Below, piece by piece: positions 1 through 64,000 of a DNA stretch of 64,000 nt. A model generated the notes under the pieces. The model made no database searches. It was not told where the DNA came from and saw nothing but the letters and a program-made list of their open reading frames with translations. How positions within the stretch are numbered: position 1 is the first letter of the stretch; the number at the start of each line of letters is the position of its first letter. Made by a program: the position numbers and the translations under genes. The DNA is from Argentina anserina (Eukaryota > Streptophyta > Magnoliopsida > Rosales > Rosaceae), in assembly GCF_933775445.1 (NCBI RefSeq), contig NC_065876.1, positions 9,300,001 to 9,364,000 on the forward strand. The letters run 5' to 3'.

Positions 1-471
1 CTATAACAATGATCACAAGTGACACAACATTGAGTTTTCATTGTAAATACAAATATACAACAAGCCGTATCCTAGTCAACCTGGAGCCTATAACTAACAT
101 TTTCCGAGTTCCGCAAATCTCCCTATTCAATATTCATACATTCCTACAGCTTTAGTCTAGTGCACATTGCATCGTATCGAACACACACATAACTCATGAT
201 ATCTGTCTCTACTGGCCTAGCATCTCGATTAGCTAACTAGCTGCAGCAAATTACAACCAGAGTTTCGACAATTAGCAATTGCAGTTAAAAATTACTAACT
301 CCATTCTTCATTCAACTTCCAGCTTCCGTTTTTACTAATCACAACACCATTTTTCACTAGCAATAACAATTTGAAGCATACAGCACACGAATTCATAAGC
401 ATATAAATTGAAGTGAATCAAAACGAAAGTAAGTAAAGATTAGAGAGAGGAAGGGAGGGAAGAGAACTGAC
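1..471 (-). other. Intron 1 of the KEULE-like gene (partial)
   Basis: No coding segment is visible on the minus strand between the donor at 471 and the window edge. The stretch is AT-rich with a pyrimidine/purine bias typical of introns. It is assigned to intron 1 only by its position after the exon-1 donor. Confidence 0.6.
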
Positions 472-544
472 GATCGCGGCTGATTTGCTTGAAATTCTTG
501 TAGTCGGCGCCGTAGGACGACGAATCGGAGTCGGAGAACGACAT
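472..544 (-). CDS. KEU: Sec1/Munc18-family protein (KEULE/SEC1A-like), first exon only
   Basis: Read on the minus strand, the ATG at 544 opens a 24-codon exon whose product begins MSFSDSDSSSYGADYKNF and continues to KQISRD. This matches the N-terminus I know for plant KEULE/SEC1A proteins. The exon ends at 472 in split phase before a GTCAGT donor, so intron 1 occupies 471 to the left edge and the rest of the gene lies outside the window. Family knowledge: Sec1/Munc18 proteins bind syntaxin-type SNAREs (KNOLLE in Arabidopsis) and drive vesicle fusion at the cell plate and plasma membrane. The sequence just upstream (545-700 on the plus strand) is GA-rich, so CT-rich in the sense direction, as is common in plant 5' UTRs. 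Identification rests on a short N-terminal tag, so the exact paralogue is uncertain. Confidence 0.8.
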
Positions 545-1993
545 GTCGGATCCAGAAGCTTTTCGTTCTCTCCGATCGAATCGACGGCGACGGAAACCAG
601 AGAGAGAGAGAGGAAGAGGAAGAAAGAAGAATTGGGGAACGCGATTTCTTATTTTAATTTTAATTTTAATTTTAATTTTTTTTGGGTTGAGGTGGGAAGT
701 TAATTACGAAAAGGGACGATTTTTATTACGGGCGCTGACGTGTTGACTTTGCGGGGGAAAGGAATGTTGAACCGGCTAATGAAGCTTCGCGTTTTGGCTT
801 TGAGGGATTGGAAAATGACTTTGATCCCTTCTTGATTATGGATTTTTCCATCTTTAAGGAGATTCTTCATTCTTGTTTTGATTTAGTCATTATTAAGATA
901 TATAATCTGGCCTGCCATGGGTTGGCACCTTGCTGTGTTTCAAGCTTAATGCTTTCTTAACTACTAAGTAATTTTCTATATAAATTCATATATTGACCAT
1001 GATATGAAATCAATTGGATGAGTAGGTGATTAGTTTAGACCTACACGTGTTTGAATTATAATGTTGTTTTCGGTCTATTTCAGGATCGGATGATACAATT
1101 GGGACGATGCAGATAAGAGTGATATTTTCCGTGAATATTCTTTAGAAAGAAGAGGAAACAAAATATTTAACGTCACATTTATGTATACTGGCATATTTGT
1201 GCTAATGGACACCATATATTTGTAATTTTGTAAGCAATACAAGACAACTGTGTGAAATTTTTGTAATGACCAAGTTGTTGTTGATGGGGGTTCACCGCTC
1301 ACTACACTAGTGTGGCCAGGAAGAAAACATACGGATGCATCGTTCATAATGTGGACTTTTAGTGTGCAACGAAGGATCTCAGGCGTTTATAAATTGAACG
1401 AAAGATCATAAGTCATGGATGTTTTTGTTTGATATACACGTATCATAAGTTGTAGCAAATGCAATGTAAAATGAGACAAAATCCTGATGTTCGTTGCAAG
1501 CGATCTGATTACGTATATGTATAAATACTTAAATAGTATAAATGCCTAACTATAGTCTTCTTAATCGATCAATGGCTACAATGTTTTTCTTGTGCTTTCA
1601 CCTCTGTTAGTTAATGATACTGCTCATTTATTTTGTCTTGATAAGAGTTTGGGTCGTGGTCGGTCGACTAGCATTTGATAACATATACGGACACAACATC
1701 ACATAAGATAATTTTGTAATTTTATTACTATTGCCATACCCACACAATTTCCTTCCACACAGTGTGATAGCTTATGGAAGTGTCGCAATGCCCTGTTCCT
1801 CCTTCTGTATAGTTTGCACTTTGCACATGCCTCCCCTGAAATTAAGCTTCATGCCTCCTCCTCCTCCTCCTCTTGGACAAAATAGCAATGGTCGGAGATT
1901 AGGTCCACCCAACCTCCACTACAGCAGTGCAGCCACGGCTGCAGATTACTCGTACATAACAAAAGACAACGGTGCAGCCTCAACAACTTGGCT
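545..1993. other. KEULE promoter/5' UTR and intergenic DNA
   Basis: Nothing coding can be supported here. Positions 595-625 are a GA tract within the likely KEULE 5' UTR. Positions 645-680 carry a short repeated TTTTAA pattern. The open frames near 1731-2055 are low-complexity (a CTC run) and end inside a MITE. Confidence 0.5.
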
Positions 1994-2001
1994 ATTTCTG
2001 G

Positions 2002-2268
2002 CAGGACCGGTCCTGAGGGAGGGCAGTCAGTGCTACCGCACTGGGCAGGGCCCAAAATTTCAATTTTTTTTTCTGTTTGTTTGTTTATTGATAATCAATT
2101 TAATATAAGTAATGAAGTAAAACCACACTACACAATAGTGTTCTCCAACTTATCTCTGCCGATCAGTCTTCTTCTTCACTTGGCTAGGTTCCAAACCCCG
2201 AATTTTTTTTTGTAAGGGCCTTTTTTTGTTCTTCGCACTTGGCCTCAAATCCCTCAGGACCGGCCCTG
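2002..2268. mobile_element. hAT-type MITE, 267 bp
   Basis: The left end reads CAGGACCGGTCCTGAGGGA. The right end, read inverted, is CAGGGCCGGTCCTGAGGGA, so the terminal inverted repeats are about 19 bp with one difference. The flanks are ATTTCTGG (1994-2001) and ATTTCTGA (2269-2276), an 8-bp target duplication with one mismatch. The CAGG terminus and 8-bp duplication are hAT hallmarks. It is non-autonomous and has no coding capacity. Confidence 0.85.
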
Positions 2269-2276
2269 ATTTCTGA

Positions 2277-3545
2277 CACCAAACCTCAACACACAAGTCC
2301 CCATTTTAGTTCCTCACCGGTGGTCCTCTTCAGCCCTCTTTCTTAACGTTTTAAAAAAAATTACAACAAAGGAGAGAGTCAAGGATATGAAGGTGCGACT
2401 GTTTGTTTACGTTTCCACACAACAGAATGCACATCCTTGACTCAAAAAATTTACCATCTTCATATCCACCTCATCTATATTTTTAATTTTTCATCAGCGC
2501 AACGAAAATTATCCAATTAGTTTCTAATTAAAACATTACATTTGAACTATTATAGTTGCAAAAACTCATGTATTACATGTGCTCATGACCTATCTCTATC
2601 CAAAACATAGCGTTAAGGAAAGGGTTAAGAGGCTTTGATCAGGATTCACGTGTCACTGAACGACTAAATACAACCCAAGCTCAACCTTTTCACAACAATA
2701 ACTTCAAACCCCAAAAACAATTTCTCTGTTTTCTCAATTAGGAAAACAACAAGAAGGGATGCAAACATCTCTCTCAGGACTCAAATAACAATGACATTGC
2801 TCATGGTGAATGCTTGACTGTACTATAGGACACTCCATTAAATCCAAATTCAAGTTGCATAAGGTTGATCCCAAAGAGTGACTTGTATACATATTTTTGC
2901 TTACAAGTCATAAGCCACAGTACACCCCATTTCACATGACTGGTTACTTTCAGCCCTTGAACGTAGGGACCTGTGCTTGTGATATTGAAAAAAGGTTTTT
3001 GTTACTTGACAACAAAATTGATACTCGTTATAAATCCAGAAACTCATCCAAAAACCATTCACAAGTGAATCATCCAGTTCTAGTCCACATGGGATTGTAT
3101 CATCTATTGGTTTACCTATTTTGAGCACTTGTGTTGCACCCTACACATGATCTAGACAGTTTCATTTCCGGTTACTAAATAATTAGATCCTTACAAAAAA
3201 GAAAAAAATGATGAATATTAGGGCACACACAATTGATACGATCCCAACATCTCCGAAATGAAAAAAGATTTGGTAGATGTAAAAGCTATTGTATACTTGT
3301 ACCGGCATATTTACAAGGAAAACACTTGCATCCGAACAAGTGTGTACATGAAATTCATCTTGTGCGAAAGCTGGAAAATGGTACATGCAACAATCTCATC
3401 ATAAACAAAAAAATGCCACTTGTTTTGATCATCAAATGACCATTATACTAGAGGGTGCATACATAATAACATCATATTACCAAATAACAAGATCAAAAGG
3501 GCACCAAATTAAGTGTGATAAGCTAGTAGAAAAAAGGTCTCAGAT
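2277..3545. other. Intergenic DNA downstream of the DUF641 gene
   Basis: No gene, RNA or repeat structure stands out. The part nearest 3545 is the presumed 3' UTR and terminator region of the minus-strand DUF641 gene. Confidence 0.4.
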
Positions 3546-5079
3546 TTAAGGTGACGATGGGGTCAGACCATTAATATTACTATTGTACCTGCATAGCACC
3601 TTGCACTTGACCACGCTCCCATAAACATAGAACCCCGGCGCCACCATGATCCTAACCACCGAAGGCACCAACTTCCTTGCCTTGTCTCCGCCCATATCCT
3701 CCATATACACTGAGTCAAACCCGACTCCGCTTTCGACCCGGAAAACCGGCAAGCTCGGGTGGACCGACGTGGCCAATAGATGAACCAGCCACACACTCTT
3801 GGCGGCTCCAAAGAAGGCCTGCAAAAGCGGTTCGGGCCAGGCCCGGTTCCAGCCCAGCATCGCCACAATGTCGCTCATTTTCCTATCGCAGAACCTACTG
3901 AACTCCTCGCTGAAATGCCTGGTCCCCTTGATCAGCACCTCGTACCACGTCAGCCCCCCGAGCATATTAAACGACGCGTAGTTCGCCTCGCATTTCTCGA
4001 CCGGGTTCAAGATGTGGTTCCCCGAGTTCTTACAAAACCCCGGCGACTCGAACTCGTCGAAGAACGTCTTGTTCAGCAGAGCTTCCAAGTAGAACAGCAA
4101 GCTTCTTGGGTTCTTGGATAAGGAGAGCTTAATGTCGTAGGGATGAAGAAGAACCGTGATCTTGTCGTATACTTTGGTCCCGGCCATGTGGCGGAGCTGC
4201 ATAGTCAGCGACCGGCTCAGGAGCCGGACCGCGGTCCTTGCTTCGGAGACGGCCACCAGAAAATGCTCTACGACGGCTTTGTTGCTGTCGTTGAACCCGT
4301 TGAAGCTCTGTCGTTTATGATGCGCTGTCTTCGATCCCGAATTGTACGGCGAATTTCCGGTGCTGCACTCTTCAAGCCCGGACTTCAACCCATGGCAGTA
4401 GACTTCAAGCTTGTTCAGCTTCTTCTCCAGCTCGGCCATCGAGTACTTCAGCCGCGAAGCTTCTAGAACCGCCTCGTCTCTCTTCCTCGTCGTCTGAATC
4501 AGCTTCTGTGACAGCTCCGCCACCGCGATTTTCCACTTCTCCTCCCTCGCCGCGGCGTAAGGGTCCATCGGTAGTTTCGGGCTGCTCTTTCTAGTGAACG
4601 ACGAGAGAATCGACTTGAGAATGCCGTTGGGGCTGGCCATGGGGACGGACGACGACGAGCCGTTTTTGCGGTTGAAGCCGCTGTTGGTGTCCAAGGGCAC
4701 CACCGAGATCCTCTCCCGACCGTTTGGTCGACACTTGTTGCAGTTCACCGACATGTCGTCTATTTCTTCCTCTTCCCGAGTAGCCGACGACGACCCGGCG
4801 GAAATCTCCGAGCGCTTCTTACTGTGACGCTTGCCGTGCTTGTAGTGGAGAGGTGTGGACGTGTGCTTTGGAGTAGCTTTGTTTGGGGTGGTGGTGCTAG
4901 TACTCTCATTTCCATCTTCTTCTTGAATCTGCAACCAAAACAAATTAGATATCAGTTTATGAGTAAACAAGCTGTAATTCTCAAAACCAAAAGGATGTAA
5001 ACTAGCTTACAGGGGTGAAGTAGGTTGTGGTAGGGGGAGGTGGGGATTTGGAGGAAGGGGAAGAAGACGAGGGAGCCAT
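3546..5079 (-). CDS. DUF641 family protein (IRK-interacting protein / GIL1-like)
   Basis: Two exons, complement(3546-4928, 5011-5079), give 483 aa. Exon 1 (23 codons, start MAPSSSSPSSKSPPPPTTTY) ends at a GTAAGC donor. Exon 2 starts after a TTGCAG acceptor with IQEEDGNES. The N-terminal third is Ser/Thr- and basic-rich. A conserved block GILKSILSSFTRKSSPKLP precedes a predicted coiled coil (EEKWKIAVAELSQKL onward). The C-terminal DUF641 region carries the blocks LLHPYDIKLSLSKNPRS, ANYASFNMLGGLTWYE and WNRAWPEPLLQAFFG. It ends with the family's VESGVGFDSVYME and VAPGFYVYGSVVKC motifs. Family knowledge: GIL1 acts in light-modulated gravitropism, and IRKI was isolated as a partner of the receptor kinase IRK. 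The biochemical role is unknown. Which of the two subgroups this belongs to is inference. Confidence 0.88.
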
Positions 5080-7570
5080 TTTCTGGTTTGGGGAGTTTTT
5101 GGTTTCAGTGCTCTGTGTGGGAGTGGTGACACATAATATGATCTATATACGTGACTGGGTTCGTTTGGGGGTGGGTCTGTGGTTTTGTTAATCCTGAATT
5201 TGGGTGTATGCGTGTTTGGGAGGAGGTGGGTTTTGGATCCAGACTTGCTCTCTTTTTGTATTCTTTCGTTTTCTTAGGTTGGACTTTTCGTCGTCTTGTA
5301 ATCATATATGGTTATGAGATCACTGTGGGATGGGGAGTGGGCGACACGCGCGGTGTGATGAAGAAGACGGAGCCCGGAATCGAGCTTGTTGCATGGATTG
5401 CAGGATAAGGTGAATTAATTAGGTGCACTGGTGAGCTACAGGTAGTGTTAGTATCCCAGAGGCTAAAAATCACTTCGTGGAATGAAGATTAATTATGACA
5501 TTGATTCAGTACTTGATTAGTGTAATCAGTTTGGGGTTTTGTCTTTTCTTTGGATAATTATGATAGGTCAATTACTCAATTATCGAGATCTCACTGCCAC
5601 AATTGATGATGAAGTGAATTTAAACTTGCACCTGATCGAGCAAGTTCATAATTATACATTTACCTAGGTCATAATTATTTACATTTACTCGATCGGGTAA
5701 AGTAGTAAATCAATGGTGACAAAACCTCTGAAAATTAATTATACATTTACCCCAATGCTACTTCACATTGTAGTACTGTACCTGTTCTAACGAGGCCATT
5801 AATTTGGTTGGTCTACATCATAAATTTGGAAGTGTAAATGGAATGAGTAGACGTGCTGAAATCTCTTACCGGTCGTACCAAAAAATATGCAGGGCTTGTT
5901 TGAATTAATACTTCAGTGCTATTTAGCTGCGGTCATTTCTGCATCAAAGTTAGGGACAGCTCAAGACTAATTCCATTTACTAGATTGCATAGGGTATAAT
6001 CTACGGATCAAAGGCCTGGAAAACTAAATGCAATAACTATTGGATCGAATGTATGCCGGGATCTTAATGCTGCTATAACTGAAGAGTAATTGCATCAACA
6101 ATTTTCAATGGGTTTCTCATTCTGGTACGGCCGGTAATCTACTGGTCGTTGTGCGTGCATTTGCTTCCCATAGACTCTTCTTCTATGTATTGAAGTGTCT
6201 CATTCATCAATCGACATAGCACATTTGAATATTTGATGTTTCCTTGCGGAGGAAGGTGAGATCGATTTTTGATAAATTGCCTCAAAATTAAGAATTATAG
6301 TTAATGACAACCAGAATCATGTAGAAAACAACAGTATCTTGATCTATAATCGGATATACAAAATTAGAGATAAGATGTCTGACAAATTACTTTCAATAAA
6401 CTATTAAAACAAAAGGCATTGAGATAGAACTGATCGTTACGCAAAGCAAACCAACCAAAATTAGTACTATGATTAATTGGTGAAAGAGTGGTAATACGGT
6501 TATGAACTTATGATCAGTGAAAAATAAATCGAACACGCGATCATCGTAGAGGTTTGTCATCTCGCTCGGTACAACATGATATGGTGATTAACTAGTGAAA
6601 AAGGTAAATTAACAGAAAGTACCCGATACCAAATCAACAGGAACCCGATTATCAGGATGGGGGAAATTCACCAATACACAATTACGTTATCAATTAACAC
6701 CGTGATTATTCGTTGCTAAGAACATCAAATTAGTTCGGTGAAAATCTCACTTCATTGAATTAGTCATCTATAATCAAATAGAGACGTAACATGCAAGCTC
6801 CTCCTGCAGGGTCGAGATCAGAGATCAGAGAAGGCATGGGGAAATGTTGAGAGAGAGAGAGAGAGAGAGAGACGTCAATCAGGGTCAGGTAATAAAGAGG
6901 GTGCGTTATGGAGGTTGGAGCCATTTATGAGGGATTTGATAGTCATCCAACACCATTTATTGTGGCTCAGGAGTTGAATCTAACTCCGATGGACGCTTCT
7001 GCCTAACCACCGGTGAAGACATGACAGTGAGTCCGTGCATGTGAAGTTATTTAATGAATGACCGACGACAGCTGCGCGGCTGAGAGAGAAGGCGTCGCCA
7101 TCGCCACCGTGGTCCACCTTCTTCTTTTTTACATGGTAACATTGCCGCTGACCACTGTCATCTCTTCTCCATGACGCGCCAGTCTACCCTCACTGCCAAG
7201 AAAAAGTGAAATAAGGGACTGGACTGGACTCGAGCTCAATTTGGACCTGCATGCTTTGGGCTAGGTCCACTTATGAAGTTAGGATCTCTCTTTAAGTACC
7301 CAATCCATAACCGGACATCGTTTTTTTATTTTTTATTTTTGGTGAAAAAGAAAGATACCTACGTAGTTCGTAAGTTAACCTCTAATACATTATACAACCT
7401 CCATTCAGCTTGTTGTCAAAAAAAAAAAACCTCCATTCAGCTGATCAAAGTAGAAAACTTGAGAAGCTGGTAAAGACTAAAGACAAAGAGTGATGCCATG
7501 CAGTGCAAGAACGAGGCCAAGTCACTCATAACAAAAAGGGTCAAAAGTCGAGACTATTCTAGCATGTGTG
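5080..7570. other. Promoter of the DUF641 gene and intergenic DNA
   Basis: No supported gene. It contains a (GA)n microsatellite at about 6849-6872 and otherwise AT-rich unique-looking sequence. Confidence 0.4.
6849..6872. repeat. (GA)n microsatellite
   Basis: About 12 uninterrupted GA units lie in intergenic sequence. Confidence 0.9.
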
Positions 7571-7712
7571 GTCTGTCAAGAACGTAGAGGAGGTAGGATG
7601 GGCAATTGGTCAGATCTAGTATGGACGGTTGTTGGAGTCGGCGCATTGACGTGGTAGAAGTCATCAGTTCAAGCCTGATTATCCCTAAATCCAATGTGAG
7701 TTTTTCCATTTC
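7571..7712 (+). other. Nuclear plastid-DNA insert (NUPT) with the 3' part of trnV-GAC
   Basis: Positions 7646-7687 read as the 3' portion of plastid trnV-GAC (anticodon arm through acceptor end). They are followed by the usual plastid downstream text CCAATGTGAGTTTTT. Positions 7571-7643 match, from memory, a different stretch of the plastid inverted repeat near trnV (the text GTAGAGGAGGTAGGATGGGC). The two are joined abruptly at about 7643-7645, so the insert is internally deleted or composite. The differences I can recall are all G-to-A or C-to-T, as expected for methylated, non-functional nuclear copies. The tRNA lacks its 5' half and cannot be functional. Confidence 0.8.
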
Positions 7713-7951
7713 AAAACAGACTCCCCATTCATTAGATAGAGAAGATGCACCGGTATTAAGTACTCTATGGTTCAGATCTTTCATTCTGAATTAAACATTC
7801 GGAATGAAAATTATAACAATATAAGGTTTTAAAAATCTAAAACAATAAATAAAAATAACAGTTACAAATATTAAATCAAGGTACCCACTCAATGATAACT
7901 CTCAACAGCTTTCCCTCCATTTTTGAGATTGTTGCTCCTAGGTAATTAAAT

Positions 7952-8715
7952 GGTAAAATTGTCAAAATACATCATAAATTTGACTTAAATTGTCAATTTA
8001 CACCCTAAATGCTAAAATTTACCTCCTCAACTTGGCAAAAACTGTCGGTTTGCACCATCACCGTTAAATTTAATATTTTTCATTCAATTCGTGGTCACAT
8101 GTCATTCACATGATGTACATTTTTGTCATTTAATATTTATTTCATTTTTAATGATAAAAATGTACAAGGAATTTAAGTTTTGTACAATTATATTTTCTCA
8201 CGCATTCACTTCACGATATTTATCTTTCTTGATAATTTTTTTTGTTCCAAAATAACGATACATAATTACGACCATAAATGAAGAACTAAAACTAATTAAT
8301 TATGTTTATAGTCTCTAGCAATCGTCAAGTTTACTTCTAAGGTTTTGTTGTTCAAGAGGTTTGAGTTTTGTCTTATGTCCTCACTTAATTAGCTGATGAT
8401 GAATGTTAAGTGTACTAGCGGGAAAGAAATATTAAGAAAAAAAATCATGAAGTAAATGAGTGAACAAATATAATTGTACAAATACTAAATTCCTTGTGTT
8501 TTTTGTTATTAAAATGAAATATATATTAAATAACAAAAATGCCCATCATGTGCATGACATATGACCACAAATTAGATGAAAAATGTTAAATTTAACGGTG
8601 AGGGTGCAAATTGACAATTTTTACCAAGTTGAGGAGGCAAATTTTCGCATTTACAAGTTCGGGGTATAAATTGACAATTTGAGCCAAATTCAGGATGTAT
8701 TTTAGCAATTTTACC
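7952..8715. mobile_element. Long-TIR Mutator-like MITE (foldback), 764 bp
   Basis: The ends are GGTAAAATTGTCAAAATACA and its imperfect inverse. The inverted homology extends about 290 bp inward on each side, leaving a loop of under 200 bp. The element is flanked by a perfect 9-bp duplication TAATTAAAT (7943-7951 and 8716-8724). A 9-bp duplication with very long TIRs is the signature of TIR-MULEs. The arms have diverged by point changes and small gaps, so the insertion is old. No transposase remains. Confidence 0.9.
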
Positions 8716-8724
8716 TAATTAAAT

Positions 8725-9517
8725 TGTAGGCGTTACAGGCACACGTCATGAGCATCACCGAGCTGAATTGAACCAAACGGGCATGATGCTACTTTTAACA
8801 TAATATTTGAAGTAATAACACCCAATTTCCTTAATTTTCGAAGTTTTGATTTTTTTTTTCAATTGGGATATACAATTACTAACATTAAGTTAATTTCAGA
8901 TTTACTTTAATGTGGAAGATTATGTGCACGAAACTGTGCACACTTTTATTCGTATTCATTTCATATTTTAAGCGGTTTGAACGGTTGAACCGCTAATCCA
9001 ATTACAAATTTATAAGGTCATGAACTCATAAACCTTATGGGAAAGTCCAAATCATTACATAACCCGAATGAACATTACAGACAATTGCACCAAGGCACCA
9101 ACTATCTTGACCTTCAACACCCTCATATACTGACAACAAGGAAGACCAGAAAAGGAGGAGGAGGTCAATTTAGTAGTGCCTTGTTATTTTAAAGAGGATA
9201 ATATATCACGATTTATGAATCAAAACGTAGATTGCATAAATAAATAGTGTTTCTAGATAAAAAAAAAGTAGAAGAATAAAAGTCTGCGTGGTCTTCTCTC
9301 CCAACCCCTCCCTGCATTCGTTTCTGGTCAAATTCACAAGGGTTTGCTTGCTTGTATTTGAGCCCCAAATTCATTCGGACAACGCTTTCGGACCATATCC
9401 GATGCGTAAACGGAACCCCAATTCCCCCAAAATCATGAATTTCTGATTTCACAAGGGTTTGTTTGCTTTTATTAGAGCCCCAAACTCAGGCTCAGATCAA
9501 TAGGAGCTACAGCAGCA
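8725..9517 (+). promoter_or_regulatory. Promoter and 5' UTR region of the DHHC gene, with a duplicated segment
   Basis: No gene lies here. A roughly 41-bp segment at 9333-9373 recurs at 9448-9488, just before the start codon, as a direct repeat with a few changes. Both copies share TTCACAAGGGTTTG and GAGCCCCAAA. This is probably a local duplication in the 5' leader. No TATA box could be assigned with confidence. Confidence 0.45.
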
Positions 9518-11841
9518 ATGTCGTGGAACGCGTTCAAGCTCTGCACGGCGCTGCGAGCCCTCGGCTACATTATGGTCCTCGTCGTCGTCGGCATAGTCGG
9601 CCTCACCTACTACGCCGTCGTTTTGGCCAATTACTTGCCGGCCCTTCTCGGAGGTGGCCTCGGTGCGCTTATTGCTTTCCCGCTCTTGATTCTCTTCCAT
9701 TTTCTGGTAATTCCCATTCACCCAGAATCTCTTTTTAGTTTTTAAATTTGTTATTGGTAAAAGCTGAGATTTTTAGCTGTCAATAGTTATGAAAGCGTTC
9801 ACCTTTACTAAGAATATGAAGCTCATAGGCATTGCCTATATTATGAAAAGAAAATTAAGGAAAGTAGAATTAGAACAAAGTGAAAAAACTTAAAGCTTTT
9901 GAATTTGGGTGTCTGTGTTGAGAAGCTAAAGGGTTATGAAACTGGTGACTTGAGTTTGGAGTCTCTGCAAACTAGGAAAGTGACATTTGGTTGTAGAATA
10001 TCTGGGGCCTTTATCTTTGCCACTTTTTGGTTAAGTGAGAATGTGAGATAACGGAGATGTTATTTATGGAGCTTTAGTTATTGAGGATTGTACTACTGAA
10101 AGTTGTTGTATACAATAGATGCAATGCAATACAAGATATTTCTGTAGTAGTCTGTTGCTGTTTAATAATGATTTCATCTGCGAAATTATGGGGAGCTCTT
10201 GCATATAAGGGTTGTACATTGAACAATAAGAACAATCAGGCAAGATTGCAAAGGACTTGTGCCATGTATTTGGGAGCTAGGAATTGGAGTTTGGGATTAG
10301 AATATGATTTCATATTGAGGGTGACATATGGAACATATAACAATTGTGGAAATAAAATTTATTCATTTTGGAAAACTTGGGTTGGTCATGTAGTTGGTGA
10401 TGCTGCTGTGGAGCTACTTTTATGTTGTTGTAACGGATCCTGGGGGTGTTCCACCAAATTGGAGGCCGGAAATTGATGAGGAGGGAGGCCAGGGAGACCC
10501 AATGGTGCAATCAGAATATGGTGGTGCAGGCCTAGTATCTAACCAATCTGTCATGGCTTTTGACCCAGCAAATCAAAAAGTACGGTACTGTCGGAAGTGC
10601 AACCAATATAAACCACCTCGTTGTCACCACTGTTCTGTTTGTAAGTGCTTTCAAATTAGTTTCTGTATTTTGAAAACTCTGATTGTGGTGTGGAAGATTT
10701 CTCAACTATCTGTGCATTGATTTTAGGTGGCAGGTGTATATTGAAAATGGACCATCATTGTGTATGGGTAGTCAACTGTGTTGGAGCATTGAATTACAAG
10801 TACTTTCTACTTTTCTTGGTATGTAAGCTGCACTAATTCGGTATTTAAATTTCAAGTGCATATTGAGCACTTCAGTGGCATGATAAACAATATCAACTGA
10901 GCTAAGTGTATGACTTTGTATATATTACTGTATTGCAGTTTTATACCTTTCTCGAGACAACTCTCGTCACATTATCACTGTTGAAATATTTTATGGCATT
11001 TTTTACCGATCAAGATATATCTGGAACACTGGGAACCGTTGCAGCCAGCTTTATCACATTTGGTTAGTATATAGATAGCTCTTCTTATTATTTTTTATGC
11101 AGTTTTTTTTTCTTATTCATAATTTCCTCCTTTCCATCTTGTTTTCAGTTTTAAACTTAGCATTTTCATTGAGTGTTCTGGGCTTTATGATCATGCACCT
11201 ATCATTGGTGGCAGCCAATACCACAACAATTGAGGTAATGGATTTAATTGTACAATTTTTGAATTAAAATGACAAGGGCTTACTGTAGTACGTCTCATAT
11301 GAGTTTCTTGATTGCCTCAGGCATATGAGAAGAAAAATACTCCCAAATGGCATTATGACCTCGGTCGAAAGAAAAACTTCGAACAGGTTTGGTTTTTCCT
11401 GTCCTTTTGTTAAAGTCCTTGGTTTACCTCCTCTGTGTGGATTGTACCCAGCCATCAAAACAGTTTTAGATATGTGTTCTTTAGTTAGTTCAAGCACTAA
11501 CTCCCACTAGCTAAATCAGCACCCAACGCTGGCATAACTGAATTCAGTGCCACATTATAAAATTTTTTTTTGAAATATATGAACCTGTTTATGTTGATAA
11601 ACTGGTTTATTGTTACTCAAAACTCAAGCTGTGTAGTAGAAGTGTTTATCCGTGCATTTCACTTATAAAACTGTACTCGGTTGGTGTAGTGAATTACCTA
11701 TATGTTTCCCAGGTGTTTGGGACAGATAAGTGGTATTGGTTCATTCCTGCATATTCAGAGGAGGATTTAAGACGGATACCAGCTCTTCAGGGGATGGATT
11801 ATCCAACAAGGCCTGAGTTGCATGCACTTCAGCAGTTATAA
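9518..11841 (+). CDS. PAT13/14: DHHC-type protein S-acyltransferase (PAT13/PAT14-like)
   Basis: Seven exons: 9518-9706, 10394-10640, 10727-10818, 10939-11062, 11149-11234, 11321-11386 and 11713-11841. All have GT-AG borders and consistent phases, giving 310 aa. The start [19 protein letters not shown] matches the plant PAT13/14 N-terminus. Two membrane segments occupy about residues 14-65. The cysteine-rich domain begins [19 protein letters not shown] and carries the catalytic DHHC at about residues 154-157 ([15 protein letters not shown]). Two further membrane segments follow (exons 4 and 5). The conserved TTIE of the TTxE motif ends exon 5, and [14 protein letters not shown] follows. The enzyme transfers palmitate to cysteines of membrane-associated proteins; Arabidopsis PAT13/14 act at Golgi or vesicle membranes and influence senescence. 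All motifs are intact, so the gene should be functional. The 3' UTR probably extends several hundred bases past 11841. Confidence 0.93.
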
Positions 11842-13079
11842 GTAACAATTGCATAGGACAGACAAACTTGCAGCTTTCTACTTTGTGTGAGGGCAGCTAT
11901 GATGTGTTTCTTGCTCGCAAGGTGCAGTCCTCACCAATTGTGCGTTAACCTGCAGGCAGAAGTATCAACTCCGGTTGTGCTTTAGCGTGGGAGACATCAT
12001 CGATTGAGTTTTAAGAGGAAGGAAATTCTTCTATATATAGGTGATGCTATCATTCTGAACGCCAATAATTAGTTTATACTCATTGAAATTTAGGTGGGAT
12101 TGGCGAGGATCCATGGATGTGTTAGTCTTTACATCTGTATAGTGATCATGTATGCTCATCATACAGGCTTTTTGTTGCCCGAGTGTGCCTTCTTAGGCTT
12201 GTTACTCCTGTAGTATACAACACAGTTCCCCCGAACCATTTGATGCATACTGTATATAAAAATTAAAGATGTTTATCCAAGAAGCCAAAATCATCAGATG
12301 AGCCAATCATTTAACATGGAGATCTGAAGCATTCGTAGCAGCAATGACTTATGTTGAAGTGTTGGCTTGAAGTATGAGCATTGGCATTTTATCGAGAGCA
12401 ATGAGCCAATGATTACCCACATGACCCGAGTGCTGCATGCAGTGCAGCAGTTAATTGAAGGACAAAAAATTTCCAGTTAGTTTCCCAGAATCAATCAGCT
12501 GATCGAAATTTGCTTCTTATTTACAAAGCTTTGTGCTTCATTATCAACTCTCCATTTATACTTGTACACATAACTTCATTAGAACTAAGAAGATTGGTAG
12601 CAAGACTGTGGCATGGAGTACCAGTTTAAGTTAAAAGAAAATTGATTAGAGATCGGGTCACATGATTGAGAGATTGTTTCAGAGTATGTACGTCTCTCGA
12701 TTAATAATGCGTACTCTGGGCAAAATTATTTCGTTTCAAACTTCTTTATTTATGGGTACTGACAATGGGTTGCTCTCTGCCTTTGAAGAAATAAGAATAT
12801 GATTATGATGATCGTCATCAAAAGATCGATTGTTTACAGTCATAGTTAATTAAGAGTGATCGAGGAAAGAAATGCATTAGAGACAGCTCAATTGGCTAAC
12901 AACAAATCAGTATTAACAAAGAAACAATAATGTGCACAACCTCTTACAGCTCAAACAAAAAATTTGACTTAGCTCTCAAAAGATATATGCATTTATCGGC
13001 ATGAATGACCTGATAATCTATATCCAACACATACAGCGTGCTTGTAAAATAATTATAACTATGGTCTTGAATCTTGAAG
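11842..13079. other. 3' UTR of the DHHC gene and intergenic DNA
   Basis: The first 300-400 bases are the likely 3' UTR. The remainder shows no gene or repeat that I can support. Confidence 0.45.
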
Positions 13080-13790
13080 TACCACCATTCTCCCTCTCAA
13101 CCTGCTCGGATATGCCACCTTCTGCATGAACTAGTTTTTTGTACATGTTCTACACGAGTGGTGAATCAGGAGAACACCACAGTGCGGACACTGCCCGTTT
13201 CGACTCCCTCCGCTGCTGCTCAGCCCGACTCCATCTTTTATTATCTCCAACTTTGGGTTCAGATCATTACTCAACTTTGCAACACCAGCTGATGCCGTGG
13301 CCTTGAAAGATAAAGCTGCACTAAGAAAGCTACTTCCCCAATCGGAAGAAGCACGGTTGCGTTTTGGTGCTTCCGTTCTACCTCTACCTAAAAGACCCAT
13401 AAAACTAAACCCTGCAGTGAGTGTAGTCTCCGGCTTCTTAGGTCCAGGACACTTGTGTTCAGTTCCAAACCGGTGCCTCAAACAGTGATCAGCCATGCAG
13501 TCCCTGCACTTGATCGTGTTCGAGAACGTCAAGACCTCCCTGCACCCAAGAACGGGGCACTTGTTCTTCTTTGCGGCCCTGTCGTAGTTTGAAGGGTCGC
13601 AATCTGTAGTGTTAACGTGCCTCTCCCAAGTGATATTGGGATCTTCATCTGGAATTATACCAACTCCTTCGGCGGAGAGGGGGCAAATGACAACAGTGAC
13701 ATCTCGTCCATGGCCACAGTTGTGGTCAACGTAGCTTTGGTGCTCCAAACAAAACACCTTAACGGGACACGTGTCACAAATGAGGTTTTA
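13080..13790 (-). pseudogene. AN1-type zinc-finger (stress-associated protein, SAP11/13/16-like) pseudogene
   Basis: Read on the minus strand, 13757-13131 encodes the middle of a plant two-AN1 SAP: FCLEHQSYVDHNCGHGRDV, then the diagnostic linker NITWERHVNTTDCDPSNY and a second AN1 finger (CPVLGCREVLTFSNTIKCRDC, HCLRHRFGTEHKCPGP). The N-terminal exon and ATG are missing: the frame is blocked by TAA just upstream of CDTCPVKVF. One extra Thr sits inside HVNTDC. The C-terminus is shifted out of frame after QCPHCGV. In the other frame a premature TAG follows, and then the family's closing segment can still be read as EQVERENGGTS at about 13085-13115. Intact relatives are about 290 aa zinc-binding stress-response proteins. 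Loss of the start plus a frameshift makes this a relic. Confidence 0.82.
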
Positions 13791-13814
13791 TCGTTTAGCA
13801 AATGACACGTGTCC
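13765..13814. promoter_or_regulatory. Paired G-box (ACGT-core) elements in inverted repeat
   Basis: GGACACGTGTCA (13765-13776) and its exact inverse TGACACGTGTCC (13803-13814) are separated by 26 bp. Each holds the palindrome GACACGTGTC with the G-box core CACGTG, the site bound by bZIP/bHLH factors. They lie 300-350 bp upstream of the MLF-like start codon, so they could serve that promoter. The first also overlaps pseudogene codons for CDTC, so it may be incidental. Confidence 0.35.
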
Positions 13815-14118
13815 GACGATGCTAGAAGCTTCGATCAAAATCGAGCACTTCATATTTCTTCTTTCCCATTTTCTGTTCGAGTCGGTTAAGCTACAGCAGA
13901 ACCCCCAATTTTTAACGACGTGTTCGGAAACCCTCCGATTTCTGAAACCAAAACGCACTCGAGGTATGAATTGGACTCCGATTTCTCCATCTGTAATTAG
14001 TTATTATAATGAATTTGATTATGAAGTGCATCTTTACTGCTTGAAATTCATGATTAGGGGTTGAGTTTAGATTACTTTTCAGTCTTTCTAGTCCCCAGGG
14101 ATCGTAGCGGTTCTGAAA

Positions 14119-14546
14119 ATGCAAGGGGGAAGGGGTGGTGGCGGGCGTGGTGGGAGGGGTCCTTTTGATTTCAACGATCCTTTCGCCAATTTCGGAGGAT
14201 TCGGTGGAGGATTTGGGGGGCAAGGGAGCTTGATGCCCGGCTTTTTCGGAGGGAGGGATCCGTTTGATGATCCTTTCTTCACTCGCCCGTTCGGAGGGAT
14301 GTTTGAGTCGGGCTTTCCCGGCATGTTTCCCGGAATGTTTCCTGATATGAATGGAGGACTTTTTCCGAGAATGGGGCCGGCTGGGTTTATTGGCAATCAG
14401 GCTCAGGCTCCGGAGCCGCGGAGTTCCAGGGCTCCGGTTATTGAGGAGCTGGACTCTGATGATGGAGAGGAAGAGGGTAGCAATGAGAAGAAGGAGAATC
14501 CGAGAAAGCGCGGCGGGCCCAGCAATGATCCTTATGTTGAGCACCC

Positions 14547-14578
<32 letters not shown>

Positions 14579-16267
14579 CAGTTGAAGGTTGAGTTAGTTC
14601 TCTAGTTGGATTGGTTGCTGTAATGCTGTTTATTCTGTTTTCTTCTAGTTTAGGAATTTAAATAAGGGGTGATGATTTATCTTGGGTTCTGGATAATTTG
14701 CAGAGAAGAAGAGGAGCAAGCATCTGGGGTTCAGAGGCAACTTTGATCAGTTTGGGGCCATGCAACCACGGCCTCAAGGTCATAGCTACACGTTTCAGAG
14801 CTCCAGTGTTACTTATGGTGGTGCTAATGGTGCATATTATACTTCTTCCAAGACAAGTAGGATGGGGAGTGATGGGGTTAGTAATTGTGGTAGATTCCTA
14901 GTAGTGCGTGTTTTTATTTTCTTGTTGGTTGCTCTATTTGTGATCGGCTGTTATTGGATGAGCAGGTTGCTTTTGAAGAAAGCAAGGAAGCTGATACCTC
15001 TTCTGGGAAAGCCACACACAGGGTATCTAAGGGGCTCCACAATAAGGTTGTTTGACTCCGTTAATATCTGCCTTTTTCTCACTGCTCTTTGGAGTTAAAA
15101 CCTCGATTATCAAATTCATGATGTCAGTGTACTTACATTGAGGATTGTCATTCCAGGGCCATTCTGTCACTAGGAAGCTCGCAGATGGTCAGGTAGATAC
15201 AATGCAGACTTTGCACAACCTTAATGAAGGTATGTAATATGTATTATTTTTTTGTGCCCTTGAGGTTTACGGGGACTAACATGAGGCGTTGTATATTAGA
15301 CGAGCTTTCTGGTTTTGAACAAGCATGGAAAGGAGCTGCTCAAAAACACATGCCTCGTTTGCATGATCAAATTGCGAGTTATGACAATCTAGGTGAGTTT
15401 ATACATTAAAGTGCTATAACTAAATGAATTTGTTGGAATGTTTGTGATTGTATGATACTTTTGTATGTTCTTGAAGAATATGGCTGTTTATGTGTAATGA
15501 ATTGTCTAGGTTCTCTTGTATTATCTAGTGGGAGCCACTGGTGGCTGCTTCTCATGAAGTCGTCAGACAGTCTTCACAGTTTATTGTTGTCCTTTTGTAT
15601 AGTGAGCCATTGAGCCATGTGTTTGAAAGTCTATTAGCTGATTCCACAGATCTTTAAGGAATTTGAAAGAAATTAATGGACAACAAAAGTATCATCATAT
15701 GCATGTTACAGCATGTGTAGTATCCAGAATGCCGGTGTCCATTATGGTTGGAAGCTTTGCTGCATGGAAGTGCATGTTGTTGATTCTAAGAGTCTGCATT
15801 TGTCTGGCGTGTTAGATGTTGTAGATTGTTGTGGGTATCATAATTATGTGTGGGTGGAAGTATGGTTTGCATGATAATATATGGGTAATTGTAAATATAT
15901 TTTGTTTTGAACTGTTAAATGAATGTCGAGGACCCAGTCTTTAACCCCCACTATTGTGGAGTTTAGGTTGTACAGAAACCTCATAACTGCTCTGGATGCT
16001 TGCTGGCCAGAAATGTTTTTGCTGATAGTGATCTTTGTAATGTTCTGATTTTTCCTTGTTCTAGGGGATAGTGGTAGTCGACATGGGCAAGCCAATCGTG
16101 GAGGTTGGGCACTTCCTAGTAATGAGTTTGTACAGAACTCTGGAAATATGATAGGAGACACTCAAGGCAGGGAACTACCTTATCAGTTGCAGCAGTCTGG
16201 TAATAAGACAGTTGGTGGTGGAGACGGGAACAATTCCTCCCGTGGGAGAGCCGAAGATCAAAACTAG
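14119..16267 (+). CDS. Myeloid leukemia factor (MLF1-interacting-domain) family, Gly-rich protein
   Basis: Six exons: 14119-14587, 14704-14876, 14966-15046, 15157-15229, 15300-15392 and 16065-16267, with consistent phases, giving 363 aa. The N-terminus is Gly/Arg/Phe-rich (MQGGRGGGGRGGRGPFDFND) with repeated DPF and MFPGMFP units. An acidic ELDSDDGEEEG block and a run of about ten Asp follow; the Asp run is encoded by a GAT microsatellite at 14547-14577. Exon 2 contains the MLF core YTFQSSSVTYGGANGAYYTS. Exons 3-5 carry RVSKGLHNKGHSVTRKLADG, then TMQTLHNLNE and GFEQAWKGAA, which are the family's most conserved block. Animal MLF proteins act in nuclear and cytoplasmic proteostasis and transcription; the plant role is unknown. 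No transit peptide is evident. The gene looks intact. Confidence 0.9.
14547..14577 (+). repeat. (GAT)n microsatellite encoding poly-Asp
   Basis: About ten GAT triplets lie in exon 1 of the MLF-like gene. Unit gain or loss would keep the frame and change only the length of the acidic run. Confidence 0.9.
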
Positions 16268-16689
16268 GACTTCGAGCTCATTGGCTGGGCCTTTCTGGTC
16301 ATTTGAGAAGTACTGAAGTAGTGTCTTGTTGCATATTGGGGAATGCAGATTTGAGGTCCTGGTGGAAGACTGTCAGTTGTTAGTAGGGCGCATTCTGTTT
16401 ATACTCTATATCGTTTTTATCTGTGCTTGACAATGCTGTAATCATACGTACTTGGATTCTCATGTCTGTACAAGTTTGATGACTGCAGTTATCGTTTCTC
16501 ATCTACGGTTAACCTAATTCACTTGCTCATTTAATGTCATATTCCAACAGAAAAGCAATCATGTTGCAAAGAGACAGGTCATTACAAAATGCCAGGTTTT
16601 CTGACTGGAGGTAAATAAATGGCAGCAACATACAGGGCTGGGATGCAGCCGATCCAAATCAAAACGAAGATTAAATCGTGTGGGACTGC
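16268..16689. other. 3' UTR of the MLF-like gene and short intergenic DNA
   Basis: No gene or repeat is seen. The sequence runs into the HSP70 relic on the opposite strand. Confidence 0.4.
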
Positions 16690-17060
16690 TGCAGTTATTT
16701 TCAAGTCTTTTCATCTTGTCCTCGTATTCTTTGCATTCTTTGTATTCTTTTCATCATGTCCTCGTATTCTTTGCAGTTATTTTCAAGTCTTTTCTTGTTC
16801 ATCCTATTTCTGAGACTAGAAATCTTCTCCTCCATGTCACATGTATAGTCCATTAATGCCGCCTTAGCCTCCAATTTCTTCTTATTCTCCTTGTCTTCGA
16901 ACCAGTACTCTTCTGCCTCCTCGACCATCCTTGCAATTTCTATCTCAGATATAGCGTACCTCTGTTGCTATTGATAATTGTGACATTGTTTTTCTTCTTT
17001 GTTGATTTGTCGTCGGTAGAGACCACCGTGATTCCGTTGGCATCAGGTTAAATCGTTAGG
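16690..17060 (-). pseudogene. HSP70 (cytosolic type) C-terminal fragment, pseudogene
   Basis: On the minus strand, about 17050-16960 reads DANGITVVSTDDKS, matching the substrate-binding-domain segment DANGILNVSAEDKT of HSP70. A frame change follows, then SEIEIARMVEEAEEYW and EDKENKKKLEAKAALMDYT, matching the helical lid EEIEKMVQEAEKY / EDEEHKKKVEAKNALENY. The frameshift lies where GRLSKEE is expected. The lid then degenerates: 16690-16800 holds a duplicated TCCTCGTATTCTTTGCA module that yields repetitive charged residues. There is no ATPase domain and no upstream exon in the window. It is a dispersed, decayed fragment, probably not transcribed as HSP70. Confidence 0.75.
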
Positions 17061-17709
17061 TGAGACACCATTTTGGTTTCCTCCCATGTCTTAGAGCAGC
17101 CGCTTTCTATCAAATCCTGTAGAAATATATAGAGAAAATAAATGTTTCAAGGAGAGGGAGAGGAATGTGTTAAGAATGTAAGGTTAGTTATTTCATTTGG
17201 TACTAATCCCTATCCTATATATAGACCTAATGTACTGTACACAATTTAACGATGTAGTCTTCTGGGTTTTCTTTTACGTTTGCTCTTAGTTTCAATAATT
17301 CATGGTTTCCTAAAAGAATGCACTGATAGATAGATTTATGTTATGCGTCTAAAACAAAGTTAATTAATTTACAACGATTCTATACAAAAACAACGTAGGT
17401 AATAAAATATTTGGCCAAAATGTGGACCTTGAAAACACACAAATGATTCTTCCGAAAATATTCTCCCCTATGGTTAAAAAAAAACTTTCGGGTCTTCAAC
17501 ATTTTGTGTACCGTGAATGTTCAGATATGACTGTACCGTAAATTCTATATGAAATTTATGTGATTTTTAAATTTATTAACTCTGTGTTTATTGACTCACA
17601 CTAAAACCCAGAGCCAAATTCAGTTAGAAGCTCCAGTGAACTGAGCACCACCGAAAATAGAAGCCGCTATTCCATAAAACCGGTTAGGGTTTTCTTCTTC
17701 ATTGCAACA

Positions 17710-18319
17710 ATGGCGGTTCTGAGAGCCACATCGAACATGATGCTCCGCCATTTCTCTCAGCCATCCCTTTCCTTTTTACCTTCATGCCCCACCTCTCTGC
17801 TTCGCTCCACCGCCGGACTCAGCATCCGCTGCGCCGCGTCCAGCGAAGGCGACGGCGGAAACAAGGTCTCCGCTCGGCTCTCTCAGGTCAACAAGCTCTT
17901 GCAAGAAGCCGAGCAAAAGAGATGGTAAATGATGGCTTTGTGCTTTGATGCTTGAGCATAAGAGAGGGGAAGAAGTTTTCCTAGCTTTCCCCATTCCTCA
18001 ACTAAGTCTAATAAATTAGTGAACCAGGCAATTATTGATGCTGCTTCATATGGTTCCACCTCCTCCCTCAGAAGAGCAAAAGAAGAAGATTGCTAAAATG
18101 TGAGAGCTTAACTGTCTCTGCAGTTTTCTTTACCTGTAATATTGTCCCATACCTTTCAGTGCGTTCAGTACTGTATATTTTCATTGTGTTCTGGATGTGG
18201 GCTCTGACTTTGTATTGAGAATTTTCAGGGCTGCTATTGGAGAACAGAAACGCCTGAAAAGCAAGAAGGTACTTTCAGACAAGAAGGCATTTAGAAGAAC
18301 TCGCGACAGTTGGGACTGA
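17710..18319 (+). pseudogene. ICT1-like peptidyl-tRNA hydrolase (class I release-factor family) lacking its GGQ exons
   Basis: 17710-17925 encodes an N-terminal exon with an organelle-type transit sequence (start MAVLRATSNMMLRHFSQPS) ending SARLSQVNKLLQEAEQKR at a GTAAAT donor. Intact relatives continue with the catalytic domain (SGGPGGQNVNK). Here the next recognisable piece is only about 110 bp downstream: QAIIDAASY at about 18032-18054. An extra G at about 18055 shifts the frame, after which PPPPSEEQKKKIAKM can be read to the donor at 18101. The last exon (about 18230-18319) is intact and reads AAIGEQKRLKSKKVLSDKKA then FRRTRDSWD and stop. So the flanks survive while the roughly 100-residue GGQ region is gone. 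The family rescues stalled mitochondrial or plastid ribosomes by hydrolysing peptidyl-tRNA; without GGQ this copy cannot. Confidence 0.8.
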
Positions 18320-19035
18320 CTGGTCTGTGCTGTGTGGTCCTCTTAATATGGCAAAATTTGTATATGTGAGCACACTTTTTCCTCCCTCACAATTTAGTAT
18401 TTCATCATACTTGTTACTATCTTGCTTTGTTGACTATATCTGATCTGCCTTGCGTGTTTGAAATTTTAATTCATGTAGAAGCCAACCCCTTCTGATTCCA
18501 AGATTTAGTGGAGAACCATTTCAAGTGATGGAGAAACAGATCAAGAGTTAGGAATACACTGATCATGAGTGATGAAAAATGAAAATAGCAGCAGTTCTAC
18601 AGAAAATTTTCCTTTGATGTAAAGGTTCTTAAACAGCCAACAGGGGATGATAGTTGTGTGTTGTACTTGCTCTGTCTGACCTACCTCTTTTGATTACATT
18701 GATTGAGATAGGGCTTCCATTTGCTTTCAAGAGCTTCATTAAGTACTGGATTGCAAAAACTGGTTTATATTCTACGTCTAAGGATCGAACATGAAATTCT
18801 TCTAATATAGTGACCTTTTCAATGACAGACTTATACTTATCAACTGATTTCTGAACTGATTGTGACTTGTTTATTGGCTTTGAACAAAGATAAGAAATTT
18901 CTGATTCATTTCCTTAATGGAATTACACACATTGCACAAGTCGTTGGGAGAAAACTGTTTGGTACAAAGATAAGTTTATGTACATTGTATCATCAAAGCT
19001 AAAGAAAAAAAGAATTCTATGTCCCAAGAAATATT
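18320..19035. other. Intergenic region between the ICT1-like relic and the DUF1442 gene
   Basis: Convergent 3' flanks. No gene or repeat can be supported. Confidence 0.4.
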
Positions 19036-19794
19036 TTACTTTCTGATAACATGTTCTTCCCCGGATTGTTGATCATAGTGTTTGATCCATCTCTTCTTGT
19101 CTACTCTGCTCGACCCCGACCCCGAAGTTCCTCCACTGCTGGATACATGAGCCATATCTAACCCTTTCCCTACAGGCAAGAACACAGTACGAACCACCCT
19201 TCTTGATCCACAATCAACAACACTCCTCCATCTGAACCCAGAATCGCTCTTTGAATTCGCATTCTTGCAAACCAGAACCGCGCCTCTCTGATTCAACCTA
19301 GCCTGCCGTAGGACCCTAGCGTAGTCTTTGCGTTTGCAATCCACAACCATGAAATCTATTCCCACAAGCTCAGACATAACCTCCTCTGGCTCACCAACAA
19401 GCACTTGTGGGTTCATGTCTGCTGCTTCTTTCATGGCTGTTATGAACTCAGACCTTGTACTCTCGTCGGGGACTACACACACGTGCCTCCCGCACGTGTG
19501 CCGGCTTGCGATTTCGAGGCCAATGCTGGTGGCAATAGCCCCTCCTTGTGACCACGTCTCGACTATCAACTTTGCATTCCAGCCGGCTGCCATGGCTGAA
19601 ACCAGCTCTGCCACCCCGGATCCATCAAAAACTTGGCACTGCAATCGAAACCCAGATCAAATCAATCAAAAAACCCAAAACCCGGAACAAAATTATCAAA
19701 AACAAAGACCAAAACAGGGGATGCAATTGCTTACAGATCGAACGGTGTCGATGTAGGCTTTAGTGGCCGTGTCAGGGGACCAAATTAGCTTCAT
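19036..19794 (-). CDS. DUF1442 family protein
   Basis: Two exons, complement(19036-19638, 19735-19794), give 220 aa. Exon 1 encodes MKLIWSPDTATKAYIDTVRS, the conserved DUF1442 N-terminus, and ends at a GTAAGC donor. Exon 2 follows a TTGCAG acceptor with CQVFDGSGVAELVSAMAAGW. It continues with the Rossmann-like elements LIVETWSQGGAIATSIGLEI and VCVVPDE, then VLVGEPEEVM, GIDFMVVDCKRKDYARVLR and GAVLVCKNA. The family is plant-specific and resembles SAM-dependent methyltransferase folds, but no activity is established. The C-terminal tail is Ser/Gly-rich and basic. A CTT/CT-rich tract lies directly upstream of the ATG (19803-19840). The gene appears intact. Confidence 0.9.
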
Positions 19795-19805
19795 TTTTCC
19801 TCAAC

Positions 19806-19836
19806 CTTCTTCTTCTTCTTCTTCTTCTTCTTCTTT
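19806..19836. repeat. (TTC)n microsatellite in the DUF1442 5' leader
   Basis: About ten TTC units immediately upstream of the minus-strand start codon (GAA on the sense strand), probably in the 5' UTR. Confidence 0.85.
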
Positions 19837-22421
19837 CGCTTATATGAGGGTGGTGAAATGGGTTTTTGTTGAAACGGTGGGGGGAGGGGGGGTTTAGTTG
19901 TGGAAGATGTGCCTTTCTTCGGTGTCAAGCAATGAAAAAGCTCAAGTTGGCCTTTGTATCCTGTGAGTTGTAGAGATATAGAGGAGGGGGACAGCGCAAA
20001 GGTCCTACCATCCTAAAACGATACCCGTAGACCGTTGACTTTGTTGGGCACTCACTGCCGCGCATGACCAACGTGTGGGATTTGGATTGCTGTGTGTTTA
20101 TCTGTTTGGCAACCCAACTTGGTTTCTAGTGGCTTTTCCATATTAAGCCGCTCTGGATAGAATTCACAGGTTGGAATCTTTGTACAATCTCGTTTCACAT
20201 GTTGAGTAGATGTATAGAGACATCTTGGTTTAAACCAAATCCCAAAAGTTTGGATGTCAACTGACGCTATGGTTTTCGAAATGATAATATTATTTTGATA
20301 TTTAGAGTCGGCGTGATTTCAGTTTTATATCAAGACATTCAATCGGAAAATAGTTCATCAAGCTCCAATCGCGAACGATTCTATCAGCCTATGACACCGC
20401 TTATCATCTTGTACTTTAAACTCCAAATAAGATAATATGAACCATCTTTTCTAGAGTATGTACATTTGTGTTGAATTTTCAACAAATTATATGTTCTTTT
20501 TGCTACAATTTAGCTTAACGGCGATACGTGTACTAAGATATCATAATCAAAGGTTAAAAAACACTAGATATGACGATATAATGACCATATATTTACATAA
20601 TAAAATAATTTCATTAGAGATGGAGAATGTTGAAGTTTGATAAGGCGTCTAGAAAATGACTCAAAAGAAACTGAAGACGGCAATTCAATTCAGAAAATAA
20701 AACAAGGTGACATACAACTTTTCCATCTACACAAAAATCTAAAACAATTTGTGGAAACCGCCCACAGATATTTTTTGCCTTAAAACAAAGCTGTATCTTA
20801 CTAGTCTCTAATTTTCTCCCTGAAAATGATGGCTGCCCACTGAACCTTAATGCTTGCCTGCAGTTTTCTTATCATCAGAAACCTGGTTTTAATATTCGAA
20901 ACCGAAAAGTCCATTGTTGTATATACGGCAACAAAAAGCCATTTTTGTCAATATTCATATACCATGTTGATAAAACCAAATCACCAAACTTTCTTAATTC
21001 ATTTGACTCCTTACGATAAGAAAACGAAACCAAAACCAAGTTGCATCAGTGATTATGTAATAGCGTTTGGGCGGTGTGAAAATCAGAGGAAATGGTCAGA
21101 AATTAGAGAAGAGTTGGAGGAGTTTGAGTTTCCTCCACCTTCATTTGACGTCAATCTTTATCACTTAACGCTTATAATTGGATAGTCTGGCCTCCACGTC
21201 ACTACTCGACCATTCTTTTTTACTGAATTGGACACACCCTAGATTGGAAATATTCCAAATTTGTTTCCATATTTGAAACTCGTGTTAGGTTTAGAGGAAT
21301 TTGGTGAGGGGGTAACTACCCGATAAGGGAGAAAACTGTTGGAGGGTTATTACATCACGAGGCCGAGGTTAAGAATCCGTAGTCAAAATTTGCTATTTTT
21401 TCATCTTTCATACGTACGTCAATTGTGATTGTTATTCACGAGTAAAACTTGGGTTTCACTTCCCCACCCGCAGCTAAATTAGCTAAAAACATAAGGTAAA
21501 ACGACTAAACGAGTAAAGCGTGTAAAAGTTGTACTTTCTAGCTAGGTTATTGTTGTCTTGTATGTTTATACTCTTCCATATAGTTAAAAAATATATATTA
21601 ACCGTTGCGTATAGTCCGTATAGATTATAGAATGAAAGCCATACGTTGTGGGTATCTTTCTTAAGGTCAAGATTTTCACGTTTGTACTTATGATATAATA
21701 GTAAATACAAAAGATTTGAACTCGATCAAGACATATTAGCAAGCTTAATTATATCCATAGTTTTCTCAAGTACGAAACTCCTACAACATTTACTTACAAA
21801 AATAAGGGGCGTGTTGAAAATTTTTGCAGTCCCCAGTACGTACGGCAGTTCTACTTGTTCCACGAAAGAGTGCGCGAGCAAGAAATTAGTAACTGGACAA
21901 ATTAAGGAAGCTGCAAGAAGCTAGCTAGCTTCATCTTAATTTAGGCATTGAATAAGTCCATGCGCATTGCCTACCTTCTCGATATTTCGAACCAATTCAA
22001 ATCATCCACGACGGATCGAGGAAGGGACAATCAACGATATATATAAGTACCATGAACTGTGATTGTTGGGTCATTATCAAGCTAAAAGGAGATGCAAGAA
22101 TATCTAAGAAGTTGCCTCCGACGACCGTAAAAGCATGACATCTTCTATATGAGGCTGCATAATTCTTTCCACAGTTTCTTGACTTCTTCCCATATAGATT
22201 GATATAAAGCTGGCTTCATCAAATAAAGTGATATGATTAGGTGTAATTTATAACTAATTAAACAATTATTAGGATGCAAATGTGGAATGAATTAGTAGCA
22301 GTAGCGGTATAATTTACTTGCGTAGCAATCTAATGTAAGATTCCGTTAAGAGTATTGTTTAATGGCTTATCAAATCAGGATGCTCTTTTTAGTCAACCCT
22401 AGCTATCATGACTCATGAGAG
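19837..22421. other. Gene-poor intergenic DNA
   Basis: I find no gene, RNA or complete transposon. The short open frames are AT-rich with no family resemblance. Confidence 0.4.
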
Positions 22422-22430
22422 CCATGACCA

Positions 22431-22570
22431 CGCTGCTGATCACCTGGTCAGTTGTTACCCGGTGTCACTTAACAATCGTCCGATCTGGTCAAATAGTGGT
22501 CAACCAGTCAGATCAGTCGAATGTTGAGCGCCACCTGGTGCTCAACAGCTGACCAGGTGATCAACACTCA
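22431..22570. mobile_element. 140-bp foldback element with a 9-bp flanking duplication
   Basis: TGATCACCTGGTCAG (22438-22452) is answered by its exact inverse CTGACCAGGTGATCA (22549-22563). The homology extends imperfectly inward, so most of the element can fold into a stem. It is bounded by a perfect 9-bp direct repeat CCATGACCA (22422-22430 and 22571-22579). That fits a very small MULE-type MITE, although the outermost 7 bases on each side do not pair well. Confidence 0.65.
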
Positions 22571-22579
22571 CCATGACCA

Positions 22580-23389
22580 TTCATAGCCACTAATAAACTT
22601 CTTACTATTGAACAAAGAAACAACCCTCTTTTTTTTTTTTTAAATTACGAGCGGAGGATCTTGCAGCCTCTACTAATTTAGTCAACCTAAAACGTGATTT
22701 AGAATTTTGGTACATGAATGAATGAATGCATGTATGTGTAGTTGTATACAGTTAGTCCGTATGGATGTCTGATTATCCAAATATTGGGGTCTTACCTTTG
22801 CTATTGAAATTTAACATAAACATACTAAAGCACAAGAGGGAGTGCAAGCCGTCTACAAGCAATTAGATAAATACTCGAAGATAACGAAAATAAAATAGTT
22901 TGGTAAGTATTTTCAACCTTTTCTATTTTCTCATATTGAGGAATGAGGAGCATGATATATGAGTTTAAAGAAAAAGAGGAGCATCATACGTATCTACGTT
23001 TTTGGTTGGCCAAAAACTTGTTCTTTTTCAATGAAAATGGCCAACTCTTTTAAATCAGGGCGTAAAGTTATAATATCATTGATCAACAAGTGTAAAATGC
23101 TTGTATTGTTCGATCAGCCTTCGCAGGGCTTCGTCAAAAATGAATTATGTGAACAACCTAATAATCAAGCTACCCTAAAAATTAAGCGATTCAATACCGA
23201 AATCCCTAGATAAGTAGATAGCTAAACGTTTTAGTTAAAAAATTAAGAGAATTTGCCGGACGCTCAACTCCATTTTCCCGAGTCCACAAGAAATGGCCTG
23301 AAAAGAGAGAGAGGTCCACAGAAAGCAAAAGCCCACATTTTGATCCAAGCTTTCGTTTCCCTCTAGGCTCTTGGCTCTAGGCCTCTAGC
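22580..23389. other. Intergenic DNA upstream of the IBA57-like locus
   Basis: AT-rich sequence with no supported gene. Confidence 0.35.
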
Positions 23390-23396
23390 TATCAAA

Positions 23397-23471
23397 GTGA
23401 AGCATCAAACCCCCCCCCCCCACCGCCTTTTAACTAACACCCGGCAAAACCTTCGTAGCCCACGTGTGCCC

Positions 23472-23502
<31 letters not shown>

Positions 23503-23538
23503 CACAATCGAAGCGTCGATCAGTCTCATGCCTCGTAA
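23397..23538 (+). other. Possible leader exon of the IBA57-like locus
   Basis: A CT-rich stretch with a run of 12 C (23410-23421) and a (CTT)n run (about 23474-23503) ends in a good donor, CTC followed by GTAAGT. The open frame encodes a Ser-rich, basic, transit-peptide-like segment but has no ATG. Its phase does not join the frame of the exon that starts near 27429. It may be an untranslated leader exon or the ruined transit-peptide exon. Confidence 0.35.
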
Positions 23539-24406
23539 GTTCCGTATCTTTGTCTCTGCCTATTGCTTCAAACTGTGGAGTTTAAGTTCTGGATTCAATT
23601 TATTTGCTGGTTAGTTCCATTTTTCCTTTTGGTTATGTTCTGGTGTTGTATGTCTGGTTTCAGCTTAGACTGGTAGTGAACAGTTGGTGATACATTAGTT
23701 TAAGATTTGCCTTCTTTTACTGGTTAATGGTAACAAAGGGCGATTGCTTGTGTGGCTTTGTTTCTTTTTGGTTTGGATTTTCGAAATGGATTGCTCACCT
23801 ACAACTCGGTATTTCCCTTTCGTCTGAAAAAATTGTCTTTCTTCTATCATAATTTACTTGCACTTGTTCATATGAAATGCAATATTGGTTTTAATATTAA
23901 ATGCAGCTTTGATATGGAATGCAATACTACAGCTCTAAAATCCCATGAGTGCAAATATACACATATTGCTCTAACTGTAATTCTAAATAAAATCAATCTG
24001 AAAGAGAGTTAAGCATAATAGGAGGCATGATAGGAGGAGAAGATCTAACTGCTTTGATATGGAATGCAGTAGTAATATTGTGGAATGCAAGTTAAATGTG
24101 GAATGCAGTTTCAATATGGAATGATTTTGGTAGCCCTTATTTCAGTAGATTATGCAGAAGCTTATTTCAGTAGATATGAAGACAACCATTTGTCCGTCTG
24201 TTCTTCAATGGTTATGGTTGTAATCAATATGGAGATGAGCTGTTGTGTTGTTCTATTTAGTTACCTTCTAATGTATTTGGTTAAATTTACAGCACTATGC
24301 AATGTATTTACTATTTAGTATGGTTGAGTTTGGAGATGATCATTAGTTTACAGTCGTGTGTACATTGTTTCCAGTTTGCAGCCCCATCCCAATTCATAAC
24401 TCTATT

Positions 24407-24494
24407 GGTTTTAATGCTTGTTTAAGTTTCAAATTTGACATCTCAATTATAGATTAGATTAGTCAAATTAGAAACTTAAACAAGCATTAAAACC
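24407..24494. repeat. 88-nt near-perfect palindrome (hairpin)
   Basis: The arm GGTTTTAATGCTTGTTTAAG and following bases (24407-24439) is inverted at 24462-24494. It gives a stem of about 33 bp with one mismatch and a loop of about 22 nt. It sits in the presumed intron, next to a CCATTGGAGA / CATTGGGGATGCTCC pair (24503-24612) typical of decayed MITE ends. Confidence 0.7.
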
Positions 24495-25666
24495 AAAGAG
24501 TCTCCATTGGAGACTAGATTAGTCAAATTTGCAAAAGTTAAGTTTGCCATGTCATATGTCAAATTTTGAATTTGACAAATAACATTTTGGCATCACCATT
24601 GGGGATGCTCCTAATTTTCAAGCCGTATCCCTCTGCAATTCAACTCTTTTCCTGAAATGAGAGAGAGTGTGTGTGTGGGGGGAGTCCTCATTGGAGCTAC
24701 AGGTTCTAGGAACCTGTGGAACTTCTTTGTGGATGATTCTGATCTAAGATGTTCTATAGGTGGACTGATACAAGGCTATGGTTGATATTACACTATGGTA
24801 GTCTACCTTTGTATTGTTTTCTGCATATGTTTGTTATCAAAGTCCTTTAATTCCCCAGGCCGAGCAAACTTTTGAGGTTTTTATATTCATGTTGCATTTC
24901 ACGCAATTTAGTTATTATCATGAAAGTAGGAAGCCATATTTCTGTGCAGCTACATCCCTTCCCATTCTTTGGTTCCTTAGTTTGATCTGATATATGTCTC
25001 CAGGAGGACTTTATCTGATTAGGACTGACCTTACACTATGACGGGTTAATTTCGTAGTCTACTTTCTAGTTTCTACATATATTTTTATTTAAGCCCTGTA
25101 ATCTGCAAGGTAGGAAAGCTCCGTGTCCTGCAATCCATTTTGCAGTTCACACAGAAATCAGTTCCAAGATAAACAAAAACATAAAAAGCAGTTAATTTGG
25201 AAGTAGGTGTATCTCTTGATGTACATGTCTATATTATCTTAATTTCTATACGCCTGAGGAATGAGTTGTTAGTAAAGAGTAGATATTTCAGTTTTTTTTT
25301 TATGTTTTTATTTGTATTTTTTAAACTGAGTAGAATGTGTTACATCTAACTCCCAGGAGCTTAGTTTTATGTCTCATTGTTACTTTATAATGGAATCCAG
25401 CCCCAAAATTATGTTCGCAAAAGTAGGAAATTTGAGGTTACTGAATGATTGTTGTTTCTTACATATTATATCTATTAGATTATATGTGTGACATCCCGCT
25501 TCCAGTATCGAAGCTTAGTTTTTGTATTTGAGTTACTAAACCTTTTCCTTCTCACATTTTACTTTACGTGGGTTAAAATTCTGTTATATATACATGCTTA
25601 TTTTATTTTATTTTTTAATTTCTGGTCTTATCTTTTGTGAAGAGATAAGAATAGTTTTTTTTTTTT

Positions 25667-25841
25667 TGGATCTGGGGAAGAGATGGTGGAGGGAGAGAAG
25701 GGGAGGAGGGGATTGTGGTGATAAAAAAAGAAATAGAAGAGAGGGGGAGGGGAGAACGTACAGAAGAAAAGAAAAGGGAGGAGAGGGAGAAAAGAAGAGA
25801 AAGGAAAGAAACAGGAAAGAGAAAGGAAAGAGAGAGAGAGT
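25667..25841. repeat. 175-bp purine-rich (G/A) tract
   Basis: Almost uninterrupted purines on the plus strand with GGGGAGG, AAGAAAAG and GAGAGA sub-patterns, broken by a few T and C. The two open frames through it are low-complexity and not genes. Confidence 0.8.
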
Positions 25842-26645
25842 TTTGTAGAATTTGGGTTCTCGTTGTCCAAAGCCATAGCTTGGGCAGTTCTGTTCTTCAA
25901 GGGGAGATAAAAAGCTAAGGGTTTGAGTTATTTTCTTTTAAGTGAAGTTTAGCAATTGAGATCAGGTTTCTACCTTTGTTTAGTTTCGTGGAAAGGTAAA
26001 GAGGAGTTATCGGAAGTGAAAGGGCTTGGCTTCGGGGTTTTGACTGCCTCGGATAGTTCTATCCTTCAGTGAGTGACTCTTCTAAATTTTTTTGGGTTTT
26101 GATTTGTGTTTCTGTAAGTCATAATTACTCAGATTTAATCATGGGTTTGAGTTTGTCGTTCTTTGTGAAATGGTTTGAGTCGTATTTGACCTGTGATGAT
26201 TGAATTCATGAACGAATTGTGGGATTAGTTGTGAGCTGGTGAGTGGCTATTGTATTTTACAGTCTACATACCTTTCCCTTCTGTTTTTGTTTGGTCAGTA
26301 GTGATGGCTTGTGATTTAGTTCGAGTAGAATATTGTTGGTTGTTAATCAATTTAGTGCTGAGTGACTCCTTTGCTTGATAAGTTCACTTGACTATCTTCA
26401 ATGCTCTTTGTTGCTTGGTTAAAAGTCATGATATTCTGATTTGGCTATGTGTGATCTTTGCTTTCTGAATCAAGTAAATCATTTCTGATATGTGAGTAAA
26501 GTATCTCCTTTTTGTAACATGTTTGGTCTTTAATTTACATCTCTGAAGTTTAGTCGGCACTCTGTCATGGGCTGTTTACTGATTTGGATAGTGAGTGGCA
26601 TTCCTAATCTTATTTAGCTAATGGATCTGCGGTGGCACTTCCATA

Positions 26646-26647
<2 letters not shown>

Positions 26648-26680
<33 letters not shown>
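26648..26680. repeat. (TA)n microsatellite
   Basis: About 16 TA units between two diverged copies of the GCGGTGGCA-type repeat. Confidence 0.9.
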
Positions 26681-26682
<2 letters not shown>

Positions 26683-26798
26683 CTTGTATTTTGGTGACTT
26701 GCCCACTTAGTGTTGGTGTGGCTTTTAAAGTTAATATTGAGCTGTGTAGCTAAAATTGTATCGAGTAGTTTTGGTTTTGAGCATTGATGAAAGCCCGG

Positions 26799-26993
26799 TT
26801 TAGCTAACGCGTTTTGCAGCGGCAATTCTTATATGTTTTCAGTTAATAGGGTTGTTGTGGTATTTTAGCCAACGAGTTTTGCAGCGGCAATTCTCATATG
26901 TTTTCAGTTAATAGGGTTGTTGTGGTATTTTAGCTAATGAGTTTTGCAGCGGCAATTCTCATATGTTTTCAGTTAATAGGGTGGTTGTGGTAA
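26799..26993. repeat. 65-bp tandem repeat, three copies plus diverged flanking copies
   Basis: Units at 26799-26863, 26864-26928 and 26929-26993 share TTTAGCYAAYG, TTTTGCAGCGGCAATTCT and TTTTCAGTTAATAGGG with few differences. A fourth, degraded copy starts at 26994. Fainter relatives (GCGGTGGCACTTCC, GCGATGGCATCCC) lie at about 26615-26645 and 27065-27100, pointing to an older, longer array. Confidence 0.85.
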
Positions 26994-27428
26994 ATTAGCT
27001 TACGGGTTTGCAGTGGCATTCCCATATTATATGATACGTATACTTGAGGTATTTTCGCCTTATATTATGATTGGGTTGCGATGGCATCCCAATCTTAACT
27101 TGAATTTGCAATGACAAGCTCAGTATTAATATTTGATCATCATGTTGATCTTGTTCAGGGTACTTCCTGATTGAGTTTTATCTCAGTTGGATGTTGGGGC
27201 ATATTTTTGTGGAAGTGTGTACTCAGAATATGTTCCTTCCTTAATATGATTTGTGAACCTGGTGGCTGTTTTTAGCACGGACATTATTTCTTAGTTCAAG
27301 TTTTGGGTTGGGACGTTATTATATGGCTCTAAGATATGCTGCCAAAACTTCAATAATTATATTTCTCTTCTTTCTTTACTAGGGAAAATAGAAGTGCTTC
27401 ACGTTGATCTTGGTTCTGCTCATACAGG

Positions 27429-29450
27429 CGGTTTCCCGAATCGATAATCTATGGTTACAGAGCCTTACACGATAAGACGCAGCTGGAGAATGTTGGGCCA
27501 TTGGCATCGGTCCTTAAGTCCCGGGCAGTGGTACGGTTCCGAGGTCCAGACACAGTGAAATTCCTGCAGGGGCTGTTGACAAATGACGTAAGGAGGTTTG
27601 GTGAACCTTTTGAGTGAGAAGACCTCAACATTGATTACCCCCAATTTATCCTCGGAGTCCATACCTCCCATGTATGCCGCACTATTAACGCCTCAGGGAA
27701 GGTTTTTATATGATTTCATCTTGTATGGCCTGCCTAGGCCTGATCACAAGCTTAATAGGGCAGGGTCGGGACCTGGGGCAGACCCAGATGAGCCATTGGA
27801 GGTCTTTGCTGACGTGGATGCTTCAGTCATGGATGAGCTATTGAGCACCCTAAAGAAGTGAGTTTATGTTCACCCTACAATTGTGCTTCACTTGATAAGC
27901 TAATTTTGTTCAGGTTTTCCATCGGAAAAGGCAGTTCAGTTTTCATTTAGTTTTGATTAGACTATGATTATACCGAATTAATAATAACTGAGTTATGGCA
28001 ACTCAGAGGTCATTGCGTAACTGAAAATTTTGGATTCTGTATATTCAAAGTCTGTGAAGAGGGTACTCATTGGTGCTATTTCTTCATTGTCAGGTGTTTC
28101 TTAAAATTCCACATCGTCTGTTATAGAATAGGTGAAAATTTAAGTTTATATCTACTTGAACAATTGATTAAGTTATGCCCTATGTCTGTTACTCGAGCTT
28201 GTTTGCTTTAGAAATAAGCCAAGTTTTGTTTGATGCTTCGGATTTACAAACCCTGACATGTTCCCCAATTTTTGGATACTGGCAAGTTTGCTCGTGTAGT
28301 AGTTGCTTTTTTCGTAATTAATACTGTTGCATGAATGATTTCACATGGTTTTAACTTTTGTTCCCTGTATGTATTTATATTTGCAGATATCGGTTGAGGG
28401 CTAAGGTTGACATTGATAATGTGGCAGAAGAATCACATTGCTGGCAGCGTTTTGGGGGAAAACTTTCTCAGAATGCCTCTTCTGAAGAAGAACCAGAGGC
28501 TGCTGGTGTTGGGTGGGGTGCTGGTGTTGATCGTTCAGGCATGTCAGCTTCACGTGGGGAACCTTTTGGATGGCAGTGGTTCAAGGATCCTAGATTAGAT
28601 TGCCTTGGTTTCAGGGGAATTTTCCCTGCTAAAACAACTCGTGAGCTTTCTAAACCTGATGCTTTGCAGAGTGGATGTGTTTACACGTTGTAGCATCACA
28701 AGTAAAAGCTATTGTTTTCCCCTTCATTACAGCACCTTTGGTTGAAGCTGGCAAAGAAACAGATGAACAAAATTACCTGCTGTGGAGAATAGTAAATGGT
28801 GTTGCAGAAGGATCGACCGAGATCCCAATAGGTAATCATTTTTTATTTCCTGCTTTAGGATTAACTTGGTTTTTCAGTAACTGCGAGATCTCTAACTTAA
28901 TGTGCAATGAAACTGTACTACTGTTCTGACTTTAAGTGCTGAAAGTTTTTGGCCTGTGTTCTATATCTTTGTGACATGTGATTCTGTTGTGGTTCAAATT
29001 GTCTATCTAAATTCGTCTAAACTGATCTGCTTGTTCTGTTTGCTATCTTGTTGAAATTGTTACTATTATGTTATAGGTGAGGCAATACCTCTTGAATATA
29101 ACTTGGTGGCTCTAAATGCAATTAGCTTTGATAAAGGGTGTTATGTAGGCCAAGAGCTTGTAGCTCGAACACACCACAGAGGGGTCATTCGCAAACGCCT
29201 GCTTCCCTTAAAATTTCTCAAAGAAAATGGAGAAGGTAATCAGATTTCCTTTAAAATTTTCAGATGGTTATTTGGTCCAAGTAATCCAGCCTTTACCTTT
29301 TGCTCTTCAGAAGCAGAGCAGAAAGTTGCTCCTGGCTCCGAAGTGGTTGATCCTGCTAATTGTTGTTGTGCTCATACCTTTGTTGCTTTTGTTGAAAGTA
29401 AAATAAGGTACATGTTGTCATGTTTCAAGAAAGATGATGTTGTATATTAA
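27429..29450 (+). pseudogene. IBA57-like (YgfZ/GcvT-fold) mitochondrial Fe-S assembly protein, disrupted
   Basis: Exon-like blocks at 27429-27857, 28387-28640, 28733-28831, 29077-29235 and from 29311 have matching phases and GT-AG borders. They encode an IBA57.1-type protein: [92 protein letters not shown]. The family signature KGCYVGQE lies at about 29137-29160. Three defects are visible. No in-frame ATG precedes the first block. An extra T in the TTTT at about 27607-27612 shifts the frame and produces TGA. After GSEVVDPA the conserved C-terminal barrel is replaced by unrelated codons ending at TAA 29450. Intact IBA57 uses folate to help build 4Fe-4S proteins in mitochondria. Sequencing error could explain the single T but not the lost C-terminus. 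Confidence 0.72.
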
Positions 29451-29933
29451 GCTTACTCATCTTTACAACTTGCACCGAAGTGGTTTCATGGTCGATAATG
29501 GTGTTAATGTCCAATGCTGTTGTTAGCTTCATATAAAATGCTTATCTAATGATCCTGATTCTCTTTTTGTATGTCTACATCCTAGGGTATCTGTACTTGG
29601 CCATCACGTTGACAAAAGCTTATAAACCTGGAAAATTTGTCCATTGTCAGTAGGTTGTGATTCTATTGATGATTATTTCAGCATAGTTATACATACAAAG
29701 TAGTAGGCAATCGGCACCCTCCTAAAATGAATGAGAACCCATGATCTAGGTGTATTACAGAAATATAAAGCTACCAACTTCTTTTCTATGCATTGAACAT
29801 GTTGATGTGGCTTGAAGTTTGGTTTCCAAGATGTGGTTTCGACCGCCTCTAGTTTCAATGAGCCTGTGTTCAACCTCCTTACCGAGCTCTAATCTCCACT
29901 GAGGGTGACACTATTGACGGCCTATCTTGGTGG
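29451..29933. other. Convergent intergenic region
   Basis: Lies between the IBA57-like relic and the 3' end of the LRR kinase. It probably contains the kinase 3' UTR. No trace of the missing IBA57 C-terminus was recognised. Confidence 0.4.
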
Positions 29934-32663
29934 TCAATATCTGGAGCAGTCTATTGCATTGTTTTCAAGGTTGCTTAGTTCCTCGGTCACTGTCTGCATT
30001 GTTGGCCTTTGGTCAGGAAGCTCGTGGGTGCACACCAGTCCGAGTTTTCCCAGTGCAGCTGCTTCAGATTCTGAAAATCGCCCTTCTAGCTCGGTGTCGA
30101 CGAATTCCTCATATCTACATGATTCTGCAGCCAGCTTCATCAAAGTGTTGAGTTGTAGGTTTCCTGATATAACTTGGAGGACAATGACTCCAAATGCATA
30201 TACATCACTTTTCTCGGTGAAACGACCAGTGGTGATATATTCAGGAGCTAGGTATCCCATCGCTGCACTCGTCTTCAGAGTCGAGAAGACAATGTCATCA
30301 GCAAGCAGCTTAGGGAGGCCAGAGTCCGAAATCAATGGCTTAAATTGCTGATCGATGAGAACCTTTTCAAGAGAGATATTTTGGTGAATCATGGCCGGTT
30401 TGTTTTCTCCACTGCTGTGCAAGTATCCAATACCTGGTTGCAACTTGCAAATGATTCAATACCACAATAAACAAACTGAAAGACTAAAAACTGGCAGGTC
30501 ATTCCATTTCCTGTACTATCCTGGAACTCAGTTCGCAAGGTTTTCGAGAGAGAACAAGTACTAATTATAAACATTAACATATAAGTAAGTGCACAAATAA
30601 ACATAACATGACACTGATACATACCTTTTGCAATGCCATTTAAGATAGAAACTCTCTTGGACCAGTCAAGGACTTGGTTCTTTCCATCTAGTACATCAAG
30701 ATATCGAGAGAGGCTTCCATTAGGAGCATAATCATAGATAAGGAAGCATTCACCTCTGCCCCTAGAGCAGCAGAAACCTTTCAGTTTGACAAGGTTTTCA
30801 TGATTTAGTGAAAATAGTAAATGCAGTCCCTTCACAAATTCAGCTTCCTCAGACTTGCAGCTGGTTACATTAATGCTCTTAACAGCTACAAGAGAACCAT
30901 CTCTCAACACTCCTTTGTAGACAGAAGAGAATTTGCTCTTCCCCAACAGATTCACCTCAGAGAAGTACTGTGTCGCAGACTCAACATCTTCCATGTTGAA
31001 CCAATATCCTTTTAGATACTCCTGAGAGAAAGAGAAACCAAGGCCATTACGCCCATCGGCCAACGGATCCCATGCATTAGAGTACTCAAGACTCACAAGT
31101 GGAGATGGACTTCTTCTGTAGTACTCCTTGGCCTGATCAGTGCTAAGCTGACCGTCAGAAGGATCAGATGTATTCCCAATCTTTTGTTTCTTACGTCTAT
31201 TCCGCACTAGAGCCAGAAATATGCCTCCAGTTAAAGTGATAATGAGTGAAATAACTCCTGCAATAACAGCAGCTCGCGGAAGCTTGGTCGACTTTGTGCA
31301 GTTTGGGTTGCAATGGGTGTTCGTGTCTACTGATTCAGGGTTGGCTTTTGGAGGAGCAGTACTAGCTGTACCATTTAAGATTGGTCCAAGTGGCAGTCCA
31401 TCGACATTCACTCTGTCCATGTCAAAAGATGTGCAAGCTCTCAGTGTTAAAAATCCAACTCCACAAAGGCCTGGATTGTTTGCAGACTCAAACCCTTCAT
31501 TTAATCTCTTGAAAGCTTTCATTGGAAAAATAAAAAATTCAATCAGAGAACTTGTGTCAAGAAAAATGCTAAACCGAAGTGAGGATGAAATGCAGGCTTA
31601 CCAGGAGACACCACTCCAGTCAGAGAATTATTTCGTATATCCAACACTTCCAGAGATGGTATGCCAGCTAACTTTTCAGGAACTGTACCAAAGAACTTAT
31701 TGAAGCCTAGATCAAGCCTTTTGAACATGCCTAAGTTCCCCAAGCTTGCAGGAATCTGACCAGTTATTCTGTTATACTGCAAAGCAAGAACACTTAACCT
31801 TGTCAACGACCCCATCTGTGTAGGTATGCTCCCATTCAGCTGATTACAACATAGCTGTAAAACTGCAAAGATCAAGAGACAATCATTATATATAGGTAGT
31901 TAAACCAACATGAACAAAGCTCTAAATTGACCATTGAATATTGTGAATCCAAGAACATATGTTGGACTTGGAACAAACTCACAACTAGATACAAATCATA
32001 CAATATACAAAGCGAAAACACTCCAAAGTCCAATCAGATTAGTATACACATTAAAATACTAGGCAAATTTTCGTGTTCTTAACTTCTTGTTCCACTGGAG
32101 GAAGTACATAAAAAGTCGAAAACAACCAAACTATGCTAATTGGGAGGACAAAAGTCGATTCACTATAGGAAAGATCAAAGCTTCTCACAACTTAAAACTT
32201 GAAACAATATGCGTATACAGAGTAAGTACCAACCTTGAAGACTAGTCATGTTCCCAATCTCACGAGGTATACCCCCAGAGAGACTATTCACATTGAGATA
32301 AAGATCAGTAAGCTCAGTCAAAGCTCCAATCTCTTTAGGAATCTCCCCTGACAAGTTATTATAGTGCAAGTACAGACCCGACAAGCACCGGAGCTGTGCC
32401 ACCGCCGGCGAGACTCTACCGGAAAGACCCTTCCCCTGCAAAGATACATTAGCAACTTTGCTCTTGTCATTACAAGCCACACCTTCAAATGTTCCACCAC
32501 ACGGATCACCATCTTCAGTCCATGAACCCAAGTACTTGCCTTCCGGGTCAAGCGAGGCCTTCAGCTGCAGCAGTGCTCCGAGCTCGGCGTTGCCATCAAC
32601 ACATGGTGGTCTAGAAAACCCGAGCACAAGAAACAGAGAAATGAGAAAACAAATCGAACCCAT
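29934..32663 (-). CDS. LRR receptor-like pseudokinase (At5g51560-like)
   Basis: Four exons, complement(29934-30433, 30625-31515, 31602-31862, 32234-32663), in consistent phase, give 693 aa. A signal peptide (MGSICFLISLFLVLGFSRP) is followed by the LRR N-terminal domain (LLQLKASLDPEGKYLGSW). About five LRRs follow (YNNLSGEIPKEIGALTELTD, VLALQYNRITGQIPASLGNL). A membrane helix lies at about residues 312-335, then the kinase-like domain. The Gly loop is degenerate (LLGKSKFSSVYKG). The VAVK lysine is present. The catalytic loop reads MIHQNISLEKVLID, so HRD is HQN. The metal site is SDSG in place of DFG, and YLAPEY is kept. Loss of the catalytic Asp argues against normal phosphotransfer. The Arabidopsis orthologue has the same HQN, so this is an old lineage trait, not decay. 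The protein likely signals as a plasma-membrane scaffold or co-receptor. Confidence 0.92.
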
Positions 32664-33289
32664 TTGCGGTTTCGGCTCAAAGACTCGAACTTCGATTGAG
32701 ATTCTTGGTTATTAGTGTCGGAGTGCGAACCCCATAAGTCGGTGAGAGATGATGAAAGCTCGGGGTTTCTATTTTGTCAGTTAGTGTATGTATCTCTATC
32801 AGCAACTTAATGTCATGAAGACGATGAGAGATGGAAAAAGAAAAGAGCAAAAGACTAATTTCAAACGGAGAGTGGAATAACTTCGTCAACTGTGTTGAGT
32901 TGCTGACAGGGTGACAGGTTCACATTTGGCGATTGGATTTTGGGGTCACAGTTGTCCATGGTGGGTGTGAACTTTTGGCGCTATTTTCTATCGTACATTC
33001 TGGGAGAAAAGGTCCCATGATTCTGGTCCCGTAAAAGCTCCATTAGTGTCTCCCCCTGCTATATAAAGGAATGCAGTAATTTCTTTCTTGTCTTCGTTTT
33101 ATCCTCATTTCCCCCTCTTTTCATCTTTGGTGATAAATACATGCACTTTTGAAGCAAAGTATACCCAATTGATCTAGAATTCATGTATATGAAGTCACAT
33201 AACTTTGCTAAAAATAAATCTCGCAGTTGGCATCTAGTTAATACACATTTCGAACTTTTTTCTTTTGAAAAAACTACGAATTGCCACAA
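32664..33289. other. Promoter and 5' UTR of the LRR pseudokinase gene
   Basis: No gene. The first 100 bases are the probable 5' leader on the minus strand. Confidence 0.45.
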
Positions 33290-33297
33290 TATATTAA

Positions 33298-34087
33298 GGG
33301 TGCGGCTATTGTTACCCCACAATCTATTTTATTCACCCACTTTCTCTTTACACCCCAATTTTATTTTATTTCCTTCAGATTTACTTTGTTCACCTCATTT
33401 CAATACCTAATATACCATTTTTTAATAATACTTTGTTCACCCTACAATTTTTTTTTAAAAAACTTTAAACTTACTTTGTTCACCCATTTGCCACTTTTTA
33501 ATTCCATATTTATTTTAATAATCACTACTAAGAAAATATCATGAACTATTGACTTCGTTCTTGGTGTCTTATATCAGACAAATGAAGCTAACCCGACTGT
33601 GTTAAATTGAAGTACACATTCATTGTCGGTTAATCATTCAATTAAACCATAAAACAACAAAATGATTTAAAGCTTCAAACCAGACCTCAAAACAAAAAAG
33701 AGACATGTGACACATCACATATGTATAAGTTGAACCTATCGGTAGACCTACGAATTAGACGTATTAGTGATACTGGTGTAACATGAGTTAATAATAATAA
33801 TAATAATAATAATGATAATATTATTATTATATAATCTTGATATAAGATGAATGAATCGTGAATACATGAGTTATAACAGCTAAAAGGAAATTTAATTTAA
33901 TTTAATTTAATCTTTAGGTTTAAGTGCATCTTATGTAAAATAAAAGATAGTGTAAAGAAAGAAATTGTAATATTTAACAACTTATTGTTCTTTAGGGTAA
34001 TTTTATATCAGGGTATTTTGGTATTTCAATAATCCAATAATTTACAGAGTAAACAAAGTAAACTGTGAGGTGGCAATAGCCGCACCC
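33298..34087. mobile_element. Terminal-inverted-repeat MITE, 790 bp
   Basis: The ends GGGTGCGGCTATTG (33298-33311) and CAATAGCCGCACCC (34074-34087) are exact inverses. The flanks are a perfect 8-bp duplication TATATTAA (33290-33297 and 34088-34095). The interior is AT-rich, with a recurring TTTACTTTGTTCACC motif in the left third and an (AAT)n run at 33789-33832. The 8-bp duplication points to hAT, although the terminus is not CAG-type. There is no coding capacity. Confidence 0.88.
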
Positions 34088-34095
34088 TATATTAA

Positions 34096-34866
34096 TAAGT
34101 AAAGTCTACATAAACATAGAATGCCTTCCATAGGAGTTCGAGACATTAGAACCATGAGAAACAAATTAAGTTAAAAGCTTAGCTAACTAAAACCTAACAG
34201 TCTCAATGCTGACAAACTATGACATGAATCCAAGATAATCCAAGTATCCAAAGTGCCTCGGAACTGTAAGACTACGCTCACCTATTGAATCATCTTCCAG
34301 ACCACTCTACTGAGAAGATCCGAATGCTAAGGCCCAAGGGAGGGAAACCCTAACAGAACCAACCCAAGCCCACATCAGCCCAAATCCAACGAGAATCAAC
34401 ATAAGTGAAAACCTAGTAGTTTTCACTATACTATTGCCGCCAATGCTTGCACAGCCTCTAACCTCCGCCGTCGCCATATCCACCTCTTAGAGCATGTTCC
34501 TGAAAACATGAGGCAACCAATCTCCACCACTGAGATCTGCTAGGCCGACAATCACGTCAACCCCCTCAAGATTTTGAAGGGATCGCAGCCGTGCACCCGC
34601 CACCCATTATTCCATGAACAACACCATCGTTGTTAACCACGACACAGACGTGGATATAAGAATGAAGATTCCAATCCCACCATGAATCTCCCATCACCCC
34701 TTTAACCAAAACCTAGAGTGGATATGAGAGAGAGAAGACGGATGGTTGCACCCACCCATTTGTCGGATTCCAACCAAAGCTTTCCTCACCTGAATCGCCG
34801 TCACCGCTAACCCAAGGCCCACCATCACTAATAAAAGCTAGGGCAGTGAGGAGGAGGATGAGGAAA
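34096..34866. other. Intergenic DNA
   Basis: Moderately GC sequence with no open frame, family match or terminal repeats that I can recognise. It could be old transposon debris. Confidence 0.3.
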
Positions 34867-34874
34867 GGAAGGAG

Positions 34875-35349
34875 TAGGACTGGGCGTGGGTTCAGTCTGG
34901 GCTATTTTTTTTCAGGGTCCGGTCTCGGCTCGGTTGTAGTATGACGGGCCAGCTTTTGTTCTAAAAAAATCAGGACCCGGGTAAAACCCGGCCCGGGTCA
35001 ATTAATTTCAGGGCCTGGATAAAATTCGGACCGGTATCATCCGGGCCGAACCCGCTCGGTTTTCCAGGCCTAACTCTGTTTTTGGTTATATTCTAATGTC
35101 ATTCTATCTATTCTATAAGTTTAAGATCACTTACGAAAAAACCAATTACATAATGACACCTAATGTCCCGGATTTACGGGTTTTTTTTGTTTAAGGATTT
35201 AAAGGCATGGGACCGGCTCGGACAAAACAAAGCCCGACCCGTTTATCACATGACAACACACGAGCCCGGAAAAAAGCCTAGCCCGCCCGGACGGCCCGTC
35301 GGTCTGTTCCGGATTTTTTTTTCTTCTTCTGGCTTTTTACCCAGCCCTA
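34875..35349. mobile_element. hAT-type MITE, 475 bp
   Basis: The left end is TAGGACTGGGCGTGGG and the inverted right end is TAGGGCTGGGTAAAAAG, a typical hAT terminus. It is flanked by a perfect 8-bp duplication GGAAGGAG (34867-34874 and 35350-35357). The interior is unusually GC-rich, with repeated CCCGG/CCGGG motifs in both orientations. No transposase remains. Confidence 0.9.
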
Positions 35350-35357
35350 GGAAGGAG

Positions 35358-35869
35358 ACGGCACATGCACCTCTCTAGGGTTTTCTAGTTTTTACACATT
35401 TCATACTTCAAACACGTGATGTACTAATCTTAAATGATATCTATTTCTATGTCTTTTACATCAATAAATCATGAATTTCTTGTATACATTTCATTAACTA
35501 AAAATTTTCATGATAGATGATAGCTGGTAACTCTTGAAAACTGGTGATCATGGCTCAAGTGAGTACAATATAAGGAACTTGCTATCTTTATTTAGTGTGT
35601 TTGGACTTTAGACTTTATCGTAGTATTATATCTACTGATGCTTTCCCCGGTTATATGCAAACCAAGAACTAATTTTATAACAAACTATTTAAAAATATTA
35701 GACAACAATTTAGTTTACAAATAACTCAGCACTTAATTTGATAGAGCATATAAGAACAAAATTTACAAATAAGGACCGAATGATGGCAAGTTGTCACATG
35801 TCATAAAATATTTTATTTTTTTACCCCTCTTTGACCCATAGTATTTGTTACCTTCAATTGAGAGGTCAT
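35358..35869. other. Intergenic DNA
   Basis: AT-rich, no supported feature. Confidence 0.3.
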
Positions 35870-36060
35870 CTGCTACTGTCGATTATAAAAACTAACTGCT
35901 ACTGTCGACTATAAAAACTAACTGCTACTGTCGACTATAAAAACTAACTGCTACTGTCGAGTTAAAATTTAGCTGCTACTGTCGACTTGGAAGACACCTG
36001 CTACTGTCGACTATAAATCTAGCTGCTACTGTTGACTGAGAAACTAACTACTACTGTGAT
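35870..36060. repeat. 25/26-bp tandem repeat array, eight copies
   Basis: The unit core CTGCTACTGTCGACT recurs starting at 35870, 35896, 35922, 35948, 35973, 35998, 36023 and (degenerate) about 36048. Spacing is 26,26,26,25,25,25,25 bp. The core holds the palindrome GTCGAC. The spacer between cores (TATAAAAACTAA) varies more than the core itself, and the last copy is the most diverged. Confidence 0.92.
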
Positions 36061-37880
36061 TTTTTGTGAGCAAAATTCAAAATTTTAAAATTTATCAAAA
36101 CATATGCAATATGGTATTTAAATGAAAGCCCATACATAAGGAACAACTTTATATATAGGCTCACCTCCAAATTGTCGGTAGTTTGGCTAAAAAACTTAAA
36201 TTTGTCAGAAATAAAACTTAAAAATGAGGAGAGAGAAATTTGTTAGATCTAAGAGTGACATTTGATAATTTTCACGAAAATTAGAGTATTTTAAATAATT
36301 TTCCATTATTAATTAATCAGTTTTATTTTACTTATTATTTGAGTTTGAACTTATGTCCTAATTTGTATAATAAATATGAAAAATGAGTTTTTAATTAATT
36401 TAAATGTGTTCTAATACAACTAAATAATTTTCTACTAATTTTAAGTTAACCCAGATTTCAAACATAGAATAATCATCATTCGTTCGTCAGTTAGGACTTT
36501 AGGGTTTAGTTTTCCTTCTTCTTTTGGCGACTAGGAATTAAAATAAGATAACTACCTATATTTTGATCCAGTTTGAGCAGTACTGTGCTAATTGCCGATT
36601 TGCCTTACAAGTCAATAGTGGCATACCTAACTCTATCATACAACATGATTCTGCACATGACTTATAGCCTTGTTGGAATAGACTAATCTCTATCTCAGTG
36701 TCTCTTCCACAGTTCCACTTACGTTTTCAATGAAGAATTCAAAACCCAGTTTGGGGGAAACCAAATGAAGAAGAAATTAAGTGGGGGTTGAAATAAAATG
36801 AATTGGAATAATGCTGTCAATATATAGCCAAAAACTTCCTTCTCATGCAGCATCATACAAGTACAACTAGCTAGGTAGGTATTCTAGGACCCATGGACAA
36901 AAGCATCTTCGTTTTATATAACTTGTTTTTCGGGTTGGGACAAATTAAACACTTTCCTAAACCTTGGAAGGCTTGGATTCCTTTCCAACGTACATCTACT
37001 GTTTAATCATAGATAGAAATATAGCACATCAAATTATTGATTGAAAAATGACCTACCTACATAAATTGTTTGTAAATTAAGGAATTCTGTCCTTTGTTGG
37101 TACAAGGAACCGACAATGATATCAAATCCTCATGAGTCATCAACATATGGATCAGTATGTTACTGTGTTATTACATACACAGTATTAACCTCATCATTGG
37201 AACAATGAACACAGGAATGCATGGCATTCAGTAGTTTGAATGTTTGGTTATTCGCGATCGGGGCAGTGAATCAGACAGAAGGAGAAGGAGGGCAGAAATT
37301 TTAGGTTAGAATGTCGGATAGGGAATGTGCCTAAAGTTGTGGATATGAAACTGTCCAGCAGTGTAACTATGTAAGGTAGGGAGATATAGCTATATATTCA
37401 GAATCCCCAGCTAGCTTCTTTGAAATCGGAAGAGATAAGAGCATGCATGGTTGCACGCGACTGTTCCCATTGCAAGGATGGTCCAATAAATCATACCATC
37501 GAGCATGTGAATATCAGAAACCGATCAAAACAACAAATATTAGCTCTATTGTCATTTATTGTATTTTCTGGTAGTGATAAGGGTAAAATGATGCGTTTTC
37601 TAGAACTTATTGTAGTATTAGTTGAGAAGGGATCAATGTTTCATATAGATCGAGTCTGCATCAGATTACCAGTACGTACATTAACCGCGGCTTCAATCCT
37701 CCTACGAAGTATTAGAAATATACATGTAGCACTTCGATCAATAACTTGTAGAATATTTTGCACCAATTATCTTTTTGCTGTTGCTTCTAGAATTGAATGA
37801 CTTCAATGTATAATCTTCTTAAATGCTCATTTATGCAGAATTGAATGACATTTTCCTCCAGTCAAGTTTGACCTAGCCAG
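36061..37880. other. Intergenic DNA with one unexplained open frame
   Basis: An open frame of 126 codons lies at 37420-37800 (+). It has no recognisable domain, no relatives I know and ordinary AT-rich composition, so I do not call it a gene. Confidence 0.3.
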
Positions 37881-37888
37881 CATCCCCC

Positions 37889-38998
37889 CAGTGGCGGATC
37901 TAGAGTTTGAGAACTAGGTAAGCGGAAAAAATTACATAGATTCTATTCGAGAGAAAAAAAAAGTTATGTACATGTGTAAAATTATTATAAACTAGCACTT
38001 AAAATGGAAAACCCGAGATAGAAAAGAATAAAAGAAAATTAGATATAAACCCAATAATATTAAGCATCTTCTAAAATAAGTCCATGCACATTTTTCTTTC
38101 ATTTTACACCTAATCCACATAAGAAAACTTACCATATTTAACGTATGTCTATAATTAATAGTGTTTTTTATTTTTCGTGTTACTAATTTGCCTTCCAGAT
38201 TGAATAAAGTTATATATGGTATGTTTCTCAAAATTAGCATCAATTTAAATTTCAAACAGTAAGTTAAAATTTAGTTGAATTTAACTTTATATATCATTAA
38301 TATTATATTTTTAATTTCTTACCTTATATATAGATAGTGAATTCTCTTTCACGTACCTAAATTTTTTGTTATAAATTTATAGAACAATGGATGATTCTAG
38401 CCATAATAATTAAATTGAAAACAGAAAAAATAATTAACATTTTAAGAAACCAATAATTAAGATATTTATGACATTGCGTTAATTAAGCATTTTTATAATG
38501 TTAATGTTAAAATTACATAGTGTCAATTTGTAAATAATACAAAAGTTGTGACATAAAATGTATCATAGTCAGCACATTTTAAGTGTTTATTAAAAAAGTA
38601 AATTTAATGGGTTTTATTTAAAAAGTGTTTTCAAAATTGGGTGTGATTTAATTATCCTAAATAATAATAATGAATAATAGATGGATGCAAATTCTAAATC
38701 CAATGTGTTGTGAGTCCTGTGACTGCAAGCACTAAGCCTTTTTTCTTCATACATCACCGAATTTCTCTCTTTATGTATATATAATACCAAGCACGACCAC
38801 TCCATTCCACTATTAATAAATTAAGATAAACTTGAATATCTACCACAGATGAAACCCCACCAACTCCCAATCACAACAGCAGAAGCCAAAGCTAAAGGCA
38901 TCTCGAATTTTTACCCAACACAAAACAAATATTAAGCTAGAATGGTATAATTTCTACCCAGCTGAAGCTGGGCTTGCGTCCTCATAGATCCGCCTCTG
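37889..38998. mobile_element. hAT-type non-autonomous element, about 1.1 kb
   Basis: The left end CAGTGGCGGATCTA and inverted right end CAGAGGCGGATCTA match the element at 39626-40398. The flanks ATCCCCCC (37882-37889) and ATCCCCCC (38999-39006) are an 8-bp duplication, with one C ambiguous in the run. The interior is very AT-rich and has no intact transposase. Near the right end, CCCAGCTGAAGCTGGG (38958-38973) is a perfect small palindrome. Confidence 0.8.
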
Positions 38999-39006
38999 AT
39001 CCCCCC

Positions 39007-39545
39007 ATAGAGATGATTCACGACTTGCAGAATCCGGCCAAAAACTGGCAAAAAACAAAAACATGATGAAAGAATTATGTCATCCAGCTCCAACAAGCCG
39101 CTAAACTGCTAGAGTATCGTCGAAGTGGATTTGAGTCATTTGACATGAGGGTGTTCTTACAGTACGTGCATATTCGTGTGTCTCATTAACGTACAATATC
39201 CTATCAACTGACGCAATATTGTTATGAGAAAATTAGAGATGTACTTAATATTGGAGTCGCTCTTTGAAAGTAAACCCACATTCAAATGTTTTTTTAATTT
39301 ACATTTAAATTCTTTTTATACAAGTTTATTTTGTCATTTTAATCATTTTGGTTTGCTTAATCTTAGCATCTATTTAAAATATTTTATGGTACATGTTTAA
39401 TTCAAACATACCATTGATTCTTCATTACTTTAAATTGTTGAAAGATTTGATTTAGATTTTCCTTGAATTTTTTTTTATATAGCTGATATCAAAGCTTCAA
39501 AATACAAACACTACTACAACTTCTACATATCATATGAGAGATTTT
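39007..39545. other. AT-rich intergenic DNA
   Basis: Nothing supported. Confidence 0.3.
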
Positions 39546-40580
39546 TAAGCTTGTTATGTATTTGTATAATTCGTTCGTTTCAAAATTTTAAATCTATGAA
39601 TAAGGTATGTTATCCATGCAACATGCAGTGGCGGATCCAGCCTAGGCTTGATTGGGCTAGAGCCCAGGTGAAAATGAAGACCAGAAAAAAAAACTCAACC
39701 CTCTATTAAAAAAAAAATTAAAACATCAGCATGTCTCTCTCTGTCTCTCACACTTTTGCGTTTTCTTCTTTCGGTCTCTGAAGACTTTCTCTTATGCTTC
39801 TGCTGATCTGCTATTCAGCCTCTTCTTCTAATCATATTCTCAAGTTCTTGTTCAAGTCTGCCTGTCACCACTCACCACTTGCAATCGCCCATCTCCATTC
39901 TCCACTTCCCCGCGCGCGCCGCTTAAGCTCTGGAGTCTTGACCAGTCCACATATTTAGCTCTTTTCCTCTAATCTCTTTCAAAATTGAATCAAATCTTAA
40001 CTTATGGAATGATTTGGGATTTTGGGTATATGGGTTTGTTGTTAAATTATTGATATAGAATAATTGGAAATTTGGAATCGAAATTGTGTGTTAGTATGTA
40101 CTGTCTGTTACAGAATGGTTGGTGATTATGATAATAAATTGAGTATTTTATTTGCCTATTTGGAAATTAGAATCAAAGTAGTGTTTATTAATTAACATCA
40201 GGCGAGATAGATACATAATGAAAGATAAAAATAGAGGCGTGTTGAGATTAATTTGAAACATTTTCATTCTGATGACAAATATTGACATACCTAATATAAG
40301 GAGAGAGAAAAAAATTTGCGCTTTGCGCAAATAAGAGTAATATTATGCTTTGCATAAAAGTTAGCCTTGGTGCTATTTCAATCATGGATCCGCCACTGGC
40401 AACATGTATGTACATATGTTTTCTCAAAACTTTTCTTTTCATATCATTTTACATGAATTTTCGTATGGTAAATCTATGTTCTAGGTTTCAACTTTTCATT
40501 TTTTTTACTCTATATTGTTACCTAATATATAAGAACATGCATGTTAGTATAAAATTCACATTCAACCTAAGAAAGAGATG
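39546..40580. repeat. Direct duplicate, copy A (carries the hAT insertion)
   Basis: The flanks of the 39626 hAT element, about 39548-39625 and 40399-40574, match 41568-41790 in the same orientation. Shared landmarks include TCTATGAATAAGGTATGTTA, ACATGCATGTTAGTATAAA and CACATTCAACCTAAGAAAGA. Copy A additionally holds the hAT element and a short extra stretch near 40475-40510. Confidence 0.85.
39626..40398. mobile_element. hAT-type non-autonomous element, 773 bp
   Basis: CAGTGGCGGATCCA at the left is matched by the exact inverse TGGATCCGCCACTG at the right. It is bounded by a perfect 8-bp duplication GCAACATG (39618-39625 and 40399-40406). The duplicated locus at 41566-41790 lacks the element and has a single GCAATATG at that point, a natural empty site. 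The interior contains a CTCTCTCTGTCTCTC tract but no transposase. Confidence 0.95.
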
Positions 40581-40679
40581 CCCTTCCACTCAATGCGGAG
40601 AGAAATCATAACTGCCATAAAGTAGTGTGTAGAAATGAGGTAAGACTGATATTAAAGAAATTTGAGACCATTTTCAGGG

Positions 40680-41034
40680 AAGTTCTCTCCACAGAACTCC
40701 CTTTCCCCATCTTTTTCCGCATTTATCTGAGATCTGAAACATATAATGATAAGGAGTTGTGGATTTCCTTATACGACGAAGTCGCATTAGTAAACAGATT
40801 CGTCGGATAGGTAAACTCAAACGACAAAGAAGTAATCGTCGTGCATATGCGCTCCTAAACGACAAAGTAGAAACGACAAAACTGAGTCGTTGTTTAAATG
40901 CTACTCTCAGACGACGAACATGTATGTTTGTCATTTAGGAAACTATTTCAATCACTATTCGTTGTTTTAGGGCTTACTTAAGCGACGAAACTTTTTTGCC
41001 AAAATTTCGTTTTAGACGTTTTTTCCGTTAGTGA
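40680..41034. mobile_element. Right end of a CACTA (En/Spm) transposon
   Basis: The segment ends GTTTTTTCCGTTAGTG, which inverted is CACTAACGGAAAAAAC, a CACTA-type terminus. The 300 bp before it carry many short subterminal motifs in both orientations (ACGACGAA, AAACGACAAA, TCGTCG, GTCGTT), as CACTA elements do. No matching CACTA left end was found in the window, so this looks like a remnant. Confidence 0.6.
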
Positions 41035-41565
41035 AACCAATTTTATAATAAAAGGTAATTAATTACCAAAGCAATTGGATGGGATTGACTCACCCAATCT
41101 AGGCTATTTATCGCACTTATGGCTTTGAACAACGAACTTAGTGGGTTAATGGATAATTGACACATCCATGCATCTTGCTGTTCTCGATCTCTCCCTTTCC
41201 ATTGCTCTTCTCTGTTTAATTGAACTCTATTCAGACTTGATGAGACGAACCATATTGATGCCATCAACATTCACCGCTAGATCGATTTCATGTATGGCAG
41301 TTAATCCTTGTTTAAGAGAGATTAAACAATACGTAGAGGCTGCCAACATTAGAAAAGAAAGAAAGAACCTCTAACTCTAAACTCCTACTCTCCTTTTTCT
41401 ATGGTCGTCAGTTTTTTTTTGTTGCTAATTGTTTGTAGACATTATCTATTTTATCCTCCTTTTATTAAATTTTGGTTTGGTGTAGATTTTCATGCAAGGG
41501 CATTCTCAAAATTGTGTATAGAGCAATTCTATAAGACATATTGGCTTAATTAATACCGATACGTG
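41035..41565. other. Intergenic DNA
   Basis: No supported feature. Confidence 0.3.
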
Positions 41566-41790
41566 ATATTTTAAAGTTTGTTGTGTATTTATATAATTCA
41601 TTCGTTTCAAATTTTTAAATCTATGAATAAGGTATGTTATCAATGCAATATGTATGTATATATGTTTTCTTAAATTTTTTCTTTTTGTATCATTTTACAT
41701 GAACTTTCGTATGGTAAACCTATATTGTTACCTAATATATAGAAACATGCATGTTAGTATAAATTTCACATTCAACCTAAGAAAGAGAGT
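41566..41790. repeat. Direct duplicate, copy B (empty site)
   Basis: Matches the flanks of the hAT element at 39626-40398, without the insertion: CAATGCAATATGTATGTATA here against CCATGCAACATG plus element plus GCAACATGTATG in copy A. Confidence 0.88.
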
Positions 41791-42359
41791 TTTTGAATAA
41801 TAGAATACCTAACAAACAAGTTGATGTAAAAATCCCTAGAATAGATATAAACATCTATGTAGATACGTACCTAATCATTAGGTTGTAATTAAAAACAAAA
41901 TCTGCTAGATAGGGGACAAACTTATATCTCTACCTTAAACATAGGTTGTATTGTTGAAATATGAACAAAATCTACTTGTAAAATAGAAACTTTAAAATTA
42001 TTCAAAAAAAAAAAGTTTACATCACCATGAAGTGATTTCGATATTGAACTGATTTAAATTTAAAAAACTTCTGATTTCTAGATATGTAATTAAGTAAATG
42101 TTCCATTATTTTTATTTCTAAATTTATGATGAGCAAAAGAAAAAATGAAATTATTTAAAGATTATGGAAATCTATAATTAAGGTAATAAATGAGAGCATA
42201 ATATGTTCATTGATTAATCAATGATGTATATCAATTTCAATAGTGATATTTTGTAATTTAGATTTAGGTGAGGGGCAATAATTTGGTGAATAATGAAGGA
42301 AAATATAGGTGAGTTTCTTTTAAAATAGCTTCTAAAAATTGGGTTTATAATGAAATACC

Positions 42360-42543
42360 TGTTCCAGGAGAATTACTATTCTACCCTTATGTGTGTCTTA
42401 GCCTAATAGGTTTCCTGTTAGGAGATAGATTAGCATCTCCGTAATAGATTAGGACTCCAAATCCTACGGGATTGTGGTTTTGTAATGCCTATATATAGGC
42501 CCCCATATCATTCAATAATACACAATTATTTCATCATGAAACA
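42360..42543 (+). repeat. 5' LTR of the copia element
   Basis: 184 bp. By eye it differs from the 3' LTR at about seven positions, mostly C/T or G/A transitions. It contains a TATATATAGG promoter-like box near its 3' third. Confidence 0.93.
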
Positions 42544-42680
42544 CGTTATCAGCACGTTGCCCTAAAACCCTGAACTTTTAGAGCCCTAGAAATTTTTTTC
42601 TCTTCTCCACCACCGGCCACCGTCGTCTCAGGCCTCCGACATCTCCTCGTCGGCGCAGCCCCTGCTCGCCGTTGTTACAG

Positions 42681-42893
42681 CCCCCCCCCCCCCGCTGCCC
42701 CGCATCCCTGCACGCAGCCAGCCTTGCTGCCCCTGTAACTTCTGCCTTGCTGCCCTGCACGCAGCCCCCGCATCGCAGCCCCTGATCGCTGCCCCTGCTC
42801 GCTGCCCCTGCATGCACGCACGCAGCCCCGCACGCAGCCCCGCACGCAGCCCCGCACGCAGCCCCGCACGCAGCCCTGCACGCTGCCCCTACA
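42681..42893. repeat. GC-rich tandem repeats in the copia leader
   Basis: A run of 13 C (42681-42693) is followed by loosely repeated CTGCCCCTG units. A 12-bp array CGCACGCAGCCC of about six near-perfect copies follows at about 42817-42893. The open frames on both strands here (Ala/Arg/Cys-rich) are products of the repeat. Confidence 0.85.
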
Positions 42894-45800
42894 CGCACGC
42901 ACACAGCACCGCACGCAGATTCTGCCCTGCAGCCCCTACGACCCCCCCTGCTGCCCCTGCACGTAGCCTCTGCAGCCCCGCAAGGTCTCTTCTGCATTCG
43001 CTCCGTAAAAACATCTTTTTGCCCCGCAAGACCCCGCATCAGAGGATTCAAAATTGCTCCTCCCGCATATCTACGCAAGAAACGCGTACTGCACAAGCAA
43101 ACTCTTCGCTCAAGAGAAGATACTCCCGTCTTCTCTACCCTTTTGGGCCTATGGCCTGCCGAGCACAATAGCCATTTGGGCTTCATACTATATTTTCTTT
43201 TCCTTTTTCCTATTTCATTATTTAAATGTTCATTGGCACGTTTTTATTTCTAACGATATTTCACGTGCTCGTATAGGAAAAATCATTGCTCGTCGTACTA
43301 TGGTGATGACATTCATGCCGCGATGGACGATACTTTTGCCATCTACATACGATTTCGATCGTATCCTCCCAAGATTTTTATGTCATCGGACGAAGATCGA
43401 AAAAAGGAATTCAACAAGCAACTTAATGCATGACGATCGATTTGCAGAGCAATTTACTTATATGCGGTCTATTTGGCAGACCAACAAGTATGTTTTTCTT
43501 AAAGTTACTGCTTTTGAAGATATATATATATAAATTATCGGGCGCTATTAGCCTTTTTCATGTCTTCTTTTCCGGCCTTTCTTATAATGCCGATGAGACC
43601 AAAGAGGGATATGATTCCCCTCTTGGTCGACGTTTTCGTGTGACGGTCCTGGGGGAGTCACGTTATTATTTAAAAAGGAAGATATCGATTTCGTGTGGTC
43701 GCCTGAGTGCACCGCTGTTTTGGGTGCGATCATGAGAATCGCCGATATGCATCGATTATTTTGTGACCATATACATCACAACCCTTCTAATTTCGGTTAC
43801 ATACTTGAATAGTTTCGATTATTCGAAACCTATACAACCCTCGTTTCTTATGGATGCGTCGCCATTGCGACTGTTATTTGAATGTTTGAGTTTTCTTAAA
43901 CTCATCTCTATAAACGATAATCCCAAGGTCTACGTAGTCATTTATTTGAGTTGATTCATTACTCTGATGCAGCACTATTTACTGACAAAAAGATCCCAAA
44001 AATAACGAATTCTATGGGACACACTTAAAAGTGATTTAATGAACGTCTATGACGTTGTATTATCAGAGTTGACCTTGATGCATACTCCACATCAAAGAAA
44101 CGCATGCCATTTTTGGCACCTGTATCTATTTCTTGAGGGAATTTTGGAGATGGAAACGTAACATTCTTCCATTCTCAAGTAAGCACATTTTTGAGCCTCA
44201 GACTAAGGCTCCGCCCAATCCGATATGCAAGATTTTGTTGCTACAGACTTTTGATTAGTCAATCTATTTTGACTATATCTTCTGCTTACTATTTTTCAAG
44301 TATGACGTTGGCATTGCCATGATTATTGCTCGACTTTAGCTTAAGTCGTCTATTGGAATTGGAAGCTTGTTTGTGTTGTATTAAATATTGGCATATTCTA
44401 TAAAATTTCTTATATTTCTTGTTTACAAGATTGACTCGTGAGAATTTTATTTGCCTTGGCTTAGCATGTATGGTCAACGTTTGCAACTCACGTGGTTTTT
44501 AAATTGGCCGCTTTTGGGTTACATGGGACCCCAATAGCTAAATTGTGATTTTGGACCTTAAAATTTGGAAAACGGACCTCGGAACGTCAAAATTGACGCC
44601 GTTTTCCCGGTTACTGTTCCGGCGTTTTACCGGCGTATTCGCCGCCTTCCGACCATGTTCCGGTGTTTCCGGCACCGCCATCCGGTTCCGGACGGCGTTC
44701 CCTGTCGGACCTGAAGTTACGACCTCCATACCGGCCAGCTCCGGTCGCCGCCGGCCAGTTTTCCGGCAATCGGTGCCGCCGGCTTCCGACGAGTTTTTCC
44801 GACGATTTTTTTTCCGTCGTTTCTCGTCATGTTTTCCGCATATTTCAGCAGTTCTTGCTGCCACGTTTTCCTAGTCCAAATTTCACCCGGTTTTGAGTTA
44901 TATTGACATGGTTTTCCGGTTAATTTTCCGGTTTTCTCCAAGTCGTTTCATAGCTCAAATGATTTTATTATTATTGGTGACCACCCGTACCACATTGAAG
45001 GTTTTCCACCGTAATTGTTTGGTATTCAACTGCTCTAATACCATGTTTTTCCAACTCTTAAGTTGAAGAATGTAGTTCTATTGCCATGTGATACATTCGA
45101 TGGGATTGCCATTTGTTTCAATCCCCTCTCTTACAATATCCTACGGCGTATTGTGTAGAGAAGTTCACCGCGTCGTTGACTCTCTTAATCTTCATTTTGA
45201 GAATGTCCCGCCGTGAAATCGAGTGTCTTGCTAATTGCGTAACCACCCACACTGTCCTACGGCGCAAGTACTTGTTTTACGGATCTCATGCGGAGATTGT
45301 GTTGTATATCTTCGTGCCTTGCTAAGTTTTAAAGGCCATACATGCCAATGATGGATTTTCATCTTGATATTTGTGTTAAGAATGGAGAGGAATAAATTTG
45401 TCAGATTTCATTGACAGTATCTTTTTCAAGCTTCGACAGTAGCTTTGTTAGCCTGCAGACATCGTTTTGCTTGCCTGCAACAGTAGCTTTATGTAACTCA
45501 AGATTCTTTGAATCATGGGTTCGGTTTTACTGTCTTCTCGGTTTTGACATGATCGTTTTTTGGTCATTTTGAACAAGATATGATGATTCGAGTTCTTTGA
45601 AATTCACATTATCATCTATTTTTCATGTTCACGAAGCGATTGGAGGACCACCTCACCCATGCTCTACACGGTGAGGCCGAGCCTGCCTATTTCGGCGGCT
45701 CCATGGCATTAAGGCCGTCGGTGGCGACATCCCCTCTTTCACAGGAGCTTGTGATGCCTCCCGTGTTTTCTAATGCCTCCATGGTAATCTCTGATGCTCA

Positions 45801-48785
45801 TCGCTCATTTTGCAAAGCTTGTTCTTTTGCTAGATTTCAAGGAAGTCCTTATTTGCTAATGCTCAAACCGAGAACATTCCATTCTTACGAAGTATTTAAG
45901 ATGACATTAGTGGACCCTATCCAACCGAATGCGGACATTTTTCGGTATTTTTATGGTATAGGTTAAGAGCATCGACGCGTTGGTCACACGTCGCTTTGTT
46001 TTCCACAAGAAACGCTGCATTCGCTAAAGTTTTTAGCTATGATCATCATCCTAAGGGCTCACCACCCTTCCTATCCTCTCAAATCTATTTGATTGGATAC
46101 CATTGGAGAGTTCACCCCCACGACTTTGATGATTTCGTTTTGCATATCTACTGGGATCGTCGTTGAACATATTATTTCTCATGTTCATTCACTGTACGAT
46201 CTAGCAGAGCTCGGACTTGGTTATGGGTACTAACCTGCCAATTTTTGCATGGAGATATGTAATGATGTTGCATGCAGCGACACTTATTCGTTTCAGACCC
46301 ACAACTTGCCAAGCGTTTAGTGCGTACCAGATCGTCACTGGATACGGTCCCAACATTCTTTTCACTAACGCCTATTTGGTTAAAGTTATTTATGTGCCTC
46401 TATTGTAGTTATCTCAATGGGTCTACTTGAAACGATTAAGTATTCTGGTTGGTTATGATTTATGAATCACCAACACTTGTCCGCTATTTCCAATCTACAA
46501 CCGTTGATCTCTATCCTGCGATATTAGCAGACGGTCACTTTGATGAGACATACTTCCCGTCGTTAGGGGGAGATATGGAATGCTCTCATTCTGGTTTTAA
46601 CGCTAGGAATTGACGTGGTGTGGCACTATGTCTCATTAAGATCTCACACTACTCAGAGTGAGTAAATGTGAAACGCATTATCGACCTCCAGAAAGTCTAA
46701 AATTCGATGCTCAATGACTTTACCGATATTGCGAAAGTTACGAGATCACACATAAATGCTGTGATGTGCCGGTAAGGTTGGAACTCTCAGAATATGAGAG
46801 AATTTCATATGACCTGGTCCTAGCACCGTTGGCACCATCCCTGACAGTGGGAAGGAAGCCGGCGATGGCACCATCGTACGCTGTGGTGTTGTCGGCGCCC
46901 GTGGTATTGCACCACAAAACAAGGGCGGCAAACGCAAAGATGGACTACTAAGGGTCATAGCTTCGGTCTTGGCTCCTGCCTAGATGAGGGGGAGACCATT
47001 ATTCTCTGGAATCAAAACCAGAAAGAAGCGAAGTGCGTAGGCACAAGTATTTCGCCCATCATCAAGAGATATTCTCTAAACATGTGTATCAACTAAGTTT
47101 CTGTGGGACGCTACAGACTCCTTTTGTTGATGTTAGAGAAGAATAGAAATCTCACGAATTGATCGTATACAGCGCGCGCGTGTTTAATGGATTGATCTCC
47201 CATGATTGATGATGTATTCGCTTATGCTCTTATTCCGTTGTAAAGCATCAACGATGAGCAACTTGACCGAAGTGGAAAGAATCAATACAGGCTGAACTAG
47301 ACTTGTTATGTTGGTCGTTGTTCGTAAGTGTAAAGAGAAAGATGAAGTCATGCAATATATGCAGGACTTATGGCGCAAAGATTGTCTCATTATCCTAGTA
47401 TTGAGTACGATGAGTTATATTCTCTCGTTATGGACATAATTGCTTTCTGCTACTTGATCAGTAGTAGTGTCCATGAAAACTGATTTGCAGCATATGATAG
47501 TGGTCATTGCATATCTGTAAAGGGATCTTGACGCAGATATGAGAGTGCCCGAGGGACTTTAAATGCCTCTAGACCACGGAGAGCTTATGTAATCAGATTG
47601 TGACGTTCGAGAGAACGTAGTACAATCGGTTGCAAGAACTTATACCCATATGTGTTCATATGAAGCTAATTCTTGATTCTCTATTCCGTCTAAGTATAGA
47701 TGATGAAGAGATTCAATGAGCTATACATTCATACATGCTAGTGTTGTTGGGACACTATTGCTTTCATTATGACGTGATTAACTATGCGCCAATGCATTGT
47801 CATTGGACTTGCATTGCTTCTTTGACATGAGTTTAGTTCTACACTTAGTGAACCAACACAAATCCTATCCACACCAACGCCGCCAGCAGCTCCAGCAACA
47901 TCAACGTACGCCTTGGTGTAGCAGTCGACACTGGTAGCGTAGAGGATGCGTACGGTTCCGTCTTGGACCAAAATCAGTCATTCATTGGTCCATTCCCCCA
48001 TTCTATTCGCGAAAGACACATTAAATGTGACAAATCAGAATCTGTCCAGTTTCGTAGGTCAAATTCAACGAGACCTACATGACAGCTTGCTTGATGAAAT
48101 ATGGTGAAATTGGTACCGTTGGAAAGGTCTATGTATCTACTTTCCAAGGACACCAACCATTCATTCATAGCTATCATATTGAGTGAGTTATGTCCGTTTT
48201 AGCAAAGTAGGACAGTCCTGTCCGGAAATTTGCAAGTCAATCAACTTCGACAGAGCATTGTGAACTGCTCCGATCGGATGAGGTTGTGAACCTTATGTCA
48301 CTGGAAAGCCACGGGTGTCTACTTTTCAGAACATTTTACGAAGAAGTTATGGCCGTTTAAGTGAGTGAAGGTCATTCTATCCGAGAATCTGATTTTCATT
48401 GCAAACTCTTGTTTTGAGTTGTTATGCAATCTTGTTTCCTAAGATCTAAGTTTAGCTAAGTATAGCATGAATGATCTAAGGATGTGTGGCTAGATTAATG
48501 ATTAATCATTAGCCCAAGACTACGTTTGAGAAGTATGTAATGAACGTTGTATACGTTGTTTTTTGTACTCCATGATTATGGCACTAATCAGGGGGAGTTG
48601 TTTTGTAGACTTCAGGGGGAGTCTACCTCACATGATGCTATCAAATGTAGACGGTGCGTTGTGCTCTTTTTCCCTTCGATCAAGTTTTTGTTTTTACCCA
48701 AGAGGTTCTTATTTTGCTTGACAAGGTTTTTACCGAGGCAACGATGTGTGCACCATGCAACCTAGGCATGCGACACAAGGGGGAG

Positions 48786-48969
48786 TGTTCCAGGAGAATT
48801 ACTATTCTACCCTTATGTGTGTCTTAGCCTAATAGGTTTCCTGTTAGGAGATAGATTAGCATCTCCGTAATAGATTAGGACTCCGAATCCTACGAGATTG
48901 TGGTTTTATAATGCCTATATATAGGCTCCCATATCATTCAATAATACATAATTATTTCATTCTGAAACA
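48786..48969 (+). repeat. 3' LTR of the copia element
   Basis: 184 bp, same length as the 5' LTR, preceded by the polypurine tract and followed by the target duplication ATACC. Confidence 0.93.
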
Positions 48970-48974
48970 ATACC

Positions 48975-50868
48975 CATATTTTTCTCGTGCAAAAGGTCTA
49001 TAAACTTTTCCACAAAAATTTACTTGAATCTTAATTATAATTCTCGATATTTTTCGTGAATGAAAAAAACAAAACAAAAAAAGAGTAACGAACTTCTACT
49101 AGGGTCGATCTGGGATCGTTATATTCAACTCCTCAATGATATGAACAAATCATGTAAGTTTCGTAAGAAAAACTGAATATCAAGATCCAAAGTGACAGTA
49201 CTCGAGTGGCCAGGTGACAAAGTTTTCATCTTTCTTGTTACCATCCTTTTCAATATTGTGCTTTAACCTTTTAACACCCACTTAGTATTGTCTCTTTTAA
49301 ATCATATGAGGTAGATAGTCAGTGACCGACTGACCGTTGTTGGAAAAAAAAATAGTGTCATTTTGAATTTTGATTGAAGTTTGTATGATGGTGCCTTATA
49401 GTACAAACTTCTCCGCATTTTGCGATATGATTGATTTAAATATGGAAAAAGATAGGGCAGTGAGAGCACAAATGAGAAAACAAGTTCTATGAGAATGACA
49501 GGGACCAACTTCTAAACAAGTCAAATTTTGCAAGTTCATGTTATCATGTTCATGTTTATGGAATTGAATTAAATTGATAGATTACATATAAATCATATGT
49601 CGTACTGTAAAGGTTAAGGACTTTCTTTGTGCTTTGCATAAAAAATGGAAAAGGTTGAGCATGCATCAATGATATTACTCACTGATCCAGATGTGAAGAT
49701 AGGCCAAGCAACCCTGAAGCATATGATTTTTCCTATGTTATGAGAAGCAATTATAACTTTAAGATGCGGTGCTATCACAAGGAATTTGGTATGTCTAACT
49801 CGATACAAGTGAGTTCTCCAGATGTAAAAATACACTTTCATGCATCTAAACCACAAACACATATTACACAGAGAAAAAAGTAGAGAATATACTCAATATA
49901 GAGCAACATCAAAGGAATTCAGAACTCCCTACTCAATTTCAACTGCATGGTTACTGGGATTGCATCGAAATTGAAACTCCGGAGCCTAAAGCCCTAAACT
50001 AATCCTCACAGTCATGACCTAATCATAAACCACTGAGCCTGAATTTCAGTAGGAGCCATAAGAGTGACCTGGTTATGAGTATGTAGGTAGCCGGAACTCT
50101 TGGATTTCAGATTCCATTTTTTTCGTTTAAATGAGAAAAATAACTTGTACAAGCATAGGCCTCTTAGACTCGAGGTCGAATAACAAGGCTCTTGCGCTCG
50201 AGGTTGCAAGCTATATTGGGAAACAATTGAAGAAGATGAGTGATCGAGGTTGGCATGAGCATCCATAAGACCATAACAACGTTATCTTTTCTAAAAATAT
50301 ATTTGAAGCTGATAAACTAATTAAAACTCGTTTACAAGAATCTGAATGCCCAATGATCTTAACGAGTCTCCAGGTAGATTTTGTAACCTCATTGACAACA
50401 TCAATCACCAATTTTGAATGACCTCGACCTCCAACCTTGTAAGATCTTTCTGTTTATGTAGATTAGGAATATTTTGTAAGGTTGTAGCTTCAGCAACCAG
50501 AACAGTAATTAGAAGAATTCTTAACGTGTATTAATGTTTTATCAAATTCCTGAAGTTTACGTGGATAGGAAAAGAGATTCAAAATTTTTGATTCCACATG
50601 ATCAAACATTATTTGCTCAACTACAAAATGACATTCATGCGATATCGATATGAATTTCGTTGTTCACACTACTGACGTCTTCAATCATCCTATCAAAATA
50701 ACATTCCGAAATATTTCAGTGTATTTGACAATCTTTTTTCTCGTGTGATTAGCGTTCCATTTTGATGGGATGGGATAAAATTGAGCTCGAGTTTATTTAG
50801 AAAGGAATTGACGGGTTATTCCAACCCTCGGTTGGAAAAAGGAAAAACATATAATCCAAACGGCACCG
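48975..50868. other. Intergenic DNA upstream of CML13
   Basis: No gene or transposon ends were recognised. The last 100 bases are CT-rich and probably the CML13 5' leader. Confidence 0.4.
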
Positions 50869-50968
50869 TTTGAAGCGCTCTCTCAATAATTTCCTCTCCT
50901 CCGTTCAAAAGCTCTTCTTCTGCCATTCTCTCATTTCTCTTCAGAGAAAGAAAACAAAAAATCGGAAA

Positions 50969-51412
50969 ATGGGCAAGCATCTGAGCGACGACCAAGTCTC
51001 CTCAATGAAGGAGGCCTTCACGCTCTTCGACACCGACAACGACGGCAAGATCGCCCCATCCGAGTTAGGGATCCTAATGCGGTCCCTGGGCGGCAACCCG
51101 ACCCAGGCCCAGCTCAAATCCATAGTCTCCGAGGAGAAGCTGACGGCGCCGTTCGACTTCAACCGGTTCCTGGAGCTGATGAGCAAGCACATGAAGCCGG
51201 AGCCTTTCGATCGCCAGCTCCGCGACGCCTTCAAGGTTCTCGACAAGGACGCCACCGGCTTCGTGTCCGTGTCCGAGCTCCGGCACATCCTGACCAGCAT
51301 CGGCGAGAAATTGGAGCCGTCGGAGTTCGACGAGTGGATCCGGGAGGTCGATGTGGGCAGTGATGGCAAGATCAAATATGAGGACTTCATCGCCAGAATG
51401 GTCGCCAAGTGA
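50969..51412 (+). CDS. CML13: Calmodulin-like protein CML13/CML14
   Basis: Single exon, 147 aa, starting [17 protein letters not shown]. The frame stays open 33 codons further upstream, but this ATG matches the family N-terminus and length. EF-hand 1 is canonical ([12 protein letters not shown], residues 21-32). EF-hand 2 is lost: the loop region reads [14 protein letters not shown]-hand 3 ([12 protein letters not shown], 92-103) and EF-hand 4 ([12 protein letters not shown], 128-139) deviate at ligand positions, as in known CML13/14. The coding sequence is much more GC-rich than its surroundings. In Arabidopsis, CML13/14 bind IQ motifs and act as light chains of class VIII/XI myosins and partners of IQD/CAMTA proteins, with weak Ca2+ response. 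CML13 and CML14 cannot be separated here. Confidence 0.92.
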
Positions 51413-53291
51413 GGATTTGATCTCTCTCTCCCTCTGTGATTTGAAACTCTTAACATTGCTGTGTGTGTGTTTGTGGAAATCGCTAGGGTTTGATCTTCGT
51501 TTTTTTTATTGGTTTGTGATGAATTGAATTGTGTATTGAATGGCTTTATGGAATATAATTTGGATTTGATGGAGTATAATTTTCTATTTCTGTTAAATTG
51601 ATGGTTTTAGCATGGTGATGCATGTAGTTTGCATTGGTCATTTAATGGTGGAGATTGATTTAATGCCTGTCGAGTGGTATAGGGTGTAGAATGGTGAAGG
51701 AAGGAGATCATGTCGTCGTTATGGGGTCTTAGGATTTGAGGATTTCAATTCTGGAGTAATGTGATTGAGTAGGCATGTTCTTTCTTTGGTTGTTCTGGAG
51801 TTTTTGTTAGCAATGTCATAAAGGTTATTCCTTTGAGAAGATGGCATTGGTCTGGAACCCTGGATATTGGATCGGCCATTTAGTAGGTGATGGATGAATG
51901 TGTTCCCCTGTCTTTTTCGCAAAATGGAAAGGATTGAATTACGTAAATAGAAATAAAACTCGAGAGTATCAGGGGTTTCAGTTTTCTTCTTTTTGGGGCA
52001 GCTGCTTTGCATGGAAGTAGGTTACTTTTTCCCAAGTTTGTGCTCGCCAAACACGGGAAGAGAATCATCCAGAAACTTTCTTCAGCCAGCCTTCAATTCC
52101 TTTCCACCTCTTATTTATGAACCAGTAGAGGCCCTTCAGGAGCCTTAAATCTAGTGCTTATTAGTGTGATGAACATTGGAAAAGATTATGTAGGTGACAG
52201 GGGAACTGGATATCGAGCATGGGTAGCTTACATGTTTGGGATAAAGATCTTGAATGAAATTTTGAAGCTTAATGTCCAACTGCTCGGGTGTAAAATGTTG
52301 TGTACTTCATGCATAGAATGTCAGTTTACCTGAAGAAGGGGGGTACTGCTGTTTGAGGAGGGGGAATTTAGACTTGGAAATCAGATAAAGCTGAATGCTC
52401 TTTCATCAAGCGCATATTGTACATTTGAAGTTTTAGTTTGAAGAGATTGTCAAAATCTTTACAGACTGAGAGTCAAGCACCTGTTGTACATTTGAAGTTT
52501 TAGTTTGAAGAGATTGTCAAAGTCTTTCAGATAGAATCGCATAGGTTTCCGAGCCTGTAAAATGTTGAATGTTCCCGTGCTCATATGTCTTCCATCTCTA
52601 AACATTACTCAGCCAGCAAGTATCATCCATCTCTGCTTTGAAAAGTGTTGAAACAATTAAACATGGATGCACGCATATTAGAGGCTTTCTAGACCATCCC
52701 AACTCATATCCCAGGAGATGAGTGCTGGCTGCTAATCATCAAACGGCATGGGGAAATTAGTAGCTTTGGACCCAGAACTCGGTTTAAAAGTAGAGAAAAA
52801 ACAACATGATACTCTGCTTCTATGAAACAAATTTCTATGAAACAAATAAAAGACGGGACTGCGTAAAGTTAACCGACATGCAGGTAGCAAAGGAAGCTAA
52901 GGAGCGACCATGAAACTCTTGGCCGTTTGTAACTGAAATTGGAAACAACTTGGCCCGAACAGACTTGTGTAATTGTTCTACTGTCTTAAGTCATATCTCA
53001 ATCAATCTGTACTGCTCGCTTAGTACAGTTCATGGCAGGAGAGCAGCATCTTTCTTTTCTTGCTACCCCTGATTCAATATACAGCTTGAACATGTGTTCT
53101 TGTGCCAAGATCATTACTCTCTATGGTATTTATTTGTAACTATGCCCTCTACGCAATAAGAAGAGAAAATGAAGAGAAAGCATTCACAGAAATACTCACG
53201 TAAAACAAGAAATGCGACATCAGTGAGACTGAGACCAAACTTTGAACAATTACACAAATGAGAAACAGCAACGATGTCAAGATGTTCCAAT
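51413..53291. other. 3' UTR of CML13 and intergenic DNA
   Basis: About 52400-52530 contains a short direct repeat: GTACATTTGAAGTTTTAGTT followed by TGAAGAGATTGTCAAA occurs at about 52418 and again at about 52483. No gene is supported. Confidence 0.45.
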
Positions 53292-56200
53292 TTACAAGAC
53301 TTGTCTAAGCTTCTGATTACAGTTTGAACTAATGTACAAAGATCTCACACATAAAGAAAGCAAATGAAGAGCAAATGTTTCCCACAATCGCATAACTATT
53401 TCAGGGGGTACAGTGTGTTGTTTCTTAAAGAATTCAAATAGCAACGAAACTACCATGTGTTCGTTACTCAAGGGGCAAAACTTTGCATTGCTGACAAGCT
53501 GGTCTTCTAAGCTATGAGATTCTGAAATTTCTGAAGGTGGTGGGATCTGACGTTCTTCATTAGAAGTTTCTGAATTTCCCCGGTCCTCCTTGGATGGATC
53601 ATCCGGATCTTTTTTGTCCTGATCTCTTTTCTCATTCTCTTCACTTGAGCTCCCACCACCACTACCTCCTTTGGAGCTGCCTGGAACCAAGTCAGGTCGA
53701 GGTTCCACACCAACTCGTCTTAAGTGTAGCTATCCATATCAAAGACACCAGTACAAATTAAAGGTAAAATTGATAAATAGATAAGGGTTATTAATAAAAA
53801 AACAAGACTTGTATAAGGAACATAAAAATTCTTTACCTGAAGATGTAAGTTGACTTCATCTGGGCGAGAAAGAAATGGAAAATCTCCCCCGGTCTTTAAT
53901 TGTGCACGTCTTGCGCCAGGGTACCTTTCACTCAGTTGATCTTTAAGTTGTTGAGGAATCGCACTGTAGTCATTTGTCTTCATTTATGGGAAGGAACAAA
54001 AAGTTTCAGCTGTCAGCGCTTAAAATTAGAACTTTGTCAAGCAAGCTAACTAAAAGATAGCCTTTCAATAGATGACACCATTAATGCAAGAAGGCACTGA
54101 GGGGATGTAGCATATAATCATGTGAGTTAAGCTTCAATTGCAGTCATTAAAAATTCATATTTAAGCACTGATGGAGCAGATATGCACAGCTGATTTCTTT
54201 ATATATATAATATATATATAATAAGGAGGATGTCCAGTTATTCCAAATCTAATGAGATCGTTACACAGATGGTAGCAACATTTATTTAATGATTTGTTTC
54301 CATGCTAACCACTTAACGGAGCAGGTTTACCTGCATGTTGAGATATGTATTTCCCGTGACAAACTTACTAATGGTATGAAAAAGTTCTTAACCAAGTAAA
54401 AAGGGCCACAGAGTAAGTTCTCTGGTGAACTTCTTACGCTACACCCATAATACAATAGAAAAGAGACAGTAGAAGGGAAAAGACTAGGAATTCATACAAA
54501 ATTTTTAATTCTTAGCAAAAAGAAAAGAAAATTCTTAAATTAGTTATAACCCAAAGGGAAACAATGGCTAAACAATCACTTTTTCTAGAAACAAGATTAG
54601 TAAATGCATTCATGTGTAGCAGACGAGGTCCAGATAACATACATCCATTATAGTGATGAATGAGTCTGTGAGCAAAAGAGGTTCAATTGCAGCAGCATCA
54701 GCTGTTAATGTCAACCTGGAAGCCAAATCTTCCCTTGAGAGTGTTTCAACCTGATTTAAAATTAGTTTAGCCATAAATAACCAACACTTCAGCTTCTACA
54801 ATGTTCTTAGTTCATATAGACTAACATCCCTGATATTATCTACTTTCAACAGCATCCCTAACACGTACACCGTTTCATTTTATTTTTCAACAAAAGCATA
54901 AATTAGACATAACTTAGCACAAAACTAATATCAATTTTCACAATATAACGATTTACAAGCAGGACCAGTGATTGTTAAATTATGTTACATTTCTTCATTT
55001 GATATATAGTTATAGTGTAACACTAAAAAAAGATTGACAGACCAGGACAGCCATAGTTGACATCTGTGTACTTCACAATTTTTTTTTAACATGTTCATAT
55101 AAAATTCGAAATAAACTACAAGTAATTAACGAGGATAATTAAGAAGTTCTGGAAGTATTTAAGGAGTGAATTCGGTTGAAATCAACCACCTAATACGCCT
55201 ACAGAATGACAAGACTTCAATCAAAAACCAAAGTGGAGCTTAAATCCAAAATGTAGGCATAAGATTGCTCAGTTCAATCTGTTCTTATCTAAGCATTTTC
55301 TGTCCAAAGGAATCAAGACCAACTAAGTTAACCAAGAGAATTGCTGAGCTGACACTAGAGGAAAGGTTATCGTAATAAAGAACCAGCGAGAAGAACTGAA
55401 ATATACATCAAGATCCATGGCATCTAGGAGTAATATGGACAGTGATAATGAGCAAGATGGCAAAGCCTCTCTACCTGCGAAACAACAAAGTCCACCGAAT
55501 CCGCAATAAATGGCTCGTGGGGTCCATCACGGATGCCTGACAAGACATATCTTTTTAGCAAAAAAGAGGGGGTCCAACTAACTCTGCATAAGAAAATACT
55601 ATGATCAGGCAAGTGATATAATGCCTTCCAAGTGTGATCATTCAAACTCAATAAACTATCCATTAGGGTGTCTATGTAGATACTTCAATCAAATTATCCC
55701 CTCAATCAATTCCCTTATAAAGTGAACTTAATATCGCTCCACGAAAGCAGGGAGAAGCTAAAAGGCGAAATGTAAGTAATGCCCAGTCCCTCCAGGTCTT
55801 CAATACACTCTACCCTCTTAGCTAAAAGAAAAAAAAAAGATTTTATTTCTACAAAAGTAGAAGTCCACAATAAGTGCTACCCATGTTTATCTAAGTCGTG
55901 GTGGTACAGAAAGCCAGGTCATCATGGCATGCATATCCAGAAAGAATGTGAGAATTTGCATGCCTAGCAACACATTTAACAAGAAAGCACAAATTTATTT
56001 AAAGTAAATAAAAATAAAAATTTGTTTGAAGAGGATAAAATTGTATAATCAAGAATCTTTTGCATTGAAAGGGATGAATCTAACCAGTGAAGATCGTGTT
56101 CGGAAAGCAGGGACTCTTTTGAAATAGAAAAGTAACTTCAAATACAAAACCACAAGATTGCTTGGTATTAAGTTTCCAAGCTTATTATAACTGCTAAGCG

Positions 56201-58533
56201 ACAGAACACTTAGAACCAATAAAATGAACTTTAAATGCCAACTTTGAGCAATGCCACCACCATTAATACCCTCCTTCATCCTAGGGTCTGATGACTGATA
56301 AAGAACCAGAGTACGGAACACAAAAACATAAACATACAGCTTAACGTTCAACTTGTTGTGTGACCACTGATGCAAAACTATGTGATAGCAAGTTTAGGAT
56401 TCTTCAAAATTTTATGTAAATATCAGGACGTAATTACCCTGGGACAATACTTATCTGCACCTGAACTAATTAGTGTAAAAAGTTCAAATTAGAAACACAT
56501 ACATGGGAGCCCATGGCATTGCGGCAGAGAACTCGCGTGTGTCCAAAAAGGAATTTGATAGTATCAAAGACCGAACCCGTCTTGGACGATGCTGAGCAAA
56601 AAGTTGAGCCAAAAACCCCCCAAGGGATGTACCGTAAAGATGTATCTGTTCAAAGTTAGAACTGGACTGATCAGTCAACCTAATCTGAGTTAAAAATATC
56701 TAATGCCAAATCAAATTTCACACTTTGTTCGACTCATGCACAGAATATTTGCACTGTTATAAAGTACAGTTGTTCAAGAAAACAAAACTAGATTATCATA
56801 CATAGCATTTCTTATTTATCCCCACAGTCAGCTCTGATCAGATTGCACCCATTTGGATAAGCATGTAATATACAGTGCATCACTTTTTTTTCAATGGTCA
56901 ATCTTACCTCACTAGTGATCCCAGCAATCTAGTTTACCAGATCAGATGATTACACAATGGTATTGTCAAATATGCTTCCCAACTGATTTAAATAGAATAA
57001 TTCATTAATCTGGATAAATCATCTATTTAGGCTTTAAAAATGATTGTGGAAGATATTACTAAAGAATGATGTTATTTTGCCTAGAAATCAAGACACTGTT
57101 AGCTGACGCCCAAAGTCAAAATCTATAACCCTTCACAAGCTACCAATCAGAGATCTCCTTAGTACTTTATAAGTTTAGAATCCTTCATTCAATCCAAAAG
57201 TAAGTATTGAATGAAATGCGGAAGCTAATTTTGGATAAAAAAAGTCAGATATTTTCTTAGTAAAAACAAATAGATGATATCAAGGATATTAAACAAATCT
57301 ATACTGACAGGAGGTGGAATGTTTGGCAGGATTTAAGTGCGCTGACAGTAAACAGTGTGCTTACATGATGAACATCAATAGCATCCAAGAACTTTTCAAA
57401 TGCTGGAACCCATTCTTGGTGATTCCATACACATGGAATATCAACAGAAATTACTCTGTAACCCTGCATAATTGGACCCCAAAAGAAAAGTTTGTCAGAT
57501 GTAATGATTCATTAACATGGAGCTTGAAAATGTTTATTAGCTACATCCGGGTAGTATATAAAATGGTGGAGAGGGGTATTAAATTCAGATAGGTTTTGTT
57601 TGTGCAAGTAAAGACCAATGTTCTTACAAGGTGAAAACAGAGTGCATAGGAAGTATGGAGAGACCACAAAAAGGAACTAGCTAGTCACAGTCTACAAGTT
57701 ACTCAGCTACAGAAGGAAACAAAAGGAACTAGCTAGATATATATGAGCTTGATTGCTCTACTTTCTAAACATCTATTTGATGCAACTCCTGGGGGAAACG
57801 TATGCTACTCGTGCAATATATGCACAGATTGAACTTCTAACCCAAAGTAGCAACGCACTGTTAAATCTAAAGCCAATGGAGGTCAAACATGCATTCAGAC
57901 CGAAGAGTACTTGAAGTAACACAAAAATCTAAGTGCCTCATAACGAACAAAAGAATATCAAAGTCAAATACTGTTGCGCTCTGTAAATGTGACATCGTAT
58001 ACCTTCATGGACAATGCCATGATCTGCTTGTAACAGACATCCGCCGTCCCTGCTGTTCCAGGAAGACAAATAAGTGGAGTTACTGCTTTCGGACCAAAAT
58101 CATAGTATCGCCACTGCTTTGTGCCAATCTGCAAATACACAGTATTTCCATACAAACCAACACATCAAACCACCATTGAACGCATAAGCAGAAAACTCTA
58201 CATCTAAAAAAGGAGAAAACTTTCCACTTGAAAACCAACAATCTGGACAGAATTAGAAGCCTTCCACATTTAAAAACTCAAACTTGAGGCAAACCCATGT
58301 CATATAATTCTCACAACCACAAGAAAAAACATAAACTTGATTGCAGAGAGTGAGACTAACACAGTAACACCAAAACCCAATAAGTAAATGAAGCTAAAGA
58401 CTTAACCTTTACACAAAAATGTAGAGAAAAACGTAAAGGGTTGATCGAGAAGTAGACATACTGGGATCTTGTGAAGAGGAACCTGGGACTTGAAGTAGAT
58501 GTAATCTCCGGGGGCCGAGTAGACGCCTTTCAT
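53292..58533 (-). CDS. Maspardin-like alpha/beta hydrolase (SPG21/ACP33 homologue)
   Basis: Eight exons, complement(53292-53729, 53837-53977, 54643-54750, 55475-55583, 56503-56645, 57365-57463, 58003-58128, 58462-58533), all in phase, give 411 aa. The start [20 protein letters not shown] leads to [14 protein letters not shown], a hydrolase core ([19 protein letters not shown]) and the nucleophile elbow [15 protein letters not shown] with Ser at about 106. Next come [43 protein letters not shown] and the family-typical [20 protein letters not shown]. The tail is Ser/Gly/Asp/Glu-rich. Maspardin localises to endosomal/trans-Golgi membranes in animals, where catalytic activity is doubted; the plant role is unknown. 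Exon 1, intron 1 and most of exon 2 exist a second time, inverted, at 59311-59789. Confidence 0.92.
58051..58529 (-). repeat. Inverted duplication, parent arm (maspardin 5' end)
   Basis: 479 bp from the third base of exon 1 (just after ATG) through intron 1 into exon 2. It is the exact inverse of 59311-59789; no mismatch or gap was found by eye. The arms are separated by 781 bp. Confidence 0.95.
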
Positions 58534-59310
58534 TGCTTAAGTCTATGTGAACCCAAAACCCAAAAGCCTCTCCCATATCAAAAACCAAGACCCATTTATT
58601 CGATTTGATCGATCAGACTCTACACTTTTCTATTGAACTTGGTTTGGTTTGTTTGGTTGCTCATCCTCGTTGTTGTTTGGAATTTCTTTGAATTTAATTT
58701 TGGGGATTTGACCTGATGAAGGACACGTGGCCGGACCCCACTGGTTACAGTCCAATCACTCACAATGCTTCGATGATCTGCAACAGCTCGTCAGAGGTTA
58801 ATGGTAGGCTGAGGCTGGAATTATTGGTTCATTTTGATTGTTTGGTTTGGTGCATCAATAGTAGCATTGTAGTAGATGGATTCCTTAACAAAATATTAAA
58901 ATGATTGTGTGCGCATAATTAAATTGCTAACGAGATGTTGAAGTTCCTTGATTGTTGGTTTGTTTATCATAAAGATGAATGATTAGGAGTATGTCATATG
59001 ATTAGGTTTGTTTTTCTGATGGGAGTATATGACATTTCATAAGATGCTACATTGTTTGCAAGCACTAACACGTAATAAACATCATATAAGGAACTTTTTA
59101 TACGTAAAATTAGTTCTTCAGATTAGTTAAATTCCAATCTGCACCCAGTAAAAATCGAAGCTTTGATAATTGTTGACTTTTCCGGCAACGACAATTCACA
59201 TCCCATCAACAATTAGGTTTTCGTGAATTTGACAAATTTTGAGGATTTTGGTAGATTTAGAGATTTTCCAATCAGATTTTCCAATAAATAGGGCACTCAA
59301 ATCTCTACTC
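58530..59310. other. 781-bp spacer between the inverted arms (maspardin promoter)
   Basis: Holds the maspardin ATG, 5' leader and promoter on the minus strand. It is unique-looking and has no gene of its own. Confidence 0.6.
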
Positions 59311-59789
59311 AAGGCGTCTACTCGGCCCCCGGAGATTACATCTACTTCAAGTCCCAGGTTCCTCTTCACAAGATCCCAGTATGTCTACTTCTCGATCAAC
59401 CCTTTACGTTTTTCTCTACATTTTTGTGTAAAGGTTAAGTCTTTAGCTTCATTTACTTATTGGGTTTTGGTGTTACTGTGTTAGTCTCACTCTCTGCAAT
59501 CAAGTTTATGTTTTTTCTTGTGGTTGTGAGAATTATATGACATGGGTTTGCCTCAAGTTTGAGTTTTTAAATGTGGAAGGCTTCTAATTCTGTCCAGATT
59601 GTTGGTTTTCAAGTGGAAAGTTTTCTCCTTTTTTAGATGTAGAGTTTTCTGCTTATGCGTTCAATGGTGGTTTGATGTGTTGGTTTGTATGGAAATACTG
59701 TGTATTTGCAGATTGGCACAAAGCAGTGGCGATACTATGATTTTGGTCCGAAAGCAGTAACTCCACTTATTTGTCTTCCTGGAACAGCA
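59311..59789 (+). pseudogene. Inverted partial copy of the maspardin gene (exon 1, intron 1, part of exon 2)
   Basis: Begins AAGGCGTCTACTCGGCCCCC, keeps the intron with both splice sites (GTATGT and TTTGCAG), and stops abruptly within exon 2 at CTTCCTGGAACAGCA, before unrelated TGAGCGAC. The retained intron rules out a retrocopy, so this is a DNA-level duplication. The ATG was not copied: the left junction falls immediately after it. The truncated piece is 139 bp upstream of the NYN gene start and could now be part of its promoter or leader. Confidence 0.93.
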
Positions 59790-59928
59790 TGAGCGACTAA
59801 AAACCCAGGCACCCAGCTAAAACCTTTTCTTTCATTGCTATCATTATTCAATTTCACAAAGCTTAGCTCTGGGTTCTTCATTCTTCCTTCCATTCATCCC
59901 AAACCATAACACCCCAACCTCTACCAAT

Positions 59929-61005
59929 ATGATCAAACTTCGCAACTTTTCCATCCCAATTCACCCCAAAACCTCACAAACCTTAAACCCCTTCACTCTC
60001 TTCATCAAACATTCTCACTTCCTATCCAGCCCTCCTCTCAATTCACCCCCCAAAACCTCCCAACCCTGCGTCGCAATCTTCTGGGACTTACAAACCAGAC
60101 CCCCCAAATCCGTCACTCCCTTCGAGGCCGCCGCCCGCCTCATTACAGCCGCTTCTTCCTTCGGCCAAGTCAGGCACATGATCGCCTACGCGACCCCCCA
60201 CGCGTTCAGCTCTGTTCCTCAGGTTGTGGGGAAGATAAGGAGAGAGAGGAACAGGGTCGTGATACGAGACGAGCCCAACGTTTGTAGGGTCTGTGGGAGG
60301 AGGTTTTATACCAAGGAGAAGCTTGTGAACCACTTCCAGGTTCATGAGAGGGAGCACATGAAGAGGCTGAGTCAAATCGAGTCGGCGAGGGGGAGTAGGA
60401 GGGTGAAGCTGGTGGGGAAGTATGCAATGAAGATGGAGAAGTATAGGAATGCGGTTAGGGATGTGATGATTCCGAAACAAGGGAATGGTTTGGTGAGTGA
60501 GCTGAAGAGGGCGGGGTTTCGGGTGAAGACTGCGAGTGGTGAGAGATGTGGAGTTGTGGCATTGAGAGATGACATCGTGGGGATGATGGAGGAGAAGAGG
60601 TTTGAGTGTATGGTGCTTGTTTCGGATGAGAGTGAGTTTGTGGAGGTTGTGATGGAGGCGAGGAGGAGGTGTGTGAGGACTGTTGCTGTGGGGGGTGATT
60701 TGGGAGATGGGGTGCTGAAGAGGGCTGCTGACTCGGGGTTTTTGTGGAGGGAGGTTTTGGTGGGGAAGGCTAAGAAGGAGGCAGTTAAGGTTGTGGGGAA
60801 GTGGAAGGACCGCGATGTGTTGAAGAGGTTGGAGTGGAAGTATGAGCCTGATGAGGATAGGAGGGTGCATTGCTTAGATGATGAAGTCGAGGATGAGGAG
60901 ATTGGGAGTGTTGTTGGTGGGATGAAGGAGAATTGTTTGCGGAATGATGGTAACAGAAAATGGTGGGAGCTTGACTCTGATGCTGATGCCGATGCCGTTT
61001 CATAG
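59929..61005 (+). CDS. NYN-domain (PIN-like RNase) protein with a C2H2 zinc finger
   Basis: Intronless, 358 aa. The N-terminal 45 residues are rich in Ser, Pro, Lys and His with few acidic residues, consistent with an organelle transit peptide. The NYN motif VAIFWDLQTRPP (residues 48-59) supplies the first catalytic Asp, followed by helices FEAAARLITAASSFG and YATPHAF. A canonical C2H2 finger lies at C119-x2-C122-x12-H135-x3-H139. The second half of the NYN fold follows (ELKRAGFRVKTASGERCGVV, CMVLVSDESEFVEVVMEARR). It ends acidic with WELDSDADADA. Relatives annotated as 'putative endonuclease or glycosyl hydrolase' are thought to act on organellar RNA. The codons use G at third position far more than neighbouring genes. 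The 5' flank is the inverted maspardin fragment. Confidence 0.9.
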   Translation: MIKLRNFSIPIHPKTSQTLNPFTLFIKHSHFLSSPPLNSPPKTSQPCVAIFWDLQTRPPKSVTPFEAAARLITAASSFGQVRHMIAYATPHAFSSVPQVVGKIRRERNRVVIRDEPNVCRVCGRRFYTKEKLVNHFQVHEREHMKRLSQIESARGSRRVKLVGKYAMKMEKYRNAVRDVMIPKQGNGLVSELKRAGFRVKTASGERCGVVALRDDIVGMMEEKRFECMVLVSDESEFVEVVMEARRRCVRTVAVGGDLGDGVLKRAADSGFLWREVLVGKAKKEAVKVVGKWKDRDVLKRLEWKYEPDEDRRVHCLDDEVEDEEIGSVVGGMKENCLRNDGNRKWWELDSDADADAVS

Positions 61006-64000
61006 CAACCATGCGAATGACTGTTTCTGCCTTTCTGGTGGATAATGAGTATGTTACTTTGATTTTTAGACAATAGATTGCTGAACAAATACATTTTGAG
61101 ATGATTCATGTAGAAATTTTTGGCAGGAATTCCTTTGCTGGTGACTAATAAGGAGACAGTATCATTGAGGATTGCCTGTGTGGAAGTGTATCAGTCCAAT
61201 TTATGACCACAGGCTAGGGCTGGCTTAAATGGACGGAGGGAGGATCAATGGGGTTAAGCAGTACTAGTTGGAATTGGCCGAAAAAATAATCAAACAATGA
61301 GAGCCATAGTTAAGGTTTCGCATGGGAAGTCCTGCTCTTCGTACAGTAGACCACTGCCAGAAGGTGTGCAATGGACCTTAACTACTTATTTCAGATTGGA
61401 GGTCGTTGTGTGCTATATCCGTACTTTTGGTAAAGTAAATCACAGCAGAAGGTGCAAGAAAAGCAATATTCGTGACTGCATTGTACAATTGGAGAACTTA
61501 AAACTGAACTGAGAGGCTGTAAGGATTTGGTTTAATAAAAGATGGTTTGGAATTCATAGTCTTGATTCCTGTTAGTGCTAGCTTGTAGCAGTGATGAAGA
61601 ATTGAGAGAATCTGAGTAAGAGGGTTGCTGGAAAGGGTAGATAATTTTTGCCTAGACTTCAAAACTTCTGTTTGTAGGGTACTCATAGTGGAGATGGAGA
61701 TGCCGGTTGTCTTCTGTTGTTTCTTAGAACTTGGTAGTTCATCTCAAGGGATGGTAGAAGCATCTGTTTTTAGTGTTGGAACTTCATTGCTTCCACCAGA
61801 CGTTCTAGAGCTGCTGTGCCATTTAAGAGTGACTGGATATTGTTTTGTAGATGTCCTTTGCTGCCGAGAACTGGGTTTTGGTTTGAACACAATTGTACTC
61901 GTTGGTAGAAAATATAATGTTGTACCATCTAAGTATCTGTTGACATGTTCATTGTAAAACAGAATGTTTCACTCGCTTTCCCCAAAATGCTTTTCCATTT
62001 TTCCATTTTTCCATCCCCTATGTCTAAATTGATTGGAATCTGTTGTATGTATTCATCGCACTCTTCTGCATGGACAGATGAACTATAACTTGGTTAATGT
62101 GAAGACGTTTCCATTCCTTGTTTGACAAGGCACGCGGGGAAATGGATCTTTACCGAAAGAGGGGAAAAATGGTGTCGTTCAGCCTCAGTGGGTTTGTCTT
62201 TTGCTTGTTAACTCTCATTTGCATATTTTACAATGGAAGTCTCAACAAGGGTATTCACATTTCTATTTTTGCCAACAATATCAAACACTCTTGAAACCTG
62301 CTTTTGCAATTACAGAGTAATTACTTGCCACTGCCAGTCGCCATTCTCAAAAAATGAGTTGGTACTTGCATACCAGATTTAAGTTTGATATAAGATTGCT
62401 GGTTGTGTGGTACTGCAAATTATCTGCTTAGTACAACTTCAGATGATTGATACTACAATTGTAAATTATAAGTTTTTGTTTTGAGAGGACAGTGGTTATG
62501 TACCATTTCCTTCATCAAATGCCTGGAGATAAAATATGCGGGATAGACACATCACACATGGTTGTTAAACCAGACCAGAAAAACGATTTCTCTTGTAAGA
62601 AATACAACTCGTAGCCAAGCCTTTTTGTTTTGTTTAAGGCAATACAACTTCTAAGTTTAACTATAGTCCGCAACATCAAACAGCATACAGGACAACCTTC
62701 CTGGTAAAGTTTCAGTGATACGAAAGAAACCTAGTCATTCTGGAATACAGCCCCCCAATTAAACCTTTTGGAGCCACAGTAAATATTTAAAGTAATGGAT
62801 ACTGTGCAAGCAAAAGAAAAGAATAAAATGGATGTGCTCCAAATGTACAAAAAAGTGAGCTATTGTCCGAGTAAAGCTGTAATGTGAGCAGACTTGATTC
62901 AACAGACAAAAGATTAGCTGACCAATCTACCGGTGCTCAATACATTCTTCCTAAGAAAGATTGAAACATCACAAGGCACATACGCCGCCAATCTATCTTA
63001 AATCTCCCAGGATCCTGATACAAGTATACCACTTTGATAAACTATGTAGTCATGCTTCTCATCTACATATAAGCCTTATGAGGGTCCTAATGCAAAGGCG
63101 CAAAGCCCACCTTCCCAAAATTGTAATACAGGAAAAAGTACTTGAAAATGAATAAAAGAGAAAAGAACAAATCTATAGACAGACATCTTCGTTGAAAATT
63201 TGAACCGAACCAAAGACAGCTACTTCTGAAACAATACTTATGGAGCTTCACAATTTCTTATCAACTATGATCAGTATTGTGGAGATTTGTTTAATCAAGA
63301 AGCAGGAGCAACATAAAAATGACTAACCAGAGAAAAGAAAATCCTAGTGCTCAATGAAATGCATTCTACAAGAGTGGAGAACCACAAAACTGCACCCAAA
63401 CTACTAAAACAGACAGAAAACCAATACCAGAATGAACTAGCAGAACGAGCTGTGTCATTATAATACGAATGACACCAAAGGGACCAGAACACAATATAGC
63501 ATTTGCATGGGTCCAGCAGTCAAAGAATCAAAACTAGATCCATGCCAATAAAAGGGTAAATAAAATATCAGTACGGAACTGCAAGATAATTTCAGTAGTA
63601 TGTTGATAGTAAGGTGAAATTATGCATCATGACATAGCACAACAGTATAGCAAAAAGAAATCATTATACTCCAAAGCAGTGAAATAAACACAGTAAAAAA
63701 GTCAAGAACTAATATAAACATTTCAAATTCCGGAATGCACAAATGTCATTTTATTGGAATTATTTAAAAATAAAAGATTAAGTCCCACAAACCAGCAAAA
63801 TCTTTTGTTCTATGAGTCAAGAGCTGTACAGCAAACACTAAAAATGAACATCCTAATTGAAAGAGGAAGCAGCATGTGGAAAACCTCTGAGATGCCTCCA
63901 GTATTTGTTTTTGGTACAACTCAAGTATGCCCAGCCACTGAAAGCTCTCAACCAACAAAAATCAACCCATCATCGAACTACATCCATCTTCTGATCACTA
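61006..64000. other. 3' flank of the NYN gene and gene-free sequence to the window end
   Basis: No gene, RNA or transposon end can be supported. At the extreme right, the minus strand of 63970-64000 can be read as SDQKMDVVR and stop, which might be the C-terminus of a minus-strand gene beyond the window, but this is too short to claim. Confidence 0.35.

Follow-up and report, generated by a model that had tools for sequence, protein, structure and literature searches.

An exact inverted copy of the 5' end of a maspardin gene lies ahead of the divergent NYN-domain gene in Argentina anserina

The 64,000-nucleotide stretch of Argentina anserina DNA analysed here, referred to below as the window, contains a maspardin gene and a gene for an NYN-domain protein in divergent arrangement. 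The 5' part of the maspardin gene is present twice, once in its normal place (left arm) and once as an inverted copy (right arm) upstream of the NYN gene, with a spacer between the two arms. The features, in window coordinates, are as follows.

53292..58533, minus strand: maspardin (alpha/beta hydrolase) gene, 8 coding exons, 411 aa, intact
58051..58529, minus strand: left (parental) arm, inside the maspardin gene
58529-58462, minus strand: left arm, part of exon 1, 68 bp, maspardin CDS bases 5-72
58461-58129, minus strand: left arm, intron 1, whole intron, 333 bp
58128-58051, minus strand: left arm, part of exon 2, first 78 bp of the 126-bp exon
58530..59310: spacer, 781 bp, with the maspardin ATG and the region upstream of it
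59106..59267: fragment of an old dispersed repeat, within the spacer; 43 bp separate its end from the copy
59281-59293: TATA-like CCAATAAATAGGG, 17-29 bp before the inner junction, read by eye and not with a promoter tool
59311..59789, plus strand: right arm (copy), maspardin-like, lacking the maspardin ATG
59311-59378, plus strand: right arm, exon-1-like
59379-59711, plus strand: right arm, intron-1-like, GT..AG ends kept
59712-59789, plus strand: right arm, exon-2-like
59789..59800, plus strand: three-codon upstream ORF (MSD and stop), its ATG formed by the outer junction (A from the arm, TG from the flank)
59790..59928, plus strand: 139-bp gap from the end of the copy to the NYN ATG, with pyrimidine-rich stretches
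59929..61005, plus strand: NYN-domain protein gene, single intact ORF, 358 aa

The coding sequences of both genes are open and conserved. The splice sites of the maspardin gene were picked by eye; its product matches Pfam Abhydrolase_1 (E 5e-14), and the nearest named maspardin among the best 120 of 695 matches is that of Fragaria x ananassa (91% identity, 100% query coverage). In the product of the NYN gene, Pfam NYN is the sole domain found (E 2e-07), and relatives of this protein are named C2H2-type or "like AT4G12240". Among the best 120 of 285 matches, it is 77% identical to the proteins of Rosa rugosa and Fragaria vesca, and the position of the start codon is kept in all eight proteins aligned.

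In many eudicots, the two genes seem to have been neighbours for a long time. Counted by eye among the best 120 of the 285 NYN matches and the best 120 of the 695 maspardin matches, where each protein cluster is represented once, the two have locus tags that are adjacent or nearly so in at least nine genomes (Theobroma, Craigia, Nyssa, Dipteronia sinensis, Xanthoceras, Rubroshorea, Pterospermum, Carya and Cornus), evidence that concerns locus tags and contigs. In at least five others (Durio, Liquidambar, Rhamnella, Actinidia eriantha and Castanea mollissima), the two genes are on different contigs, and adjacency is therefore not universal among the genomes listed.

Base-by-base comparison shows that the two arms are reverse complements of each other at 479 of 479 bases. 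In a self-comparison of the window, the match is confined to the arms themselves and extends past them by 0 bases on both the inner and the outer side. When the genome (236.8 Mb, 146 contigs) was searched with the arm sequence, exactly two matches were returned, both at this locus. At the level of the assembly, these results bear out the original prediction, made from the letters of the window, that a segment of the maspardin gene recurs inverted with equal length and without mismatch; the base-by-base alignment that it had called for yields 0 mismatches over 479 nt. It was also right in assigning the arm to exon 1 after the ATG, intron 1 and part of exon 2 of maspardin (base 5 of the CDS is the first one in the arm), and in placing the arms head to head around a 781-bp spacer, which spans the maspardin start region.

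In 20 background stretches (10 kb each, from seven chromosomes, 200 kb in total), no inverted pair reached both 60 bp in length and 98% identity, which argues that the arm pair is not a product of chance. The eight inverted matches listed for these stretches are 73-87% identical, and the next-longest inverted pair within the window measures 307 bp at 82.7%. The exact identity of the arms would also be in keeping with an assembly or consensus artefact, and assembly error was among the options named at the outset. We consider an artefact extremely improbable, since both junctions are clean, the window contains 0 N, and a similar pair occurs in 0 of the 20 background stretches. Moreover, if the assembly is drPotAnse1.1, it was built with 36-fold HiFi coverage and has a QV of 55.3, according to the available part of PMC11162522. 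The same part of that source describes Potentilla anserina as tetraploid and states that contigs from the three remaining haplotype sets were deposited separately.

Which of the arms is the copy would follow from gene integrity: we take the left arm as the parent because the maspardin gene goes on intact past it, so that copying would have proceeded from the left to the right arm. The presence of the intron in the right arm identifies it as a DNA-level copy and not a retrocopy. We suggest that the right arm probably results from a recent templated insertion, with DNA from close by being copied in inverted orientation during repair or template switching, a mechanism that we infer from the sequence of the locus. 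Break repair or replication template switching would have taken the nearby maspardin 5' end as template (a "filler" insertion). In one recent event, 479 bp including the intron would have been inserted in inverted orientation about 0.8 kb away, 139 bp before the NYN start codon. The parental maspardin gene would have been left whole, and the copy would have come to lie ahead of the divergent NYN gene.

Three features are to be expected of a templated insertion, and all are found here: the copy matches nearby DNA exactly, its ends are abrupt, and it bears no signature of a mobile element. Templated or filler insertions at repaired breaks, as the available parts of PMC11724301 and PMC8395108 present them, are alike in that inverted nearby DNA lies between flanks without mobile-element ends. 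They are unlike the present case in length: in the yeast study, as far as its available part goes, inverted duplications at breaks are mostly about 5-34 bp (PMC11724301), and the 479 bp of the copy, being far above this range, count against templated insertion. As for the duplication as such, the exact arms and their abrupt ends support the original claim that the 5' end of maspardin was recently duplicated in inverted orientation.

The absence of differences over 479 bp corresponds to a 95% upper age of about 0.45 million generations, or 0.64 million from the intron alone, assuming a rate of 7e-9 substitutions per site per generation. Gene conversion could make the duplication look younger than it truly is. 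Taken to its end, this argument would have an older inverted duplication held identical by conversion between the arms; close inverted repeats can recombine, and inversions within the VIM2-VIM4 repeat are frequent according to the available part of PMC13213937. We nevertheless regard such a history as improbable, because the self-comparison gave a single match with an exact stop and no similarity past either arm end. Gene conversion is expected to leave diverged edges, and an older duplication with such edges was rejected, as none were seen in the self-comparison of the window.

The junctions also bear on the idea that a transposon (Pack-MULE, Helitron or similar) captured the gene fragment and inserted it, for which we see only a very slight chance. 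Fragments captured by Pack-MULE or Helitron-type elements may include introns. In addition, the bases before the copy, an A followed by TCTCTACTC, are similar to the consensus of a Helitron 5' end. However, no exact target-site duplication was found at the copy junctions (20-bp flanks). The longest words common to these flanks are 3 bases in direct and 4 bases in inverted orientation, and a longest direct word of 3 or 4 bases was obtained in 1518 of 2000 random pairs. Whether 20 or 40 bp of flank are compared, no inverted word exceeds 4 bases, and no CTRRT, the Helitron 3' end, is present within 200 bp downstream of the copy. Neither terminal inverted repeats nor Helitron ends, accompanied by a target-site duplication or an AT target, were found in the 20- and 40-bp flanks and the 200 bp downstream. 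Further points against capture are that the copy adjoins its own source, that the genome search places the right flank (59790-59950) at this one position with no other match, and that the 43 bp at the end of the spacer have no other reported match.

The dispersed repeat in the spacer (59106-59267) has at least eight further places in the genome, which are 70-76% identical over the whole match, with pieces at 70-89%. It was considered as a cause of the duplication and rejected, because it is far more diverged, and thus older, than the arms and ends 43 bp short of the copy. Together, the missing target-site duplication and terminal ends, the unique flank and the diverged spacer repeat favour a templated insertion over transposition.

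The parental maspardin gene is unharmed. The copy ends 139 bp before the NYN start codon, a point absent from the original prediction. The NYN gene is the likelier place of an effect, which could come about if its leader has gained upstream ATGs and an intron that can be spliced, or through an altered promoter or displaced promoter elements. Assuming that transcription starts near the TATA-like sequence in the spacer, the copy contributes two upstream ATGs to the leader if it is spliced (opening the frames MILVRKQ and MSD) and 12 if it is unspliced, compared with 0 when the insert is left out. The last of these copy-borne ATGs is the one formed by the outer junction. The NYN transcription start could, however, sit in the 139 bp that immediately precede the NYN ATG; a start inside 59790-59928 would put the copy in the promoter and not in the leader. 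Overall, the output of the NYN gene is probably lowered or unchanged by the copy.

The original prediction went further and saw in the arms a possible newborn MIR or hairpin-siRNA locus. A 5'-extended transcript over both arms would form a 479-bp perfect duplex and give rise to siRNAs against maspardin. The structural basis is there, in the form of an inverted copy of a segment of the target gene with high complementarity (479/479), and the perfect arms include exon sequence. Moreover, the model of Allen et al. for the birth of young plant MIRNA genes by inverted duplication, as far as it is laid out in the available part of PMC3237417, permits convergent or divergent arms. What speaks against such a locus is the arrangement of the genes. 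Maspardin points to the left of the spacer and NYN to the right, and either arm, followed outward, gives the sense strand of maspardin. With this outward layout, ordinary transcripts would be sense from both arms, and we infer that normal transcription reads the arms in maspardin sense only, with no antisense RNA, no duplex and hence no double-stranded RNA by default. For a hairpin, transcription would have to begin inside one arm or past it and continue through the 781-bp spacer, giving either a minus-strand maspardin RNA starting at 59311 or further right, or a plus-strand NYN RNA starting inside the maspardin gene. A known RNA family at the locus was rejected, since a comparison of the window with Rfam yielded 0 hits at gathering scores, a result that does not bear on siRNAs.

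The closest comparison is offered by the VIM4-VIM2 locus of Arabidopsis thaliana Cvi-0. According to the available part of PMC13213937, this is a head-to-head repeat of about 6.4 kb, made of two whole genes around a 50-bp non-palindromic centre, for which siRNAs have been measured. 5' RACE tags start antisense in the first exon, and the RNA-seq sets covered in that part of the paper contain no transcript spanning the centre. The likeness to the present locus lies in the head-to-head arms, the identical first exon and intron and the natural chromosome. The arm described here is, in contrast, a 479-bp gene fragment with a 781-bp spacer. The start codons are about 96 bp apart in Cvi and about 2.8 kb apart in Col-0 (same part of PMC13213937), and the larger distance of the present arms, compared with Cvi, is a further point against a hairpin.

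In PAI1-PAI4 of Arabidopsis Ws, a natural inverted duplication with a transcribed gene also yields siRNAs, through read-through from an outside promoter (PMC3203196, available part). That repeat is tail-to-tail and is read from outside, whereas the arms here are head to head and the genes run outward. Young plant MIRNA genes (PMC3237417, in its available part) resemble the present locus in being inverted gene-fragment copies beside their source, but they are separate loci, while here one arm belongs to the parent gene and the other is its duplicate. Because the head-to-head VIM4-VIM2 repeat makes siRNAs, we keep a hairpin-siRNA locus in mind as possible, though unlikely; as a description of what lies at this locus, a newborn MIR or hairpin locus is not supported, since by layout neither ordinary transcript would be antisense. 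Among the literature matches listed from one library, which may miss a publication on the locus, no title or abstract mentions AT4G12230 or AT4G12240. Neither Potentilla anserina nor maspardin occurs in the best 8 of 995 matches on these subjects and small RNAs.

The arms might also serve as a promoter switch and silencing cassette. Being perfect, they could let the spacer flip through recombination between them, and siRNAs would be made where a 5'-extended transcript crosses the spacer, acting on the maspardin alleles of the polyploid. We give this scenario a slim chance. If the spacer does flip, one orientation would supply the maspardin ATG and the other would remove it from maspardin, placing a truncated maspardin frame of 50 residues (as read from the sequence) ahead of NYN.

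Taken alone, the templated insertion that we favour would be a single structural variant of a common kind. If the arms are real in the plant, however, the locus would present a very young inverted duplication with source, copy and target site all within 2 kb. It would then provide a clean natural test of siRNA formation from a head-to-head repeat with a promoter-bearing spacer, as compared with the published 50-bp centre, as well as a test of how a templated insertion reshapes the 5' region of a neighbouring gene.

Other repeats were encountered in the course of the self-comparisons. Within the window, an inverted pair of about 300 bp lies at 7946-8242 and 8423-8722 (82.7% identical), and an imperfect palindrome of about 100 bp at 24399-24501 is 88.9% identical to its own reverse complement. 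A pair of 184-bp direct repeats (42360-42543 and 48786-48969) is 96% identical, with starts 6.4 kb apart. The 184-bp sequence is present at 98-100% identity in at least 40 genome places (2021 candidates at first look), several of them paired at distances of 6.3-6.6 kb, and the pair looks like a member of an LTR retrotransposon family with short LTRs. One of the background stretches, C3:20000001-20010000 (10 kb), matches itself throughout at steps of about 145 bp with about 95% identity and is probably satellite DNA.
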